Below are positions 1 through 64,000 of a stretch of 64,000 nucleotides of DNA, piece after piece. Made by a program: the position numbers and the translations under genes. The DNA lies in the NCBI GenBank assembly GCA_947496605.1, contig CANMDF010000001.1, positions 124,001 to 188,000 of the forward strand, given 5' to 3'. Position 1 is the stretch's first letter. The number at the start of each line of letters is the position of its first letter. Source of the stretch: an uncultured Paracoccaceae bacterium. Its GTDB lineage: Bacteria; Pseudomonadota; Alphaproteobacteria; Rhodobacterales; Rhodobacteraceae. The notes beneath the pieces were generated by a model. That model did not search any database. It was not told where the DNA came from and was given only the letters and a program-made list of their open reading frames with translations.

Positions 1-239
1 GCACGTCGAAATACCAACATGTTTTGAAAAACGGTGCTCTTCTTGCTCATCAACCCTTCGCGTTGTTCGCAAGGCAGGGTGTCCGCGCGAAGGTACTCCC
101 AACCATCAGCGGCCAGTTCATTCATCGCTGTTTCCAGCGCATTGGCAAAGCGATCCTCGGACGTTTTTACGCCTTTGGCTTTCAGTCCACGCGCCGGCGC
201 AGGAACGACTTTGTATTCGTAGCTCATTACTTTACCCAT
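1..239 (-). CDS. DUF4177 domain protein, 3' part cut off by window edge
   Basis: The frame is open from ATG 239 to the window edge, so the C-terminus is missing. The visible protein begins MGKVMSYEYKVVPAPARG and continues with a tryptophan-containing segment (ELAADGWEYL), the pattern of the small DUF4177 family, which has no known function. A second in-frame ATG lies at 227 and could be the true start. The gene is 74 bases downstream of gatB on the same strand and is probably cotranscribed with it. No signal peptide or membrane segment is visible. Confidence 0.75.
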   Translation of the reverse strand, partial: MGKVMSYEYKVVPAPARGLKAKGVKTSEDRFANALETAMNELAADGWEYLRADTLPCEQREGLMSKKSTVFQNMLVFRR

Positions 240-313
240 TCTTCCACCCGCGCGGGTCTATCAAACCGGTGCGGGTGTGCCAATGCTTTCCACAAGAACG
301 TGTTGAAACTGCG

Positions 314-1825
314 TCAAAGACCCAATTTCGCGGAAACGATCTGGTTGACTGCCGCAGGATTGGCTTTGCCGCCCGTCGATTTCATCACCTGACCCACAAA
401 CCAACCAACCAGTTTGGGATTGGCTTTGGCCTTTTCCACCTGTGCGGGGTTGGCAGCGATGATTTCATCGACAGCCGTTTCAATCGCACCTGTATCTGTG
501 ACTTGCTTCATGCCTTCGGTTTCAACAATTTCAGCTGGATCGCGGCCTGTCGTATAGCTTATTTCGAAGACGTCTTTCGCGATCTTACCGTTAATGTCAC
601 CTGCTTTGATCAGCCCGATCAGCTCGCCCAATTGGCTGGCGGACACAGGGCTATCTTCAATGCTGTGATCTTCCTTTTTCAGGCGCCCAAACAGTTCATT
701 GATCACCCAGTTCGCGGCTAGTTTGCCATCACGGCCTTCAGCGACCTTTTCAAAGTATTCCGCATTCACAACTTCAGCGGTCAGCACAGACGCATCATAG
801 TCGGACAGTCCAAAGTCACTGATAAAGCGTGCTTTCTTTTGGTCCGGCAGCTCAGGCAAGGTCGCTTTGATGTCATCCACCCAAGACTGTTCGATTTCCA
901 ATGGCAGCAGGTCAGGATCAGGAAAGTAACGATAATCATGCGCTTCTTCCTTTGACCGCATCGAACGGGTCTCGTTCTTGTCGGGATCATAAAGACGGGT
1001 TTCCTGCACCACTTCTTGGCCATCCTCGATCAGCGCAATCTGGCGGCGGGCTTCATAATCAATGGCCATTTGAATGAACCGCATCGAGTTCATGTTCTTA
1101 ATCTCGCACCGTGTGCCCAACTCACCAAAGTCTTGGGTCGCTTGGTATTTCTCATACTGGCCTGGCTGGCAGACAGATACGTTCACATCTGCACGCAGGT
1201 TGCCGTTTTGCATGTTGCCGTCGCAGGTGCCCAAATAGCGCAGGATCTGTCGTAGCTTCAGCACATAGGCCGCTGCTTCCTCTGGTCCGCGAATATCAGG
1301 GCGGCTGACGATCTCCATCAGCGCGACTCCTGTGCGGTTCAGATCGACAAAAGACATCGTCGGGTCCATATCGTGAATGGATTTACCTGCATCCTGCTCA
1401 AGGTGGATGCGTTCGATCCGCACATTGCGTGCTTCGCCGTTACCCATCTCAACCAGGACTTCGCCTTCGCCCACAATCGGGTGGTAAAGCTGGGAAATCT
1501 GATAGCCCTGCGGCAGGTCAGGGTAAAAATAGTTTTTGCGGTCAAAAGCTGAAAACAGGTTAATCTCGGCGTTCAGGCCCAGCCCGGTTTTTACCGCCTG
1601 GGCGACGCAGCCTTCATTGATGACTGGCAGCATGCCCGGCATGCCGGAATCGACAAATGCGACGTTGCTATTCGGCTCGGCCCCGAACAGGGTCGATGCG
1701 CCAGAGAACAGTTTGGCACTGGTCGCGACCTGCGCGTGGACCTCTAGGCCGATCACCAGTTCCCAATCACTGGTCGCACCAGCAATGGTTTTAGGGACAG
1801 GTGCTGTATACTGGAGGTCGAGCAT
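314..1825 (-). CDS. gatB: Asp-tRNA(Asn)/Glu-tRNA(Gln) amidotransferase subunit B
   Basis: GatB is the tRNA-binding and kinase subunit of the GatCAB amidotransferase, which converts Glu-tRNA(Gln) and Asp-tRNA(Asn) to the correctly charged forms. The 503-residue protein has the family opening ([11 protein letters not shown]), the motif [10 protein letters not shown], the RxDVNVS region ([10 protein letters not shown]), the [10 protein letters not shown] segment and a C-terminal helical tail domain ending KSTGGKANP. Length is typical. A good ribosome site (AAGGAAG) lies 8 bases before ATG 1825. It lies 81 bases after pepN on the same strand. gatA and gatC are not in the window. Confidence 0.97.
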
Positions 1826-1906
1826 GGGGCGCTTCCTTTGACTGTGTTGGTGTTCGTTTAAAAGAAGGCGGGGGCAGCTTCAAGGGATCAAGCGCACAGT
1901 CATACA

Positions 1907-4459
1907 CTAGCCCAAGATCCGGGTGATCATTTCCGTGCTGTCGGGTGAAAGATCGGGCATTTGCGCGATGCGTGACAATGCCGCACGCATTTTGCGTTGC
2001 CGATCAGGATCATAGCGTTTCCATGTGTCGTATGACGATGCCATCCGCGCAGCAGTCTGCGGGTTCAGTGGATCAAGTTTGATCAGCCAATCGGCCAAAA
2101 GCGCATAGCTGTCACCACTCGGATGATGGAACCCTGCCGTGTTTGACCGCAACCCGCCAAAGACCGACCGGAACCGGTTCGGGTTCTTAAGGTCAAACGC
2201 GGGGTGTTCGGTCAGGCGTTGCGCGGTGGCGGCTGCGTCTTGAGGGGCGGCAAGACCGACCTGTAGGCCGAACCATTTGTCCATGACCAGACGGTCATGT
2301 TGCCATTGCGCCTCAAACGCCGCGAGCGCATCGGACCCTTTGGAAATCTGCAATAAGGCTCGCAATGCACCCAACTGCTGGGTCATGTTGTCGGCACTGT
2401 CGTATTGCTGCGCCGCTTGCTTGCCGCCATCCAGTTTGCTGATCAAAGCTAACACAGCATTTCCAAGCGCGCGTTTGCCCGCAGGCTCCGCATCAGGCGT
2501 ATAGGGGTCAGTGACCATCATATCGGCATAGATACGCGGCAAGGTATCTTGCAAGTGTTGTGCCATATGCAGTTTGAGCGTCTCATGCGCTTGATTGATC
2601 GCGGTCGGATCAGGGGTATGCCCTGCGTTGAATAACGCCAGTGCGGTATCTTCTTCGCTGGGCAGGCGCATGACCAAGGCGCGGAACGCTGGATCAAGCG
2701 TGTCGTCGCGCAGAACGGCAGCCAACCCATCTAGGAAAGCCGTATCTGGCGTTGCATCGTCTTGCACCATGCGTACCAATACGTCTTGGGCAAGGGTGCG
2801 CCCCGCGTCCCATCTGTTGAATGGGTCGGTGTCATGAGCCAACAAGAACGCGCGTTCGGCCATAGATATGTCGTGCGTTACGATCACAGGGGCTGAAAAA
2901 TTGCGTAGGATGGAAGGGATCGGCTTGGCGGACAACCCTTCAAAGGTAAAGGTCTGTGTTGCCTTGGTCATTTCTAAGACTGTTGTCGGAACAACCTCTG
3001 CACTGCTTTCATCTAGCAAACCCACGGCGATTGGCAGCACCAATGGGTCTTTGACCTCCTGACCGGGCGTTGCGGGCGTATCCTGCTGCAAATGCAGGCT
3101 GTAGGTGCTATTTTCGAAACTATCCGTCACGGTCAAACGTGGGGTGCCTGCCTGACTGTACCATTTTGCAAATTGGGTCAGGTCACGCCCTGTGGTGTCT
3201 TCAAATACTTGCAACCAATCCTCAATCGTGGCCGCATCGCCATCGTGCCGGTCAAAATAAAGGTCGAGCGCTTTGGCATAGGCCGCATCACCCACCAAAA
3301 GCTTGAGCATACCAATGACCTCAGCGCCTTTTTCATAGACCGTGGCGGTGTAAAAATTGTTTATCTCGACAAAGCTGGCAGGCCGCACAGGGTGGGCCAG
3401 CGGCCCGTTGTCTTCGCGGAATTGATAGGCGCGCAGGACCATCGCATCGTCGATCCGTTTCACCGCATGGCTGCGCATATCACCAGTGAACTGCTGGTCG
3501 CGAAAGACGGTTAGCCCCTCTTTGAGGCACAGCTGAAACCAATCGCGGCAGGTAATCCGGTTGCCCGTCCAATTGTGGAAGTATTCATGCGCGATGATTG
3601 CTTCAATCCGTTCGAAATCGGCATCAGTGGCCGTTTCAGGGGACGCAAGCACCGCAGAAGCGTTAAAGATATTCAGCCCCTTATTCTCCATTGCGCCTGC
3701 GTTGAAATCATCGACGGCCACTATGTTAAACAAATCAAGGTCGTATTCACGGCCATACACCTGTTCGTCCCACGTCATTGATTTCTTAAGCGCCTCCATA
3801 CCGAAGGCGCATTTCGCCTCATCCCCGCCCGGACGCACCCAGATATTCAGGTCAACCTTGCGGTCAGAGCGGGTGATGAAGGTATCGGAATGTGCAACCA
3901 AATCGCCAGCGACCAGTGCAAAGAGATAAGAAGGCTTGGGCCAGGGGTCATGCCATTCCGCCCAGCCATCGCCAGCGTCTGTCGGATTGCCATTGGACAA
4001 CATGATCGGCAAATCGCCCTCGATCCGCACGGTAAAGACAGACATCACATCAGGGCGGTCAGGGTAGAAGGTGATCTTGCGAAACCCTTCGGCCTCACAC
4101 TGCGTGCAATACATGCCGTTCGACATATAAAGCCCTTCAAGGGACGTGTTTGCGGAAGGATCTATCTCAACCTCTGCCTCCCAAATAAACGCGTCTTTGG
4201 GTGGTGTTGCAGTTAGAATACCGCCGCTTTGATGCGGTTTCCAGTCTTGCCCGTCGATGCTGGCCCTGATCAGGGTCATGTCTTCGCCATACAGCTCAAA
4301 ACGCCCGTCAGGCGCGTCGGGATTCTTACGAAACGCGATGCGCGAGATCACCCGCGTCTTTGTAGGATGCAGGCGAAACGTCAGGTGCACACTGTCGATC
4401 AAATATGCAGGCGGTGTGTAATCGGATAGGTAGATCGTTTGGGGTGCTGCATCTTTCAT
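1907..4459 (-). CDS. pepN: Aminopeptidase N (M1 family zinc metallopeptidase)
   Basis: The 850-residue protein is a cytoplasmic M1 aminopeptidase that removes N-terminal residues from peptides. The substrate-binding motif GAMENKGLN and the zinc site HEYFHNWTGNR (HExxH followed by the third ligand Glu in LKEGLTVFRD) are intact. The C-terminal half is the long helical domain of the bacterial PepN subgroup (DUF3458-type). The start at 4459 is supported by AAGGAT about 7 bases upstream. It precedes gatB on the same strand. Nothing suggests decay. Confidence 0.97.
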   Translation of the reverse strand: MKDAAPQTIYLSDYTPPAYLIDSVHLTFRLHPTKTRVISRIAFRKNPDAPDGRFELYGEDMTLIRASIDGQDWKPHQSGGILTATPPKDAFIWEAEVEIDPSANTSLEGLYMSNGMYCTQCEAEGFRKITFYPDRPDVMSVFTVRIEGDLPIMLSNGNPTDAGDGWAEWHDPWPKPSYLFALVAGDLVAHSDTFITRSDRKVDLNIWVRPGGDEAKCAFGMEALKKSMTWDEQVYGREYDLDLFNIVAVDDFNAGAMENKGLNIFNASAVLASPETATDADFERIEAIIAHEYFHNWTGNRITCRDWFQLCLKEGLTVFRDQQFTGDMRSHAVKRIDDAMVLRAYQFREDNGPLAHPVRPASFVEINNFYTATVYEKGAEVIGMLKLLVGDAAYAKALDLYFDRHDGDAATIEDWLQVFEDTTGRDLTQFAKWYSQAGTPRLTVTDSFENSTYSLHLQQDTPATPGQEVKDPLVLPIAVGLLDESSAEVVPTTVLEMTKATQTFTFEGLSAKPIPSILRNFSAPVIVTHDISMAERAFLLAHDTDPFNRWDAGRTLAQDVLVRMVQDDATPDTAFLDGLAAVLRDDTLDPAFRALVMRLPSEEDTALALFNAGHTPDPTAINQAHETLKLHMAQHLQDTLPRIYADMMVTDPYTPDAEPAGKRALGNAVLALISKLDGGKQAAQQYDSADNMTQQLGALRALLQISKGSDALAAFEAQWQHDRLVMDKWFGLQVGLAAPQDAAATAQRLTEHPAFDLKNPNRFRSVFGGLRSNTAGFHHPSGDSYALLADWLIKLDPLNPQTAARMASSYDTWKRYDPDRQRKMRAALSRIAQMPDLSPDSTEMITRILG

Positions 4460-4561
4460 CGTGTCATCCTTGTGAGGTTCCGATCAAGGTAGGGCGCTGT
4501 ACCGTGATGCGCCACTGAGAACTGCATTGAAATTTAGGGCGTACGCGATATTTGCTATTGC

Positions 4562-4717
4562 ATGCCTAAAATGCGTCGCAAAGCAGATCTGCCCCAGAAA
4601 ACATGCGCCACATGTGGTCGCCCGTTTGCATGGCGCAAAAAATGGGCCAAGGTTTGGGACGAGGTGCGTTATTGTTCGGACCGTTGTAAATCGACGCGTA
4701 AATCTGCCGGGGATTGA
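4562..4717 (+). CDS. Small DUF2256-type zinc-ribbon protein (51 aa)
   Basis: A complete 51-codon frame from ATG 4562 to TGA 4717. The product is basic and has four cysteines in two CxxC-like pairs: KTCATCGRPFAW and RYCSDRCKS, the signature of the DUF2256 family. These are small predicted zinc-binding proteins of unknown function. In other genomes they are often found near photolyase/cryptochrome genes; here a photolyase-like gene lies about 4 kb downstream at 8380-9543. It reads divergently from pepN. The four-Cys pattern makes a chance frame unlikely. Confidence 0.8.
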   Translation: MPKMRRKADLPQKTCATCGRPFAWRKKWAKVWDEVRYCSDRCKSTRKSAGD

Positions 4718-4833
4718 CAGCGGACCCACAAAAACACCTGAACCTGAGTTGCCTATCGGAAACTTTCACACTACCTCCCTTGCCACGCGGTTTTGTGTGC
4801 CGCTGTATGCAAAGCAATTGATAGGGAGTTGTC

Positions 4834-6981
4834 ATGACAGATCGTATTGAAAAGCATGGCCTGAAGGTCGCAACCGAACTGGCTACGTTCATTGATACCA
4901 GCGCACTTGATGGCACAGGCATCAGCAGCGATGCGTTCTGGAAAGGTTTCGCCGATCTTGTCGCACAAATGACACCCCGCAATCGCGCGGCTTTGGCCAA
5001 GCGTGAACATATTCAGGCACAAGTAGATGCCTGGCATGTGGAACGGCGCGGGCAAGCGCTTGATCGCACAGCCTATGAGGCGTTCCTGCACGAGATCGGT
5101 TATCTGGTCCCTGAAGGCGTCGAATTTGCGATTGAGACCACGAATGTTGACCCTGAAATTGCGACAATTCCCGGCCCACAACTCGTCGTGCCGATCACCA
5201 ACGCCCGTTTTGCATTGAACGCCGCCAACGCCCGTTGGGGCAGCCTTTATGATGCGTTCTATGGCACGGACGCGATGGGCGAATTGCCCCCTAAGGGTGG
5301 CTATGATCGCGGCCACGGGTCCCGTGTTGTGGCACGTGCACGCGTATTTTTGGACGAGGCTTTCCCGATTCAAGGGACAAGCCATGCAGATGTGTCGCGT
5401 TACTGCGTCCGCGATGGTGCCTTGATGATTGACGATAACCCGCTCCGGCAGCCTGAGAAATTTGTAGGCTATCGCGGCAATCCCAAAGCGCCCGATGCCG
5501 TCTTGCTGCGCAACAATGGACTGCATGTGGAATTGGTCTTTGACCGTGCGCACCCCATTGGTAGCCGTGATCAGGCGTTGTTGGCTGATGTGCGTTTGGA
5601 GAGCGCCGTTTCCGCGATTATGGACTGCGAAGACAGCGTGGCTTGTGTCGATGCCGAGGATAAGGTTGAGGCCTACACCAACTGGCTTGGCCTGATGAAA
5701 GGCGACTTGGCAGCGGAGTTCCAAAAGGGTGGAGAGACGATGACCCGTCGTTTGGCCGACGATCAGGTCTATACGTCAGCAGATGGCAGCGACATGACCG
5801 TCAAAGGCCGTGCGCTGCTGTGGATCCGCAATGTGGGTCACCTGATGACGAATCCTGCGATTCTTGATGCAAATGGCGACGAAGTGTTCGAAGGCCTGAT
5901 GGACGCAATGATCACTGTGATGATCGCAAAGCATGATTTGCAGCGTGATGGCGGGAACTCGGCCCTTGGGTCTGTCTATGTCGTAAAGCCCAAGATGCAT
6001 GGCCCCGATGAGGTTGCGCTGACCGACGACATCTTTGGCATGGTCGAAGATGCGCTGGGCTTGCCGCGTCACACGGTCAAGATCGGGATCATGGACGAAG
6101 AACGCCGCACGACTGTCAACCTCAAGGAATGTATCCGTGCGGCGAAATCGCGGGTGGCGTTTATCAACACCGGCTTCTTGGACCGCACAGGTGATGAAAT
6201 CCACACCTCAATGGAGGCAGGGCCTTTTAGTCGTAAAGACTTTATCAAGCGCAAACAATGGATTGGCGCTTATGAAGACCAGAATGTGGATATAGGCTTA
6301 GAGTGTGGTTTTTCTGGCAAAGCCCAGATCGGCAAAGGCATGTGGGCGATGCCGGATATGATGGCGGCGATGTTGGAACAAAAGATCGGTCATCCCCAAT
6401 CAGGTGCGAACTGCGCTTGGGTGCCAAGCCCGACCGCAGCCACATTGCATGCGCTGCATTACCACAAAGTGGATGTGATGGCCGTTCAAGCCAAGCTGTT
6501 GAAGGGCGGACGACGTGCCTATGTATCCTCGATCTTGGACATCCCATTGGCGCAATATCAACGCTGGACGGACGCTCAGAAAATCAAAGAGGTCGAAAAC
6601 AACGCCCAAGGCATCCTTGGCTATGTTGTGCGTTGGATCGACCAAGGTGTGGGCTGCTCAAAGGTCCCAGACATCAATGACGTGGGCCTGATGGAAGACC
6701 GCGCCACTTGCCGGATATCCAGCCAAGCATTGGCCAACTGGCTGCACCACGAAATCGTCAGCGAAGACCAAGTCATGGACGCGATGCGCAAAATGGCCGC
6801 TGTTGTGGATGGTCAAAACGCAAATGATCCGTCTTACCGGCCCATGGCGCCGGAATTTACGGGCATTGCGTTTCAAGCGGCATGCGATCTGGTCTTTAAA
6901 GGCCGCATTCAGCCGTCTGGCTATACCGAACCCGTCCTGCATCAGCGCCGTTTAGAGCTAAAGGCGCAGCGCAATCACTAG
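4834..6981 (+). CDS. glcB: Malate synthase G
   Basis: Condenses glyoxylate with acetyl-CoA to give malate, completing the glyoxylate shunt or glycolate use. At 715 residues it has the length of the large monomeric isoform G rather than the ~530-residue isoform A. Visible signatures include the central [15 protein letters not shown] segment, [18 protein letters not shown] and the C-terminal [21 protein letters not shown] region with conserved catalytic-barrel residues. The gene is followed after 20 bases by a GlcG/HbpS-type protein, as in glycolate operons. No glycolate oxidase genes are in the window. Confidence 0.97.
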
Positions 6982-7001
6982 TTTTAAAAGGGAGATGAAC
7001 T

Positions 7002-7430
7002 ATGGCTGAAATCTCAGCAAACAAAGCCCGCACGATTATCCGCAAAACGCTCGCGAAGGGCGATGAGATGGGGTTTAAACCATTGTCCGTGGTGATCCTT
7101 GACGCGGGCGGGCACGTCAAAGCGTTTGAGCGGTCCGACGGTGCAGCGCCCGGGCGGTTCGGGATCGCGCATGGTAAAGCCTACGGCTCAATCATGTTGG
7201 GCATGGCGGGCACAGCACAAATGGCACGCGCAGAGCAACAAGCGTATTTTATGGCGGCAGTGAATGGTGTCTACGGTGGTCAGGTGGTTCCCGTGCCGGG
7301 TGGCGTCTTGGTCCATGACAAGCGCGGCAATGTGATTGGTGCCGTTGGCGTGACCGGCGATACATCCGACAATGACGTCATTGCAGCAATGGCCGGGATT
7401 GAGGCTGCCGGATTGACCGGCGAAGCCTAA
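7002..7430 (+). CDS. GlcG/HbpS-type heme-binding-like protein
   Basis: A 142-residue protein of the GlcG/HbpS (DUF336) family. It has the typical LSVVILDAGGHVKAFERSDGA segment (quoted here in part as ILDAGGHVKAFERSD), the central SIMLGMAG helix, and the C-terminal GNVIGAVGVTGDTSDNDV loop. Family members are linked to glycolate metabolism or to heme and oxidative sensing, but the molecular role is unsettled. It follows glcB after 20 bases with a strong ribosome site (AAAGGGAGA), so the two are very probably one transcript ending at the hairpin at 7439. Confidence 0.85.
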   Translation: MAEISANKARTIIRKTLAKGDEMGFKPLSVVILDAGGHVKAFERSDGAAPGRFGIAHGKAYGSIMLGMAGTAQMARAEQQAYFMAAVNGVYGGQVVPVPGGVLVHDKRGNVIGAVGVTGDTSDNDVIAAMAGIEAAGLTGEA

Positions 7431-7438
7431 AGAAACGA

Positions 7439-7476
7439 TGCACATGTCGCCTAATATTGCGGCATGTGCACTTTTA
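7439..7476 (+). terminator. Rho-independent terminator of the glcB unit
   Basis: A 12-base stem (TGCACATGTCGC at 7439-7450 and GCGGCATGTGCA at 7459-7470, one G-U pair) with an 8-base loop is followed by CTTTTATC. It begins 8 bases after the stop of the GlcG-type gene, so it is well placed to end that transcript before the next gene at 7557. Confidence 0.75.
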
Positions 7477-7556
7477 TCATCGGGGCTGTGCGGGCTTGTG
7501 CCTTTTAAACACCCACGTTGGGCGCTAATTAAGGTGAAACCGTGAAAGGATCACTG

Positions 7557-8324
7557 ATGGCGCGTCCAGTTGTTGGCATTATCTCAAACTCGCATCTGAT
7601 CAACGACGAATACCTCGTCCAAGCCGCTGGTGCGATGAACGTGCAGGCGCTTTCCGATGTGTCAGGCGTCGCCCCACTGATTATCCCCGCCAATCCCGAC
7701 ATCCACAGTGTGGCTGAACTGATGGCGATCTGTGATGGCTTCTTTTTCCCCGGCGGGCGGCCCAATGTGCACCCAGAAGAATACGGCGAAGAAGAAACTG
7801 ACGCACATGGCACGTTCGAGCGTGATCGCGACCGTATCACATTGCCTTTAATCCGTGCATGTGTTGCGCATGGTCAACCTGTGATGGGTGTCTGCCTTGG
7901 ATTTCAGGAACTGAATGTCGCAATGGGTGGAACGCTTTATCCAGAAATCCGTGATCTGCCGGGGCGCGATAACCACCGCATGCCGCCTAATGGCACGTTG
8001 GAAGAGAAATTTGAACTGCGCCATGAGGTGACACTGACCGAAGGTGGTCCATTCCACCGTCTGTTTGGCAATCATAAGGTGATGACGAATACGCTGCATG
8101 GACAGGGGATCAAACAACCTGGTCCGCGGATTGTTATCGATGGCCACGCACCAGATGGTACACCCGAAGCAATATACGTCAAAGATGCGCCTGGGTTTAC
8201 GATGTCTGTGCAATGGCACCCAGAGTGGAATGCGGGTGCAGACCCTGTCTCACGTCCCTTGTTTCAGGCATTTGGCGATGCGTGCCGTCTATGGTCAGCT
8301 GGCGGTCTGCGCGCGGTCGGCTGA
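7557..8324 (+). CDS. Gamma-glutamyl-gamma-aminobutyrate hydrolase family protein (class I GATase, peptidase C26)
   Basis: A 255-residue class I glutamine-amidotransferase-like hydrolase. The nucleophile elbow is GVCLGFQELN and the His-Glu pair is WHPEW, both intact, giving the Cys-His-Glu triad of the PuuD/peptidase C26 family, which splits gamma-glutamyl-GABA in putrescine breakdown. The ATG at 7557 is chosen over an in-frame GTG at 7542 because AAAGGA sits 6 bases upstream of it. It stands alone between a terminator and a convergent gene. The true substrate cannot be told from sequence. Confidence 0.87.
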   Translation: MARPVVGIISNSHLINDEYLVQAAGAMNVQALSDVSGVAPLIIPANPDIHSVAELMAICDGFFFPGGRPNVHPEEYGEEETDAHGTFERDRDRITLPLIRACVAHGQPVMGVCLGFQELNVAMGGTLYPEIRDLPGRDNHRMPPNGTLEEKFELRHEVTLTEGGPFHRLFGNHKVMTNTLHGQGIKQPGPRIVIDGHAPDGTPEAIYVKDAPGFTMSVQWHPEWNAGADPVSRPLFQAFGDACRLWSAGGLRAVG

Positions 8325-8379
8325 AAATACGCGGCGATTAGGTTACGTCTGAGCGTCCTGACTAATTCACAGTCGGTTG

Positions 8380-9543
8380 CTAGATAGACTTAGGGTTTCG
8401 TAATTCCCCTAATAGCTGTGGTATTTTGTCTTTGAAGCGAAAGAACCCATGTGTGGCATGGGGCCATGCAGAGGCATCGTAAGGGCGGATAAGCTGTATC
8501 AGCTTTGCATCGCGCAGCGCATCACGCGCCGGGCCGGTAGGTAAGTATGGCGTGACAACCTGCTCAATATCGTGCGTTCGCATCCAATCGCGCAGCGTAT
8601 CCGAGGTGACCTTTGTCACCGTCCCCAAGCGCTCCCCAAACCGTGCCGCACTGTCGTCTAGCCCATCACTAATGAAATTGGCGACCAAAGGGCTGACGGC
8701 CAAAGGGCTGCGCGCAGTCGTTGTTTGAATAATGGCAGTTGCGACGGGTTTGGTTTGTTTAAGAACCCAGCCCGGCGACATATCTTCTTCCGTGATCAAA
8801 ACGCCGGTGCGCAGGTTTGGGTCGATGTTGTCCGAAATCGGTACCGGGCTACGCGCAGGATGTGGGGTGCCTTCCAGTGGTGCGGCAAATGTCGCCAGCC
8901 CTGTTGGGCGAAATCGCCCTTCGGTGTATTTTTCAATATTGTCAGGGCGGGCAAGGTAGGTTTTGCCAATGGTCTGCAATCCACCCACCCAACGCCATGA
9001 CAGCGTATTGGATGCAGGGTCGCCATCCAACAGATGCCGCATGAAAAAATCAGCCCCCAAGGTCCATGGCAGGCGTAAAGTGAATATCCAGATCGACGCA
9101 AACCACATCCTTGCGTGATTGTGCAGATAACCGGTTTCGGCCAATTGTTTGGCCCAGTGATCAAAGCAATCAATGCCAGTTTCGCCCTTGCAAGCGGCTT
9201 CCCATTCTTGCCGCAGCCCGCTTTGCGTTTGCACACGGTTCAAAGCGGCTTGTAAATCGGCGCGGTATGCAGCCCAAACACCCGGGCGCATTTCCAACCA
9301 ACCTTTCCAATAGGTCCGCCAATAAACCTCTTGAATGAACTTTTCTGCGGCTTGGGGGCTGTGACGGGCAAGTGTGGCCTTCAGCACGTCTGCTTCGGTG
9401 ATGATCCGGTGGCGGATATAGGGCGATAATGCTGACACATGTGCCACATCATCGTAGTTGCGTTTGCGGGCATAGGTGCTGCCAGCGTCTGGGACAAAGT
9501 CGTTCAGGCGTGAAAGCCCCGCGGTATAAGTAGCATCAAACAT
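8380..9543 (-). CDS. Photolyase/cryptochrome-related FAD-binding protein
   Basis: A 387-residue protein whose first ~240 residues match the FAD-binding helical domain of DNA photolyases and cryptochromes: LSPYIRHRIITEADV, QEVYWRTYWKGW, the HNHARMWFAS segment and ASNTLSWRWVGG. The usual N-terminal alpha/beta antenna domain is absent. The final ~140 residues (from about LAVSPLVANF) end in PYDASAWPHATHGFFRFK, which looks like part of an alpha/beta photolyase domain placed after, not before, the FAD domain. Function (DNA repair or light sensing) is open. It stands alone, converging with the C26 hydrolase gene. Confidence 0.8.
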   Translation of the reverse strand: MFDATYTAGLSRLNDFVPDAGSTYARKRNYDDVAHVSALSPYIRHRIITEADVLKATLARHSPQAAEKFIQEVYWRTYWKGWLEMRPGVWAAYRADLQAALNRVQTQSGLRQEWEAACKGETGIDCFDHWAKQLAETGYLHNHARMWFASIWIFTLRLPWTLGADFFMRHLLDGDPASNTLSWRWVGGLQTIGKTYLARPDNIEKYTEGRFRPTGLATFAAPLEGTPHPARSPVPISDNIDPNLRTGVLITEEDMSPGWVLKQTKPVATAIIQTTTARSPLAVSPLVANFISDGLDDSAARFGERLGTVTKVTSDTLRDWMRTHDIEQVVTPYLPTGPARDALRDAKLIQLIRPYDASAWPHATHGFFRFKDKIPQLLGELRNPKSI

Positions 9544-9646
9544 AGGCCGGACCTAACCCGTTCACCTGTGCTTTCAAGCGACACCGCTATGCAAATCTAG
9601 ACCCCGCGTTCTTGACACTGGCGGGTGGTCAGGACAACGCTACGCC

Positions 9647-11095
9647 ATGCTTGATTTACGCCCAGTGGGATATGTCATCGGTCTGCTCGTGGCGTCGCTT
9701 GGAATTACCATGCTCGGCCCGATGGCGGCCGACTATCTGGCGGGCAACGGGCACTGGTTTGTCTTCTTTGAAAGCGCTGTCGTCACCATTCTGACAGGTG
9801 GGCTGATTGCGCTGGCATGTGCGAATGGCGTGACCCAAGGGCTGTCGTTACGTCAGACCTTTTTGCTGACATCCCTGGTTTGGCTGACGCTACCGGTCTT
9901 TGGCGCGATCCCGTTTGTTCTTGGTGCCACGGGGGCTAATTTTACCGATGCATTCTTTGAAGCGATGTCGGGACTGACCACAACCGGGGCCACGGCATTT
10001 GGCGATTTAGAGAGCCTGCCAGACGGCCTAAAGCTATGGCGCGGCATGCTGCAATGGCTTGGCGGTGTGGGTATCATCGTTGTTGCGATGGTTTTTCTGC
10101 CGGAACTGCGGGTCGGTGGTATGCAGATTTTCCGATCCGAAGGGTTTGATACCAGTGGGAAAATCCTTCCTCGCGCCGGTGAGATCGCGACACGTATCTC
10201 ATTCATCTATATCGGTCTGACGATCGCATGTGTGGTTGCATATTCTGCAACGGGCATGGTGGGTTTTGACGCCATCGTGCATGCAATGACGACTGTCTCA
10301 ACCGGTGGAATGGCCAATTATGACGCGTCATTCGCCACCTTTGGGGCGGGGGTTCATTATGTGGCGGTCATTTTCATGATCTTGGCTGCACTCCCTTTCG
10401 TGCGTTTCGTGCAGCTATTGGCGGGGACAGCGCAGCCCCTATTCAAAGATCGCCAAATCCAAGTCTTTCTGATGATCGTGATCTTCTGCGTGCTGTTGAT
10501 GACCTCATGGCTGTGGGGGCGGGGCGGCACGATGACCGAGGAAGGGTTCCGTAACGCTCTGTTTAACGTGACGTCCATTATGACCGGAACAGGATACGCG
10601 AACGCGGACTACATGACGTGGGGCACGTTCCCGGTGGTTTTGTTCTTTCTGATCGGCCTGATTGGTGGCTGCGCGGGCTCGACATCTTGTTCGGTCAAAG
10701 TGTTCCGCTATCAGTTGGTTTTTGCCGCGATCAAAAGCCAAATCCGCCAGATCCATTCTCCGCACGGGGTGTTCACGCCCAGCTATGATGGACGGCCCAT
10801 TAGCGAAGATGTTTTGAACTCTGTCATCGCCTTTCTTGTGGCGTTCATCCTTTCGCTTGGTGGAACCGCGATTTTGTTGGGCCTGACGGGTTTGGACTTT
10901 ATCACATCCGTTTCTGGCGCCGCTGCTGCATTGGCCAATATCGGTCCCGGATTGGGGCTCGAGATCGGCCCTGCAGGAAACTACGCCAATATCAACGACA
11001 CCGCGAAATGGATTTTAGCGATTGCTATGTTCGTGGGGCGCTTGGAAATCATGGTCGTGCTGACGATCCTATCCATCAAATTCTGGAGAAACTAA
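9647..11095 (+). CDS. trkH: Trk-type potassium uptake protein TrkH
   Basis: A 482-residue inner-membrane protein with about ten hydrophobic segments in the repeated M1-P-M2 pattern of the TrkH/TrkG/KtrB family. Selectivity-filter-like segments such as SGLTTTGATAFG, STGGMANYDA and the region around GGCAGSTSCSVK are visible. It pairs in the cell with a cytoplasmic NAD-binding TrkA, which is not in the window. Start ATG 9647 has only a weak ribosome site (AGGA, 13 bases upstream). The AruI-like gene starts 2 bases after its stop. Confidence 0.93.
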   Translation: MLDLRPVGYVIGLLVASLGITMLGPMAADYLAGNGHWFVFFESAVVTILTGGLIALACANGVTQGLSLRQTFLLTSLVWLTLPVFGAIPFVLGATGANFTDAFFEAMSGLTTTGATAFGDLESLPDGLKLWRGMLQWLGGVGIIVVAMVFLPELRVGGMQIFRSEGFDTSGKILPRAGEIATRISFIYIGLTIACVVAYSATGMVGFDAIVHAMTTVSTGGMANYDASFATFGAGVHYVAVIFMILAALPFVRFVQLLAGTAQPLFKDRQIQVFLMIVIFCVLLMTSWLWGRGGTMTEEGFRNALFNVTSIMTGTGYANADYMTWGTFPVVLFFLIGLIGGCAGSTSCSVKVFRYQLVFAAIKSQIRQIHSPHGVFTPSYDGRPISEDVLNSVIAFLVAFILSLGGTAILLGLTGLDFITSVSGAAAALANIGPGLGLEIGPAGNYANINDTAKWILAIAMFVGRLEIMVVLTILSIKFWRN

Positions 11096-11097
11096 CG

Positions 11098-12693
11098 ATG
11101 ACGACCCGCCCCCTTGGTGCCCAAATCTCGCATATGTTGAAAGACCGCGGGGTGGATGTGATTTTTGGCATCCCCGGCGTCCATAATCAGGAAATGTACC
11201 GCGGGATCGAGGAGGCCGGGATCACCCATGTGCTGGCGCGTCACGAACAAGGGGCGGGGTTCATGGCCGACGGCTATGCCCGCGCGACTGGCAAGCCGGG
11301 GGTGGCTTATGTGATTTCGGGGCCTGGTCTGTGCAATATTATGACGCCGATGGGGCAGGCCTATTCGGATAGTGTGCCGATGCTGGTGATCTCGTCCGTA
11401 TTGGACGAAACTGAGGCCAAGCGCGGGCAGTTGCACCAGATGAAAGATCAGGAAGGGGCGGCTGCGGCTGTTTGCGATTGGTCCGTGACGGCGCGGACGG
11501 CCGAGGCGAGCTATCAGTTGATTGATCGGGCTTTGATGCAAATGCAAACAGGCGTGCCATCGCCAAAGCACATCCAAGTCCCCATCGCACAACTAGAAGC
11601 GCGGGCAGAGGCCGCACCATCGCGGCCCGTGGATTGGCCTATGTGCCCAGAGCCCGCTCCACTAGAATGTGCGACTTTGACAGAGCAACTTCATGCATCA
11701 AAGCGGCCTTTGTTTATCTTTGGCGGAGGTGCTTCGCGCAATGTATCGCGATGGCTGCCGGATTTCCTGCGCATGAATGCGGCTTCGTTCACGACCTATG
11801 CAGGACGTGGGATCATCCCTGACGACAGCCCGCTGCACTTTGGCGCGACCCTTGCCCGGGCAAGCAGCGCAGATGTCATCGCATCCGCAGACCTGATCGT
11901 TGCCGTTGGGACAAGGCTCAGCGAGGTGGATCTGTGGCGCGACCATCTGGGGCATACGGCACCCATGATCCGCATTGATCTTGATCACGAAAGTCTCTCA
12001 GACAGGCACCGCGCCGAAACCCGCATTCTTGCGGATGCGAGCGCGCATTTGGCTGACAGTCTGGGTGCGATTGTAGGCGAAAAACAAACCACATGGTCTG
12101 CGAAAGAGGTTGCCGAGACGCGGGCACGCTGGTGTGCAGAGATCAATTCCGAGCGCCCTGGCATCATGCCTGTTGCTGACGCGCTCAAGGCTGTCGCCCC
12201 GGCTAACACAATGTTCTACTCCGACATGACACAATTCGCCTATGCCGCGAAAGAATTCTACCCGATGGACCGCCCTGGCCATTGGCACCACCCTTACGGC
12301 TTTGGCACGCTGGGTTATGCGCTGCCTGCCGCGATTGGTGGCAAGATCGGGGTAGGGGATCAGCCAGTGATCGCGATCCTTGGGGACTATGGATTTCAAT
12401 ACACCGTTCAAGAACTTGCGGTCGCTGTTGAATTGGAACTGAGCTTGCCCATCATCATTTGGGACAATGGTAAGTTGGGCGAGATCGAGGATAGTATGGT
12501 CCGCGCCCAAATCGCCCCTAACGCGGTGGTCCAGCGCAATCCTGATTTCCTGAAACTCGCCGAGGCTTACGGAGCCGCGTCAGCGGAGCCAGAAAACCTA
12601 GACCGGTTCAAGACTGCCGTCCAAACGGCCCTTCAAGCCAAAGGCCCGACGGTCATTCGCGTCAAATCAGATATCGCACTTACCAGCAGCTAA
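11098..12693 (+). CDS. aruI: Thiamine-diphosphate-dependent decarboxylase, AruI-like (5-guanidino-2-oxopentanoate decarboxylase type)
   Basis: A 531-residue member of the acetolactate-synthase-like TPP enzyme family. The N-terminal domain has the catalytic Glu in LARHEQGAGFMADGYAR and the C-terminal domain has the TPP motif starting GDYGFQYTVQ and closing at WDNGKLG. The closest named type I recognise is 5-guanidino-2-oxopentanoate decarboxylase of the arginine transaminase route, but this family is hard to assign and the substrate is inferred. ATG 11098 follows the trkH stop by 2 bases with GGAG upstream. The last 14 bases overlap the convergent gene. Confidence 0.75.
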   Translation: MTTRPLGAQISHMLKDRGVDVIFGIPGVHNQEMYRGIEEAGITHVLARHEQGAGFMADGYARATGKPGVAYVISGPGLCNIMTPMGQAYSDSVPMLVISSVLDETEAKRGQLHQMKDQEGAAAAVCDWSVTARTAEASYQLIDRALMQMQTGVPSPKHIQVPIAQLEARAEAAPSRPVDWPMCPEPAPLECATLTEQLHASKRPLFIFGGGASRNVSRWLPDFLRMNAASFTTYAGRGIIPDDSPLHFGATLARASSADVIASADLIVAVGTRLSEVDLWRDHLGHTAPMIRIDLDHESLSDRHRAETRILADASAHLADSLGAIVGEKQTTWSAKEVAETRARWCAEINSERPGIMPVADALKAVAPANTMFYSDMTQFAYAAKEFYPMDRPGHWHHPYGFGTLGYALPAAIGGKIGVGDQPVIAILGDYGFQYTVQELAVAVELELSLPIIIWDNGKLGEIEDSMVRAQIAPNAVVQRNPDFLKLAEAYGAASAEPENLDRFKTAVQTALQAKGPTVIRVKSDIALTSS

Positions 12694-14404
12694 CCAAGAC
12701 CGCCACATCAGCGGCTCTACGTGACAAAGCGACTGAGGAAAGCGCTGGGCTTGCGTTCGTTTGGGCTGGCGCAATTCCCTGCTCTTCCAGCAGTGCGGTG
12801 ATAAGGGCCGCATCAAGCGAGAACTGCACATCGCCCGGCAATGCCTGGGCCGTGGCGTCTTGGCGCGGCAGCAACATACCCAAAACGGCACCGCTTGCGT
12901 CTAACACCGGGCCACCTGCATTACTGGCTTGTGCATTCAACGTGAGACGCTTGAGACGGTCATCGCCTTGTAGATCACGAATGTCCTCAAGTGTGCCAAA
13001 GGTCAGCGTGGGGGCTGTCAGGACGCCGTTAAAAGGATAGCCCGCAACGGCGACCGGATCTTTCAGGCGGGGAATGTCCGACTGGAAGGTGGCCACACCG
13101 ATGGGTGTCAGCGGCGAGATTGGGCGCAATACCGCGATACCCAGATCAAGGTTTGTCCCAATGACTTCGGCGTTCGTTTCGCGATCAAAGGTAATGCGAC
13201 TGCATCCTGCCGTGACCTCGGGCGTGGTCACAACGATGCCGTCGCCCGTGACGTAAAAACCAGAACGCGACAGCTTGGGTTGGCGCACGGCCAATCCCGC
13301 GACCATATCAATCGCCTGATCTTCGCTTGGGGGCACAAGGTTGGGATCAAGCGTGCCATCAATGGGTTCAAAGCTGGATTGCATGACGTCCAAGATGCGG
13401 CTGCGGCGCTGATTGTCGCCTGCTGGCCAGACCAAAACAAAACCTTTGATTTCGCCGCTCTGCAAACTTGCGGTGGCAAACGCATGTGTATCTTCATCGA
13501 CGCCTTCAATGGAAAAGCTGGATCCGCGCAAAACACGTGGCCCTTCAGGCGGCATCAAGTCCAACACTTGCAGTACTTCGAAAAGCCCGGTCAGTTTGCC
13601 GGTATCGCCGGGCTGAGAGATCAAAAGCACCTGTGCGTCGGCCACAGGGTCTTGACCGATAAACTTTGCAAATGGCGGCTGATAGTCCGAAAATGCGACG
13701 GCAGCGGTTGGGATCTGCATGCGAATACCGGCGGCATCATCACGGACAAAGCGCATGCCGACCTCAGTTAACACTGCGTTATACTGCAACAACAACTGCT
13801 CGCGCTGGCGGGCTGTTAAGACCCCCGTCGGTTCCTGCGCATAGGCCACTTGCCATGCTTCCATTGCACGCCGCGTGCCGCGACCGAACGCACCATCAAT
13901 GGCGGCATCATAAAATCCTGCCCACTGAAGGGCCTTTTGCAACTCTTCGCGCTCGTTGCGCAGCAATGCAGCTTCTGATGCGCGGGCTTCGCGCAACGTC
14001 TCAACCGGGGCTGTCAGCGTCCCAGTTGGCAGAGTGGCAAGTTCAGGTGTCGTATCTTCCTCAACCGTCGTGGCTGGTCGGCTGCCACCAATAGGCCAAA
14101 ACTGCTGCTCAAACTGACGGCCATTCTGCAGATAACTATCGGATGGAATTTGCCCGTCACGCAAAAGCTGGCGCAATTCTTGACGGGCAAGTGTTTCATT
14201 GTAGGGACCAAGGACGATGCCGTAAAAACCACGTCCGAGATAATACCCTTCGACATCATCAAAGCGGCGGGCATACACGCGGGCGCGCTCGGTTGCTTCA
14301 CTCAGCGTTTGGCGTGCTTCGATCTGCACCCAGAAACGATCCTGCGCATTCGCTTGGAGCACAGAAAGACATAGAAATAGACCGGCGACAAAAGCCCTGA
14401 GCAT
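12680..14404 (-). CDS. Secreted trypsin-like protein with SPOR-like and peptidoglycan-binding domains; catalytic residues lost
   Basis: From ATG 14404 (GAGG about 7 bases upstream; in-frame ATGs further up are less likely) the 574-residue product starts with a signal peptide ending near LQANA. A SPOR-like repeat region follows, then a PG_binding_1 motif (GAFGRGTRRAMEAWQ) and a trypsin-fold C-terminus. In that domain the Asp region (NLDLGIAVL) is kept, but the usual GNSGGPV reads SNAGGPV, and no His is seen where a THVV-type motif should be. It is therefore probably a non-proteolytic periplasmic binding protein. The final Cys-Trp is odd but the frame is clean. Confidence 0.8.
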   Translation of the reverse strand: MLRAFVAGLFLCLSVLQANAQDRFWVQIEARQTLSEATERARVYARRFDDVEGYYLGRGFYGIVLGPYNETLARQELRQLLRDGQIPSDSYLQNGRQFEQQFWPIGGSRPATTVEEDTTPELATLPTGTLTAPVETLREARASEAALLRNEREELQKALQWAGFYDAAIDGAFGRGTRRAMEAWQVAYAQEPTGVLTARQREQLLLQYNAVLTEVGMRFVRDDAAGIRMQIPTAAVAFSDYQPPFAKFIGQDPVADAQVLLISQPGDTGKLTGLFEVLQVLDLMPPEGPRVLRGSSFSIEGVDEDTHAFATASLQSGEIKGFVLVWPAGDNQRRSRILDVMQSSFEPIDGTLDPNLVPPSEDQAIDMVAGLAVRQPKLSRSGFYVTGDGIVVTTPEVTAGCSRITFDRETNAEVIGTNLDLGIAVLRPISPLTPIGVATFQSDIPRLKDPVAVAGYPFNGVLTAPTLTFGTLEDIRDLQGDDRLKRLTLNAQASNAGGPVLDASGAVLGMLLPRQDATAQALPGDVQFSLDAALITALLEEQGIAPAQTNASPALSSVALSRRAADVAVLVSCW

Positions 14405-14579
14405 CGTAAACCTCGGTATAGCGGCAGACATTTGGCTTTTGTTGGCGACAGCAGCGGCGCTGCGCAAGTCAAACTGGTGTGAAACGCCGCGGCAAACCCC
14501 AGAAAATCGTCACCCGTTGCCCAATTGACCCTGTCCGCCCAGCACCCTATTGCAGGTGCAAAGCATTCGAGGGCGTATC

Positions 14580-15497
14580 ATGGCGGATAAACCACGCAGT
14601 TTTCAGGAAATCATCCTGCGGCTTCAGACCTACTGGGCGGCCAAAGGTTGCGCGATCCTGCAACCTTACGACATGGAAGTGGGCGCTGGTACGTTTCACC
14701 CTGCAACTACCCTGCGGGCGCTAGGCACCAAGCCTTGGGCAGCTGCCTATGTGCAGCCCTCACGCCGACCAACCGATGGGCGCTACGGTGAAAACCCGAA
14801 CCGTTTGCAGCACTACTATCAGTACCAAGTCCTGATCAAACCGTCGCCGCCGGACATGCAGGACCTGTATTTGGGGTCGCTCAAAGCTATTGGTATTGAC
14901 GCATCGATGCATGACATCCGCTTTGTCGAAGACGACTGGGAAAGCCCGACACTGGGCGCCTGGGGGCTAGGCTGGGAGGTTTGGTGTGACGGCATGGAAG
15001 TCAGCCAGTTCACCTATTTCCAACAGGTCGGCGGGCATGATTGCAAGCCAGTTTCGGGCGAGCTGACCTACGGGTTAGAGCGTCTGGCGATGTATGTGTT
15101 GGATGTGGATCACGTCATGGACATGCCGTTCAACGACCCTGATGCGCCGATTGCACTGACTTACGGGGATGTGTTTTTGCAGACCGAACAGGAATATGCG
15201 CGTTGGAACTTTGATATCGCGGATACGGATGTGTTGTTGCAACACTTTGTTGACGCTGAGGCCGAATGCCAACGCATTCTGGATGCACCTGCCGACGACC
15301 CTAAAACAGGGCGCAAAATCATCATGGCGCACCCCGCCTATGACCAATGCATCAAAGCAAGCCACGTCTTTAACCTGCTGGACGCGCGCGGCGTGATTTC
15401 AGTAACCGAACGCCAAGCATATATCGGGCGCGTACGCACACTGGCTAAGGCCTGCGCAGATGCGTTCGTGCAAACCGAAGCGGGCGGGGCAGCATAA
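14580..15497 (+). CDS. glyQ: Glycine--tRNA ligase alpha subunit
   Basis: The 305-residue alpha subunit of the bacterial tetrameric glycyl-tRNA synthetase, carrying the catalytic core. Motifs include [46 protein letters not shown] and the [12 protein letters not shown] region. ATG 14580 has GAGGG upstream; a TTG at 14550 is less likely. The stop TAA overlaps the next ATG by one base (TAATG at 15495-15499), showing translational coupling to the FkbM-type gene. glyS follows two genes later. Confidence 0.97.
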
Positions 15498-16198
15498 TGC
15501 CCGTTTATGTGCCTGAAGATAATTTTGAGAAATTCCTTCCCTTTGCAAGGAAAGTTCCCGGAGCAATCGGGCGGTCGGCAAAGCGTAAGATTTTTCGCCG
15601 GTGTCGCGCACGTTGTGAAGATTACTTCATGCAGCACGTGGCTGATCTTGGTCCAGGTAAAGTAGCATTCGATTTTGGCGCAAATATGGGTGTCTATACC
15701 AAAATTTTGGCTGATACTGGTGCCGAAGTTCATGCATTTGAACCTGATCCAGACACTTTTGCGCTGCTAAAACAGAACGTCGCGGAGTACGACAACGTGA
15801 CACTTTACCAAGAGGCCGTTGGGCTTGTTGCTGAGACGGCAACACTCTTCCGTGAGCATCGCTATGACAAAGACCCGATAGGTGGATCTGTGGGGTCGTC
15901 CTTTGTCCGTCACGACGAAAAGATGAAAACTGATGGTGGCATTGAAATTACAGTGACCGCATTCGAAACAGCTTTGGCACGCGCATCTGCGGCGCCGCGG
16001 CTGATCAAGATGGATATCGAAGGCGCGGAATATGCGATCTTGGATGACATTTTCTCAAAGCCAGAGATTGCAGGATTCGACGCTCTGTTCGTTGAGACGC
16101 ACGAGCGTTTCGCACCGGAAACGCAAAGTAGAATAGCTGAACTCAGAGATGCTTGCCTGGATCTTAAGTATCCAATTATTAACTTATACTGGCGCTAA
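15497..16198 (+). CDS. FkbM family methyltransferase
   Basis: A 233-residue SAM-dependent methyltransferase. The SAM-binding segment is VAFDFGANMGVYTKILAD, followed by VHAFEPDPDTF and the FkbM-typical LIKMDIEGAEYAIL. Family members methylate hydroxyls on sugars, polyketides or other acceptors; the acceptor here is unknown. It sits between glyQ and the small gene that normally precedes glyS, coupled to glyQ by a one-base overlap. Its codons and 3' end look more AT-rich than those of its neighbours, which suggests insertion into an existing operon. Confidence 0.85.
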   Translation: MPVYVPEDNFEKFLPFARKVPGAIGRSAKRKIFRRCRARCEDYFMQHVADLGPGKVAFDFGANMGVYTKILADTGAEVHAFEPDPDTFALLKQNVAEYDNVTLYQEAVGLVAETATLFREHRYDKDPIGGSVGSSFVRHDEKMKTDGGIEITVTAFETALARASAAPRLIKMDIEGAEYAILDDIFSKPEIAGFDALFVETHERFAPETQSRIAELRDACLDLKYPIINLYWR

Positions 16199-16200
16199 GA

Positions 16201-16725
16201 ATGGTTGCGAGGGTAATTATTGTGGCAATGCTTTTGATGGCAGCGACCTTGGGTGGGGTGCTCTACTACCAACAGGTTTACGCGTACTATGAAGAGGTGC
16301 AAGCAACCGACGATGCCGTGCGCCTGACCACGGTCAGCCTTGGCGATATCGAACCGATCATTGTGCAAAGCTTTGAAGGGATCGACGCCGTCAGCAGCCC
16401 GCTGCGCTACCGTGCGTGTTTTGAGACGACACTTAGCCTTGCGATGCTGACAGAGACCTTTGTGATCGTCGACAATGCCGAACCGCGTGTCGCACCAAAC
16501 TGGTTTGACTGCTTTAATGCAGCCCAAATCGGGGCCGATCTGCAAACCGAAGCTGTCGCCTTTATGGGCATCGAAAACGTCGAATACGGCATCGACCGGA
16601 TCGTCGCGATCTACCCTGACGGGCGCGGCTATGCATGGCACCAAATCAATGAATGCGGCGAAGTTGTTTTTGACGGCAACCGCCCTCCCGAAGACTGCCC
16701 TCCTATTCCAGAAAGCAACCAGTGA
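16201..16725 (+). CDS. DUF6446-type membrane-anchored protein
   Basis: A 174-residue protein with one N-terminal membrane segment (about residues 3-22) and a periplasmic domain containing three or more cysteines (YRACFET, NWFDCFNA, INECGEVV, EDCPP). I recognise it as the small protein found between glyQ and glyS in Rhodobacterales (DUF6446 type, name from memory). Function unknown. It starts 2 bases after the FkbM stop and its TGA overlaps the glyS ATG (TGATG), so it is part of the operon. The Cys residues could form disulfides outside the membrane. Confidence 0.7.
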   Translation: MVARVIIVAMLLMAATLGGVLYYQQVYAYYEEVQATDDAVRLTTVSLGDIEPIIVQSFEGIDAVSSPLRYRACFETTLSLAMLTETFVIVDNAEPRVAPNWFDCFNAAQIGADLQTEAVAFMGIENVEYGIDRIVAIYPDGRGYAWHQINECGEVVFDGNRPPEDCPPIPESNQ

Positions 16726-18995
16726 TGCCTGATCTTCTGATTGAACTTTTCTCCGAAGAAATCCCCGCGCGGATGCAAACCCGTGCGGCCGATGACCTGC
16801 GCAAACTGGTGACAGACGGCTTGGTTGAGGCGGGGTTAACCTATGCCAGTGCCGCCGCCTTTTCGACGCCGCGCCGTTTGACGCTGTCTATTGATGGGCT
16901 GACGGGCGAAAGCCAAGCTGTGCGTGAAGAGCGTAAAGGTCCCAAAGTGGGTGCCCCTGATCAAGCAATTGACGGGTTCTTACGCGGTGCCGGTGTGGCC
17001 CGCGAAGATCTTGAAGTGCGCGACGACAAAAAGGGTCAGGTGTACTTTGCAGTCATCGAAAAACCGGGGCGTTTGGCCGCGGAAATCATCGCGGAAGTGC
17101 TGGAAAAAACCGTGCGGAACTTTCCTTGGCCCAAGGCGATGCGCTGGGGTGAAGGTAGTCTGAAATGGGTGCGCCCGCTGCACTCCATTCTATGTATTCT
17201 GACGGATGAAGCCGGGACGGAAGTAGTGCCTTTGGATGTCGATGGGATCGCGTCTGGTAACACGACACAGGGGCACCGTTTTTTAGCTCCAGATGCTTTT
17301 TCTATCACAAATTTAGATGATTACGAGACGAAATTAAAGCGCGCCAATGTCGTTTTGCGTGCCGATGAACGCGCTGAAGCGATCTGGAATGAAGCAACGA
17401 CACAAGCCTTTGCGCTGGGTCTCGAAGTGGTTGAGGATCGTGGTTTGCTGGCCGAAGTCGCTGGGCTGGTCGAATGGCCAGTTGTCTTGCTGGGCAAGAT
17501 TGACGATGACTTTCTGGGACTGCCACCCGAGGTGCTGCAAACCTCGATGAAAGAGCACCAGAAATTCTTTTCCGTGCGCAACCCCAAGACCGGCCGGATT
17601 GAGCGTTTCGTGACCGTCGCCAACATGGAAACAGCCGATCAAGGTGCTACCATTCTGGCGGGCAACCAAAAGGTCCTGTCGGCGCGTTTGGCAGATGCAA
17701 AGTTCTTTTGGGAAAACGATCTGCGGGTCGCGAAAGCGGGCATGCAGCCATGGTTGGACAGCCTGTCCAACGTGACGTTCCATAACAAACTGGGCAGCCA
17801 GAAAGACCGCATTGAGCGGATCGCTGCGCTTGCCCGTGAGATCGCGCCAAGCGTGGGTGCTGATCCTGATCTGGCCGCGCAGGCGGCAAAGGTCGCCAAG
17901 GCCGATCTATCGTCGGAAATGGTCTATGAGTTCCCTGAATTGCAGGGGCTGATGGGGCGGTATTATGCGACTGAGGCGGGCTTGCCCAGCGAGGTTGCCG
18001 CGGCCTGCGAAGAACACTATTCCCCGCTTGGCCCATCGGATGATGTGCCAACAGCGCCTGTATCGGTGGCCGTCGCACTGGCCGACAAGATCGACACGCT
18101 GACCGGGTTCTGGGCGATTGATGAGAAACCAACCGGAAGCAAAGACCCGTTTGCGCTGCGGAGAGCTGCGCTGGGGGTTATTCGGTTGGTGTTGGAGAAT
18201 GGTAACGTAGGGAACTTGGATTCATTGTTCCGCCGATGGATATATGGTCATATGGACGGGGAGGCTATCCTCTCATCCATCAATCCAATCATAGCGGAAA
18301 TTAACAATGGCGCTGCAAGTTTGGCAGCCATAAGTGCTAGCGATCTACCGCCGTTACAAAAAGTCGCAATCGTTAAAGCGCAGAAGCTTACCGCTGATTT
18401 GAACATCAGCGAGATAAAGTCGAAAACAGAGTTGGGTAGACGCATTCTTGCAACTTCAGAAATTGAGGCCAACAACCTCCTCTCCTTCTTCCACGACCGC
18501 CTCAAAGTCTTCCTGCGTGACAAAGGCATCCGTCACGACATCATTGACGCCTGCATCGCGATGCCCGGCAACGACGACCTGACCTTGTTGGTCAAACGGG
18601 CCGAGGCTTTGGCTGAAACCCTTGCCACCGACGACGGCGAAAACCTGATCCAAGGCTTCAAGCGTGCCAACAATATCCTGACCCAAGCGGAAGCCAAGGA
18701 TGGGGTGGAATACTCTTACGGGGCTGACATCAAATTCGCCGAAGACGACGCTGAAAGGGCGCTTTTTGCCGCTCTTGATGCTGCGAATGCAAAGATTGCA
18801 CCTGCCATGAAAGCTGAAGATTTCAGCGCTGCAATGACTGCTATGGCAGCACTTCGTGCGCCGATTGATGCATTTTTCACCGATGTGCAGGTGAACGCTG
18901 ACAGTGAAATTCTGCGCCGTAACCGCCTTAACCTATTGTCACGGATCAGAAATATCTGCCTGAGCGTGGCCGATTTGACCAAAATCGAAGGTTAA
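16725..18995 (+). CDS. glyS: Glycine--tRNA ligase beta subunit
   Basis: The 756-residue beta subunit, needed for tRNA binding in the alpha2-beta2 enzyme. Typical segments: LLIELFSEEIPARMQ at the start, TPRRLTLSIDGL, EERKGPKVGAP, FPWPKAMRWG, VTVANMETAD and KDPFALRRAALG near the C-terminal HD-like and anticodon-binding region. ATG 16725 is chosen over a GTG 3 bases earlier. The stretch at about 18205-18472 (after IRLVLENG) differs from its flanks in base composition and looks like a variable insert, but the frame stays open. Confidence 0.97.
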   Translation: MPDLLIELFSEEIPARMQTRAADDLRKLVTDGLVEAGLTYASAAAFSTPRRLTLSIDGLTGESQAVREERKGPKVGAPDQAIDGFLRGAGVAREDLEVRDDKKGQVYFAVIEKPGRLAAEIIAEVLEKTVRNFPWPKAMRWGEGSLKWVRPLHSILCILTDEAGTEVVPLDVDGIASGNTTQGHRFLAPDAFSITNLDDYETKLKRANVVLRADERAEAIWNEATTQAFALGLEVVEDRGLLAEVAGLVEWPVVLLGKIDDDFLGLPPEVLQTSMKEHQKFFSVRNPKTGRIERFVTVANMETADQGATILAGNQKVLSARLADAKFFWENDLRVAKAGMQPWLDSLSNVTFHNKLGSQKDRIERIAALAREIAPSVGADPDLAAQAAKVAKADLSSEMVYEFPELQGLMGRYYATEAGLPSEVAAACEEHYSPLGPSDDVPTAPVSVAVALADKIDTLTGFWAIDEKPTGSKDPFALRRAALGVIRLVLENGNVGNLDSLFRRWIYGHMDGEAILSSINPIIAEINNGAASLAAISASDLPPLQKVAIVKAQKLTADLNISEIKSKTELGRRILATSEIEANNLLSFFHDRLKVFLRDKGIRHDIIDACIAMPGNDDLTLLVKRAEALAETLATDDGENLIQGFKRANNILTQAEAKDGVEYSYGADIKFAEDDAERALFAALDAANAKIAPAMKAEDFSAAMTAMAALRAPIDAFFTDVQVNADSEILRRNRLNLLSRIRNICLSVADLTKIEG

Positions 18996-19060
18996 GGAAA
19001 AAACTGTAAACTTAGGTATACAGATCACTGTCTAGTCTTCTATGCTGCACCTGAACATGG

Positions 19061-21628
19061 ATGGATGCCGCAGTGCAGCAACAAACAACATTTGGGCCTT
19101 TGACGCTGATCACACCGACCGCTGCGATGTCTGCGGCGGTGCATGGTGGGCGTGCGAAATGCCTGCAGCGCCTGATCCGTTTGGAAATGCCAGTGCCGTT
19201 GACGGTGGCGCTGTCATTTGACGCGGTGCATGCGGCGGCATTGGGTAATTTGCCGGATATGCCAGCGCTGTTGGCGCCTTTCGGTGATGCACCGCTTTTG
19301 TCCGTGCGTCCATCTAGCCAAGACCCCGATTGGGGCGGCCCAAGCGCTATCCTGAACGTAGGTATGAATGACGCACGCTTGGCAGAATTGACCGACCGGA
19401 TGGGGGCAGAAGCCGCAACGCGTCTTTATCTGCGGTTTGTCCAATCCTACGCGATCCATGTGGCGCGATTGGACCCCGATGAGTTCTATCTGCCCGATGT
19501 AGCCAACGCAGCCAGCCTGAAAGCCATGCTGGACACCTATGAGTTCGAGACAGATGAGACCTTTCCCCAAGACCCCGCCGTGCAATTGGCCGAGGTATTG
19601 CGGTCTATGGCACGCGCTTGGGATGGCACAACCGCCCGGCTGTTACGGCAGGCCAAAGGTGCGCCCGAAAATGCAGGACTTGGGCTTGTCGTGCAAGCGA
19701 TGGCGTTGGGTGCAGGGCAGGGTGAATGTGGTCAGGGCGTTATTCAATTCGTTGAATCAGCCACTGGGCAACCCAAAATTATCGGCAGATACCTGAGCGA
19801 GATCAAAAGTGTGGGGCGTGAAGTATCATCTGACACCGAAGGCGCATTCTATCTGACACGTGACACGCGCGGTCCCGCGCTTGAAGCCATTTGTCCAGAT
19901 CAATATGCGCAACTGGTATCTTACGGTGACATTTGCCGCAGGCGGCTGCGCGAAGAGATGGAAGTCAAGTTCACGTTGCAGGACGGTGTCGTGCAGGTCC
20001 TTGATGCTGTCCGGGTTCAACGGACGGCGCGTGCGTCGGTGAAAATCGCAGTCGCTTTGGCCGAAGACAACGTGATCCCCCGCGAAGAAGCTGTGATGCG
20101 GGTGAAACCTTCGGCTTTGTCAGAACTGCTGCACCGTCAGATTGATCCCAGCGCACCGCGTGATGTGATCGTTGGCGGGATCGCCGCCAGCCCGGGCGCT
20201 GCATCTGGCCGCATTGTCTTAACAGCCAACGAAGCACAAGCCAGTGCTGCCCGTGGTGAAGCTTGTGTTTTGGTACGACGCGAAACGACGCCAGAGGACA
20301 TTCGCGGCATGCATGCAGCCAGCGCGGTCCTGACCATGCGCGGTGGCGTCACCAGCCATGCCGCCGTCATTGGGCGGGGCATTGGCCTGCCTTGTGTCGT
20401 GGGCGCTTCGGATCTGACGATTGATCGCAAAAAGAGCGTTATCATGGCACCAGATGGGCGGACTTTCAAAGCAGGCGATGTGATTACCGTAGACGGCAGC
20501 ACAGGTCAGGTTCTGGCTGGCCAGCCGCCCATGCTGGAAGCGGCTCTTGATGGGGCATTTCGCACATTGCTGGAATGGGCGGACGAATTCCGCGATATTG
20601 GCGTCCGCGCCAATGCCGACACACCAGCCGATGCGCAGACTGCTCAGAATTTTGCAGCCGAAGGGATCGGCCTTTGTCGGACAGAACACATGTTCTTTGA
20701 TGGTGATCGACTTGGCGTCATGCGCGAGATGATTTTTGCAGAAGAGAGTGAAGACCGCAGTTCCGTGTTGGATAGGTTGCTCCCGATGCAACGTGCCGAT
20801 TTTCAAGCTTTGTTTGAGATTATGGCTGGAAAAACGGTTTGCGTCCGTTTGTTTGACCCGCCGTTGCATGAATTTTTGCCATCCGACAAGCACGGCTTGC
20901 GAGACCTCGCCGAGCAGGTCGCCCTCCCTATCTCTGACGTGACAGAACGGGTTGAAGCGATGGCCGAATACAACCCGATGTTGGGTATGCGTGGGGTCCG
21001 TCTGGGCATTGCGATCCCCGAGATTTATGACATGCAGGCCCGCGCTATCTTTGAGGCGATGGTTGCAGTGGGTGAGAAAGGCATTTCGATCAATGTCGAA
21101 ATCATGATCCCGCTTGTCAGCGCCGTGCGCGAAGTTGAACTTATGAAAGCCCGCATTGATGGTGTGGCAAATGGGGTGCGTGCGAAGAACAATGCGCAGT
21201 TTGAGTACCGGCTTGGCGTTATGGTCGAGACGCCCCGTGCTGCATTGCGTGCCCAAGATATCGCTGGGCATGCTGAGTTTATCTCTTTTGGAACGAACGA
21301 TCTGACCCAAATGACATACGGTTTATCGCGCGATGATGCTGGCCGTTTTATGTCGTCTTATGTCCAGCAAGGTGTTTACGCAGAAGACCCTTTCCATACG
21401 CTCGATATCGAAGGTGTTGGCGAGTTGATCTCACTTGGTGCAGAGCGTGGCCGGCTAGGGCGCCCCAATCTGGTGCTGTCGCTTTGTGGGGAACATGGCG
21501 GTGATAGAACTGCCATTGCATTCTGTCGTGCGCAGCAGTTTGATTATATCTCATGCTCGCCGTTTCGTGTGCCAGTTGCGCGACTTACCGCGGCTCAACT
21601 CGCTTTGGGCGAGCAGGTGTCACCCTGA
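19061..21628 (+). CDS. ppdK: Pyruvate phosphate dikinase-like PEP-utilising enzyme
   Basis: An 855-residue protein with the three-part PPDK layout: an N-terminal ATP-grasp region, a phosphohistidine domain (GGVTSHAAVIGRG, His at residue 433) and a C-terminal PEP/pyruvate TIM barrel (GIGLCRTEHMFF, NPMLGMRGVRLG, FGTNDLTQMTYG, LCGEHGGD with Cys 809). PPDK interconverts pyruvate, ATP and Pi with PEP, AMP and PPi. The ATP-grasp part is diverged: the usual SGxxxSMPGMM region reads VRPSSQDPDWGG. It could be a specialised paralogue rather than the main PPDK. It follows glyS after 65 bases with no clear terminator between. Confidence 0.8.
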   Translation: MDAAVQQQTTFGPLTLITPTAAMSAAVHGGRAKCLQRLIRLEMPVPLTVALSFDAVHAAALGNLPDMPALLAPFGDAPLLSVRPSSQDPDWGGPSAILNVGMNDARLAELTDRMGAEAATRLYLRFVQSYAIHVARLDPDEFYLPDVANAASLKAMLDTYEFETDETFPQDPAVQLAEVLRSMARAWDGTTARLLRQAKGAPENAGLGLVVQAMALGAGQGECGQGVIQFVESATGQPKIIGRYLSEIKSVGREVSSDTEGAFYLTRDTRGPALEAICPDQYAQLVSYGDICRRRLREEMEVKFTLQDGVVQVLDAVRVQRTARASVKIAVALAEDNVIPREEAVMRVKPSALSELLHRQIDPSAPRDVIVGGIAASPGAASGRIVLTANEAQASAARGEACVLVRRETTPEDIRGMHAASAVLTMRGGVTSHAAVIGRGIGLPCVVGASDLTIDRKKSVIMAPDGRTFKAGDVITVDGSTGQVLAGQPPMLEAALDGAFRTLLEWADEFRDIGVRANADTPADAQTAQNFAAEGIGLCRTEHMFFDGDRLGVMREMIFAEESEDRSSVLDRLLPMQRADFQALFEIMAGKTVCVRLFDPPLHEFLPSDKHGLRDLAEQVALPISDVTERVEAMAEYNPMLGMRGVRLGIAIPEIYDMQARAIFEAMVAVGEKGISINVEIMIPLVSAVREVELMKARIDGVANGVRAKNNAQFEYRLGVMVETPRAALRAQDIAGHAEFISFGTNDLTQMTYGLSRDDAGRFMSSYVQQGVYAEDPFHTLDIEGVGELISLGAERGRLGRPNLVLSLCGEHGGDRTAIAFCRAQQFDYISCSPFRVPVARLTAAQLALGEQVSP

Positions 21629-21817
21629 TGCAATACCGTATATTGTGGCATATTTGCCTCGAAATGCTGTATATTGCGAAATAGTTCCTGTCTTTGCCCT
21701 GCCTGTGTTGCCCGATCAGGGACAATCCGGGGCGGGGGGTAGACCTTTTGAGTGCTTTCCCTTAAGGACACCGTCGCTAGCGCAGAGCTTTTCTGCGTCG
21801 TTTCCTGGGTGGGAAAA

Positions 21818-22486
21818 ATGACTGTAATTAAGACGATTGCTGCCGCAGTTTCTGCGGCTCTTATTTGTGTTGGGGCAACCTCCGCTGCGGCTGACGAAGT
21901 GATGGCTAGCCGTTTGGGCGCCATCCTTGGACAAGAGCGTGAAGCGCTGTCCGTCGTGCCTGACAGCCGGATGAGCATGCTGACCAGCCTGCCACCTGCG
22001 CAAGAGCGCGGAGTAGCGATGAATGATGGCATCGTTTATGATCGTGATTTTTTGGCTGCCAAGCCTGTCGCTGAAGGTGGCGCGCAATGGCAATGTTTGT
22101 CAGAGGCACTCTATTTCGAGGCACGCGGCGAAAGCGTCCGTGGCATGTTCGCCGTTGGTGAAGTGATCCTGAACCGTGTCGACAGCAATAACTACCCTGA
22201 TAGCCTGTGTGGCGTGATCAACCAAGGCACCGGCCGCAAGTATGCCTGCCAGTTCACCTATACCTGTGATGGTAAGCCCGAGACGATCGGTGAGCCGCGT
22301 TCGTGGGAACGTGTCGGTAAGGTAGCCCGCATCTTGATTGACGGCGCCCCCCGCGTTTTGACAGGCGGTGCGACACACTATCATACGAAGGCCGTAAACC
22401 CGTCTTGGGCGCAGCGTTATCCGCGCACAGCTGAAATTGGTTTTCACTATTTCTACCGTCAGCCTGTCCGTACCGCTTCAAACTAA
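21818..22486 (+). CDS. Secreted cell wall hydrolase, SleB type
   Basis: From ATG 21818 the 222-residue protein has a clear signal peptide (MTVIKTIAAAVSAALICVGA, cleaved near TSAAA). The C-terminal half is a SleB-type Hydrolase_2 domain: LSEALYFEARGES with the likely catalytic Glu, VILNRVDSNNYP, CQFTYTCDGK and GATHYHT. Such enzymes are lytic transglycosylase-like hydrolases acting on peptidoglycan; in non-sporing bacteria they act in wall remodelling. It stands alone with about 190 bases of non-coding DNA upstream that presumably hold its promoter. Confidence 0.85.
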   Translation: MTVIKTIAAAVSAALICVGATSAAADEVMASRLGAILGQEREALSVVPDSRMSMLTSLPPAQERGVAMNDGIVYDRDFLAAKPVAEGGAQWQCLSEALYFEARGESVRGMFAVGEVILNRVDSNNYPDSLCGVINQGTGRKYACQFTYTCDGKPETIGEPRSWERVGKVARILIDGAPRVLTGGATHYHTKAVNPSWAQRYPRTAEIGFHYFYRQPVRTASN

Positions 22487-22569
22487 CGTCGCTTGAATGC
22501 GGGTAGGCGTCGTGCTGACGCTTGCCGCTTTCTGACACCCCTTGTATCACGCGGGGTGAATAATTTGCG

Positions 22570-23502
22570 ATGGACGCGCCAATGACAGATGATATCCGCC
22601 TTGCCTTTGCACACCCAAGCGAACGAGCAGAGGCCAGCAGCCAAACGCCTTGTGATCGCATTTCGTTGCGTGACTACACTGTCGAAGTTGAGATTGGTGC
22701 TTTCCAGCAAGAGCGCGGAACCTTGCAACGCGTCCGTTTTAATGTCGTGGTCGAGGTGCTGCCACTCAGCGGCCCTATTGATGATGATGTGGACCGCATT
22801 CTATCCTATGACAAAGTGACTGAGGCCATCAGCATTGAGTTGGAAGCCGAACGCATCAACCTGCTTGAAACGCTTGCGGCAAGGGTAGCTGAGCGCATTT
22901 TGCTAGAGCCGCAAGCAGAGCGTGTTTTCGTCCGCATCGAAAAACTGGATCGCGGTCCCTTCTCGCTTGGGGTTGAAATTGTGCGGTCGCGTGATGGCGT
23001 AGATCTTGCCGGGCAAGAACATGTCGAAGCACCGCATCCACGCATGGTTTATCTATCGAACGAAGCAATCCAAAGCCCGCATTTGGGGGGATGGATTGAT
23101 CAGCTTGCAGCAATGGATGCGCCATTGATCATTTGTGTGGGCGCCTCAGATGTGTCGGCCCCAAAGGCTGCCAACGCCATGGCCCAGCGTCGGATTGATC
23201 TTTTAGCGATTGAGCAGAACGCCTGGGCGCTTGCCGCACATGACCGCCGATGCATGGTTGTCGGCACCAGAACCGAGCTTGATTGGGCGATGAAGAATGA
23301 CCAAATCTGCATTTGGGCGCCCTCCAAGATTGTTCTTGATGCAGTCGACGGCCCTTCGGCCAATCCACGTGATGCGGTCGCACTCATTGCTTGGTTCGCG
23401 AATGATCTTGCAGCAAAAGAACTGCTTGTCATAGGTGCTGATGCGCCCGACACGCAAGTGCCAAACTGGGCCGTCACTGCTGACACGATCAACTTGTCAT
23501 GA
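22570..23502 (+). CDS. folB: Dihydroneopterin aldolase with a C-terminal extension
   Basis: Residues ~30-140 are a FolB domain: RDYTVEVEIGAFQQERG (catalytic Glu) and VRIEKLDRGPF (catalytic Lys). FolB splits dihydroneopterin to hydroxymethyl-dihydropterin in folate synthesis. Usual length is ~120 residues, but this protein has 310: a further ~150-residue domain (from ICVGASDVSAPKAANAMAQ to the end) has alternating beta-like segments and no function I can name. The stop overlaps folP by 4 bases (ATGA), so folB-folP-glmM form one coupled operon. Confidence 0.9.
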   Translation: MDAPMTDDIRLAFAHPSERAEASSQTPCDRISLRDYTVEVEIGAFQQERGTLQRVRFNVVVEVLPLSGPIDDDVDRILSYDKVTEAISIELEAERINLLETLAARVAERILLEPQAERVFVRIEKLDRGPFSLGVEIVRSRDGVDLAGQEHVEAPHPRMVYLSNEAIQSPHLGGWIDQLAAMDAPLIICVGASDVSAPKAANAMAQRRIDLLAIEQNAWALAAHDRRCMVVGTRTELDWAMKNDQICIWAPSKIVLDAVDGPSANPRDAVALIAWFANDLAAKELLVIGADAPDTQVPNWAVTADTINLS

Positions 23503-24512
23503 CAGGTTACTACCGTCCCGTTGCACGCTTTGGCGAGCTGCCAACCCGTCACAGTTTCCCGCTTGCTGGCGGCTTGTGCTGGTTTGACACAGTCGCCGTC
23601 CACGAGCGCGGTGGTGGGGTGATGACGATGCCCGCGAATGAAATACCAACCGATGTGCTTGATAAGCTGACGTGCGCACGCCCCACGATTGCAGGCATGA
23701 CGATGAGCAGACCCAACATCATGGGTATATTGAATGTGACGCCTGATAGTTTTTCAGACGGCGGACAATTCAATGCACCAGCGCAGGCACTGGCACACGC
23801 GCAGGCCATGCAGGCCGAGGGTGCCGCGATTATTGATGTGGGCGGCGAAAGTACGCGCCCTGGTGCGGCTGAGGTGCAGTGCGATGAAGAAATAGCACGC
23901 ACAGCCCCGGTCATTGCTGCGATCCGTGCGCAAAGCGATATTCCAATCTCAATTGATACACGCAAATCCACTGTGGGGGCAGCTGCCTTGGAAGCGGGTG
24001 CGAGTTTGGTCAATGATGTAGCCGCTTTCACATTTGATCCCGCGTTGGCCAAGATTGCCGCCGATGCTGCTGCACCCGTTTGCGTCATGCATGCGCAGGG
24101 TTCACCCGAGACAATGCAACAAGACCCCACATATGATGATGTTCTGTTAGATGTTTATGATTTTCTGAATGAGCGGATCGACGCGGCAGTCGGTGCTGGT
24201 ATTTCCCGTGATCAGATCGTTGTTGATCCGGGTATTGGCTTTGGCAAAACTCTGGAACACAATCTGATCTTGCTGCGCGGCATTGCGATTTTTCACGCAC
24301 TTGGGTGCCCAGTTTTGTTGGGCGCATCGCGCAAACGGTTCATAGGAACGATCGGTGGTGGAACTGACGCAAGCGACCGTGTCGGCGGTTCTGTGGCTGT
24401 CGCACTCTTTGCAGCACGCCGAGGGGTGCAAATCCTGCGGGTTCACGATATATTCGCCACCAAACAAGCATTAGACTTGGAATGGGCAATCGGCGGGGCA
24501 GCAATGACATGA
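23499..24512 (+). CDS. folP: Dihydropteroate synthase
   Basis: Joins hydroxymethyl-dihydropterin diphosphate to p-aminobenzoate; the sulfonamide target. The 337-residue protein keeps all signature loops: [47 protein letters not shown] and LGASRKRF. About 65 extra residues precede the first motif. An internal start is possible, but the ATGA overlap with folB supports the annotated start. It overlaps glmM by 4 bases at 24509-24512. Confidence 0.97.
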
Positions 24513-25852
24513 CACGGAAATTCTTTGGCACAGACGGTGTGCGCGGCAAAGCCAACACCTATCCGATGACGGCCGATATGGCGCTGAAAATCGGAGCAGC
24601 CGCTGGGCGGTATTTTCGTAACGATGGGTCCAATGGGCACCGTGTTGTCATCGGCAAAGATACACGTTTGTCAGGGTATATGTTTGAAAACGCGCTGACT
24701 GCGGGCCTGACCAGTACCGGTATGAACGTCCTCTTGCTGGGTCCTGTGCCGACACCCGCTGTCGGTCTGCTGACCACATCGATGCGGGCCGATGTTGGGA
24801 TTATGATTTCAGCCAGCCACAATCCACACCATGACAATGGCATTAAATTCTTCGGCCCTGACGGTTTCAAGCTGTCTGATGAAGCCGAAACTGAAATTGA
24901 GGCGCTGATCGGCAGTGAAATTGAGCCGGCTCAAGCGCAGAACATCGGCCGGGCCAAGCGCATTGATGATGGGCGCTTTCGCTACGCCGAGCGCATCAAA
25001 GCGACGTTTCCGGCGGGCATGCGTCTTGATGGCCTGAAAGTCGTGATTGATTGTGCTAATGGGGCCGCTCACCGCGTCGCGCCGGAGGTGCTTTGGGAAT
25101 TGGGTGCGACGGTGATCCCGGTCGGCGTCAGCCCCGATGGCTTTAACATCAATGATGGCTGCGGTTCAACAAACCCGTCTGCCGCGGCCGAGGCAATTTT
25201 GCGCGAGGGTGCGCACGTCGGCATCTGTCTTGATGGTGACGCGGACCGCGTGATGATCTTGGATGAGAACGGGCAGGTCGCTGATGGTGATCAGCTGATG
25301 GCGCTTATGGCAGGGCGTTGGGCGGATCAAGACCGGTTGAATGGCGGCACACTTGTCGCGACGGTGATGTCCAACCTAGGGTTAGAGCGTTACCTTGACG
25401 GGCGCGGACTGCGTCTTGAACGTACGGCCGTCGGCGACCGCTATGTTGTTGAGGCGATGCGCACGCATGGCTGGAACCTTGGTGGGGAACAGTCCGGCCA
25501 TATCGTGATGACCGACTATGCAACCACAGGCGATGGGCTGTTGGCGGGGCTGCAGTTTTTGACAGCAATGATCGAAACGGGTCAACCCGCGAGTGCGCTG
25601 ACGACAAGCTTCGAAACTGTGCCGCAAATGCTTAAGAATGTGCGCTATGCGGCTGGGCAGGACCCTTTGAGCTCCGATTTGGTCAAAAAGTCGATTGCTG
25701 ATGCTGAAGCCAAATTGGTCGGCAAAGGCCGCTTGTTAATCCGTAAATCAGGCACCGAGCCGCTGATCCGGGTTATGGCTGAATGTGAAGACGACGTTCT
25801 TTTGGCCCAAGTGGTCGACGGAATCGTGGCCGAGGTTGAAGCTGCTGTTTAG
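24509..25852 (+). CDS. glmM: Phosphoglucosamine mutase
   Basis: Converts glucosamine-6-phosphate to glucosamine-1-phosphate for UDP-GlcNAc synthesis. The 447-residue protein has the N-terminal [14 protein letters not shown], the active serine loop [12 protein letters not shown] (Ser 103), the metal loop DGDADRVMI and the C-terminal phosphate-binding [15 protein letters not shown] 24509 is set by the 4-base overlap with folP. The stop overlaps the convergent EamA gene by 4 bases. The folP-glmM pairing is common in bacteria. Confidence 0.97.
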
Positions 25853-26751
25853 CGCCCTGACAGCCGCTTGAGATTGCTCCATTGGCTGATCGCCAACCCA
25901 AACAGGATCAGCCCGAGAGCTACGAAAAATCGTAGTGGTAGAACTTCGCTCAGGACCCAAGCGCCAAAGATCATTGACCACAGTGGCACCTGATAGTTCA
26001 CCAATGTCATGAAGATAGCCCCCGCTGATCGGATCGTTGCTACGCGGATGAGGGCGGCAAGTGCCGTTGGAATGAACCCCAGAATGATGATCGCGATTGT
26101 GGGGCGGCTGTCGCCCATGGTTGGAACACCTTCAAAGATCAACATCGCTGGGATCAAAGGGACAGTACCGACAGTCAGCAAGAGTGCAGCCATTGTAATC
26201 GGGTCGATGGGTGGGCAGCGCCGTGTCATAATGCTTGAAACAGCGTAAGAAATTGAAGCCGCGATACAGGCCAATTGGCCCAAGGGTTCCCATCCAGTGC
26301 CCAACCGCATGACGCCAGGGCCGATCAGCACTGCAGCACCGATGAACCCCATGATTACGCCTAAGGTGTTGCGCGTGCTCATCTTTTCGTCGGTGAAGAC
26401 ATGTGCCAGCGGCAAGACGAACAGTGGCAATGCTGCCATTGAAATACCTGCAAAGGCCGATGGGACATATTGTTGACCCCAGCTGAGCAATGCAAAGGGC
26501 AGGGCTGTGTTTAGCAAGCCAATAGCGATCAGATAGCGGGCCATGGTCGGTGTAAATTCTGGCATCGGGCGTTTGAGCACGGCCATCAGCACCAGCAATG
26601 CAACTGCGCCTAAGGTGGTGCGGGCGCATGCCACAGTCAGCGGTCCGTACCCTTCCAACGCAATGGCGACGACCATGAATGTCGCCCCCCAAATCAGTCC
26701 AAGAGCGGCAATGGATAACCAATTCCACAGTGTGGGGGTGGGGACGCTCAT
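25849..26751 (-). CDS. EamA/DMT-family membrane transporter
   Basis: From ATG 26751 the 300-residue protein has ten hydrophobic helices in two EamA repeats, starting with [20 protein letters not shown] and a second repeat beginning near [16 protein letters not shown]. The family exports amino acids, metabolites or drugs; no substrate can be assigned. In-frame ATGs upstream (to 26811) would add a hydrophilic, low-similarity leader and are less likely. It converges on glmM with a 4-base overlap and diverges from the aldehyde dehydrogenase gene. Confidence 0.85.
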
Positions 26752-26868
26752 GCCGGGATCTTTCAACGTTGTACCGTTTTGTTGTCTGATTGGTTTGCGC
26801 GGCGGCGGCAAGCATTATGACGTTATGTTTGCCTTGCATTTGCTGCGACCCGCAGTGATCAGGACGCC

Positions 26869-28278
26869 ATGGAAAAACCTGACACTTCGATCCAAACACT
26901 CTTCGATGCACAAAAGAACGCTGTCGTCTCCCGGCGTAGGTTTTTTGATTATGCAGCGCGTAGAACCGCACTCGACGCGCTTCAAGCCAAGATACTGGCA
27001 GAAGAGGACGCGATATGCGCCGCACTTGCCGCAGATTTTGGCAAGCACCGTAGTGAGGTGATGCTGACAGAAATCATGCCTGTCCTGGTCGAGATTACGC
27101 ATGCGCGAAAGCACCTCAAGCGCTGGATGCGCCCCAAAAGGGCGGCATCTGGGCTCGCATTTCTGGGAACTTCAACGAAGGTGCATCCAACGTCAAAAGG
27201 TGTGGCTTTGGTCATCGCACCGTGGAATTTTCCATTCAATCTGGCGATTGGCCCGGTCGTTTCTGCCTTGGCGGCTGGGTGTTCAGTGATCCTTAAACCT
27301 TCGGAATTAACGCCTGCGACGACGAAGCTGATCAACCGTATGATCAGCGATATCTATCCGCCTGATCTGGTGACTGTGGTCGAAGGTGGTGTCGATGTTG
27401 CAACGCAGCTTTTGGCGCTGCCTTTCGATCATATTTTCTTCACGGGCAGCCCCGAGGTTGGACAGATCGTGATGAAGGCGGCGTCCAAAACCTTGGCCAC
27501 AGTGACGTTAGAGCTGGGCGGTAAGTCGCCCGTCATTGTAGGGCCAGATGCGAACATAAAGAATGCAGCGCGTTGGATTGCGTGGGGCCGGTTCGTGAAC
27601 GGAGGGCAAACTTGCGTCGCGACTGACCATGTTTTCGTGCATGAAAGCGTGCGGGATGCATTCGTGACAGCACTGACTGCACAAGTTGAGAAGATGTATG
27701 GGCGCAATCCGCTGAGTTCCAAGGACCTTGCGCAGATGGCGCATTCAGGTCAGTGGTCTCGCATTGCTGACCTCATTTCTGACGCGCGCGAAAAGGGTGC
27801 GACTGTACTTATAGGGGGTCAGACAGACGAAGTGACGCGTAAGGTCGCGCCGACTATTTTGCTAGATGTGCACGATGATATGGAAGTGCAGCAAACCGAG
27901 ATTTTCGGGCCGATCCTACCGATTATGCAATATGGCGATCTTGGCGAGGTGATTGCCAAGATTAACGCGGCACCGCACCCACTAGCGCTTTATATATTTG
28001 GAAGTAATAAGTTAGCGGGCGACGTTATATCGCAGACGACATCGGGAAATGTTGGTGTGAACATGAGTGTCATGGTCTTTGCTCATCCATCAGCCCCGTT
28101 TGGTGGTGTGGGTCGGTCGGGTAATGGCGGTGCACATGGCTATGCCGGCTTTGCTGCATTCAGCCACATGCGGCAAGTTCTGCGCGCACGATTTTTTCCA
28201 TTCCACATCGCGTTCCCGCCTTACACAAAAATGACCCGGCGAGTGACGAAGATCTTTCACAAAATAGTCCGGCTTTGA
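26869..28278 (+). CDS. Aldehyde dehydrogenase, coniferyl-aldehyde-dehydrogenase type
   Basis: A 469-residue NAD(P)-dependent aldehyde dehydrogenase. The catalytic Cys lies in VNGGQTCVATDHV and the general base Glu in TLELGGKSPVI. WNFPFNLAIGP and FFTGSPEVGQ are cofactor-binding segments. The N-terminal RRRFFDYAARRTALDALQ and the C-terminal PFGGVGRSGNGGAHG with a hydrophobic tail (RARFFPFHIAFPP) point to the class 3-like / coniferyl aldehyde dehydrogenase group. True substrate unknown. It ends just before a strong terminator shared with ilvC. Confidence 0.9.
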   Translation: MEKPDTSIQTLFDAQKNAVVSRRRFFDYAARRTALDALQAKILAEEDAICAALAADFGKHRSEVMLTEIMPVLVEITHARKHLKRWMRPKRAASGLAFLGTSTKVHPTSKGVALVIAPWNFPFNLAIGPVVSALAAGCSVILKPSELTPATTKLINRMISDIYPPDLVTVVEGGVDVATQLLALPFDHIFFTGSPEVGQIVMKAASKTLATVTLELGGKSPVIVGPDANIKNAARWIAWGRFVNGGQTCVATDHVFVHESVRDAFVTALTAQVEKMYGRNPLSSKDLAQMAHSGQWSRIADLISDAREKGATVLIGGQTDEVTRKVAPTILLDVHDDMEVQQTEIFGPILPIMQYGDLGEVIAKINAAPHPLALYIFGSNKLAGDVISQTTSGNVGVNMSVMVFAHPSAPFGGVGRSGNGGAHGYAGFAAFSHMRQVLRARFFPFHIAFPPYTKMTRRVTKIFHKIVRL

Positions 28279-28284
28279 ACCCAA

Positions 28285-28314
28285 AAGGGGCCGCGCATTG
28301 CCGCGCGGCCCCTT
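28285..28314. terminator. Bidirectional hairpin terminator between aldehyde dehydrogenase gene and ilvC
   Basis: A perfect 10-base stem (GGGGCCGCGC at 28287-28296, GCGCGGCCCC at 28303-28312) with a 6-base loop, extended by AA/TT pairs. It lies between two convergent stops, 8 bases after the dehydrogenase gene and 22 bases after ilvC, so it can serve both. A-rich and T-rich edges flank the stem on both sides. Confidence 0.8.
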
Positions 28315-28335
28315 GGGAACAGTGTTCTAAGACGC

Positions 28336-29488
<1,153 letters not shown>

Positions 29489-29944
29489 ATGCTTGATGAT
29501 GTAGATCGCCGAATTTTACGCTTGTTGCAAGAAGACCCCGCAAGGGGTGTGCCGGACATGGCGGATGCAATCGGGCTGACACCCGCTAAGGTGACACGCC
29601 GTTTGGATCGGATGCGCGAAGATGGGGTGATATTAGGGAGCCACGCTGTCATCAATTGGGTCGCTTTGGGTTATGCTGTTTCGGTCAGTTTGCGCATAAC
29701 TTTGGATAAGACCGTGTCACGCGCCTTTGATGACTTTTTGGAAGCAGCGCGCCGCGTATCTGAGGTGATTGAAATTCAGACTTTTCTGGGCCGTGTTGAT
29801 GTACGCCTGTCACTGATCGCGAAAGACCTGCCTGACTACCAGCGGATCTACCGCGAACAGGTTCTGACGCTGCCCCATATTGCCGACATTGAAGCGCTGA
29901 TGACTGTGGCGACAGTCAAATCGGATGAAAGCCTGCCGCTATGA
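29489..29944 (+). CDS. Lrp/AsnC-family transcriptional regulator
   Basis: A 151-residue regulator with an N-terminal winged helix (DDVDRRILRLLQEDPARG, then IGLTPAKVTRRLDRM as recognition helix) and a C-terminal RAM/AsnC ligand domain. Members bind amino acids and regulate amino acid metabolism. It is divergent from ilvC and overlaps a second Lrp gene by 4 bases. The two may form hetero-oligomers; that is a guess based on the coupling. Confidence 0.92.
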   Translation: MLDDVDRRILRLLQEDPARGVPDMADAIGLTPAKVTRRLDRMREDGVILGSHAVINWVALGYAVSVSLRITLDKTVSRAFDDFLEAARRVSEVIEIQTFLGRVDVRLSLIAKDLPDYQRIYREQVLTLPHIADIEALMTVATVKSDESLPL

Positions 29945-30393
29945 TGCTTGATGCGCTTGACCGGCAGATTTTGCGTGCACTGACAGCAAATGCTGATCAG
30001 TCCACAACACGGCTCGCCCAAAAACTGGGACTGAGCCAGCCTGCCACGTGGCGGCGGATCAAACGCTTGCAGGATGCAGGTGTGATTGCGGGGCGCAGGT
30101 TGGATTTGGATGCCGAAAAGGTCGGGTTTGGGGTCACCGTGTTTTTGGGTGTCAAGTTGGCGACCAAAGGCCGTGTCAGTCTTGAAGACTTTGAACGCGC
30201 GATTGGTGCTATTCCCGAAGTACAGACAGTTGACCATGTCTTGGGTCTTTATGATTATCGTTTGCGCGTCGTTGCGCGCGATTTGGCGGACTTTGAACGT
30301 GTCTTGCGTCGCCGCATTATGACGATGCCGGGGGTAGGGGATGTGGAAGCAAATGTGCTTTTGTCGGAAGAACGCAGACCGGGGCCGATTTAG
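29941..30393 (+). CDS. Second Lrp/AsnC-family transcriptional regulator
   Basis: 150 residues, with helix-turn-helix LAQKLGLSQPATWRRIKRL and a C-terminal RAM-like domain. The ATG at 29941 overlaps the stop of the first Lrp gene (ATGA); an in-frame ATG follows at once at 29944. The protein differs clearly from its partner, so this is not a very recent duplication. Its ligand is unknown; position suggests a link to ilvC or to the downstream aminotransferase. Confidence 0.9.
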   Translation: MMLDALDRQILRALTANADQSTTRLAQKLGLSQPATWRRIKRLQDAGVIAGRRLDLDAEKVGFGVTVFLGVKLATKGRVSLEDFERAIGAIPEVQTVDHVLGLYDYRLRVVARDLADFERVLRRRIMTMPGVGDVEANVLLSEERRPGPI

Positions 30394-30513
30394 TCGCCGC
30401 TACGCCGCATATCGGAAATTTGCGACCACCAAATAGCCCAATGTATACCAAGATAGGCTTTGCGTTCATTGGCCTGCCGCTTTAGCCATCATACAAAAGT
30501 TGGAGGATATTTC

Positions 30514-31641
30514 ATGGACGGCGCACAAACACCTGTTGACCCTGACGGGCTTTTGGAATTTTCGGTGGTTTTCACCGACCGCTCGCTCAATTCAATGTCG
30601 AAAGCCTTTCAAGGCGTGATGACCGATATCTCATCCATGTTGTGCGAGGTCTATAACGCCGATCACGTCGCATTGATCCCTGGTGGGGGCACTTACGGCA
30701 TGGAAGCGGTTGCCCGTCAATTTGGTGCCGACGCCCATGCGTTTGTCGTGCGCAACGGTTGGTTTTCCTACCGCTGGAGCCAGATTTTTGAAGCAGGTAA
30801 CTTTACGGCTAAGACAACCGTGATGAAGGCACGCCAAGCGGGCAATGATACCCGTGCGCCATTCGCACCTGCGCCAATTGAAGACGTCACCGCCGCGATC
30901 CGTGATGCCAAACCTGACGTTGTTTTCGCCCCGCATGTTGAAACGTCTGCTGGAATCATTCTGCCTGATGGCTACATTACCGCTCTTGCCGACGCGGCCC
31001 ACGAAGTAGGTGCGCTGATGGTGCTGGATTGCATCGCTTCGGGCTGTGCTTGGGTTGATATGAAAGCGACAGGCGTCGATGTGCTGATCTCCGCTCCGCA
31101 AAAGGGTTGGTCTTCGACACCTTGCGCTGGCTTGGTGATGATGTCTGATCGCGCTGTGGCCCGCATGGCGGACACGACGTCAAATTCGTTCACTGTTGAT
31201 CTGAAAAAATGGCACAGCATCATGCAGGCCTATTTGAATGGCGGGCATGCCTATCACGCCACGATGCCTACGGATGGTTTGCGCGCCTTCCGCGATACGA
31301 TGCTGGAAACCCGCGACTTTGGATTTGAGAAACTGAAAGATGCGCAATGGGCGTTGGGGAACGGTGTGCGCAAGGTCTTGGCGGACAAGGGCATTCGCTC
31401 GGTTGCGGCTGATGGGTTCGGCGCACCGGGCGTTGTGGTCAGTTATACTGATGATCCAAACATTCAGAACGGGTCAAAGTTTGCGGCTGCGGGTATGCAA
31501 ATTGCTGCCGGTGTGCCGCTGCAATGTGACGAGCCTGATGATTTTCGCACCTTCCGTTTGGGGTTGTTTGGTTTGGACAAACTTTATGATGTGGATGGCA
31601 CACTTGGCCGACTGGTGCCTGTCTTGGACAAAGTGCTTTAG
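30514..31641 (+). CDS. Class V aminotransferase (alanine-glyoxylate / serine-pyruvate type)
   Basis: A 375-residue PLP enzyme of aminotransferase class V. The PLP lysine lies in ISAPQKGWSSTP; other family segments are LIPGGGTYGMEA, HVETSAGI and LMVLDCIAS. ATG 30514 has a strong ribosome site (GGAGGA) 6 bases upstream, so a longer upstream frame is rejected. The protein could work in glyoxylate or amino acid metabolism, consistent with glcB in the same window, but the substrate is unproven. Its stop overlaps the convergent UbiH-type gene by 4 bases. Confidence 0.87.
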   Translation: MDGAQTPVDPDGLLEFSVVFTDRSLNSMSKAFQGVMTDISSMLCEVYNADHVALIPGGGTYGMEAVARQFGADAHAFVVRNGWFSYRWSQIFEAGNFTAKTTVMKARQAGNDTRAPFAPAPIEDVTAAIRDAKPDVVFAPHVETSAGIILPDGYITALADAAHEVGALMVLDCIASGCAWVDMKATGVDVLISAPQKGWSSTPCAGLVMMSDRAVARMADTTSNSFTVDLKKWHSIMQAYLNGGHAYHATMPTDGLRAFRDTMLETRDFGFEKLKDAQWALGNGVRKVLADKGIRSVAADGFGAPGVVVSYTDDPNIQNGSKFAAAGMQIAAGVPLQCDEPDDFRTFRLGLFGLDKLYDVDGTLGRLVPVLDKVL

Positions 31642-32828
31642 CTGGCACCAAGCCCCATCTGCATCAACGTCTTGCGAACTGGGGCGACGCCATAAAGCGC
31701 TTCAATCCCTTTGGTGCGCAAGGCTTGCATCGTCGGGCTTCCAGCAATTGACGCGCGGTTCAGGGCATCAATACCTGTGACCCGCAGCTTGATGTCCGCG
31801 TGGCGTTGGCGCGCATAGCTGTCCAACATTACCGGTGCGCCCAGTTGATCTGGCTGTGCCTTAGCAAGCTCAAGCAAGCACGACAGATCACGCAACGACA
31901 TATTCAATCCCTGTGCACCAATCGGTGGCATGACATGCGCCGCTTCGGCCACGAGGGCTGCGCGCGGTGCGGTCAGTGCATGCGCGATCTGGCTGATAAT
32001 CGGCCAGACACTGCGGCGGCTGGCCAGTTTAAGTGGCCCGTATAGGAAATCGGAACGGTCGTTTGCCGCCGCCTCGAATGCGGCGTCGTCCAATGCGGCC
32101 AACCTTGTGGCCTCGGCACCGCCCTCCATCCACACCACAGCTGAGCATGGTTTGCCGTCGTGATCAGGCAAAGGGACCAGTGTAAATGGCCCGCCAGATC
32201 GGTGAATTTCGGTTGAGACATTGTCGTGCGGGGCGTCATGGGTCACCGCGAAAGTCAGCGCTTTTTGCCCGTAGCGCATTGTTTTCACGCCAATTCCAGA
32301 GGCGTGACGCACGGCAGAATTGCGACCATCAGCACCGATAACCAGCTTTGCGGCAAGCTGGGTCTGGTTCGACAGCATGACGATGGCTTCATCACGACGC
32401 GGCAGCATCTGCGCAAACCCAGTGCCTGCGCGAAAATCGACATTTGGCAGCTCTGACAGGCGCGCCACCATTTCGCGGCGCAGTAGCCAGTTGGGCAAGT
32501 TCCATCCAAATGGGCGATCCGAAATATCAGCCGCATTAAATTCGCGGGCGACTTGAGCGTCGGTCCCGATATCAACAATTCGCATGATCTGCAGCGGTGT
32601 CGCAAACGGGGCAAGCCGCGTCCAAAGTCCCGCCGCCTGTAAGAACTGTTGCGCGGGTTGCAGAAACGCCGTGGTCCGCAAGTCTGCACCTGCTGCATCG
32701 TGGGATGTCACCGGCGGTGTTGGGTCAACAATCGTAACATCAAACCCGGCCGCACCAAAGGCAGCCGCAGCTGTCAGTCCTGCGACCCCGCCACCGGCGA
32801 TTACGATATCAGTCTTGCTGCGTTCCAT
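31638..32828 (-). CDS. UbiH/COQ6-family FAD-dependent hydroxylase
   Basis: A 396-residue flavoprotein monooxygenase. The N-terminal dinucleotide site is VIAGGGVAGLTAAAAFG, the second FAD motif is VIGADGRNSAVR, and the third is AHVMPPIGAQGLNMSLRD, as in the UbiH/UbiF/UbiI/UbiL enzymes that hydroxylate the ubiquinone ring. Which ring position it modifies cannot be told. It is 38 bases downstream of the HAD-type gene on the same strand and may be cotranscribed. Confidence 0.88.
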   Translation of the reverse strand: MERSKTDIVIAGGGVAGLTAAAAFGAAGFDVTIVDPTPPVTSHDAAGADLRTTAFLQPAQQFLQAAGLWTRLAPFATPLQIMRIVDIGTDAQVAREFNAADISDRPFGWNLPNWLLRREMVARLSELPNVDFRAGTGFAQMLPRRDEAIVMLSNQTQLAAKLVIGADGRNSAVRHASGIGVKTMRYGQKALTFAVTHDAPHDNVSTEIHRSGGPFTLVPLPDHDGKPCSAVVWMEGGAEATRLAALDDAAFEAAANDRSDFLYGPLKLASRRSVWPIISQIAHALTAPRAALVAEAAHVMPPIGAQGLNMSLRDLSCLLELAKAQPDQLGAPVMLDSYARQRHADIKLRVTGIDALNRASIAGSPTMQALRTKGIEALYGVAPVRKTLMQMGLGAS

Positions 32829-32866
32829 ATGAATGACATAGGCCTCTGGCGGTGGGGCGGAAAGGG

Positions 32867-33514
32867 TCAGCGGACAAGCTGCGACAAGAAATCCGTCAAA
32901 TGGTCAGTGTGATGATGGATGTAGTCCGCATCATCGGGGAGTGGGTGCACATGAACGGTGCGCATCCCCAATGCATGTGGAACTGCCAGATTGCGGGATT
33001 CATCCTCAAACATGGCGGCGTTTTCGGGTGTCATCCCATCTTTCGCAAAGACAGCCGAAAATGCATCTTGGGTTGGTTTTGGTTTGAAATCAGCGTGTTC
33101 AACACCGTAAACCGCATCAAACTGCTGGGTAAGACCGCGTGCAGCCAACACGCGTTTCGCATGGTTCTGTGACCCGTTGGTATAGACTATTTTGCGTCCT
33201 GGCAGAGCCCCAATTGCACACCCAAGGGCATGATCTTCGTTCAGATGCGAAATGTCGATATCATGCACATCCGCCAAAAAATGGTGTGGGTCGACATCAT
33301 GATGTGCCATCAAACCAGACAAAGTGGACCCGTAAACATCCCAATAATCGTGGCAGAGACTGAGCGCATCTGCCCGGTCTAACCCCGTCAACCGTTCCAC
33401 ATATGCCGAAAAGCGCCCGTCCATCTGCCCAAAAAGATCGGCTGATGGCGGATAAAGCGTATTGTCGAGATCAAAGACCCAAGTGTCTACATGGGTAAAA
33501 TGTTGGGCTACCAT
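32867..33514 (-). CDS. HAD-superfamily pyrimidine 5'-nucleotidase
   Basis: A 215-residue HAD phosphatase. Motif I is WVFDLDNTLYP (two Asp), motif II is IVYTNGSQNHAKR, motif III uses the Lys in FKPKPTQDAF, and motif IV is FEDESRNLAVP. This combination matches the pyrimidine 5'-nucleotidase subgroup that dephosphorylates UMP/CMP or damaged nucleotides. It precedes the UbiH-type gene and is divergent from the GntR gene. Confidence 0.85.
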   Translation of the reverse strand: MVAQHFTHVDTWVFDLDNTLYPPSADLFGQMDGRFSAYVERLTGLDRADALSLCHDYWDVYGSTLSGLMAHHDVDPHHFLADVHDIDISHLNEDHALGCAIGALPGRKIVYTNGSQNHAKRVLAARGLTQQFDAVYGVEHADFKPKPTQDAFSAVFAKDGMTPENAAMFEDESRNLAVPHALGMRTVHVHPLPDDADYIHHHTDHLTDFLSQLVR

Positions 33515-33615
33515 AAAGGCAAACTAGTGGCGGCGCCTTTGCGACGCAATCGCTTTGGCTTGATTGCAGGGCGGGCAGGGGCCTATGGTGGTTCTAGCAC
33601 GAAAGGTACCATCCT

Positions 33616-34269
33616 ATGCACGACCAACGCGCGTCCCAAAAAGACGCCTATGCGCTTATTCTCGAAGCAATCGATAGTCATATCTATAAGCCGGGCGACC
33701 GTCTGGTCGAGAGCGAGCTGGCAGAGAGATTTGGTGTATCGCGCACGCCAATTCGTGAAGCATTGCAACGACTTGAGACACAATCGCTTTTGACGCGTGA
33801 TGGGCGTTCGCTGATTGTTGCGTCATTGGATCATTCGCAATTGTCTGAGCTTTACGTGGTTCGCGGTGAATTGGAAGGGCTGGCCGCACGGTTGGCCGCC
33901 CGTCATGCGACGCCCGAAGAAGTCAAAGTGCTGCGCGATATGTTGGACGATGACCAGAAACTAGCCGGTGATCCAAAAGCACTCAGCCGCGCGAACCGCC
34001 GGTTCCATAAGCAGATCCACCTTGCATCACACAATCGCTTTCTGGTGCAGCAGTTGGACTTGGTGCACCGCTCGATGGCATTGCTGGCGACCACATCAAT
34101 CGCGGCTGAAGGGCGCGGTGCTGAAACGCTGCAAGAACATGCCGCGATCGTAACAGCAATTGAAGCAGGTGATGGTGATGCGGCCTATAAGGCGTTGCGC
34201 GATCATATTTCAGAGGCGTTCGTCACGCGCTTGAAATTAGATGCGGAAGCGGTGGAAGCTGCAGAATAG
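33616..34269 (+). CDS. GntR-family regulator, FadR subfamily
   Basis: 217 residues: an N-terminal winged helix (LAERFGVSRTPIREALQRL) and a C-terminal all-helical FCD ligand domain with conserved metal-binding Asp/His positions (ANRRFHKQIH, LQEHAAIVTAI). FCD regulators respond to small organic acids. The regulated gene is not evident: the HAD gene is divergent and carA lies convergent downstream. About 107 bases of non-coding DNA follow. Confidence 0.9.
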   Translation: MHDQRASQKDAYALILEAIDSHIYKPGDRLVESELAERFGVSRTPIREALQRLETQSLLTRDGRSLIVASLDHSQLSELYVVRGELEGLAARLAARHATPEEVKVLRDMLDDDQKLAGDPKALSRANRRFHKQIHLASHNRFLVQQLDLVHRSMALLATTSIAAEGRGAETLQEHAAIVTAIEAGDGDAAYKALRDHISEAFVTRLKLDAEAVEAAE

Positions 34270-34376
34270 CCCAACTGCAGCCCACTTAGGATAAGTGACG
34301 AAGCCAACCTAAAACACGTCAACGAACAACTGACGGCCTCGTAGGTGCAATTTGACCGAAACAGGTTAAGCGATGG

Positions 34377-35513
34377 TTAAGCGCTCATCGCTTCTGCAAA
34401 TCTTTCGAACAAATAATAGCTGTCTTGTGGGCCGGGGCTGGCTTCTGGGTGATACTGCACGCTGAAAACGGGACGGTTAGCGATTCTGATCCCACAGTTG
34501 CTGCCATCAAACAGCGACACATGCGTTTCCTCGACTCCCTCAGGCAGCGTTTGGCTGTCGACGGTAAAGCCATGGTTCATCGATGTAATTTCAACCTTGC
34601 CGGTTTCCATATCCTTGACCGGGTGGTTTGCGCCGTGGTGGCCGTGGTTCATCTTGATCGTCTTAGCACCCACCGCCAGTGCAAGCATCTGGTGACCAAG
34701 GCAAATGCCAAAGACGGGCAGGTCAGCTTCTAGTATGCCTTTGATCATAGGCACCGCATATGCGCCCGTCGCTGCCGGATCACCGGGGCCGTTAGACAGG
34801 AAAACACCATCTGGGTTCAGCGCCAGAACCTCTTCTGCTGTGGCCATGGCGGGCAGGACAGTGACATCGCATCCTGCACTGGCAAGGCACCGCAGGATGT
34901 TGCGCTTTGCACCGAAATCAATCGCGACCACTTTGTGCTTTGCATTTGTTTGCGGCTTATACCCTTCAGGCCAAGCCCACCGCATTTCGTTCCAGTTGTA
35001 AGACTGTGCACAGGTCACCTTCTTAGCAAGGTCGAGACCCTCAAGCCCTTGGAATGCCCGCGCTTTCTGGACCAGTGCCGCGATGTCAAAATTTCCATCA
35101 GGGTCATGGGCAAGTGCCACATGCGGCGCACCTTGTTGGCGGATAGCCCGTGTTAGACGCCGTGTATCAATGCCGCCCATACCGATGCGGTTGCGCTTGG
35201 CCAACCACGCGGTCAGCTCCTCAGTCGCACGCCAATTGGAGGACTGGGTCGGGTCCCACTTAACGACCATGCCTTCAGCGACGGGGTCAGCGGTTTCGTC
35301 ATCCTCAGGGTTCACGCCCGTGTTGCCGATATGGGGGAACGTAAAGGTCACGACCTGACCCGCATAGGACGGGTCCGTCATGATTTCCTGATAGCCGGTC
35401 ATCGCGGTGTTAAAGCAAAGCTCGGCCACGGTTTCGCCAGTGGCACCAAAGCCCACACCATAGAAAATCGTACCATCCGCAAGGGCCAAGCAGGCCGTTG
35501 GTTTCTGCGTCAT
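34377..35513 (-). CDS. carA: Carbamoyl-phosphate synthase small subunit
   Basis: Glutaminase subunit that feeds ammonia to CarB for pyrimidine and arginine synthesis. 378 residues from ATG 35513, with GGAG 7 bases upstream (an in-frame start 21 bases earlier is less likely). N-terminal family segments include ELCFNTAMTGYQEIMTDPSY; the class I amidotransferase domain has FGICLGHQML with the nucleophile Cys and QYHPEASPGP with the His-Glu pair. It is divergent from the YqeY gene, a frequent neighbour. carB is not in the window. Confidence 0.98.
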   Translation of the reverse strand: MTQKPTACLALADGTIFYGVGFGATGETVAELCFNTAMTGYQEIMTDPSYAGQVVTFTFPHIGNTGVNPEDDETADPVAEGMVVKWDPTQSSNWRATEELTAWLAKRNRIGMGGIDTRRLTRAIRQQGAPHVALAHDPDGNFDIAALVQKARAFQGLEGLDLAKKVTCAQSYNWNEMRWAWPEGYKPQTNAKHKVVAIDFGAKRNILRCLASAGCDVTVLPAMATAEEVLALNPDGVFLSNGPGDPAATGAYAVPMIKGILEADLPVFGICLGHQMLALAVGAKTIKMNHGHHGANHPVKDMETGKVEITSMNHGFTVDSQTLPEGVEETHVSLFDGSNCGIRIANRPVFSVQYHPEASPGPQDSYYLFERFAEAMSA

Positions 35514-35676
35514 AACCGATCTCCCATATGTCAAATTGGGCCGGGTTTACGCAGGGCAGCGGGCCGGGTCAAGGCCGGATTGCACCCTTGCAAACAAGGG
35601 ATGAGGGCGCTTGTCACTTGGGCGCTTGCGCAGTATGTTGGGCGCTCGTTTGACAACAAATGTACGGGACACATTT

Positions 35677-36138
35677 ATGGACATGCGCGACAGGGTCAAT
35701 GCGGCCCTTAAGGATGCGATGCGTTCGAAAGAAGCAGATCGCCTTTCAACGCTGCGGCTGATCAATGCGGCCATCAAGGACAAAGACATCGCCGCACGGG
35801 GAAAGGGTGATGATGAGGCAGGCGTCAGCAATGATGATATCCTTGCGATCATGGGCCGTATGGTCAAACAACGCCAGGAAAGCGCGCGCGCCTATGAAGA
35901 GGGCGGGCGGCTTGAGCTGGCTGAAAAAGAGCTTTCAGAGATCAAGATCATCGAAGAGTTTCTGCCCAAGCAGTTGAGCGAAGATGAAGCCACCACGGCT
36001 GTTGACGCAGCCATTGCCGAAGTGGGTGCGGAAAGCATTCGCGACATGGGTAAGGTCATGGGCGTCCTGAAGGGCAAGTTCACAGGCCGTATGGATTTCG
36101 GCAAAGCTGGCCCGATGGTCAAAGACCGCCTAGGCTGA
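35677..36138 (+). CDS. GatB/YqeY-domain protein
   Basis: A 153-residue YqeY protein. It has the two-part helical fold typical of the family, with RLSTLRLINAAIKDKDIA near the N-terminus and FLPKQLSEDEA followed by DMGKVMGVLKGKF near the C-terminus, similar to the tail of GatB. It may bind tRNA, but the role is unproven. ATG 35677 has GGGA 7 bases upstream; ATG 35683 is an alternative. Divergent from carA; its end overlaps the convergent DUF2244 gene by 9 bases. Confidence 0.9.
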   Translation: MDMRDRVNAALKDAMRSKEADRLSTLRLINAAIKDKDIAARGKGDDEAGVSNDDILAIMGRMVKQRQESARAYEEGGRLELAEKELSEIKIIEEFLPKQLSEDEATTAVDAAIAEVGAESIRDMGKVMGVLKGKFTGRMDFGKAGPMVKDRLG

Positions 36139-36621
36139 GCGGAGCGCACGCTGCAACTCTTCGTGCAGCGCAAGCCTTTCTTCCGCATCCAAGAATGCCC
36201 CGATCTCAACCTCACGGTCACCGCCGCGCAGGGTGAGGTAGTTCTCAACCGGGCCACCCTTGGGATGCAGATGCACGGTGACCCAATACCGGTTCGCTTG
36301 CCATTCTTGCGTATCGCCTTTGGGGTTGTGGCGGATCAAGTGCGCGCGGGCATCATCGACGGTAAACTCCTCGAGCACCTCACCGCGGCGGTAACTGACA
36401 TGCAGCGCGTACCAAACGCCTGCGATCATCAAGCCAAAGAACGGCAACAGGCCCCACATCACAGCCTGTCCGATCAGCGTTAGCAGGGGCAAAGATACCA
36501 GCGCTGCGGTGCCACCGATGAACAGCACAAAATCCTTACGTAGCAATGACCGATAGGGCCAAAGGCTAAGTTGCCATTTGGCGTTTTCGTATGGGGGTTC
36601 TGGGGTCCATTCGTAAGGCAT
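36130..36621 (-). CDS. DUF2244 membrane protein
   Basis: 163 residues with two close membrane helices (about residues 33-70, FIGGTAALVSLPLLTLI and WGLLPFFGLMIAGVWYAL) and a soluble C-terminal region (NRYWVTVHLHPKGG, NYLTLRGG). This is the DUF2244 family, often found near cytochrome oxidase genes in alphaproteobacteria; ctaD lies about 1 kb away here. Function unknown. It converges with the YqeY gene. Confidence 0.85.
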   Translation of the reverse strand: MPYEWTPEPPYENAKWQLSLWPYRSLLRKDFVLFIGGTAALVSLPLLTLIGQAVMWGLLPFFGLMIAGVWYALHVSYRRGEVLEEFTVDDARAHLIRHNPKGDTQEWQANRYWVTVHLHPKGGPVENYLTLRGGDREVEIGAFLDAEERLALHEELQRALRSA

Positions 36622-36749
36622 ATTTTGGTTTTATCGTGGTCTGCGGCAGGATCAACCGTGGCAGACAGTCGCTTCTACGCTGGATTGTGATCTTGTTGGT
36701 CGTGCTTCAAGATCTAACCAAGTTAAGCAATCAGGAAAGAAGGACTGCA

Positions 36750-37538
36750 ATGACAAAGATAATCTGGATGTCAGACCCGCATTTCCAAATAGCCGGAACC
36801 ATTGACGGGTTGGACCCACGTGTCCGATTAGAAGCCGCAATTGCGTATCTCAATGATCACCATGCCGATGCCGATTTTGCGGTCTTAACGGGTGACTTGG
36901 TTGGAGATGACATTGTTGAGGACTATACTGGCATTGCCACATATTTGGCGAAATCCGATATCCCGATCTATCCACTGATGGGCAACAACGATGAGCGCGA
37001 GAACTTCCGTGCGCATTTGCCACTGCCCGTTGATGGGATGCCAGACTTCATTCAATACGTCGTTGATACCCCAGATCAGACCTTCATTTGCCTCGATACG
37101 CATAAAGTGGGGTCACACGCGGGGCAGTTTTGTAGCACGCGCCAAGCCTGGCTCAATCAAGTGCTGGCCAGAGAGCCCGCAAAGCCCGCCTATATATTCA
37201 TGCACCATCCACCGCTTGCTTTAGGGCTGCCACCACAAGATGAAATTATGCTTGAGGATAGTGACACGTTTCTGGATGTCGTCAGTGCACATGATAACGT
37301 CAAACATCTGTTCATGGGTCATGTCCATCGACCAACAGCAGGGACGGTGAGGGGCATCCCATTCGCAACTATCGGGGCGCTTTCATTCCAAGCGCCTGCA
37401 CCAAAGCCTGCTTGGCGTTGGGATAGTTTTGTGACGGCCAAAGAGGCCCCGCAGCTGGGTGTCATCCAGATTGAGAACGAAAGTGTCGTGCTGCAATATA
37501 CTCAGTTCTGTGAGTATGAGGTTGGCGTCGAAACATAG
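36750..37538 (+). CDS. Calcineurin-like metallophosphoesterase (CpdA-type)
   Basis: 262 residues from ATG 36750, with AAAGAAGGA ideally placed upstream. All metal-binding motifs of the class III phosphodiesterases are present: MSDPHF (Asp/His), LTGDLVGDD, PLMGNNDE (with Asn-Asn-Asp in place of GNHD), FMHHPP and FMGHVHRP. Such enzymes cleave cyclic nucleotides or other phosphodiesters; the substrate here is unknown. A terminator follows 10 bases after the stop. Confidence 0.88.
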   Translation: MTKIIWMSDPHFQIAGTIDGLDPRVRLEAAIAYLNDHHADADFAVLTGDLVGDDIVEDYTGIATYLAKSDIPIYPLMGNNDERENFRAHLPLPVDGMPDFIQYVVDTPDQTFICLDTHKVGSHAGQFCSTRQAWLNQVLAREPAKPAYIFMHHPPLALGLPPQDEIMLEDSDTFLDVVSAHDNVKHLFMGHVHRPTAGTVRGIPFATIGALSFQAPAPKPAWRWDSFVTAKEAPQLGVIQIENESVVLQYTQFCEYEVGVET

Positions 37539-37548
37539 GCACAACTAA

Positions 37549-37576
37549 AAAGGCCCCACCAAATTGGCGGGGCCTT
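37549..37576. terminator. Bidirectional terminator between phosphoesterase gene and ctaD
   Basis: A stem of about 10 pairs with one A-C mismatch (AAGGCCCCACC at 37550-37560 and GGCGGGGCCTT at 37566-37576) and a 5-base loop AAATT, flanked by A-runs on the left and TT on the right. It is set between convergent stops (37538 and 37600) and fits both transcripts. Confidence 0.7.
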
Positions 37577-37599
37577 CGTCATCAGAGGTTCGCTAGCGC

Positions 37600-39273
37600 C
37601 TAATGCGCGTGTTTCTTATCCCAGTCAGACTGCTTTGGCAGCGTCTCGAACGTGTGCTCTGGTGGTGGGCTTGGCAATGTCCACTCCAGTGTATCTGCAT
37701 ACTCGTTCCATGGATTGTTCTCGGTGACGCGCTTACCCTTTGTCAGGGTCCAGACCATCACGCCGATGAAGAACAAGAAAGATGCGAATGACAGGAACGC
37801 GCCCCAGCTTGAGATGTAGTTCCAGTAGGCAAATGCCTCGGGGTAGTCGATGTAACGACGTGGCATACCCTGACGACCCAAAAAGTGCTGTGGGAAGAAT
37901 GTCAGGTTCGCACCGATGAACATCGCCCAGAAGTGCAGCTTACCTGCCCATTCAGGATACATGCGGCCTGACATTTTCGGCAGGTAGAAGTAGATACCCG
38001 CGAAGATCGAGAACACAGCTCCAAGGCTCATCACATAGTGGAAGTGGGCTACGACGTAGTAAGTGTCGTGATACACCCGGTCCACACCAGCTTGTGACAG
38101 CACGATGCCAGTCACACCGCCCAAGGTGAACAGGAACAAGAAGCCCATCGCCCAAAGCATTGGTGTCTTAAACTCAACCGATCCGCCCCACATGGTGGCG
38201 ATCCAGCTAAAGATTTTCACACCCGTCGGCACCGCGATGACCATGGTGGCCAGCATAAAGTAGGACTGCTGTGTCAGCGACATACCCACCGTGTACATGT
38301 GGTGCGCCCAAACGACGAAGCCCAGAACACCGATTGCGACCATCGCATAGACCATTGGCAGGTAGCCAAAGATCGGCTTGCGGCTGAAGGTTGCGATGAT
38401 GTGGCTGATAATACCAAAGCCAGGGATGACAATGATGTACACCTCAGGGTGACCAAAGAACCACAGGATGTGCTGATACAAGATCGGATCGCCGCCTCCT
38501 TCGGGTTGGAAGAAGGTCGTGCCAAAGTTCCGGTCTGTCAGCAGCATTGTGATAGCGCCAGCCAGAACGGGCAGGGCCAGAAGGATCAACCACGCAGTCA
38601 CAAAGATCGACCAAGCAAACAGCGGCACCTTGTGCAGCGTCATGCCCGGCGCACGCATGTTCAGGAAGGTGGTGATCATGTTGATCGCGCCAAGGATCGA
38701 TGAGGCACCTGATAAGTGGACCGCAAAGATCGCAAGATCCATCGACATGCCTGCCTCGGATGTCGACAGCGGGGCGTACATAACCCAACCAACGCCGGAG
38801 CCGGCTTGGCCGTTACCACCGGGGGCTAGCATGGATGCGACACCAAGGGACGCACCAGCTACAAACATCCAATAAGACAGGTTGTTTAGGCGTGGGAACG
38901 CCATATCCGGAGCACCGATTTGCAACGGCATAAAGTAGTTACCAAAGCCACCAAAGAGGGCGGGAATAACCACAAAGAACATCATCAACACACCGTGGTA
39001 GGTGATCAACACGTTCCAGAGGTGGCCATTAGGCGTACAATCACCCGCAGCTGCGGCTGTCAGACGTGCACCTTCAAGGCACATGTATTGCACACCGGGC
39101 TCCATCAGCTCCATGCGCATGTAGACGGTGAAGGCGACCGAGATAAAGCCAAGCAGACCTGCGGTAAACAGGTACAGAATGCCGATATCTTTGTGGTTTG
39201 TGGACATAAACCAGCGGGTAAAGAAACCGCGCTCGTCTTCGTGTGCGTCGCCGTGGATGGCTGCGTCTGCCAT
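37600..39273 (-). CDS. ctaD: Cytochrome c oxidase subunit I (aa3 type)
   Basis: 557 residues with 12 membrane helices. Ligands and signature residues are visible: [10 protein letters not shown] (heme a His), FFGHPEVYI (CuB His and the cross-linked Tyr), AHHMYTVGM (CuB His pair) and [13 protein letters not shown] (heme a3 and heme a His). The leader [18 protein letters not shown] is typical of Rhodobacteraceae. ATG 39273 is chosen because GGAG lies upstream; a longer open frame extends to 39795 without support. Other oxidase subunit genes are not adjacent, which is usual for ctaD in this group. Confidence 0.98.
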
Positions 39274-39480
39274 TTGGCTCTCCTCGTATTGGCTACTTTG
39301 ATCACGTCCGAGTCGTTGCAAGGCTGTGATTTGGGATCGTTCTAAAGCGTAGATGCTTAAGGAGCAACAAAGGAAGCACATGTTTGGCTGGGTTAATTTG
39401 GCGCAGGGGCTTGTTTGATCTGGCGCACTGACAGGGGGATCAAAAGGCTCTAAGCTGTGGTGAACGCACAGAGGGTCATC

Positions 39481-40614
39481 ATGGGTCACGACACACCACC
39501 CTTCACCATCGGGATCGAGGAAGAGTATCTTCTTGTCGATCAACACACGTATGCGCTGGCCCATGCGCCAGACAGTTTGATTGACGCCTGCAAGAAAGAC
39601 CTTGCCGATAAAGTCAGCCCTGAGTTCCTGCAATGCCAGATTGAGATCGGGACGGGCGTCTGTCACACGATTGGGCAGGCGCGTACCGACCTTGCCCATT
39701 TGCGCCGTACTGTTGCCCGCCATGCTGGGGAATATGGATTGGCCCCGATCGCGGCATCCTGCCATCCGTTCGCTGATTGGAAAGACCAGCACCACACCGA
39801 CAAAGCGCGCTACAATAAACTGCGCCGGGATCTGGCTGGGGTTGCGCGACGGATGTTAATCTGCGGAATGCATGTCCATGTAGGCATCCCGGATGAAGAA
39901 ATGCGGGTAAAATTAGTAAATCAACTCAAATACTTCTTGCCACATCTTCATGCGCTTTCGACATCTTCCCCGTATTGGCAGGGCGATGATACGGGCATGA
40001 ATTCCTACCGACTGACCGTCTTTGACAATCTACCGCGCACGGGCCTGCCGCCATACATGAAGGACTGGGCGCAATTCTCAACCACGGTCAAGACGCTGAT
40101 AGATTTGGACCTGATCGAGGACGCGTCAAAGATCTGGTGGGACCTGCGGCCATCCTCAAAGTTCCCAACGATTGAATCGCGCATCTGCGATGTGGCTCCG
40201 CGTATGGAAGTGACATTGACCTTGGCGGCTCTGACCCAATGCCTGACCCGGATGCTATGGCGCAAATCCATAGACGGTGACGGGTGGCGCGTCGTGCAGA
40301 ACTTTATGGTCGGTGAAAACCGCTGGCGGGCACAACGCTATGGGGTGTCGGAAGGGCTGATCGACTTTGGACGCAAGACGCTGATTCCGTTTTCACAGGC
40401 GGTGGATGAGATTTTGGAACTGATTGAGGACGATGCGGTGGCTCTTGATTGCGTGGCAGAGGTACATGCGGCCCGTGATATTCTGAAAACGGGTACAAGT
40501 GCTGACCAGCAACGCAAGGTCTTTGCCGCATCTGTTCAGGCAGGTGCGAGCCAGCAAGAAGCACTGAAAGCAGTCGTTGCATCACTGGTCGCAGATTTTC
40601 AGGCTGATCTATAA
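39481..40614 (+). CDS. YbdK-type carboxylate-amine ligase (glutamate-cysteine ligase family 2)
   Basis: 377 residues of the GCS2 family. The N-terminal motif [13 protein letters not shown] and the central [27 protein letters not shown] and [18 protein letters not shown] segments are the family signatures. Members have weak glutamate-cysteine ligase activity or unknown ligase roles. ATG 39481 has GAGGG upstream and is preferred over a GTG 24 bases earlier. Divergent from ctaD. Confidence 0.88.
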
Positions 40615-40684
40615 ATACTTAATGTTTGAAACAACGATAATCGAGATGCACTTCGCGATACCATTTACGCGGATCGAAGTGGCC

Positions 40685-40708
40685 GGTCAGAGGCTGTGGT
40701 CTCTGACC
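40685..40708. terminator. Hairpin between convergent genes, possible terminator
   Basis: A perfect 8-base stem (GGTCAGAG 40685-40692, CTCTGACC 40701-40708) with loop GCTGTGGT. It lies 70 bases after the YbdK-type stop and 22 bases beyond the end of the leftward gene at 40731. No clear T-run follows, so termination is probable rather than certain. Confidence 0.45.
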
Positions 40709-40730
40709 AGCTAACCACACTCACATCCAC

Positions 40731-41762
40731 CTATTGCGATATGTTGAGCGTTTTTGCACAAGCGCTCGCTGTCATCTTCGCAATCTCAGCTTCAAGCTTC
40801 GCAAAGGCCTGCTTTGCATCATTCACACTCGCCTCAAGCTTATCAACGCCAGGCACCTTACTGACACCGTCCTGTAGTTGTTGCTTGAGTTTGCCTACTT
40901 CTTTGTCCAACGCCGATGTAAAGAAACTGGCAATTTTGCTCTCGAGTTTATCGACATTTGCTGCAATTGCCTTTGGATTAAATCCAAAAATACTTGCCAT
41001 CGCATTAATATAAGCTTTGGAGCTGTTCACAAACTTGCGCACGAACTTATCAAGTTCTGCCAAGACATGATCTACAGATTTGTTCGATATTTTCTGGATA
41101 ACACTGTCGACGGTATCAAAAATATGCGCAACTGAACCCAAGGCTGATTGAACCGGTTGAAGTGCATCATCTAGCGTGCCCAACTCATCCTTCACGTAGT
41201 CGTTAATGTCATCCAGCGTATTGATCGGCTTCTCGATTAAATCAGCGATCCCACGTGCGCATTCTTCAATATCTTTGGGAACGTGATGGCCATGTTTCTT
41301 GACCAGGCCTGCAAGTTGCACTTCGATAAAGACCGCTTTGACGTGAATTGAGTCCACGGCATTGCGCGTGTCATCAACAAGCGATTTCAAACCCGTTACA
41401 AGTTTCTTCAACTCCGAAAGAACGTCCTTATCGATGTCGCGCAGGATTGTTTCGGCTTTGCCCAGCATCCCATGGGGTTTTGGTGTTTTCACCATAGGTT
41501 TCAAAACTGATACTACGGCGTGGCAACTGCTGCCAATGATCGGTATTTCTGCTCCAGCCTCTACCAAACTTTCGATGACCTGCAGTTTCGTGCGGATCGA
41601 TTTGATATCATCTGCCGCGCGTTTGGGAATATGCAAGGTCCCGTCAATCTCCTTGAGAAGATCATCAAACCTATCGAGTGGGCGTTCCAGATGCCCGATA
41701 TCGGTGGTCAGGTTCTTGAAAAGTGAATGAAGTCGCGAAAGTTGCGTGGTTTTATGGCTCAT
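40731..41762 (-). CDS. Hypothetical all-helical (coiled-coil) protein
   Basis: I do not recognise this 343-residue protein. From ATG 41762 (AAGGAG 7 bases upstream) it is almost entirely helix-forming: repeated heptad-like segments rich in Leu, Lys, Asp and Glu (LSELKKLVTGLKSLVDDTRN; DKLESKIASFFTSALDKEV). It has no signal peptide and no strong membrane helix; the most hydrophobic part is around EIPIIGSSCHAVVSVL. The upstream 240 bases are AT-rich. It sits between two conserved genes and could be an acquired gene; function is open. Confidence 0.75.
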   Translation of the reverse strand: MSHKTTQLSRLHSLFKNLTTDIGHLERPLDRFDDLLKEIDGTLHIPKRAADDIKSIRTKLQVIESLVEAGAEIPIIGSSCHAVVSVLKPMVKTPKPHGMLGKAETILRDIDKDVLSELKKLVTGLKSLVDDTRNAVDSIHVKAVFIEVQLAGLVKKHGHHVPKDIEECARGIADLIEKPINTLDDINDYVKDELGTLDDALQPVQSALGSVAHIFDTVDSVIQKISNKSVDHVLAELDKFVRKFVNSSKAYINAMASIFGFNPKAIAANVDKLESKIASFFTSALDKEVGKLKQQLQDGVSKVPGVDKLEASVNDAKQAFAKLEAEIAKMTASACAKTLNISQ

Positions 41763-42004
41763 TGGATGCTCCTTAAATACTATTATTCGAATACGTCTTG
41801 CAGCCTTGAAAAAAATGGCTGGTGGCAAAATAAAGTCTTAAGAAAAAGCGACTGAGCCATATAATAGCATACTTTCGGAGAATTTAGTGAATTTTCGTAC
41901 ACAGCATGTGTCGCACGCGTCAGATGGTCGCCAGACATATGCTTCGGTTCGTCGTGCCATACCAAGGCACTGGAACAGTCAGCCATAGCAGGACGGACTG
42001 TCGG
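41763..42004. other. Non-coding spacer between lipB and the helical protein gene
   Basis: No credible gene is visible. The half near 41763-41890 is AT-rich and holds the ribosome site and presumably the promoter of the leftward gene. A 34-codon rightward frame starting with GTG 41887 has no ribosome site or recognisable sequence. Confidence 0.5.
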
Positions 42005-42655
42005 TTATAGCACAAACCGTTCTTCAAAACTGCTGCGCAGTGCCACATCCAGATCAGCCATTGTCACCGGTAGCCCAAGATCAACCAGCGATGTCACACC
42101 GTGGTCGCGGATGCCGCAGGGCACGATGCCGTCAAAATGGCTAAGATCAGGTTCCACATTGATCGACAGCCCGTGAAACGACACCCATTTACGCAGACGG
42201 ATACCAAGGGCGGCTATTTTGTCCTCAGCCTGTGATCCATCCACATTCAATGGCTTATCCGGACGCTCAACCCAAACGCCCACACGACCCTCACGAATCT
42301 CACCTTTAACATTAAAAGTGTCGAGCGTGGCAATCACCCAATTCTCAAGGTCTTTCACAAACTGACGGACATCATGCCCGCGCTTGCCCACATCCAACAT
42401 GACATAGGCGATCCGCTGCCCAGGACCATGATAGGTGTATTCCCCTCCCCGCCGTGCGTCATAAACGGGAAAGCGATCAGGATCGACAAGATCCTGAGGT
42501 TTGGCGGATGTGCCAGAGGTGTAGAGCGGCGGATGCTCTAAAAGCCAAATGCATTCTTCTGCAGAACCATCAATAATCCCGGCGACGCGGGTTTCCATAA
42601 AGGTCAACGCCTCTTGATAGTCGGTCAAACCGTCTGTTGTGATCCACTCAACCAT
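42005..42655 (-). CDS. lipB: Octanoyl-(acyl carrier protein)-protein N-octanoyltransferase
   Basis: Moves octanoyl groups from ACP to lipoyl domains, the first step of lipoic acid synthesis. 216 residues; the motifs [37 protein letters not shown] (catalytic Lys region) and GIVPCGI (catalytic Cys) are intact. ATG 42655 directly abuts the stop of the LytTR gene upstream (42656), so the two are probably coexpressed. Confidence 0.97.
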
Positions 42656-43414
42656 TCAAGATGCATCCATGCGTGAGTTCGGCAAAAGACCTGCGTCTTT
42701 GACGGCGGGAAGGTAGCTTCGGCTGACAGGTATCTCTGCGTCGTTCGACATGGTCAAGATCACTCGCCCTGCGTCACGCCTTGCGGCCTTAACCTGCGCC
42801 AAAGCAATCCAATGGGATCGGTGCACTTGCAGGCCGTCTTCACCCGCTTCTTTGATGGCGTCGGCTAAACGTAGCAGGATCAACGTATTGCCTTTTGAAG
42901 TCGCCACATCAACATAATGGTCTGTCGCAGACAGCGCGACCAAAGCGCCGCGTTTTTCCAATGGTAGGCGCGCCATGATTTCTGGTGGTTGATTGATCGG
43001 CTGGGTTTGCAGCAAGACTGTCGCCACTTCGATGACTGCTGATATTGCCGTCACGATCAGCAAAAGCGTGACAGCCTCGCCCATGGTCTCTGGCCAAACA
43101 TCAAAAACCAACGCATTGGTTACAAATAACAAAAGCGTCACAGCGATACCGATGGCAGGAATGGTATAGACAAGCCGCGCCCATGTTTTGCTTTTTGGCA
43201 GGCGGTTTGAGATCAGAATGATAATCAGATTGCCAAGGCTGAACGTCGCACAGGCCACAAACACCCAATAAAGAACGCGCGGTATGAGTGTCAGTTGGCG
43301 CAATGTGTCAAATGGCCCCGAAATCCCCAGCACAATCCCAGCACCGATCATGCCAATCAGCACCGGCCGGCGCAGAATATCGGCACGCAATTCGCGAAGC
43401 GCGGATGACATCAT
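42656..43414 (-). CDS. Membrane-bound LytTR DNA-binding protein
   Basis: 252 residues. The N-terminal ~145 residues contain about four membrane helices (PVLIGMIGAGIVLGI; VLYWVFVACATFSLGNLIII; LVYTIPAIGIAVTLLLF; AVTLLLIVTAISAVIEVATV). The C-terminal ~100 residues are a LytTR domain (LSATDHYVDVATSKG, LQVHRSHWIALAQV, IPVSRSYLPAV). It is therefore a one-component membrane regulator without a receiver domain. Targets and signal are unknown. ATG 43414 is used; an adjacent ATG 43411 and a GTG 43426 are alternatives. Confidence 0.87.
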   Translation of the reverse strand: MMSSALRELRADILRRPVLIGMIGAGIVLGISGPFDTLRQLTLIPRVLYWVFVACATFSLGNLIIILISNRLPKSKTWARLVYTIPAIGIAVTLLLFVTNALVFDVWPETMGEAVTLLLIVTAISAVIEVATVLLQTQPINQPPEIMARLPLEKRGALVALSATDHYVDVATSKGNTLILLRLADAIKEAGEDGLQVHRSHWIALAQVKAARRDAGRVILTMSNDAEIPVSRSYLPAVKDAGLLPNSRMDAS

Positions 43415-43515
43415 CCCACTGTTCACGAAGTCAGGCCTGCGTTGGCGTATCGATGCTTGGCGGGCGCGAATGGCAGTGTCACGGCTTGCATAACCGTAAA
43501 ACTATGGAAGCCGCG

Positions 43516-44019
43516 ATGACTTTTGAACCCCTCTTTTTAAGCCCTCCTATCATTCAGTTTCACGCCTTGGCCGCGACCTTGGCTTTAATCTTGGGACCGG
43601 TCGCAGTGTTGCGGCGGTCACGCGATAGGTGGCACAAAGTACTTGGCTATCTGTGGGTGCTTGCGATGCTGGCTGCATCAATCAGCTCATTCTGGATCAA
43701 TAGTTTGCAGATCGTCGGCCCGTTTGGTCCGATCCATATCTTGTCAGTGTATGTCCTTTGGTCACTATGGGAGGGCATAAACGCGGCCCGCCGCGGCGAT
43801 ACCGTGACACATCGGACAACGATGGTAGGCCTTTATTTCTGGGCCTTATGTATCACTGGCATGATCACGTTGACACCGGGGCGTCGATTGAACGAGGCGT
43901 TACTGGGCGGCTCGAATGTGTTGGGCATTGTTGTGCCGCTGATAGTGATTACAGTTCTTTTGGTGACAGTTTACCGCAAACGCGTTTTGCCTCTTGGCAA
44001 GATAGGGGACACACACTAG
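43516..44019 (+). CDS. DUF2306-type four-helix membrane protein
   Basis: 167 residues with four predicted membrane helices and the family features HALAATLALILGPVAVLRR, DRWHKVLGYLWVLAMLAAS and THRTTMVGLYFWAL, with conserved His residues in the helices. Function unknown. ATG 43516 is preferred (GGAAG 6 bases upstream) over ATG 43504. It is divergent from the LytTR gene and lies just before the tRNA-Leu that marks the island. Confidence 0.82.
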   Translation: MTFEPLFLSPPIIQFHALAATLALILGPVAVLRRSRDRWHKVLGYLWVLAMLAASISSFWINSLQIVGPFGPIHILSVYVLWSLWEGINAARRGDTVTHRTTMVGLYFWALCITGMITLTPGRRLNEALLGGSNVLGIVVPLIVITVLLVTVYRKRVLPLGKIGDTH

Positions 44020-44041
44020 AAGCTGCCTTGCCTAAGATCTT

Positions 44042-44128
44042 GCGGTCGTGGCGGAATTGGTAGACGCGCAGCGTTGAGGTCGCTGTGAGGTAACACTCGT
44101 GGGGGTTCGAGTCCCCCCGACCGCACCA
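44042..44128 (+). tRNA. tRNA-Leu (anticodon GAG)
   Basis: 87 bases with encoded CCA. Acceptor stem GCGGTCG (44042-44048) pairs with CGACCGC (44118-44124); the D-loop, a 5-pair anticodon stem CAGCG/CGCTG with loop TTGAGGT (anticodon GAG at 44076-44078), a class II long variable arm and the T-arm (GGGGG TTCGAGT CCCCC) are all visible. The 3' end is the attachment site of the island; the gene remains intact. Confidence 0.97.
44113..44128 (+). repeat. Left attachment site within tRNA-Leu (attL)
   Basis: The 16-base sequence CCCCCCGACCGCACCA at the tRNA 3' end recurs exactly at 60626-60641. With three mismatches the match extends 8 bases further into the T-arm (44105-44128 against 60618-60641). 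This is the classic core-site duplication left by a tyrosine integrase. Confidence 0.85.
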
Positions 44129-44183
44129 AATTTTTATAATTTAATGTTTAAAAACATATACCTATGGCATTTTGAAGATTTCA

Positions 44184-44202
44184 AACCACCTTTTAATCCA
44201 CC
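44184..44202 (+). repeat. Candidate integrase arm-type site, left end
   Basis: AACCACCTTTTAATCCACC matches AACCACCCTTTGATCCACC at 60476-60494 in 17 of 19 positions and in the same orientation. Each copy contains two CCACC units. One copy lies inside each end of the island, as expected for integrase arm sites. Confidence 0.6.
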
Positions 44203-44303
44203 GTGAAGCTGTCGGAGTTATGCATTTTGCGACTATTTCGGTAGTTCAACAAAATCAGTTTTCCGGTCTAGGACTTTGGGTGGATGACACGCTTACTTGG
44301 GCC

Positions 44304-44789
44304 TTACGCAAGTTTAGCCTTAGAAAGACTTTGCGATAGGAGGCGTTGAATTTCTCTCTTAAGTCGATCAATTTCGCGAGTAATTGTGGTGTGATTGAGG
44401 TCTTTCGTCTCTTCGTTGAGATCACCGACCAAGACATCGAAATCATCAGTAGAGAGTTGATGCCATCCAGGAACCTGATCGCCATCTTCTGCGCGTACAG
44501 CGAGAAGAACTGAGTTGAGTTGACGGCTGACATAGCATGCGTCGGAAATCACCATATCCAAGGTTGCTCCGACTCTGCTGTGGCACCAGTCGCCAGCACG
44601 TGTGTGTAATTGATCCAAGTTATTTACTACCACGGCCATTGGTTGCCGAACGTTGGCTTGGTGCAACGACATTCGTTGTGAAGCAGAGAATTGCTTTCGA
44701 GACCATGAAAAATTTATACATATGCCAACCCATGCCGCGACCGCCGCAATCACGCCTGACCACGCCGCGATTTCGGTAGCAGTTGCCAA
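44304..44789 (-). CDS. Small membrane-anchored protein, third gene of the GHKL/STAS-like operon
   Basis: I do not recognise this 161-residue protein. It has one N-terminal membrane helix (WSGVIAAVAAWVGICINF, about residues 10-27), then a basic, mostly helical cytoplasmic part and a C-terminal coiled-coil-like segment (ITREIDRLKREIQRLLSQSL). It begins 2 bases after the stop of the STAS-like gene at 44792, so it belongs to that operon and might anchor the complex to the membrane (inference). It is the island gene nearest to the tRNA; 175 non-coding bases separate it from the tRNA. Confidence 0.7.
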   Translation of the reverse strand: MATATEIAAWSGVIAAVAAWVGICINFSWSRKQFSASQRMSLHQANVRQPMAVVVNNLDQLHTRAGDWCHSRVGATLDMVISDACYVSRQLNSVLLAVRAEDGDQVPGWHQLSTDDFDVLVGDLNEETKDLNHTTITREIDRLKREIQRLLSQSLSKAKLA

Positions 44790-44791
44790 TG

Positions 44792-45127
44792 TTAAGCTGC
44801 TTCCGGATGCAACCCAACGGATCGGTCTAACTTCAACCGCGCTAAGCCGATACGGATATCTTCTGCCAGATGCAGTGGTAACTTGCTCAGATTATAATGT
44901 TGCTCAAAGCTATCAAATCCGATGACATCTGCAGACCGGCCAAAGAATCCCTGAACAAACGATGGTGCAATGGTATCAATGTCAGCAGGCCCAATCAAAA
45001 AGTGAACCTCGCCGTCTTTATCTTTTTCTCCGAGCGCAAAGAAATCGCGCGCAGCTAGGCCGCGCGGATGGCCAGCAACCATCCGTACTTTGCCTTGTGT
45101 CAAGAGTTCGAGGTCAATATCAGCCAT
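44792..45127 (-). CDS. STAS-like (DUF4325-type) protein
   Basis: 111 residues. The central part (FLIGPADIDTIAPSFVQGFF, then GRSADVIGFDSFEQHYN) resembles the small STAS-like DUF4325 family, where an Asp/Ser-containing loop precedes a helix with a conserved Phe. STAS proteins bind GHKL anti-sigma-type kinases. Here the gene overlaps by 8 bases the gene of a GHKL-like protein, which supports a two-protein switch (inference). The fold assignment rests on pattern only. Confidence 0.6.
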   Translation of the reverse strand: MADIDLELLTQGKVRMVAGHPRGLAARDFFALGEKDKDGEVHFLIGPADIDTIAPSFVQGFFGRSADVIGFDSFEQHYNLSKLPLHLAEDIRIGLARLKLDRSVGLHPEAA

Positions 45128-46613
45128 TGATAGAGTTCTCCAAATAATCTTTGTCCAAAGTGAAACCCATAGTTACTAGTGTACCACGAAAGTCGTTTTC
45201 GAGCTCAAAAAGGTTTAAACTTCTGGGCGGATCATACTCTGAGTCGTTGTCATTTAGCCATATCGTTCTTTTTTGACCAGAATGCGGCACCCCGCTCCTA
45301 CAGTCCGGAAACCCTATGTGCAGGCATGTTCTACCAGATATGACGGCCATCTTCGCTTCACTTTGATCGTCTTCAATCCCTGCTAAGTCGCCGAAAAAGA
45401 ATATAATCTCGCCAAAACCAGTTCCACCTCTATTCTCCTCATATGCTGTATCATCAGACGTTACAGTGTCTTGTAGGGCGTAGATGGTACGTAGGTGAGC
45501 ATCAGGCACGTCACAACCGGCAAGTGAATGCCGATGCCGTGATACGTATTCTTCCATGCCTACCTTTATCGGACCTTTTGCGTTGAGCATTGTCTCAGAG
45601 ATTGATGAACCTATACTTAACAACGCCAAATGGCAACGGAACGTTGGATTCAGAGAATCTCCACGTTTTGCCATGAATCCAGAAATAATCCAGTCGCCGT
45701 CATCGGGCAATGTAGGGTCACTGTAGCGTTCAGCGTTGTCACAGCACTCGCCCACGATGGTCATAACTAGCTTTCTGCCACCGCGCGTCAGTCGCTGTTC
45801 CGAAACCTCTCCAAGCCATTGAGAGATCAATTCACATAATTCTGTCCCAACTTTTTCTTTGGTTTGAGGATCAAGCTGTACGGTGGGGGAATCAGTTTTT
45901 CCAGCAGGCCTCCTCATGCGAAGAGGAAGCGCCCAGATGTCTTTTTCCTTTGACCAAACGGGCTCAACGTCAATCCGCAAGGCTTCATTCAGTTTGAGCG
46001 CTTGAACGATTTTTGACATTGGGTTGCTGATCTTCCCACCATCGAATACTGGGGCCATGTCTGGCCGCATGGCTGCCAAGACCAACCATGGACCAAGATC
46101 CATGCAGTAAGGGTCTTCATAATCTACATCTACGCTCAGGCACTCAGCCTCCGCTCTTGCTATCTTTGCCAAGACATTAGCTGTGGCAACGGGATTATGA
46201 AGAAATGAGAAATCTTCGACAGTGATATTGGTGGTTTTTCGAGAGCGAAGTCGTCTAGCCATTGGTTGCCATAGCTGATGACGATTATGAAGGAAGCCAT
46301 CCATAATGACAGAGGCCTTGAATTTGGCGATCAACACCTCTGTTTCGATATTGTTGAACTGAATACTGCCTTCTGCGCGTTTTGCAGCAACAATCATACG
46401 TCGCGCGATTGAACTCACCTTCTGATTTACGGCTTGCGCGGATGACCTAGCTTCGCCGCTTAGTCCTTCAAGTGGCACACGGTTTCTTTTTCGGAAAATG
46501 TGCGCTCTCAACCGAGCAGATTGAAGTTCGTCAAGGCCCTCAAATTCAGACCAACTGCTAACGCCATCTAAAGTCAGGATTTTGTCTACGTTAGGAAAAT
46601 AATAGTTATTCAA
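45120..46613 (-). CDS. GHKL-type ATPase with N-terminal STAS-like region
   Basis: 497 residues. Residues ~128-215 (ITVEDFSFLHNPVATANVL, then DLGPWLVLAAM and GGKISN) resemble a STAS-like fold. Residues ~280-485 resemble a GHKL ATP-binding domain: N-box IVGECCDNAERYSD (288-299), GIG-like LLSIGSSISE (~332), glycine loop ENRGGTGFGEI (393-403) and GTLVTMGF (478-485). The start is TTG 46613, directly preceded in frame by TAA, with no ATG before residue 73 and a weak ribosome site. It may be regulated at initiation or slightly truncated. It heads a three-gene operon. Role unknown; cargo defence or signalling is inference. Confidence 0.65.
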   Translation of the reverse strand: MNNYYFPNVDKILTLDGVSSWSEFEGLDELQSARLRAHIFRKRNRVPLEGLSGEARSSAQAVNQKVSSIARRMIVAAKRAEGSIQFNNIETEVLIAKFKASVIMDGFLHNRHQLWQPMARRLRSRKTTNITVEDFSFLHNPVATANVLAKIARAEAECLSVDVDYEDPYCMDLGPWLVLAAMRPDMAPVFDGGKISNPMSKIVQALKLNEALRIDVEPVWSKEKDIWALPLRMRRPAGKTDSPTVQLDPQTKEKVGTELCELISQWLGEVSEQRLTRGGRKLVMTIVGECCDNAERYSDPTLPDDGDWIISGFMAKRGDSLNPTFRCHLALLSIGSSISETMLNAKGPIKVGMEEYVSRHRHSLAGCDVPDAHLRTIYALQDTVTSDDTAYEENRGGTGFGEIIFFFGDLAGIEDDQSEAKMAVISGRTCLHIGFPDCRSGVPHSGQKRTIWLNDNDSEYDPPRSLNLFELENDFRGTLVTMGFTLDKDYLENSING

Positions 46614-46756
46614 TTAGGTGTACCAACAGTCGCGTCATGAGAATTGTCTGAAAATTGACACAACTCCAGCGCGAGGTCCATACTTCTGTTATTCACCCAA
46701 TCGGCTGCATAGGTCAAATCATTGGCAAAACTTGAATTTGCGAACGATATTGCCGC
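46614..46756. promoter_or_regulatory. Spacer upstream of the GHKL/STAS-like operon
   Basis: 143 bases between two leftward operons. It should hold the promoter of the GHKL operon and the end of the 46757 operon. No clear hairpin or operator was found. Confidence 0.35.
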
Positions 46757-47251
46757 CTACGATGAACTCGCCACAACCAAAGGCGGCTCATTCGGAAACG
46801 AACTTGCATCAAACCACTTAAACGCGGATCCGTCGTGGTTCTCTTGATCGCCATGCACGATAGGGTAGCCGTTCTGAACATGCCGTATAAGCCCCGCACG
46901 GAAGGCACGTAGATCCAGCAACTGCCAATGCTCGACGCTGCGCCCGTCCTCACTAGCATGGCCGTAGAACATCCAGTCGCCATGACCGTTCACCACCTTA
47001 GACAGCTCTGTTTGAGCCCCTGAGGCCACCTTAGAGCGGATGGTGAACTGATTAGGATAGCGGCTGTGATAGCCGGGACGGCGGATGCGCACAGCGACGC
47101 GGGTATCGCGGGCATCCAGCATCATCAGGTCGGTTGCTTGCTTCTGGTCCAACTCATCAGGGGCGACCTTTAACAGGTGCGCCCCTATCTGCCTCTTAAC
47201 CTCCGGCAGGAATTGATCGGACCAAGTCCGGTTGGTTTGGTAGGTGATCAT
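46757..47251 (-). CDS. Hypothetical protein, last gene of the HTH-controlled operon
   Basis: Not recognised. 164 residues from ATG 47251 (upstream in-frame codons overlap the preceding gene and are unlikely). The pattern of acidic residue, RVAVRIRRPG, a strand FTIRSKV, TELSKVVNGHGDWMFYGH and RAGLIRHVQNG could fit a PD-(D/E)xK-like nuclease core, with Asp, Glu and Lys spaced suitably, but this is weak. It starts 7 bases after the stop of the upstream gene. The ribosome site is poor, suggesting coupling. Confidence 0.65.
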   Translation of the reverse strand: MITYQTNRTWSDQFLPEVKRQIGAHLLKVAPDELDQKQATDLMMLDARDTRVAVRIRRPGYHSRYPNQFTIRSKVASGAQTELSKVVNGHGDWMFYGHASEDGRSVEHWQLLDLRAFRAGLIRHVQNGYPIVHGDQENHDGSAFKWFDASSFPNEPPLVVASSS

Positions 47252-47258
47252 TTCGTAT

Positions 47259-47999
47259 TCAGCTAATGCTAGCTTGGCGCATGATGGCCGCTGCCATCTG
47301 GTCAGACCACTTGCATGCATCGGGATTGAGCGCCTTGTGGAAGTACTCAACGCAGGACCACGCATGCAGGGCTTCCGCCTTGATGACAACACCGGCCATA
47401 GAGCGCTCCTCTGTGGCCATAATAGCTGATACTGCGGCGTGCAAAGCGTCGCGGGTTTCGCTGACGCGGTCTTTCGCGCCTTCAATCCCGGATGCCTCAA
47501 CGATGCGGTCAAACTCAGCCCAATAATCGCGCGCCGGTTCGATCAACGCCCGTTCTTTCTCGGCCCAATCGAACATGTGCTTTGCACCACGCTTTGACGG
47601 CGTCCGCGCCTTTCGTTCCGCCTCGGCAAAGCTACGTTCAGCACTGTTCTGGAAGGTCTCAGCAGTGCCGATACTTGGAAAGACTTTGATGTCTGCATTC
47701 GGATATGGCGCGACCTCAATCCCGTGACCATCAATCTTTGTGTAGCGCCTACTGCTTTCGGAATACCGTATCAGATCAAGGTCCGGATCGGGCACTTGTG
47801 GTTGCCATTCTGCGAGGATCCACTCAACGCTCTCACAGGCATCAGTATGCGCCTTGGCAAGGGCAGGTAAAGCATCTGCCAACTCCACCAGCGCGGGGAC
47901 TTCAGTTGGTGCTGAGTGGGTCGCTGTCGCTGCTGTTGATGCGGCGGCAATGCCCATGAGGATGTTGCGGCGTGATAGATTTGCTGTGGTGTTGATCAT
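47259..47999 (-). CDS. Hypothetical protein with Tat-like signal sequence
   Basis: 246 residues from ATG 47999 (GAGGG 7 bases upstream). The N-terminus (NLSRRNILMGIAAASTAATA) has the twin-arginine plus hydrophobic stretch of a Tat export signal, cleaved perhaps near THSA. The mature part is helical, charged and rich in Ala, Glu and Trp, with no domain I know. An exported protein in a phage-like island suggests an envelope effect on the host, but no role can be stated. Confidence 0.7.
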   Translation of the reverse strand: MINTTANLSRRNILMGIAAASTAATATHSAPTEVPALVELADALPALAKAHTDACESVEWILAEWQPQVPDPDLDLIRYSESSRRYTKIDGHGIEVAPYPNADIKVFPSIGTAETFQNSAERSFAEAERKARTPSKRGAKHMFDWAEKERALIEPARDYWAEFDRIVEASGIEGAKDRVSETRDALHAAVSAIMATEERSMAGVVIKAEALHAWSCVEYFHKALNPDACKWSDQMAAAIMRQASIS

Positions 48000-48025
48000 G
48001 AAATTTCCCTCTGATTATGAAGTTG

Positions 48026-48050
48026 TTTCGCCTGTGGCATTCTGGCGAAA
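48026..48050. terminator. Short hairpin between two genes of the HTH-controlled operon
   Basis: A perfect 7-base stem (TTTCGCC 48026-48032, GGCGAAA 48044-48050) with an 11-base loop, in the 74-base gap between the genes ending at 48074 and starting at 47999. It could reduce read-through or protect the transcript; no T-run follows, so a true terminator is doubtful. Confidence 0.3.
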
Positions 48051-48073
48051 GTTTGGCTGAGCAGAGTGCGATG

Positions 48074-48661
48074 TCACTGATACGCGTAGGCCGTGCCATC
48101 AACGGCTATGGTGCTGACTGTGGCGAGGTTGATGGAACGGGGCGCTTTGGCCTCTACGTCCCAGACGTTCATCAGGTGCGGATTGTTGGCCTTGCGGGAG
48201 ATTGCCCCGCGCTGTGCGGTCTGTGCTGCTGCAGAGCCCTTAATGTGGAACTTCAATGCCGCAGGTTGCACCTTCATGGTGCGCTCGGAACCGTCCTTCC
48301 TTGTGAAGGTGACAGATGCAAAGCGACCGCCTGCAGCATTGATCAGGTCGCGCTTCTCGGCAAAGTCAGCAGCCTCTTCTGTATTGGAATCGCGAACTAT
48401 CGCAGCGAGCCGGTCGGCTTCTGCGTAGTCGGCGTCAGTCCAGCGGTCTTTGTTGCGCAGCATGTTCAAGGCGTCGCGGGCCTCGTCAGGCTTCAATACG
48501 GGCCGCGCCGTGGTTGCCTTGATTTCGGCCCAAGCCTTGCGAAGTAGGTCACCAAACAACTTGCGAATGCCGCCACACATTCGGACTAAGGCAGCGTCCA
48601 TTTGTCCGGCTAATTCCCATGCGCGGGTCATTACGTCTTTGTTGATAGTCGAGGTAGTCAT
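48074..48661 (-). CDS. Phage-like protein with WYL_2-type (DUF2693-like) barrel, first gene of HTH-controlled operon
   Basis: 195 residues from ATG 48661 (AAGGG 6 bases upstream; an in-frame ATG 15 bases earlier is less likely). The C-terminal part (ASVTFTRKDGSERTMKVQ, then NNPHLMNVWDV and RSINLATVSTIAVDG) looks like the small SH3-like barrel of the WYL_2/DUF2693 family found in phage proteins. The N-terminal half is helical. It lies under the operator region at 48675-48744, so its transcription is probably repressed by the HTH protein encoded opposite. Confidence 0.65.
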   Translation of the reverse strand: MTTSTINKDVMTRAWELAGQMDAALVRMCGGIRKLFGDLLRKAWAEIKATTARPVLKPDEARDALNMLRNKDRWTDADYAEADRLAAIVRDSNTEEAADFAEKRDLINAAGGRFASVTFTRKDGSERTMKVQPAALKFHIKGSAAAQTAQRGAISRKANNPHLMNVWDVEAKAPRSINLATVSTIAVDGTAYAYQ

Positions 48662-48674
48662 TGCATGCCCTTTC

Positions 48675-48744
48675 ATGTGCTGTTAGCATATAAATAGGGC
48701 TGATAGCATATGCTGTCAACACAAAATTTATGCTACTAGCACAT
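48675..48744. promoter_or_regulatory. Divergent operator region with three related sites
   Basis: Site 1 (ATGTGCTGTTAGCATA, 48675-48690) and site 3 (TATGCTACTAGCACAT, 48729-48744) are reverse complements in 14 of 16 positions. Between them lies an almost perfect palindrome TGATAGCATATGCTGTCA (48701-48718) sharing the TAGCATA core. Site 1 is just upstream of the leftward ribosome site and site 3 just upstream of the HTH start at 48756. The layout is that of a phage-type repressor switch. Confidence 0.7.
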
Positions 48745-48755
48745 AACGAGGCAAT

Positions 48756-49004
48756 ATGACACCAGAGCAATTCAAAATGGCAAAGGCGGCTTTGGGGGTC
48801 AGCAACCCCGAGCTAGCAGAAAAGACAGGGCTTCATCGCAATACATTGAACAAATTGGACAAAGGTGAAGGCAAGGTTTCGACCGTGCAACACGTCCGTC
48901 TTGCTCTAGAAGCTGCGGGCATTCAATTCCTTGAAAGCGGAGATGTTGCAAAGAGTTTTGGTGTAGCTATTGAACGGAAAGCCGACTCGATCAACGGCGA
49001 ATAA
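48756..49004 (+). CDS. Small HTH (Cro/CI-type) regulator
   Basis: 82 residues with a five-helix XRE-like fold: FKMAKAALGVSNPELAEKTG as helices 1-2 and LHRNTLNKLDKGEGKVS as recognition helix and turn, followed by VRLALEAAGIQFLESGD typical of short mobile-element regulators. GAGG precedes ATG 48756. It reads divergently from the 48074-46757 operon, across three operator-like sites, and is followed 29 bases later by a recombinase gene it may also control. Confidence 0.85.
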   Translation: MTPEQFKMAKAALGVSNPELAEKTGLHRNTLNKLDKGEGKVSTVQHVRLALEAAGIQFLESGDVAKSFGVAIERKADSINGE

Positions 49005-49033
49005 ACCCCTGTGAGCTGTGGAGAGCGAGTAAG

Positions 49034-50467
49034 ATGCACGACGAATGGCGGCCTGACCTATCGAGCGAAACTGCAGTACTGCGACTAAAGCCAAGAAAGG
49101 CTGCATATTTTAACCTCATCCAGTTTTGTCGGCACATTGGAATCAACATCTATGACGATGGAACAGGATATTGGGTAGCCAGAGTTCGACGTAAAGATGG
49201 CGCTTACACCCAACAACGGCTTTGCCTTGCTTTTCACGGCGGGGTCTTTGAAGTCGACTTTGAAGAGGCGTGTAGGAGAGCAGATACTTGGTTCAATTCG
49301 GAGTCGGTCGCAAAATTAGCGTCTGAACCATATCCGCGTGGCTCCAAGTCGGCCATTTGTATCACTCCGATAGGAGATGTATTCTCGATGGGGCATGCGC
49401 TGAAAGACTATTTGGAATGGAAGCTTCTAGCGGCAACTACCTCGCACTTCACCGTACTTGTCAGCCTAGTCAACTACCATCTAGTCCCCCGGCTGGCTCA
49501 CATCCCCCTAGAAGAATTTGATGGTAAGGCCTTTCACAAACTCGCTTACGACGTTCTTGAGACTCCTCCCAAGACTGGAAAGGTAACACCGTCCCATCGC
49601 TACAATATCCGTCAAATGTCTGAAGATCAGTTGCGTAAACGGAAGAAGACTTTCAACACCCTTGTGGGAATACTTCGAGGAGCGATTTCGCTCGCTTGGG
49701 AGCGCGGTAATATCGAGAACGAGAAACCACTTCGTTCAATTCATCGGCTCCCCAATATTGATAGGCCCAGAGTTGTTTTTTTGGACCGGAATGAATGCCG
49801 TCAACTGATTGAAGCAAGCCACCCAGACCTGAAGAACCTGATCTTGGGAGCTCTCTATACTGGCTGCAGAGCCGGTGAATTGCGGGCCGCACTTGTTGGT
49901 GATTTCTCAGCGCACACCAAATCACTTTTTATCGCTAGTCCAAAGGGTAGGAGAACGCGTTATGTGCTTCTGCCTGACGAAGGAGTAGCGTTCTTCAGCA
50001 GAATTACAGCGGAACGTGGCGCTAGTGACAGACTCTTTCGCAAAAGGAACGGACGAGTATGGGGCGCTGAATACAAGTCGTATTTCCAACAGGCTAGAAC
50101 AAAAGCTAGACTACCAGATCACCTGACTTTTCATGGCCTTCGACACACTTATGCGAGTCAATTAATCCAGAGTGGCGCGTCACTCCTTAGCGTTGCTGAC
50201 CAGTTTGGGCATACCGACACCCAAACGGTCACATCAACCTATGGTCACTTAACACTAAGGGGGAGGCTCGAAGATGTTAATCAGAACTTCGAGGCCATTC
50301 TCCCTCTCAATGAAGCAGAGTTAACGGTGCCGGTTGAGGCAAAAATCGAACAAAACGAACTGTCCTTGCCCAAGTTTCGACACCAAGATCCGAGCTCTTG
50401 GCCAAGGTCCAATTACTCACGATTTGATGGTGCAATTCTAGCTGATTTGAAGCCGAGCCAATCCTAA
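49034..50467 (+). CDS. Tyrosine-type site-specific recombinase (477 aa)
   Basis: A complete tyrosine recombinase catalytic domain in the C-terminal half: Arg 279 (TGCRAGEL), Lys 304 (ASPKGRRTRY), His 367/Arg 370 (HGLRHTYAS), His 393 (FGHTDTQTV) and Tyr 403 (STYGHL). The N-terminal 240 residues contain a core-binding helical region and an arm-type leader. It is downstream of the HTH gene in the same direction and its end overlaps the opposing recombinase gene by 4 bases. It is internal to the island, so it may belong to an older nested element. Confidence 0.93.
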   Translation: MHDEWRPDLSSETAVLRLKPRKAAYFNLIQFCRHIGINIYDDGTGYWVARVRRKDGAYTQQRLCLAFHGGVFEVDFEEACRRADTWFNSESVAKLASEPYPRGSKSAICITPIGDVFSMGHALKDYLEWKLLAATTSHFTVLVSLVNYHLVPRLAHIPLEEFDGKAFHKLAYDVLETPPKTGKVTPSHRYNIRQMSEDQLRKRKKTFNTLVGILRGAISLAWERGNIENEKPLRSIHRLPNIDRPRVVFLDRNECRQLIEASHPDLKNLILGALYTGCRAGELRAALVGDFSAHTKSLFIASPKGRRTRYVLLPDEGVAFFSRITAERGASDRLFRKRNGRVWGAEYKSYFQQARTKARLPDHLTFHGLRHTYASQLIQSGASLLSVADQFGHTDTQTVTSTYGHLTLRGRLEDVNQNFEAILPLNEAELTVPVEAKIEQNELSLPKFRHQDPSSWPRSNYSRFDGAILADLKPSQS

Positions 50468-51456
50468 TGTGGACTAATCGGAGTTTCATTGAAGGCATCT
50501 GAGACCTTTGCCGCAGCGGACTGCGAGGCGAGCAACCTTCGCGCATATCGCGCAGGCATTTCAGGTGAAGTCCACCGTCCAGCCACCATTATGGAAGACA
50601 AATCGCAACCCAAGCGAAAAGCATCTTGGACACCGCCAACGCGCGTACTGTGCGCAGAGACATCAGTTCTTCCAGTACATCGTCTAATAATCCTCGATAG
50701 CGTGGCAGGGTCGATTGGTGTCTTGTTGCCACCCTTTTGCGATTTCGTAAGAATTGGTTGATCTGCCTTCATGCCAGCCTCATCAATCCAGTCGATAACG
50801 GCTTCAGTTCCCTTAGCAGACAGATAGGCATAAGCGCCTTGACCGTTTTGATCTGTCTTGGATCGGGTGACATAGAGCAAACTGCTTCCGTCATCTTGGC
50901 GCTGCAAGTCTTTAACACGAAAATTGCAGATTTCTGAAGCGCGGCACCAACTGTCAGTGGCAATCCACAGCAAAGCCTTATCTCGCTTCTCTATTCTAGA
51001 GTTACCTAACCGCGCAATTGCATCAAGTACTTCTTTCTTCCCCAAAGGAGGAGCTTGTTTGGTCGCTGAGCCGTACTTACGTTTAACGGACTTCAAAGCC
51101 AGCTCAACTAAACGATGGGTTGTCGGAGTAGGAAGGAAATGTGAGCGATGAAGTTCAGCTATGCCCCAAAGTCTTGTCTCAATAGTTGTCGCCGCAAGCC
51201 TACCTCCCATGTCGTCAACCCATGCCGCCACCGTAGAAGGTGAAATAGGAGGTTCTGCTTCAAGCCCTCTCTTGCCGCACCATTCTCCGAAATGTCTCAG
51301 GATCATCCGGTAGTGCCTTAGCGTCGTTGGTGCAAACGCCGCCTCAGAACGCTGTCTATATTCCTCTATCAGCTTCGAGCGCTGGTTGTCTGGTAGCCTT
51401 GAGAGCTCATTCAAGAGCTCGGTTCGTTGTGCTTGACGGTCATATGCGTAGCTCAT
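50464..51456 (-). CDS. Tyrosine-type recombinase/integrase (330 aa)
   Basis: A 330-residue tyrosine recombinase: core-binding domain in residues ~30-125 and catalytic residues Arg 172 (WCRASEI), Lys 200 (TRSKTDQN), His 269/Arg 272 (AHSTRVGG), Trp 295 in place of the second His (AGRWTSPEM) and Tyr 304 (ARYARR). All are compatible with activity. It lies tail to tail with the 49034 gene, sharing 4 bases. The protein is unlike that neighbour and unlike the terminal integrase. Confidence 0.93.
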   Translation of the reverse strand: MSYAYDRQAQRTELLNELSRLPDNQRSKLIEEYRQRSEAAFAPTTLRHYRMILRHFGEWCGKRGLEAEPPISPSTVAAWVDDMGGRLAATTIETRLWGIAELHRSHFLPTPTTHRLVELALKSVKRKYGSATKQAPPLGKKEVLDAIARLGNSRIEKRDKALLWIATDSWCRASEICNFRVKDLQRQDDGSSLLYVTRSKTDQNGQGAYAYLSAKGTEAVIDWIDEAGMKADQPILTKSQKGGNKTPIDPATLSRIIRRCTGRTDVSAHSTRVGGVQDAFRLGCDLSSIMVAGRWTSPEMPARYARRLLASQSAAAKVSDAFNETPISPH

Positions 51457-51538
51457 TTTCTTCTCCTAAACATCACATTGTTAGCAATTTGTTAACTTGT
51501 TCGGGACTAAACTAGATTGGAGTAAACGGAGATATGGA

Positions 51539-51691
51539 ATGAAAGAAAAAGCGCTTCAGCGTTGCCTCAATGAAATGGAAGCTGCCTTGGTTACATACAT
51601 TGAAAAGTATGGTGCGACTCGGCAGGCAAAAAAGGCGATCAGTCGCTTGACGATTGCACGTGCGGTGTGGGGCGACAATCTGGACAAATGA
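51539..51691 (+). CDS. Small hypothetical protein (50 aa)
   Basis: A 50-residue frame from ATG 51539 with GGAG 7 bases upstream. The product is basic and helical (LQRCLNEMEAALVTYIEKYG, then ARAVWGDNLDK). No family recognised. It is divergent from the recombinase gene at 51456 and might be a regulator or small DNA-binding protein, but there is no direct evidence. Confidence 0.45.
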   Translation: MKEKALQRCLNEMEAALVTYIEKYGATRQAKKAISRLTIARAVWGDNLDK

Positions 51692-51997
51692 ATTCAAAAA
51701 GGACGATGATTAACGCAATCCTCGCCAATAGTTCAGATGAGTCAGTCCCTCAGGCGACTGTTGTTAGGTTGTAGCTATCCTATTGCATAACTCATAAATT
51801 GCGCCGCCTTCAACGGCAAGCTGGAGGACCCGGAGGCGGCGCAACCAAAGAGAGAACTAGCTCCAAGACAAGGCACTATCTCTCACTCCGAGATACTACC
51901 ATAAGTAATGTTAATGAGAGTTAAATCAACTTAGGCAATTTCGTGGAAAAATCCCCTGATGATCTATTGTAACTCGATTACCTTGGCGAAAGCGAAA
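51692..51997. other. Gene-free stretch holding a strong hairpin
   Basis: 306 bases without a credible gene; AT-rich in the right half. The one clear structure is the inverted repeat at 51799-51844 described separately. A 41-codon frame beginning TTG 51799 within it has no ribosome site. Confidence 0.5.
51799..51844. repeat. 11-bp perfect inverted repeat with 24-base loop
   Basis: TTGCGCCGCCT (51799-51809) and AGGCGGCGCAA (51834-51844) are exact reverse complements, separated by 24 bases, in an otherwise AT-rich gap. It could be a small RNA fold, a recombination site for a nearby recombinase, or an old terminator. No T-run follows. Confidence 0.6.
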
Positions 51998-52264
51998 TTA
52001 TTGTTTTGCTTGGAGGAGGACTGCATTCGTTGAGTCTTGATCTTTTGGGCAGGCGTCACCAAAACAAATCATCTCCCGTTCAAGAAACACGAGCTCCCCT
52101 ACTGCGGTATCAACAAAGAACGCTTGATGTTCGTATGATATCAAAGTCACCTGAAGCGTGAGGCTTCCGTCTCGAGATACAAGTGTAACGTTCTTGCCCT
52201 CGGCATGAGCGCATTGGGCCGCAATGGTTAATACAGTTCCTAGAACTAAGCCGAAAAGTTTCAT
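51998..52264 (-). CDS. Small secreted protein resembling an N-terminal domain of phosphate-binding/OmpA-type proteins
   Basis: 88 residues from ATG 52264 (AAGGAA upstream). A signal peptide (MKLFGLVLGTVLTIAAQCAH) is followed by NVTLVSRDGSLTLQVTLISY, FFVDTAVGELVF and MICFGDACP. This matches, from memory, the N-terminal module of PstS/OmpA-type phosphate-binding proteins of Rhodobacteraceae, here standing alone. Two Cys may form a disulfide. It could be a remnant or a periplasmic modifier. Confidence 0.55.
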   Translation of the reverse strand: MKLFGLVLGTVLTIAAQCAHAEGKNVTLVSRDGSLTLQVTLISYEHQAFFVDTAVGELVFLEREMICFGDACPKDQDSTNAVLLQAKQ

Positions 52265-52693
52265 GGTTGTTTCCTTAGGTTCTACGGCCTCAATCACAAC
52301 AAAAGCTGAGGCCAAATGAAATTGGGTGAGAAATAACAAACTGGAACAAATCTAATCGTAGCAGATGTTCAACCTAAGAATGATTGAGGCGAAATTATTG
52401 CACTTTCAAGGTGACAAGTTGGCGGCGTAAGACTAGAACGATGTTAAGTCACCGAAAAGACAAGCAGCACCATCTCTCGTCTACGGCGAGCCCAGAATCA
52501 AACCTCTGAAAGCTCTCCTTCAATCGCAACAATTGCATCATCGATAATTTCTGACAGAAATACGGTTCGCCCAATACCGCGATAGCCATCGACCAACCTG
52601 AAGATTCAGTGCTTTACGTAAGGATAGACATCATTGGTAAGATCAAATTGCGCTGCAAAAGAATGAATGTCATCCCACGATAGGAAACAATGA
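52265..52693. other. 429-base stretch without intact gene; possible leftward gene remnant
   Basis: No intact frame with a ribosome site. On the minus strand, 52505-52680 reads protein-like pieces broken by a stop: FAAQFDLTNDVYPYVKH, stop, then VDGYRGIGRTVFLSEIIDDA. This may be a decayed gene between the virion-like gene and the small secreted protein gene. The right end near 52265-52290 holds the ribosome site of the leftward gene. Confidence 0.35.
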
Positions 52694-54454
52694 TTACCGG
52701 CCCTTGATTGCACGCATCAGGTTCTCCGTAGTTGCTGGACCAGCAACCGGGACCGCACCGCTAGCGCCTGCAAGCCCATTTGACGGCGCAACAATTGCGT
52801 CCATCAAAGCACGGCTAGCATCACTTTGACCTACTGAGATGCGTAACCCATCTGCTGATCGCCGCTGCAGACGATTACCTGCGCCACGCATTGTTGCGCC
52901 CGCTGCCGGGATAGCCAAGGCCCCGACACCACCACCGCCTAGGAAAGCCCCTCCAGTTAGCATTTGGCCAGAGAAACGATCAGGAGCCAAGATATTACCA
53001 AGGCCTCTAAGTGCACCAGCAGTTCCGCCACTACTAGCTATTTGCCGCATTGTTTGAATCTCTTCGTCTCTGAACCCACGCAATGCGCCTTTCCGGTTCA
53101 ACAATGATCTGAAGCCGCTAGCTAGGGCGGTCTCAAAGTTGGGCGAATTGCTGGCCTTCTCTATAACGCCCTCAATCGTTCCCATTCGTTGCAAGCGGCC
53201 CCATACTTCCCGTGCCGCTGCGACCTCCGCACCACCGTCCATCTGTTCAATGGCTTCATCGATGCGCCTGATCACAAGGCCGCCTAAACGGCGCTCATCT
53301 CTTTGCAAAGAGTCGGCTGCGTTCCCTGCAACTCGGCGAAGTTGGTCCATCGACCGCAAGGTTGCCGGTCCAGCGCTTAGCTCTTGCATTTCGTCTAGTA
53401 CCGCGCCCATCCGAGGATGCAATCGAGGGTTATAGCCTGCCTCACGTAAAGCGCTTTGCGTGCTCTTGGCGAGCCCTGCGATTGATTGCTGGGGGATTAC
53501 CCCGCCAGCCCGCTCAGCAGCAGCGTAGAGGCCCTGAGCTTCATCTGTAAGGCTTTGGAGTGTCGGTAGTACCTCTTGCGCCTGTGGCTTGCCAGAGAGC
53601 CGCTGAGCCGCTGCGCTGAATCCTTGACCTACACCTGTAAGCGCTCCACCTGTAGCAGCGCCCATAGTCCCACCTAAGAGGCTCCCGGTTATACGTTGCT
53701 CTGCGGTTTCACCTTCCATCGCGCCATAGGTTGCCCCAGCTCCAGCACCAACAGTTGCGCCCCGACCTATTCTGGTCCCTGCGTTGCGTCCAGCGTTCAC
53801 AAAGCCCGTAGCGCCTTTGCCGGGTCCAATGATTGCACCGGTGATCGCTGCCGTTGTTGAAAGAACGGGGTGCTGTTCGTCTAACTGGTTTTCCTGATCG
53901 CGGTAGAACTGAGTGCGGTCTTCAGCATTGCCGCGCCCAATCAGTGCATCTGCGCGCCCGGCCATCTCATCACCGACAAGGCCCATGGTCATGCTCTCAC
54001 CGCCCTTGTTGAGAGCAGCGCCTAGTCTTTCACCATAGTTCATTGTGGTGTCGTCATCATCACCGATGATGTTGTCGCGAAGCGCCTGCAACATACCGCG
54101 ACGGCTGACCGCAGATGTGTCAGCACGACTAGCGCGACGACCCGCTGAACCCAAATTCATACCAGCACCTTGACCATTTGCTCGGACATTTGGTGTTAGC
54201 GACGGCAAAGACGTGCTCGCGTTGACCGGTCGTGTTGCTTGCTGTTCCATTGAAGGCATGCTGACCTGTGATGGTGTTAGCGTTGCTTCTGGACGTGGGG
54301 CGGGTTGCTGCCGTCCTGCTGCTCGTGCGGCGGCTATCAACCGCTGTGCTGCTGGAATATCACCAGCACCATGTGCACGAACTGCCGCTGCCTTCAGCTC
54401 TTGCTCGGAATACTGAAGGCTTTTGGGTTGTGTTTGGGCGTCTATAATTTCCAT
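52694..54454 (-). CDS. Phage virion protein, ejection/internal-protein-like
   Basis: 586 residues. The N-terminus (EQELKAAAVRAHGAGDIPAA, then QRLIAAARAAG) is a repeat type common in internal virion or DNA-ejection proteins of podophages. A Gly/Ala-rich block at ~205-285 (GATVGAGAGATYGAMEG, LLGGTMGAATGGALTGVG) and another near 495-530 could insert into membranes. The middle is helical. No enzymatic motif seen. It is the only structural-type gene in the island and the last gene of its leftward series. ATG 54454 has AGG 5 bases upstream; a small hairpin (GGGGC/GCCCC, 54474-54486) lies just before it. Confidence 0.6.
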   Translation of the reverse strand: MEIIDAQTQPKSLQYSEQELKAAAVRAHGAGDIPAAQRLIAAARAAGRQQPAPRPEATLTPSQVSMPSMEQQATRPVNASTSLPSLTPNVRANGQGAGMNLGSAGRRASRADTSAVSRRGMLQALRDNIIGDDDDTTMNYGERLGAALNKGGESMTMGLVGDEMAGRADALIGRGNAEDRTQFYRDQENQLDEQHPVLSTTAAITGAIIGPGKGATGFVNAGRNAGTRIGRGATVGAGAGATYGAMEGETAEQRITGSLLGGTMGAATGGALTGVGQGFSAAAQRLSGKPQAQEVLPTLQSLTDEAQGLYAAAERAGGVIPQQSIAGLAKSTQSALREAGYNPRLHPRMGAVLDEMQELSAGPATLRSMDQLRRVAGNAADSLQRDERRLGGLVIRRIDEAIEQMDGGAEVAAAREVWGRLQRMGTIEGVIEKASNSPNFETALASGFRSLLNRKGALRGFRDEEIQTMRQIASSGGTAGALRGLGNILAPDRFSGQMLTGGAFLGGGGVGALAIPAAGATMRGAGNRLQRRSADGLRISVGQSDASRALMDAIVAPSNGLAGASGAVPVAGPATTENLMRAIKGR

Positions 54455-54536
54455 TTTACCTGTCTGCTTTCTGGGGGCTTTGCCCCTCTATGAATTGCCT
54501 GAACTATATCTCAAATCATGGAAAATTGCCATGAAA

Positions 54537-54929
54537 TTAAGGCTGAACCGCAGTGTTTTGAGCCGCTTTATAGGCAGCATTCCGACATTGCATTTCGTGG
54601 TCTAGACCGTGACCTATTGCGCTGTCTGCTTGCCGGACATGAAAGCGGAGCTGGTGCCTTTCATCGATCCAAACACTTAGATACCAATCCGCGTCTGGCA
54701 GTATCTCGGAAACCAGAAAACCTTCGGCAACACCCACTGAGAGCTTGATCACATGAGGGTCAGGTCCGTTGAGTAGAAAGTGATTGAAAGCCCGTTCTAA
54801 AGCACTCGTCGCTTCAGGGTCATCGATCAAGACCTCAGAACCATCGGCAGCCATTCCATAGCAATGTGTCGCCAGAGTTTTTGCCAATCGTTGGGCTGTG
54901 GCGCGGTCTTGTGGACTATTGCGCCGCAT
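54537..54929 (-). CDS. Hypothetical phage-like protein (130 aa)
   Basis: Not recognised. From ATG 54929 the 130-residue product has a helical N-terminus (RATAQRLAKTLATH) and a C-terminal part with VIKLSVGVAEGFLVSEILP and WYLSVWIDERHQLRFHVRQ, suggesting a small alpha/beta protein. It overlaps the upstream gene by 14 bases. A longer in-frame start at 55043 would overlap the upstream gene almost fully and is unlikely. Confidence 0.6.
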   Translation of the reverse strand: MRRNSPQDRATAQRLAKTLATHCYGMAADGSEVLIDDPEATSALERAFNHFLLNGPDPHVIKLSVGVAEGFLVSEILPDADWYLSVWIDERHQLRFHVRQADSAIGHGLDHEMQCRNAAYKAAQNTAVQP

Positions 54930-55164
54930 CGACTGGGTGCTCCTCTTGCATGCGGGCTTGGAATGCCTCGTAGCTTTCGCCCGGATTGCTGCTGATCGCC
55001 CCGGAAATTCTCCCGGGAACGATGCATCCGTAACGCGGATCACTTGGTGGCGAGGTGTCGTGCTTGCCCCGCAAAGGCACCAAGAAGATATGACTAAACT
55101 TTTCGGGGGTTGGGCCGCTCGCGGGATCTAAGGCGCGTAAACGGCGTTTGATTGATTGGCTCAT
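54916..55164 (-). CDS. Hypothetical small phage-like protein (82 aa)
   Basis: Not recognised. 82 residues from ATG 55164, preceded by AGGAAAG. The middle segment PEKFSHIFLVPLRGKHDTSP and the C-terminal ESYEAFQARMQEEHP suggest a small soluble protein. It is 10 bases downstream of the 55175 gene and overlaps the next gene by 14 bases, so it belongs to the leftward satellite operon. Confidence 0.6.
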   Translation of the reverse strand: MSQSIKRRLRALDPASGPTPEKFSHIFLVPLRGKHDTSPPSDPRYGCIVPGRISGAISSNPGESYEAFQARMQEEHPVDAAQ

Positions 55165-55174
55165 ATTGTCTTTC

Positions 55175-55462
55175 CTAGCTAAATGGGTGGCCATGAATGG
55201 ATGTGTGGGCTTCTTGGATGCGCTCAATGAACTGCCCTTCTGTCTCATCAGTCCTGCAAGTCAGCGAAACATTGGTTGCGCCAAGACGGGCCAAGACAGT
55301 TGCATGATGTATGCGCCCTTTTTGGATGCCTGCTTTTTGGCCACTAACGCTGACCGGGTTGTCCGTTCCACCGACGCCGACTGTGCGAACAGTGATCAGC
55401 GTGACCCTTTCGCTGTGTGGCTCATGTGGCACGAGTTTCGCTAAGCGGCCTCTCAGGTTCAT
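55175..55462 (-). CDS. Hypothetical small protein (95 aa)
   Basis: Not recognised. 95 residues; basic N-terminus (MNLRGRLAKLVPHE) and a beta-rich middle (VTLITVRTVGVGG, TNVSLTCRTDETEGQFIERI). The ATG overlaps the stop of the DUF5681 gene (ATGA at 55459-55462), so translation is coupled. Its conservation in a tight operon is the main support that it is real. Confidence 0.6.
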   Translation of the reverse strand: MNLRGRLAKLVPHEPHSERVTLITVRTVGVGGTDNPVSVSGQKAGIQKGRIHHATVLARLGATNVSLTCRTDETEGQFIERIQEAHTSIHGHPFS

Positions 55463-55902
55463 TTCGCTCGCTCCAATTCAGTGAGGCGCTTCTCGATTTC
55501 CGTTGTCTCCAATGTGCGGCGATAGGTTTCAATCAGGGCCATGACATGTGCACCCTCCGTTGGTGTCAGTTCGCCTTGCGATACTGCCAAGAGAACTGAG
55601 GCAGCACCGTTGGCTGCGTCATCCGCCGTCTTCATCATTGGCATGTCGAATTGAACCGGCGCATCCCGACGTGGTGGTGCGATCCGCTCAAGGCAAAGAC
55701 GCAATGCTGTGCCATCGCCCGCTAGCGCCATATCCAGCGCCTTCTGGGTGATCTGCTCCGCTTGGCCATCTAAGAGCTGCAACGTAGCTTGTGTTGCTCT
55801 GTGACGGCTTCCTTTGGGCTTGCCGGGATTGCCCGGAGCGAACGTGCCGTCGGAATTGCGACCATCCGATTTGTTTCCGCTGTTACGGTTTTCATTGGTC
55901 AT
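55459..55902 (-). CDS. DUF5681 domain protein, possible small-terminase-like
   Basis: 147 residues from ATG 55902. The N-terminus (NSDGTFAPGNPGKPKGSRHR) and the following ALDMALAGDGTALRLCLERI, APPRRD segment match the DUF5681 family, found in prophages and integrative elements, often near packaging genes. The C-terminus has a helical segment (VMALIETYRRTLETTEIEKRLTELERAK, positions ~120-147). A packaging or DNA-binding role is inference. It lies downstream of the TGTCC repeat cluster. Confidence 0.75.
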   Translation of the reverse strand: MTNENRNSGNKSDGRNSDGTFAPGNPGKPKGSRHRATQATLQLLDGQAEQITQKALDMALAGDGTALRLCLERIAPPRRDAPVQFDMPMMKTADDAANGAASVLLAVSQGELTPTEGAHVMALIETYRRTLETTEIEKRLTELERAK

Positions 55903-55948
55903 TTTTGGGTCCCTGTTTTTGCCCAACACGACGAGCGCAAAGAACACT

Positions 55949-56039
55949 GGGACAGGGGACAACCCTTATAGGGGGTTGTCCCTGTCCGTCCCGCCCGGGA
56001 CCGACCGGACTTGTCCGGGACATGTCCCTATTTGTCCCA
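55949..56039. repeat. Cluster of TGTCC/GGACA repeats with a long hairpin; possible origin or control site
   Basis: Within about 90 bases there are five TGTCC and three GGACA units, many extended to TGTCCC or GGGACA. The left part forms a hairpin of ~15 pairs with one bulge (55949-55965 with 55973-55987, loop near TTATAGG). The cluster fills the gap between the replication ATPase gene and the DUF5681 gene. Iteron-like repeats beside a replication gene fit an origin; a terminator or operator is the alternative. Confidence 0.5.
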
Positions 56040-56042
56040 CCA

Positions 56043-57371
56043 CTAGTCATCGTCAGAAACTTTCCATACGTTGTCGTCGAATTGTTTGATAAGTCCCTTG
56101 TCTAAAAGGGTATTCTTGGCCCGTCCGAAAGCTTTTCGTTGGGCTTCCGCGTTCTCGCTATCGGACAATCCGTGGCGGTCGCACATGATTCGCCACTGGT
56201 TTAGAGACACAATTGGACGGTTTGGGTAATTTGGCCCTGATATTGTCCTGCCATCTTGTATCAAAGCCTCTGAAAGAGCTTGCAAAGCTATGGCAGGTTT
56301 TCCGCTCACACGACGCTTTTGCTTTGTCTCTACGTCCTCGCAAAGGCGAGGCACTAGTGTTGTTTTTTGACCATCAGCCAGTGTTATCGGATCAAGCCTA
56401 AAGCCCCATTCACCGCTGCTGTCTGCGTCTTTGTGGCGGTCTACCTTTAAGACTGTGGTTAGGCTGCCCTTGTCACCTTCAGCGATCAAACGCGTGTCAA
56501 AGCTTCCCCAGAAGTGGGTATGCATGCGCGCCCTTGTGCTGTCTGCCCAGCCTGTGTGTGCAACCGTCAATACCGCGCATTTCATCGTGCGCATGATATG
56601 GTTAATGTTGCGAACCCAAGCGCGTGCGGTTTCGTCCGAAGTCTCTGGTCCCATCATCGATGCGCCAAAAATGTCGATCACAACAAGTTTGAATGAATGA
56701 GCCGGGTCCTCCCATTCGGTGGTTTCTTCACGCTCGGAGCAATTGATCGCACATGACCTGACTAGGTCATTTACTGCATTTTCATCATCAAGCGCGATTT
56801 CTTGAGGATAAAGCACTACGTCATTGCGCCTATTGCGCGATACATCGTGCGCATCATACCACCCGGGGATCCGTTGCTTTGCCACGCCGAGCGCGCCCTC
56901 AGTCGCAACGTAGAGTACTGGCCAGCCGTCTGTAATGTCGTGGCCGTGCCAGCCGTCCCTAATGTCGCCCGTTGCTATTGAGCAGGCCATATCAATTGCG
57001 AGGAACGACTTGAAACTGTTGCTCTTGCCAAACAGCAAAGCTGAGGTTTGCTCCATGATTAGACCGTCAATGAGCCAATCCGGTTCAGAGAGGTTCTCCA
57101 TGTCCTCATAGGATAGGAACTTGAGGGGTGGCTTTGGCCTCTGCACCGTTCGTGGCGAGCAAGGTGTTAGCTCATGGCTTGGATGGTCCTTTCTGGACCC
57201 GTCTGCCCATGAAACGCACCATTGATCGGTTTCTACCCCTCTAGAGCTGATGATACCGATTCCCGCGCCTTTCGGCGAAGTGACGTCTGCACCAGTTTTA
57301 AGAGTTGGGATTGCGCCAATACTGTTACGATGTGAATCAAGCTCGCCTGCCATTTCAGAAAAATCACGCAT
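56043..57371 (-). CDS. AAA-family (RepA/AAA_25-type) replication ATPase
   Basis: 442 residues from ATG 57371. The Walker A loop reads LLFGKSNSFKS (about residues 113-122), where Phe takes the place of the last Gly, a variant known among phage AAA_25 proteins. Walker B is KLVVIDIFG (~229). The sensor-like LTVAHTGWADSTRA follows. This group includes hexameric replicative helicases such as RepA. The C-terminal ~90 residues look like a winged helix (KNTLLDKGLIKQFDDNVW). The ATG overlaps the stop of the upstream gene (TGATG). Confidence 0.8.
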   Translation of the reverse strand: MRDFSEMAGELDSHRNSIGAIPTLKTGADVTSPKGAGIGIISSRGVETDQWCVSWADGSRKDHPSHELTPCSPRTVQRPKPPLKFLSYEDMENLSEPDWLIDGLIMEQTSALLFGKSNSFKSFLAIDMACSIATGDIRDGWHGHDITDGWPVLYVATEGALGVAKQRIPGWYDAHDVSRNRRNDVVLYPQEIALDDENAVNDLVRSCAINCSEREETTEWEDPAHSFKLVVIDIFGASMMGPETSDETARAWVRNINHIMRTMKCAVLTVAHTGWADSTRARMHTHFWGSFDTRLIAEGDKGSLTTVLKVDRHKDADSSGEWGFRLDPITLADGQKTTLVPRLCEDVETKQKRRVSGKPAIALQALSEALIQDGRTISGPNYPNRPIVSLNQWRIMCDRHGLSDSENAEAQRKAFGRAKNTLLDKGLIKQFDDNVWKVSDDD

Positions 57372-57784
57372 CAAGCAGCTGCCCTCCCTTGGGTGAACTC
57401 AAGGAAAGCGCATTGGCGCGCCGGGGGCATGGCATTGAAAGTTGTCAGGCAATACGCCTCGATTTCTTCCGGGACTGCGAGGTCAGTCCAGAAAGCCGCT
57501 TCATCCATGAAACTGAGAAATGGTGCTCCGGGTGCACCCGCACCTTGATTTTTGCCAGTCGCGGCTTTTGCCGTTGCTAGGGCGACGTCTTTACTCAGTG
57601 CCTTTAGGGCCATGAAGGCAAGGCTAGCGCGCTGTGAGACGGTCAGGCGAGCTGACAGAACCGGCACAAGGCCCCACCAAGCGTCTTGAGTGTCTAGCAC
57701 TAGGCAGTAGCCAATCATGCGTGATGCGCGCTTTACATGTAATGGGATGAAGTTGTTTGGGGTTCGTTTTTTCGCTTCAGTCAT
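57371..57784 (-). CDS. Hypothetical phage-like protein (137 aa)
   Basis: 137 residues from ATG 57784 with a strong ribosome site (GGAGGT, 6 bases). Features: MTEAKKRTPNNFIPLHVKR, a hydrophobic central part (MIGYCLVLDTQDAWWGLVPV) and a C-terminal EEIEAYCLTTFNAMPPARQ. No known domain. It is coupled to both neighbours: ATGA overlap with the 41-residue gene upstream, TGATG with the ATPase gene downstream. Confidence 0.65.
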   Translation of the reverse strand: MTEAKKRTPNNFIPLHVKRASRMIGYCLVLDTQDAWWGLVPVLSARLTVSQRASLAFMALKALSKDVALATAKAATGKNQGAGAPGAPFLSFMDEAAFWTDLAVPEEIEAYCLTTFNAMPPARQCAFLEFTQGRAAA

Positions 57785-57906
57785 TGCGCCACCTCCCCGT
57801 AGTGAAGGCGGGCAATCAGTGCCGCATGTGACTGTGAGAGGCCATGAACCCAACGGATGCGGCGCTGCTGAAGGATGTAAGCGGGAGGTGTGGTGCGAAT
57901 ACTCAT
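57781..57906 (-). CDS. Very small coupled protein (41 aa)
   Basis: A 41-codon frame, ATG 57906 to TGA 57781, which overlaps by 4 bases (ATGA) at each end with its neighbours. The product is basic (PPAYILQQRRIRWVHGLSQS, then LIARLHYGEVAQ) and may be a helix-turn-helix-like or RNA-binding peptide. The double ATGA overlap and the ribosome site of the next gene lying within its end make it likely to be translated. Confidence 0.6.
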   Translation of the reverse strand: MSIRTTPPAYILQQRRIRWVHGLSQSHAALIARLHYGEVAQ

Positions 57907-58268
57907 GCTGCCACCTTGTCAAGGACAGGCTGCACCTGAGAAACGAGAACATAGACGCCGTAACGTGTGCGTCCGGTCTCCACGTCGTTGGCGAACATAT
58001 CGCAACGGATGTCGATGCCATGATCGCGGCGCAGAGGCAGGACGTGGTCAGACAAGCGACAGTAGCTGGCCGAGTGAATTGGGCTCCGCATCAGGCCCTC
58101 AAGAACTTGGCGTGTGCGCTTCGCGAGAATGACTTTCCGGGGGTCCTGTCCGGTGTTGGTCACCCAATACGTTTGGTTTTCAGTCGTATTTGGAAGGTCT
58201 GCCCAGCGATAAATACGCTTTGTATTTGCGGGCGGATTTTCGTTGTTTTTCTGCTCGATTGACTGCAT
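57903..58268 (-). CDS. Winged-helix-like hypothetical protein (121 aa)
   Basis: 121 residues from ATG 58268 (AAGGA 8-9 bases upstream). The centre (TRQVLEGLMRSPIHSASYCR, LSDHVLPLRRDHGIDI) has the shape of a winged helix-turn-helix, followed by a beta-like segment (TRYGVYVLVSQVQPV). A DNA-binding role in the element is likely but not proven. Stop overlaps the next ATG (ATGA). Confidence 0.6.
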   Translation of the reverse strand: MQSIEQKNNENPPANTKRIYRWADLPNTTENQTYWVTNTGQDPRKVILAKRTRQVLEGLMRSPIHSASYCRLSDHVLPLRRDHGIDIRCDMFANDVETGRTRYGVYVLVSQVQPVLDKVAA

Positions 58269-58384
58269 TGTGCAGTTCCTTTTCTGTTGAAAAGGCACCA
58301 GCTTTATGCGATATCTTGGGTGTCTAGCCGCTTTGAATACCGCATATAGCCTTCGCCTTCTTGATTGAATGGCGAGGGTTTTGC

Positions 58385-58561
58385 TTATGCGGCTTCACGA
58401 AGAGCGGTCATGGCTTCATCAACTTCGCTCTCCACCCAGAACAAGCGGCCGCCAAGTTTGATTGGTTCGGGCAAAAGTTGTGAGTCTACGTAACGATAAA
58501 TGGTGGTGCGACCGCACTTGCCGAGCTTTTGGCGTAGCTGTTCAAGGCTAAGGTATTTCAT
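58385..58561 (-). CDS. AlpA-type helix-turn-helix regulator (58 aa)
   Basis: A complete frame from ATG 58561 to TAA 58385. The sequence (LSLEQLRQKLGKCGRTTIYR, LPEPIKLGGRLFWVESEVDE) is a typical AlpA/MerR-like excisionase-type protein with the Ser/Thr-Ile-Tyr-Arg recognition helix and LGGR-W motif. In P4-like elements and PICIs, AlpA switches on the integrase or the early operon. It sits between the 58664 gene and the small-gene operon, 116 bases upstream of the latter. Confidence 0.85.
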   Translation of the reverse strand: MKYLSLEQLRQKLGKCGRTTIYRYVDSQLLPEPIKLGGRLFWVESEVDEAMTALREAA

Positions 58562-58663
58562 ACTGGCGTTTCCTTTGGGTCAGGTGTTTTCTGATATGAC
58601 CCAAGGTGCTCATCGGTCGCCCAAATGTCGCAGGAAACAAAGGAGGCCTATTAGTTTCCTTCT

Positions 58664-59281
58664 CTAGTAAAGCAGATGTCTCGCTCTTGCATACGCTGTC
58701 TGGATCAGAAATTTCTCATATTCGTCAGGCTCTTTGGCAATGATTTTCCTGACGGCGTCATTGTCTAGAGACTCGCCAATTTCGTTCAATACGTCGCATA
58801 TTACGCTCTGAATCGTAATGATATCGCCAGTAGTCGCGTTCTTTCCTTCTTGCACCCCTCGTATTCTAAGTAGATCAGCCGCCATTCGGACGTATCCATT
58901 GCGGGCGGCCTGATCTCCCTTATGCCGACCTGCGCGTTTTGGGCGGCCATTTGCTAATGCTAGGGCCGCGAATTCCACAAGAGGGCGCGGCAAACTAAGT
59001 TGCTGAGAAACATGATATCGAAATGCAAAGACTGCGTCGTCCCAGACATCTGGATCTTCAAGAGCCGCTCCAGCAAGCAACTGCGCTTCGCGATCATCTA
59101 GCTGTCGTAGGGAGCTAATTCCAAGAGTAGTGCGCAGAAAATCCCGCTCAAAATTCTGCCGCTTCTGCTTAATTTTCCCGTTTTCGTCTAGTGCATTCTT
59201 AAAGCACCAGCGGACTAAATCATGAGGGTCATCAGGCGGACACAATTCAGGATAGGCCTCGAAAATATCCTTGATCCTCAT
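58664..59281 (-). CDS. Hypothetical protein coupled to the integrase gene
   Basis: Not recognised. 205 residues; its ATG 59281 overlaps the integrase TGA (ATGA). N-terminal IKDIFEAYPELCPPDDPHDL, then a charged helical body; a basic stretch (NGRPKRAGRHKGDQAARNGY) and a C-terminal DNDAVRKIIAKEPDEYEKFL. It may modulate excision or have a defensive or regulatory role; position is the only clue. Confidence 0.65.
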   Translation of the reverse strand: MRIKDIFEAYPELCPPDDPHDLVRWCFKNALDENGKIKQKRQNFERDFLRTTLGISSLRQLDDREAQLLAGAALEDPDVWDDAVFAFRYHVSQQLSLPRPLVEFAALALANGRPKRAGRHKGDQAARNGYVRMAADLLRIRGVQEGKNATTGDIITIQSVICDVLNEIGESLDNDAVRKIIAKEPDEYEKFLIQTAYARARHLLY

Positions 59282-60471
59282 CCAGTCAACCTTACCAAGT
59301 CGCCTAAACCTTTGTTCAGGTGCTCAGCCCAGCGCTCCATCAATACAGCTCGCTTTTCAATGAAGTCCGTCCGCTTATAAGAGCGTTCAACACCAGTGCC
59401 GACAACATGACCCAAGCATGTCTCAGCAATCTCGTAGGGGGTTTCTGTCGTCTCTGCACACCACGTCCTAAAGCTGGATCGGAAACCATGAGGCCGCGTG
59501 TCCAAACCCTTGCGTTCCATGAACCGGCTCATCGTGGCATCAGAAATGACACCCTTACGAACGCTTGGAAAAAGGAAGCCATCACGCTCAAATTTCGTTG
59601 CCGCCTCGACAACACGCATGGCCTCAGTCGAAAGCGGCACACGAAATTCACTTGTTGCGTCTTTGCGCCCCTTCACCAGTTCTTCAGGTATCGTCCAGAT
59701 GTTGCCGTCTATCTGATCAAGGCGCAGGAACCGGATTGGTTTTGACCTCACTGCAGTCAGGATTAACAGACGCAATGCGAGCTGGCAGATACTGTCATCT
59801 AAGGACTTATAGAAGGTTGGTACGTCCTGCCACGGCATAGATGGGATATTCTTGACCTTGTGGCGCTGCTTGCCGAGAAGTGCCTTAGCTTTCTCTGTGG
59901 CTTGCAAGTCTACATCCAAACCAAGTGCTGCGGCATGCCGAATGCAGATGCTCAGGCGATTGAGCGCCTTCTTCGCCGTGTCAGCTTTCGTGTGCCAGAT
60001 GGGGGCAAGAGTGTCTCGGATGTCCCGCTGATCTATCTCAGACACGGGCGTCTTGCCCAAACGTGGCAGCACGTACAATTCCAATGGACTGAACCAACGG
60101 CCTGCTGAGCCATCGTCGCGCAATTCTGCTTTACGGCTTTCAAAAGCATCCAATGCAATATCACGCAGGACATGCAGCCTGCTTGCTGCATCTCGCCGGT
60201 CGCGTTCACGCTGCTTGATTGGATCTATGCCAGACCTGACGAGGGTTCTTTGAAGTTCCGCATACTCTCGTGCTTCCTTCAGACTGACATCGGGGAAGCG
60301 TCCCAAACCCATCTCCCTGCGCTTGCCATGAATGGTCACTCTGAGAAACCACTGTGCGCCGCCATCACGGCCTTGCTCGCGCTTATGAAACCAGAGCCCA
60401 CCGCCATCATTGTACTTTCCGGGCTCAAACCCGCGCAACGAAGCAGATGTGAGTTTGTTCATCGTTGGCAT
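59278..60471 (-). CDS. int: P4-type tyrosine integrase of the island
   Basis: 397 residues. The N-terminus (KYNDGGGLWFHKREQGRDGG, then GKRREMGLGRFPDVSL) is the DUF4102 arm-binding domain of the P4 family. The catalytic residues Arg 242 (TAVRSKPIR), Lys ~267-270 (VKGRKDA), His 328/Arg 331 (PHGFRSSFRTW), His 355 (CLGHVVG) and Tyr 365 (ERSYKRTD) are all present. ATG 60471 lies next to the arm-like repeat 60476-60494 and 155 bases from attR, so this is the recombinase most likely responsible for insertion into tRNA-Leu. Confidence 0.95.
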   Translation of the reverse strand: MPTMNKLTSASLRGFEPGKYNDGGGLWFHKREQGRDGGAQWFLRVTIHGKRREMGLGRFPDVSLKEAREYAELQRTLVRSGIDPIKQRERDRRDAASRLHVLRDIALDAFESRKAELRDDGSAGRWFSPLELYVLPRLGKTPVSEIDQRDIRDTLAPIWHTKADTAKKALNRLSICIRHAAALGLDVDLQATEKAKALLGKQRHKVKNIPSMPWQDVPTFYKSLDDSICQLALRLLILTAVRSKPIRFLRLDQIDGNIWTIPEELVKGRKDATSEFRVPLSTEAMRVVEAATKFERDGFLFPSVRKGVISDATMSRFMERKGLDTRPHGFRSSFRTWCAETTETPYEIAETCLGHVVGTGVERSYKRTDFIEKRAVLMERWAEHLNKGLGDLVRLTG

Positions 60472-60475
60472 ATCT

Positions 60476-60494
60476 AACCACCCTTTGATCCACC
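60476..60494 (+). repeat. Candidate integrase arm-type site, right end, over the integrase promoter
   Basis: AACCACCCTTTGATCCACC, 17/19 identical to 44184-44202. It starts 4 bases before the integrase ATG (reading leftward), so integrase binding could also repress its own gene (inference). Confidence 0.6.
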
Positions 60495-60625
60495 CTCTAA
60501 ATATAGATCAACTTGGGATAGGATGAAACAGTTTGGCGCAGCAAATATGGGGTTTGATGGGCTTTCCTCCTAAATGAAAGGGCTAAATGACACAGGATGG
60601 GGTAGGGTAGAATTGTAGTTCACGG

Positions 60626-60641
60626 CCCCCCGACCGCACCA
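60626..60641 (+). repeat. Right attachment site (attR)
   Basis: Exact copy of CCCCCCGACCGCACCA from the tRNA 3' end. No tRNA structure is present here; it is only the core repeat, with partial identity reaching back to 60618. Chromosomal genes resume at 60664. Confidence 0.85.
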
Positions 60642-60663
60642 GCACCATCTTTTGGAACCAGCC

Positions 60664-61206
60664 CTAGCCTGTGATCCACTGACCGCTTTTGATCCCATCA
60701 AGTGTCCAATTGCCTACGCGCCATCGTACCAAACGCAAGGTTGGAAAACCGATATGTGCCGTCATGCGCCGCACCTGACGATTGCGGCCCTCGCTGATTG
60801 TCACTTCAATCCACGTATCGGGCACTGATTTGCGAAAGCGCACGGGTGGATCGCGTTCCCAAAGTTGGGGTGGGTCGATCAATTTGACCTTCGCGGGACG
60901 TGTCGGGCCGTCTTTGAGGGTTACACCGTCGCGCAGGTCTTGCAGGTCTGTGTCCGTCGGCGCGCCTTCCACTTGCACCAAATAAGTTTTGCTCATTTTG
61001 TTCTTGGGGTCAGCGATCCTGGCTTGCAGTTTGCCGTCATCAGTCAGCACCAACAAACCCTCGCTATCGCGGTCAAGCCGCCCTGCGGGATAGACACCGT
61101 GGACATCGACGTATTGCGACAGTGTTGGGCGTGGTGAGGGGCTCTTGGCGTCTGTGAATTGCGACAACACGCCGAACGGTTTGTTCAATAGGATCACTTG
61201 GGACAT
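60664..61206 (-). CDS. rluE: 23S rRNA pseudouridine synthase, RluE type
   Basis: 180 residues of the RsuA/RluB/RluE group without an S4 domain. Catalytic motif YPAGRLDRDSEGLLVLTDDG, with the Asp of GRLD; start LLNKPFGVLSQF; later SKTYLVQVEG and EGRNRQVRRM. Length and the missing S4 domain point to RluE, which modifies U2457 in E. coli 23S rRNA. First chromosomal gene to the right of the island. Confidence 0.9.
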   Translation of the reverse strand: MSQVILLNKPFGVLSQFTDAKSPSPRPTLSQYVDVHGVYPAGRLDRDSEGLLVLTDDGKLQARIADPKNKMSKTYLVQVEGAPTDTDLQDLRDGVTLKDGPTRPAKVKLIDPPQLWERDPPVRFRKSVPDTWIEVTISEGRNRQVRRMTAHIGFPTLRLVRWRVGNWTLDGIKSGQWITG

Positions 61207-61372
61207 GCGTCTTGCCTAGCGTAGGGGCGGGGTCCCCGTCTAGGGCGGTTGCTGGTCCCGTTCGGTATACTGTTGTACGCTAGTAAGTATTTAATAATTA
61301 ACACATTTTTTGTTTACACGCGACGAAATGACGCTAGTTTGCGATTGAGCTAAAGATTCAAAGGTGCAGGCT

Positions 61373-62653
61373 ATGCCGCCAATTCAAGATCACCCGCTAC
61401 GTTATGCAATGGCGAATGAACTGCACGCCCGCCCGTTTCCAGCGGTCGACTCACCCAGCCGTGCGGCATATTTGGCGTTAAAGCCTGCCAGCAATGCCGC
61501 CGGACGTGATCGCGCGGCAGATCGTGCGCATCTGATTGATTTGCTTGATCGTTTCGGTGTGCAACATCCGCAACCCGACGCGACCCACTACTTTGGCACA
61601 ATCGGCAAACATCAGTTAAAATGGGAAAGCCACACAGAGTTCGTGACCTACACGATCTTTGGTGAAGGGCTGGCAGAACGCCCGTTTGATGCAGCAACTT
61701 TCGCCGTCTTTCCCGAAGACTGGCTTGCTGCGGCGCCGGGCGCGCGGGTCACATCGGCGCTGATCCGTATCGAAGTTGCTGACGGCGATGACGGCATCAT
61801 TGAGAAGGCACGTGATTGGTTTGTGCCCGAAAGTCTGGCCATCAGCCGGGTGGTTGGAAATGATTTGGTCGTTGCAGGTGATTTCCGCATCGATCCAGCG
61901 GGTCATATGCGTTTTGCGGCGTTCGCGCGGCCCCATGTCGGGAACCGTCGTGTCGGACGTGTTGTGCAGCGCCTTTGCGAGATTGAGACGTATAAAGCGA
62001 TGTCGATGCTGGGTCTATACCGCGCCCGTGATCTGGGCCCCAAGATGGCTGCATTCGACAAACAGCTGACGGGTTTGTTAGAGGACATGCGGGGGGCCAC
62101 GGCAGATCCAGCCCATGTGCTGCAATCTTTGTTGGAAGTCTCGGCTGAGATTGAAAACACGATTGCTCTGTCGTCATTTCGCTTTGGCGCAACAGGGGCT
62201 TACGAGACGATTGTAAACCAACGCATCGCGGTATTGCGCGAAGAACGGTTCGCTGGAAGACAAACCTTTGGTGAATTTATGATGCGCCGTTTTGATCCTG
62301 CGATGCGCACGGTAAAGTCGACCCAAGAACGCTTGCAGGCGATGTCTGATCGCGCACTACGGGCGGGCGATTTGCTGCGGACACGGGTAGATGTTGAACG
62401 GTCTGCACAGAACCAAGAACTGCTGACCAGTATGGACAAGCGCGCTGACCTGCAGCTGCGATTGCAACGCACGGTCGAAGGTTTGTCAGTCGTGGCAATC
62501 AGCTATTACGCCGTCAATCTGGTGCTGAACATGACTGGCCCGCTAGAGGACTCCTTTGGCATCGGCAAGGTCACAATGGCCGCTATTGCGACACCGATTG
62601 TGCTGGGCCTCGTCTGGTACATGGTCAACCGTATCCGCAAACACATGGAGTAA
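61373..62653 (+). CDS. DUF3422 family membrane protein
   Basis: 426 residues. N-terminus HPLRYAMANELHARPFPAV is the DUF3422 signature. The middle region has the long helical part with KAMSMLGLYRARDLGP, and the C-terminus ends with two membrane helices (SVVAISYYAVNLVLNMTG and AIATPIVLGLVWYMVNRI). Role unknown. ATG 61373 is preceded by AAAGG about 9 bases upstream; a GTG 9 bases earlier is less likely. Confidence 0.88.
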   Translation: MPPIQDHPLRYAMANELHARPFPAVDSPSRAAYLALKPASNAAGRDRAADRAHLIDLLDRFGVQHPQPDATHYFGTIGKHQLKWESHTEFVTYTIFGEGLAERPFDAATFAVFPEDWLAAAPGARVTSALIRIEVADGDDGIIEKARDWFVPESLAISRVVGNDLVVAGDFRIDPAGHMRFAAFARPHVGNRRVGRVVQRLCEIETYKAMSMLGLYRARDLGPKMAAFDKQLTGLLEDMRGATADPAHVLQSLLEVSAEIENTIALSSFRFGATGAYETIVNQRIAVLREERFAGRQTFGEFMMRRFDPAMRTVKSTQERLQAMSDRALRAGDLLRTRVDVERSAQNQELLTSMDKRADLQLRLQRTVEGLSVVAISYYAVNLVLNMTGPLEDSFGIGKVTMAAIATPIVLGLVWYMVNRIRKHME

Positions 62654-62717
62654 TCCGTCGCACTTGTGCAGGCGGTGATCCATGCTAACCATTGCCCAAA
62701 GCAAGGTTAGGTATGTG

Positions 62718-64000
62718 ATGCGGATTTTATTCGGGTTGATGGCGGTGATGAGTGCAAGTTTGGCTTCGGCTGAAGGATTGCCTGCGCCTTTGACCGATGA
62801 TGCATTCGCCCCCATCGATGAAAAAGAGGCCCGGTTGGGTCAGCTTCTGTTTTATGATCCGATCCTGTCCGGCAATCGCAATGTGTCTTGCGGGACATGC
62901 CACCATCCCGCCTTTGGAACAGGTGACGGGCTGTCGCTTGGCATTGGCGATGGGGGAATTGGTCTGGGACCAAAGCGTGTCGCAGACCCCGACAATATGC
63001 CCGAACAGCGTATCCCGCGAAATGCGCCTGCGCTTTTTAACCTTGGAGCGCATGAATTCACCGTGCTGTTCCATGATGGACGGATCGAGGTTGATCCTGA
63101 TCGTCCGGGTGGTCTGCGCACACCATTAGATGCCGATATGGTGACGGGGTTTGCGTCATTACTCTCTGCCCAAACCATGTTTCCCGTCTTAAGTGCGGAT
63201 GAAATGGCAGGCCACTACAGCGAAAACGATGTGTCTCAGGCCGTGCGTCGCGGCGTGATCACGGGAACGGGTGGGGCGTGGGATATTATCGCGCGGCGGG
63301 TCTCTGACATTCCCGCCTATAGTGACAGCTTCATCGCAACTTACGATCATATTGAGACGCCCGATCAGATCACATTTGCCGATATATCAAACGCGATTGC
63401 CGCGTTCATGGCCTTTGAGTGGCGCTCAGACAATGCGCCATTTGATGCGGTTTTGCGTGGCGAGGCGACATTGCCCGAGCCTGCTGCCACCGGCATGGAT
63501 TTGTTTTATGGCGAAGCGGGGTGCGCTAGCTGTCATAACGGGCCCTTCTTAACGGACCATGATTTTCATGCGATGGCAGCCCCTCAAATCGGACCCGGAA
63601 AAGCCGCCCGTTTCGAAAGCCATGCCCGCGACGAAGGGCGGTTTCGCGTCACAGGCGACGCGGCTGACCTCTACGCCTTTCGCACGCCATCTTTGCGCAA
63701 TGTCGCTTTGACTGCACCCTATGGCCATGCCGGTGCGCAAGCCGACCTTCGTCGTTTTGTTGCGGCGCATCTTGACCCGGTGACGGCTCTCAAGACCTAT
63801 AATTTGGATGAAGCGGCCCTGCCCGAACTGGCCGTCGATGATTCCCGCGGACTTGCGGATCGTAACGCCATTGCACATGCGGTGTCATATCAACCGCGCA
63901 ATGTGACTGAAGCGGATATAACGGCCCTTGTCGCATTCTTGGATGCACTGACAGACCCCGCCGCAATCGAAGGGCGCTTGGGCATTCCCAAAACGGTTCC
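62718..64000 (+). CDS. Di-heme cytochrome c peroxidase family protein, C-terminus beyond the window
   Basis: The frame starts at ATG 62718 and is still open at the window end. A signal peptide (MRILFGLMAVMSASLASAE) is followed by two heme c sites: CGTCH at residues 58-62 and CASCH at residues 269-273, the spacing of the CcpA/MauG family. FRTPSLRNVALTAPYGHAGA is the conserved C-terminal segment near the second heme. It would reduce peroxide in the periplasm or act as a MauG-like oxidase; the product cannot be settled. Confidence 0.88.
   Translation, partial: MRILFGLMAVMSASLASAEGLPAPLTDDAFAPIDEKEARLGQLLFYDPILSGNRNVSCGTCHHPAFGTGDGLSLGIGDGGIGLGPKRVADPDNMPEQRIPRNAPALFNLGAHEFTVLFHDGRIEVDPDRPGGLRTPLDADMVTGFASLLSAQTMFPVLSADEMAGHYSENDVSQAVRRGVITGTGGAWDIIARRVSDIPAYSDSFIATYDHIETPDQITFADISNAIAAFMAFEWRSDNAPFDAVLRGEATLPEPAATGMDLFYGEAGCASCHNGPFLTDHDFHAMAAPQIGPGKAARFESHARDEGRFRVTGDAADLYAFRTPSLRNVALTAPYGHAGAQADLRRFVAAHLDPVTALKTYNLDEAALPELAVDDSRGLADRNAIAHAVSYQPRNVTEADITALVAFLDALTDPAAIEGRLGIPKTV

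What the first reader, a model, noticed from the sequence alone, without database searches (positions are those of the whole stretch)
44304..46613. Three-gene GHKL-ATPase / STAS-like / membrane-protein operon as island cargo
Seen: three leftward genes with an 8-base overlap and a 2-base gap. The first product has a STAS-like stretch (~128-215) joined to GHKL-like N-box and glycine loops (~288-485), the second is a small DUF4325-like STAS protein, the third has one membrane helix. Known: STAS proteins and GHKL kinases form partner-switching modules (as in sigma-B control). Inference: here the switch has no sigma factor and sits at the tRNA-proximal end of a mobile island, where defence or competition cargo is common. 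It may be a membrane-linked partner-switch used against phages.
Basis: partly seen in the sequence, partly recalled or inferred. Interest (0 to 1): 0.7.

Follow-up and report, generated by a model that had tools for sequence, protein, structure and literature searches.

The report
Kinase-switched membrane-protein cassette on mobile DNA
Three adjacent bacterial genes, carried by islands, prophage-like DNA and plasmids, look like a stress switch in which a kinase frees a membrane protein from its inhibitor, probably to stop the cell when a virus attacks.

The parts
45120..46613 (-). gene A: STAS-like + GHKL serine-kinase-like protein, 497 aa, TTG start
45975..46238 (-). STAS-like domain of A (residues ~126-213)
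   Evidence: beta-alpha-beta-alpha-beta-alpha pattern in the model; not fold-searched alone
46269..46271 (-). codon of W115 of A (W in 16, F in 1 of 17), just before the STAS-like domain; possible counterpart of CapK W68 / VapK F54
45147..45941 (-). GHKL kinase domain of A (residues ~225-489)
45735..45737 (-). codon of N293, N-box Asn of A, invariant 17 of 17
45615..45617 (-). codon of S333 of A, at the place of the G1-box Asp (Ser 16, Asn 1 of 17)
   Evidence: its profile alignment puts it opposite the Asp of D-x-G in the canonical DUF4325-partner kinases
44792..45127 (-). gene B: DUF4325-like STAS protein, 111 aa
   Evidence: ORF; 17-member alignment; link to DUF4325
44960..44962 (-). codon of S56 of B, candidate phospho-acceptor, Ser in 17 of 17
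44304..44789 (-). gene C: one membrane helix + cytosolic helical bundle, 161 aa, TTG start (uncertain)
   Evidence: ORF; model pLDDT 90.3; hydropathy 2.13
44715..44771 (-). membrane helix of C (residues 7-25)
44042..44128 (+). tRNA-Leu(gag), attachment gene of the island
44111..44128 (+). att repeat, left (18 bases, one mismatch to the right copy; last 16 exact)
60624..60641 (+). att repeat, right
   Evidence: empty sites in L069 and L070
59278..60471 (-). island integrase (Arm-DNA-bind_3 + Phage_integrase)

Best explanation
A kinase-gated membrane-effector cassette, built like VapKSC but with a membrane protein in the toxin's place. At rest B (STAS antitoxin) binds the cytosolic helical bundle of C and keeps it silent. 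A stress signal of infection or DNA damage (single-stranded DNA is the guess, from CapK) switches on A. A phosphorylates B on a serine at the start of its second helix (S56 is the candidate), B lets go, and free C acts at the inner membrane to stop growth or kill the cell before phage release. Shown here: the three-gene unit, the SpoIIAB-like kinase fold (model), the DUF4325/VapS link of the wider B group, the hydrophobic helix of C, and carriage by an island, prophage-like contigs and plasmids. Inferred: B-C binding, phosphorylation, the trigger, toxicity and the anti-phage role.
Against: C has no known toxin family and its fold match is a common helical bundle; C profiles of the branches do not match each other. 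In alignment S56 of B falls one residue after VapS S48. The G1-box Asp is Ser in A, so kinase activity is not assured. Profiles of B and of the DUF4325 set against 8 ordinary STAS proteins gave probability 0.1 and 10.6 only; the window-branch B profile does not find VapS. VapK itself could not be compared. Defence neighbours were chosen by eye, without a background rate; the window's own scanned neighbours had none. Two members sit beside a uvrB-like gene (recognised by eye) with no mobile gene noticed in the stretch read (L017, L025). No match in 50,697 phage genomes with two A queries.
Confidence: 0.55

Rival explanations
1. Membrane-sensing partner switch: C is the sensor or anchor, A and B carry the signal to a target coded elsewhere (host or prophage regulator), for example lysogeny control. 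No toxin.
For: STAS/GHKL pairs classically regulate (SpoIIAB, RsbW). C is a single-pass protein with a cytosolic bundle, like a sensor stalk; weak HisKA likeness (E 0.017). The own genome holds a GHKL-DUF4325 pair without a membrane gene (L076).
Against: By eye, no fourth gene recurs next to the unit in the loci listed (apart from phage-type methyltransferases and uvrB); B has no DNA-binding match; the unit is kept whole on islands, prophage-like contigs and plasmids.
Confidence: 0.25
2. Addiction or superinfection-exclusion cassette that serves the mobile element itself: C blocks entry of related phages at the membrane, or the module kills cells that lose the element.
For: Carried by viral-collection contigs and by plasmids; one membrane helix.
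Against: A whole kinase is more than exclusion needs; the wider B group is related to a damage-responsive antitoxin.
Confidence: 0.13
3. Ordinary stress-response module without a conflict role, as the two copies beside a uvrB-like gene might suggest.
For: L017 and L025 (gene named by eye).
Against: Sparse and horizontally spread: 2 of 56 genomes of the genus (the window's included), and those two only 30 percent identical.
Confidence: 0.07

Closest known systems
VapKSC (Chambers et al. 2026, PMC13373217; abstract, sections 7, 12, 13, 14, 16, 18, 33 and passages read)
   Same: three genes in the order STAS-GHKL kinase, small STAS protein, effector; DUF4325-type B proteins match VapS (E 6.5e-5)
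   Different: third gene is a membrane helix plus helical bundle instead of a VapC/PIN nuclease; invariant Ser one residue away from the S48 position; G1 Asp replaced by Ser
CapK-CapS (same paper)
   Same: STAS-GHKL kinase with a STAS substrate, found beside defence genes
   Different: B shows no winged helix; the unit ends in its own membrane gene
SpoIIAB-SpoIIAA / RsbW-RsbV
   Different: STAS-like domain fused to the kinase, no sigma factor in the unit, membrane third gene
Pfam PF14213 DUF4325 operons
   Same: GHKL - STAS-like - third gene with a hydrophobic segment in 8 of 9 loci looked at; in L102 the N-terminal segment is weak (1.47)
   Different: the window's B gives no match to the Pfam model; the six canonical kinases aligned keep D-x-G

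Membership tests
VapKSC | GHKL kinase of the anti-sigma type as first gene | tested here: met
VapKSC | STAS domain in the kinase | tested here: inconclusive
   right secondary structure, not searched alone
VapKSC | second gene related to VapS | tested here: inconclusive
   DUF4325 profile without the window's B hits VapS; window B joined only through intermediates; a profile that holds it gave no VapS match, nor did Spirosoma B alone
VapKSC | conserved Ser/Thr at the S48 position | tested here: inconclusive
   invariant S56, one residue further on in the alignments
VapKSC | third gene is a VapC/PIN nuclease | tested here: not met
   no PIN match; membrane helix and helical bundle
VapKSC | activation by ssDNA or DNA damage | not testable with these tools
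   needs biochemistry
CapK-CapS | STAS partner with winged helix | tested here: not met
   B is 111 aa with no HTH match
SpoIIAB/RsbW kinases | GHKL N-box Glu/Asn | tested here: met
   E289 and N293 in 17 of 17
SpoIIAB/RsbW kinases | G1-box Asp (D-x-G) | tested here: not met
   Ser 16, Asn 1 of 17
Pfam DUF4325 (PF14213) | score over the gathering cut-off | tested here: not met
   window B no hit; Spirosoma relative 23.1 against 23
known or candidate defence systems in PADLOC-DB 2.0.0 | match to a model | tested here: not met
   no match for A, B or C up to E 1
histidine kinase (HisKA) | phospho-acceptor His in C | tested here: not met
   HisKA E 0.017, below cut-off; L022 C has no His at all, and no His column reaches 10 of 17

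The most novel reading that the evidence does not exclude
The largely uncharacterised DUF4325 world is a wide class of anti-phage cassettes (kinase, STAS antitoxin, membrane effector) in several phyla, of which VapKSC is only the nuclease version; and in the window's branch the kinase has lost the adenine-reading Asp, so it may use or sense another nucleotide.
Probability: 0.35. Interest if true: 0.78.

Novelty: new variant of a known kind. Interest (0 to 1): 0.62.

Why it matters
It gives a testable function to DUF4325 and to a set of 'hypothetical protein' trios on plasmids and prophage-like DNA, and would show that the newly found kinase-antitoxin switch drives more than one kind of killer: a nuclease in one branch, a membrane protein in another. 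If the loss of the G1 Asp matters in function, it also asks which nucleotide such kinases use.

Full report
Observation. The three leftward ORFs are as described: A 45120-46613, B 44792-45127, C 44304-44789, overlapping by 8 bases and then 2 apart. None of the three has an accepted match in Pfam, NCBIfam, PADLOC or PHROGs.

The island. tRNA-Leu(gag) ends at 44128. Its last 16 bases recur exactly at 60626-60641, 18 bases with one mismatch. Next to the right copy lie an integrase (59278-60471) and, beyond it, a pseudouridine synthase at 60664. In relatives G412 and G631 the same tRNA is followed at once by that synthase, so the window holds a 16.5-kb insertion. G698 and G1107 carry other genes at this place, in G698 a protein with a TPS secretion domain. 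The trio is the cargo nearest the tRNA.

Conservation. A was found in 3 other genomes of 385 in the class sample, in 5 others of 390 in the order sample, one of them a remnant, and in 1 other of 56 in the genus (the same as one of the order sample); in the 398 of the phylum sample three others matched, one already known and two fragments. Further copies came from genome contigs and viral contigs. After removing duplicates there are 17 complete copies, the window's included, and 17 of 17 have A, B and C in order, A to B spacing -44 to +1 and B to C -4 to +35, with some starts set by me. Thirteen came by A; four (L030, L031, L035, L036) were found only by a search with B. The C profile found C in 16 of the 17, ten of which had been used to build it; six viral-contig copies are independent (E 1.8e-18 to 9.6e-5), and in L035 C was assigned by position and hydrophobic start. 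Left out of the 17: L023 and L024 (A cut to its end, B and C open), L034 (contig starts inside the unit; C runs into an HNH-like tail, by eye) and L012 (fragment with three stops).

More distant relatives. With A of L015, plasmids of Spirosoma, Salinivibrio, Providencia, Vibrio rarus and Pantoea matched at 23-27 percent (7 records, 5 opened, the other 2 being Pantoea records with the same place). All 5 opened have a B-sized and a C-sized gene next; the B profile finds B in 5 of 5 (E 7e-17 to 1.6e-4), the C profile finds none of their C. Pfam DUF4325 in 61 genomes of the family gave 4 loci in 3 genomes: 3 have a third gene with a hydrophobic segment, the own-genome pair L076 does not. Four plasmids and one new one also have it: 8 of 9 in all. 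In L075 the kinase is in two pieces; in L078 B and C are 393 bases apart; in L099 the third frame is not annotated; in L102 the N-terminal segment is weak (1.47).

What B is. Its profile meets Spirosoma B at probability 98.2, and Spirosoma B meets the canonical DUF4325 set at 90.6; directly the two sets are at 34.7 (E 4e-4). The canonical profile (8 proteins, window B not among them) finds Escherichia VapS as best PDB match, E 6.5e-5. VapS S48 is residue 66 of that chain if the tag is 18 residues (134 against 116; the latter length is read from the paper's residues 94-116). S56 of B is Ser in 17 of 17. Against VapS and SpoIIAA (phospho-Ser seen as the S-to-A change in 1tid) it lies one residue later in these weak alignments, so the acceptor remains to be shown.

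What C is. One hydrophobic segment near the N-terminus, a long helix and a helical bundle (11 sequences, pLDDT 90.3). Hydropathy of 1.6 or more: 22 of 27 C, 1 of 27 A, 0 of 27 B; Lys/Arg richer after the segment in 25 of 27. W10 is in 17 of 17 and W109 in 15 of 17. C is the fastest-changing of the three (0.154 mean identity against 0.335 and 0.360).

Company. I scanned chosen neighbours of 12 loci against PADLOC. Five had a defence-type hit: an AbiJ-like gene overlapping the start of A in L013, PDC-S26 in L019, type I R-M in L021, Zorya II 2 kb away in L037 and PDC-S15 in L100. L020, L030 and L036 had only methyltransferases that may be plain phage genes; L018 and L024 had none, L040 one weak row (E 7e-4), and the window only regulator-type rows for 48756-49004. 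The choice was by eye, so this is no rate. Prophage-like surroundings were read by eye in L013, L020, L026, L027, L030, L031, L035 and L036, not by a classifier. tRNA genes lie in 3 of 12 loci (L019, L021, L023) and in none of 10.

Mechanism. PMC13373217 (abstract and sections 7, 12, 13, 14, 16, 18, 33 read; passages elsewhere) reports that CapK is activated by ssDNA and phosphorylates CapS, and that VapK-VapS-VapC is a three-gene defence operon whose STAS protein holds a toxin until phosphorylated (a phospho-mimic releases it). The same order, a kinase of the same fold and a related STAS group make it most likely that C here takes the toxin's place. That C is toxic, that B binds it and that phages are the target are inferences. 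The paper's main text does not hold the word transmembrane, and its four uses of membrane do not concern an effector.

Verdict. Not a VapKSC member, since the third gene fails, but probably working like it: a new variant of a known kind.

Noticed in passing
G000:C4:174297-174464 (L076:557-1728): The window's own genome has a second GHKL-DUF4325 pair without a membrane gene after it, next to a methylthiotransferase-like gene (by eye); the kinase shows a weak DrmA row.
   Followed up: partly
L017 and L025: Two copies, 31 percent identical in A, lie beside a uvrB-like gene (named by eye) in different orientation; the paper says that CapK-CapS induction needs UvrA and UvrB.
   Followed up: no
L023:7877-9073 and L024:7328-8454: Two remnants keep only an end piece of A (open frames of 85 and 74 residues) but intact B and C.
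   Followed up: partly
window 49034-51456: Two further tyrosine recombinases, facing each other with a 4-base overlap, inside the island beside a small HTH-like gene (48756-49004).
   Followed up: no
window 46757-47999: Two genes upstream of A that overlap each other and have no Pfam match.
   Followed up: no
L067:1493-9121: In relative G698 the same tRNA-Leu spot carries a 1981-residue protein with a TPS secretion domain, next to a gene that looks like its transporter (by eye).
   Followed up: partly
L034:434-976: C of this viral contig seems to run into an HNH-like tail (by eye).
   Followed up: no
L104:2962-5764: A Leptospira plasmid carries the GHKL - STAS-like - membrane trio beside a nucleotidyltransferase/HepT-like pair (described only).
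   Followed up: partly
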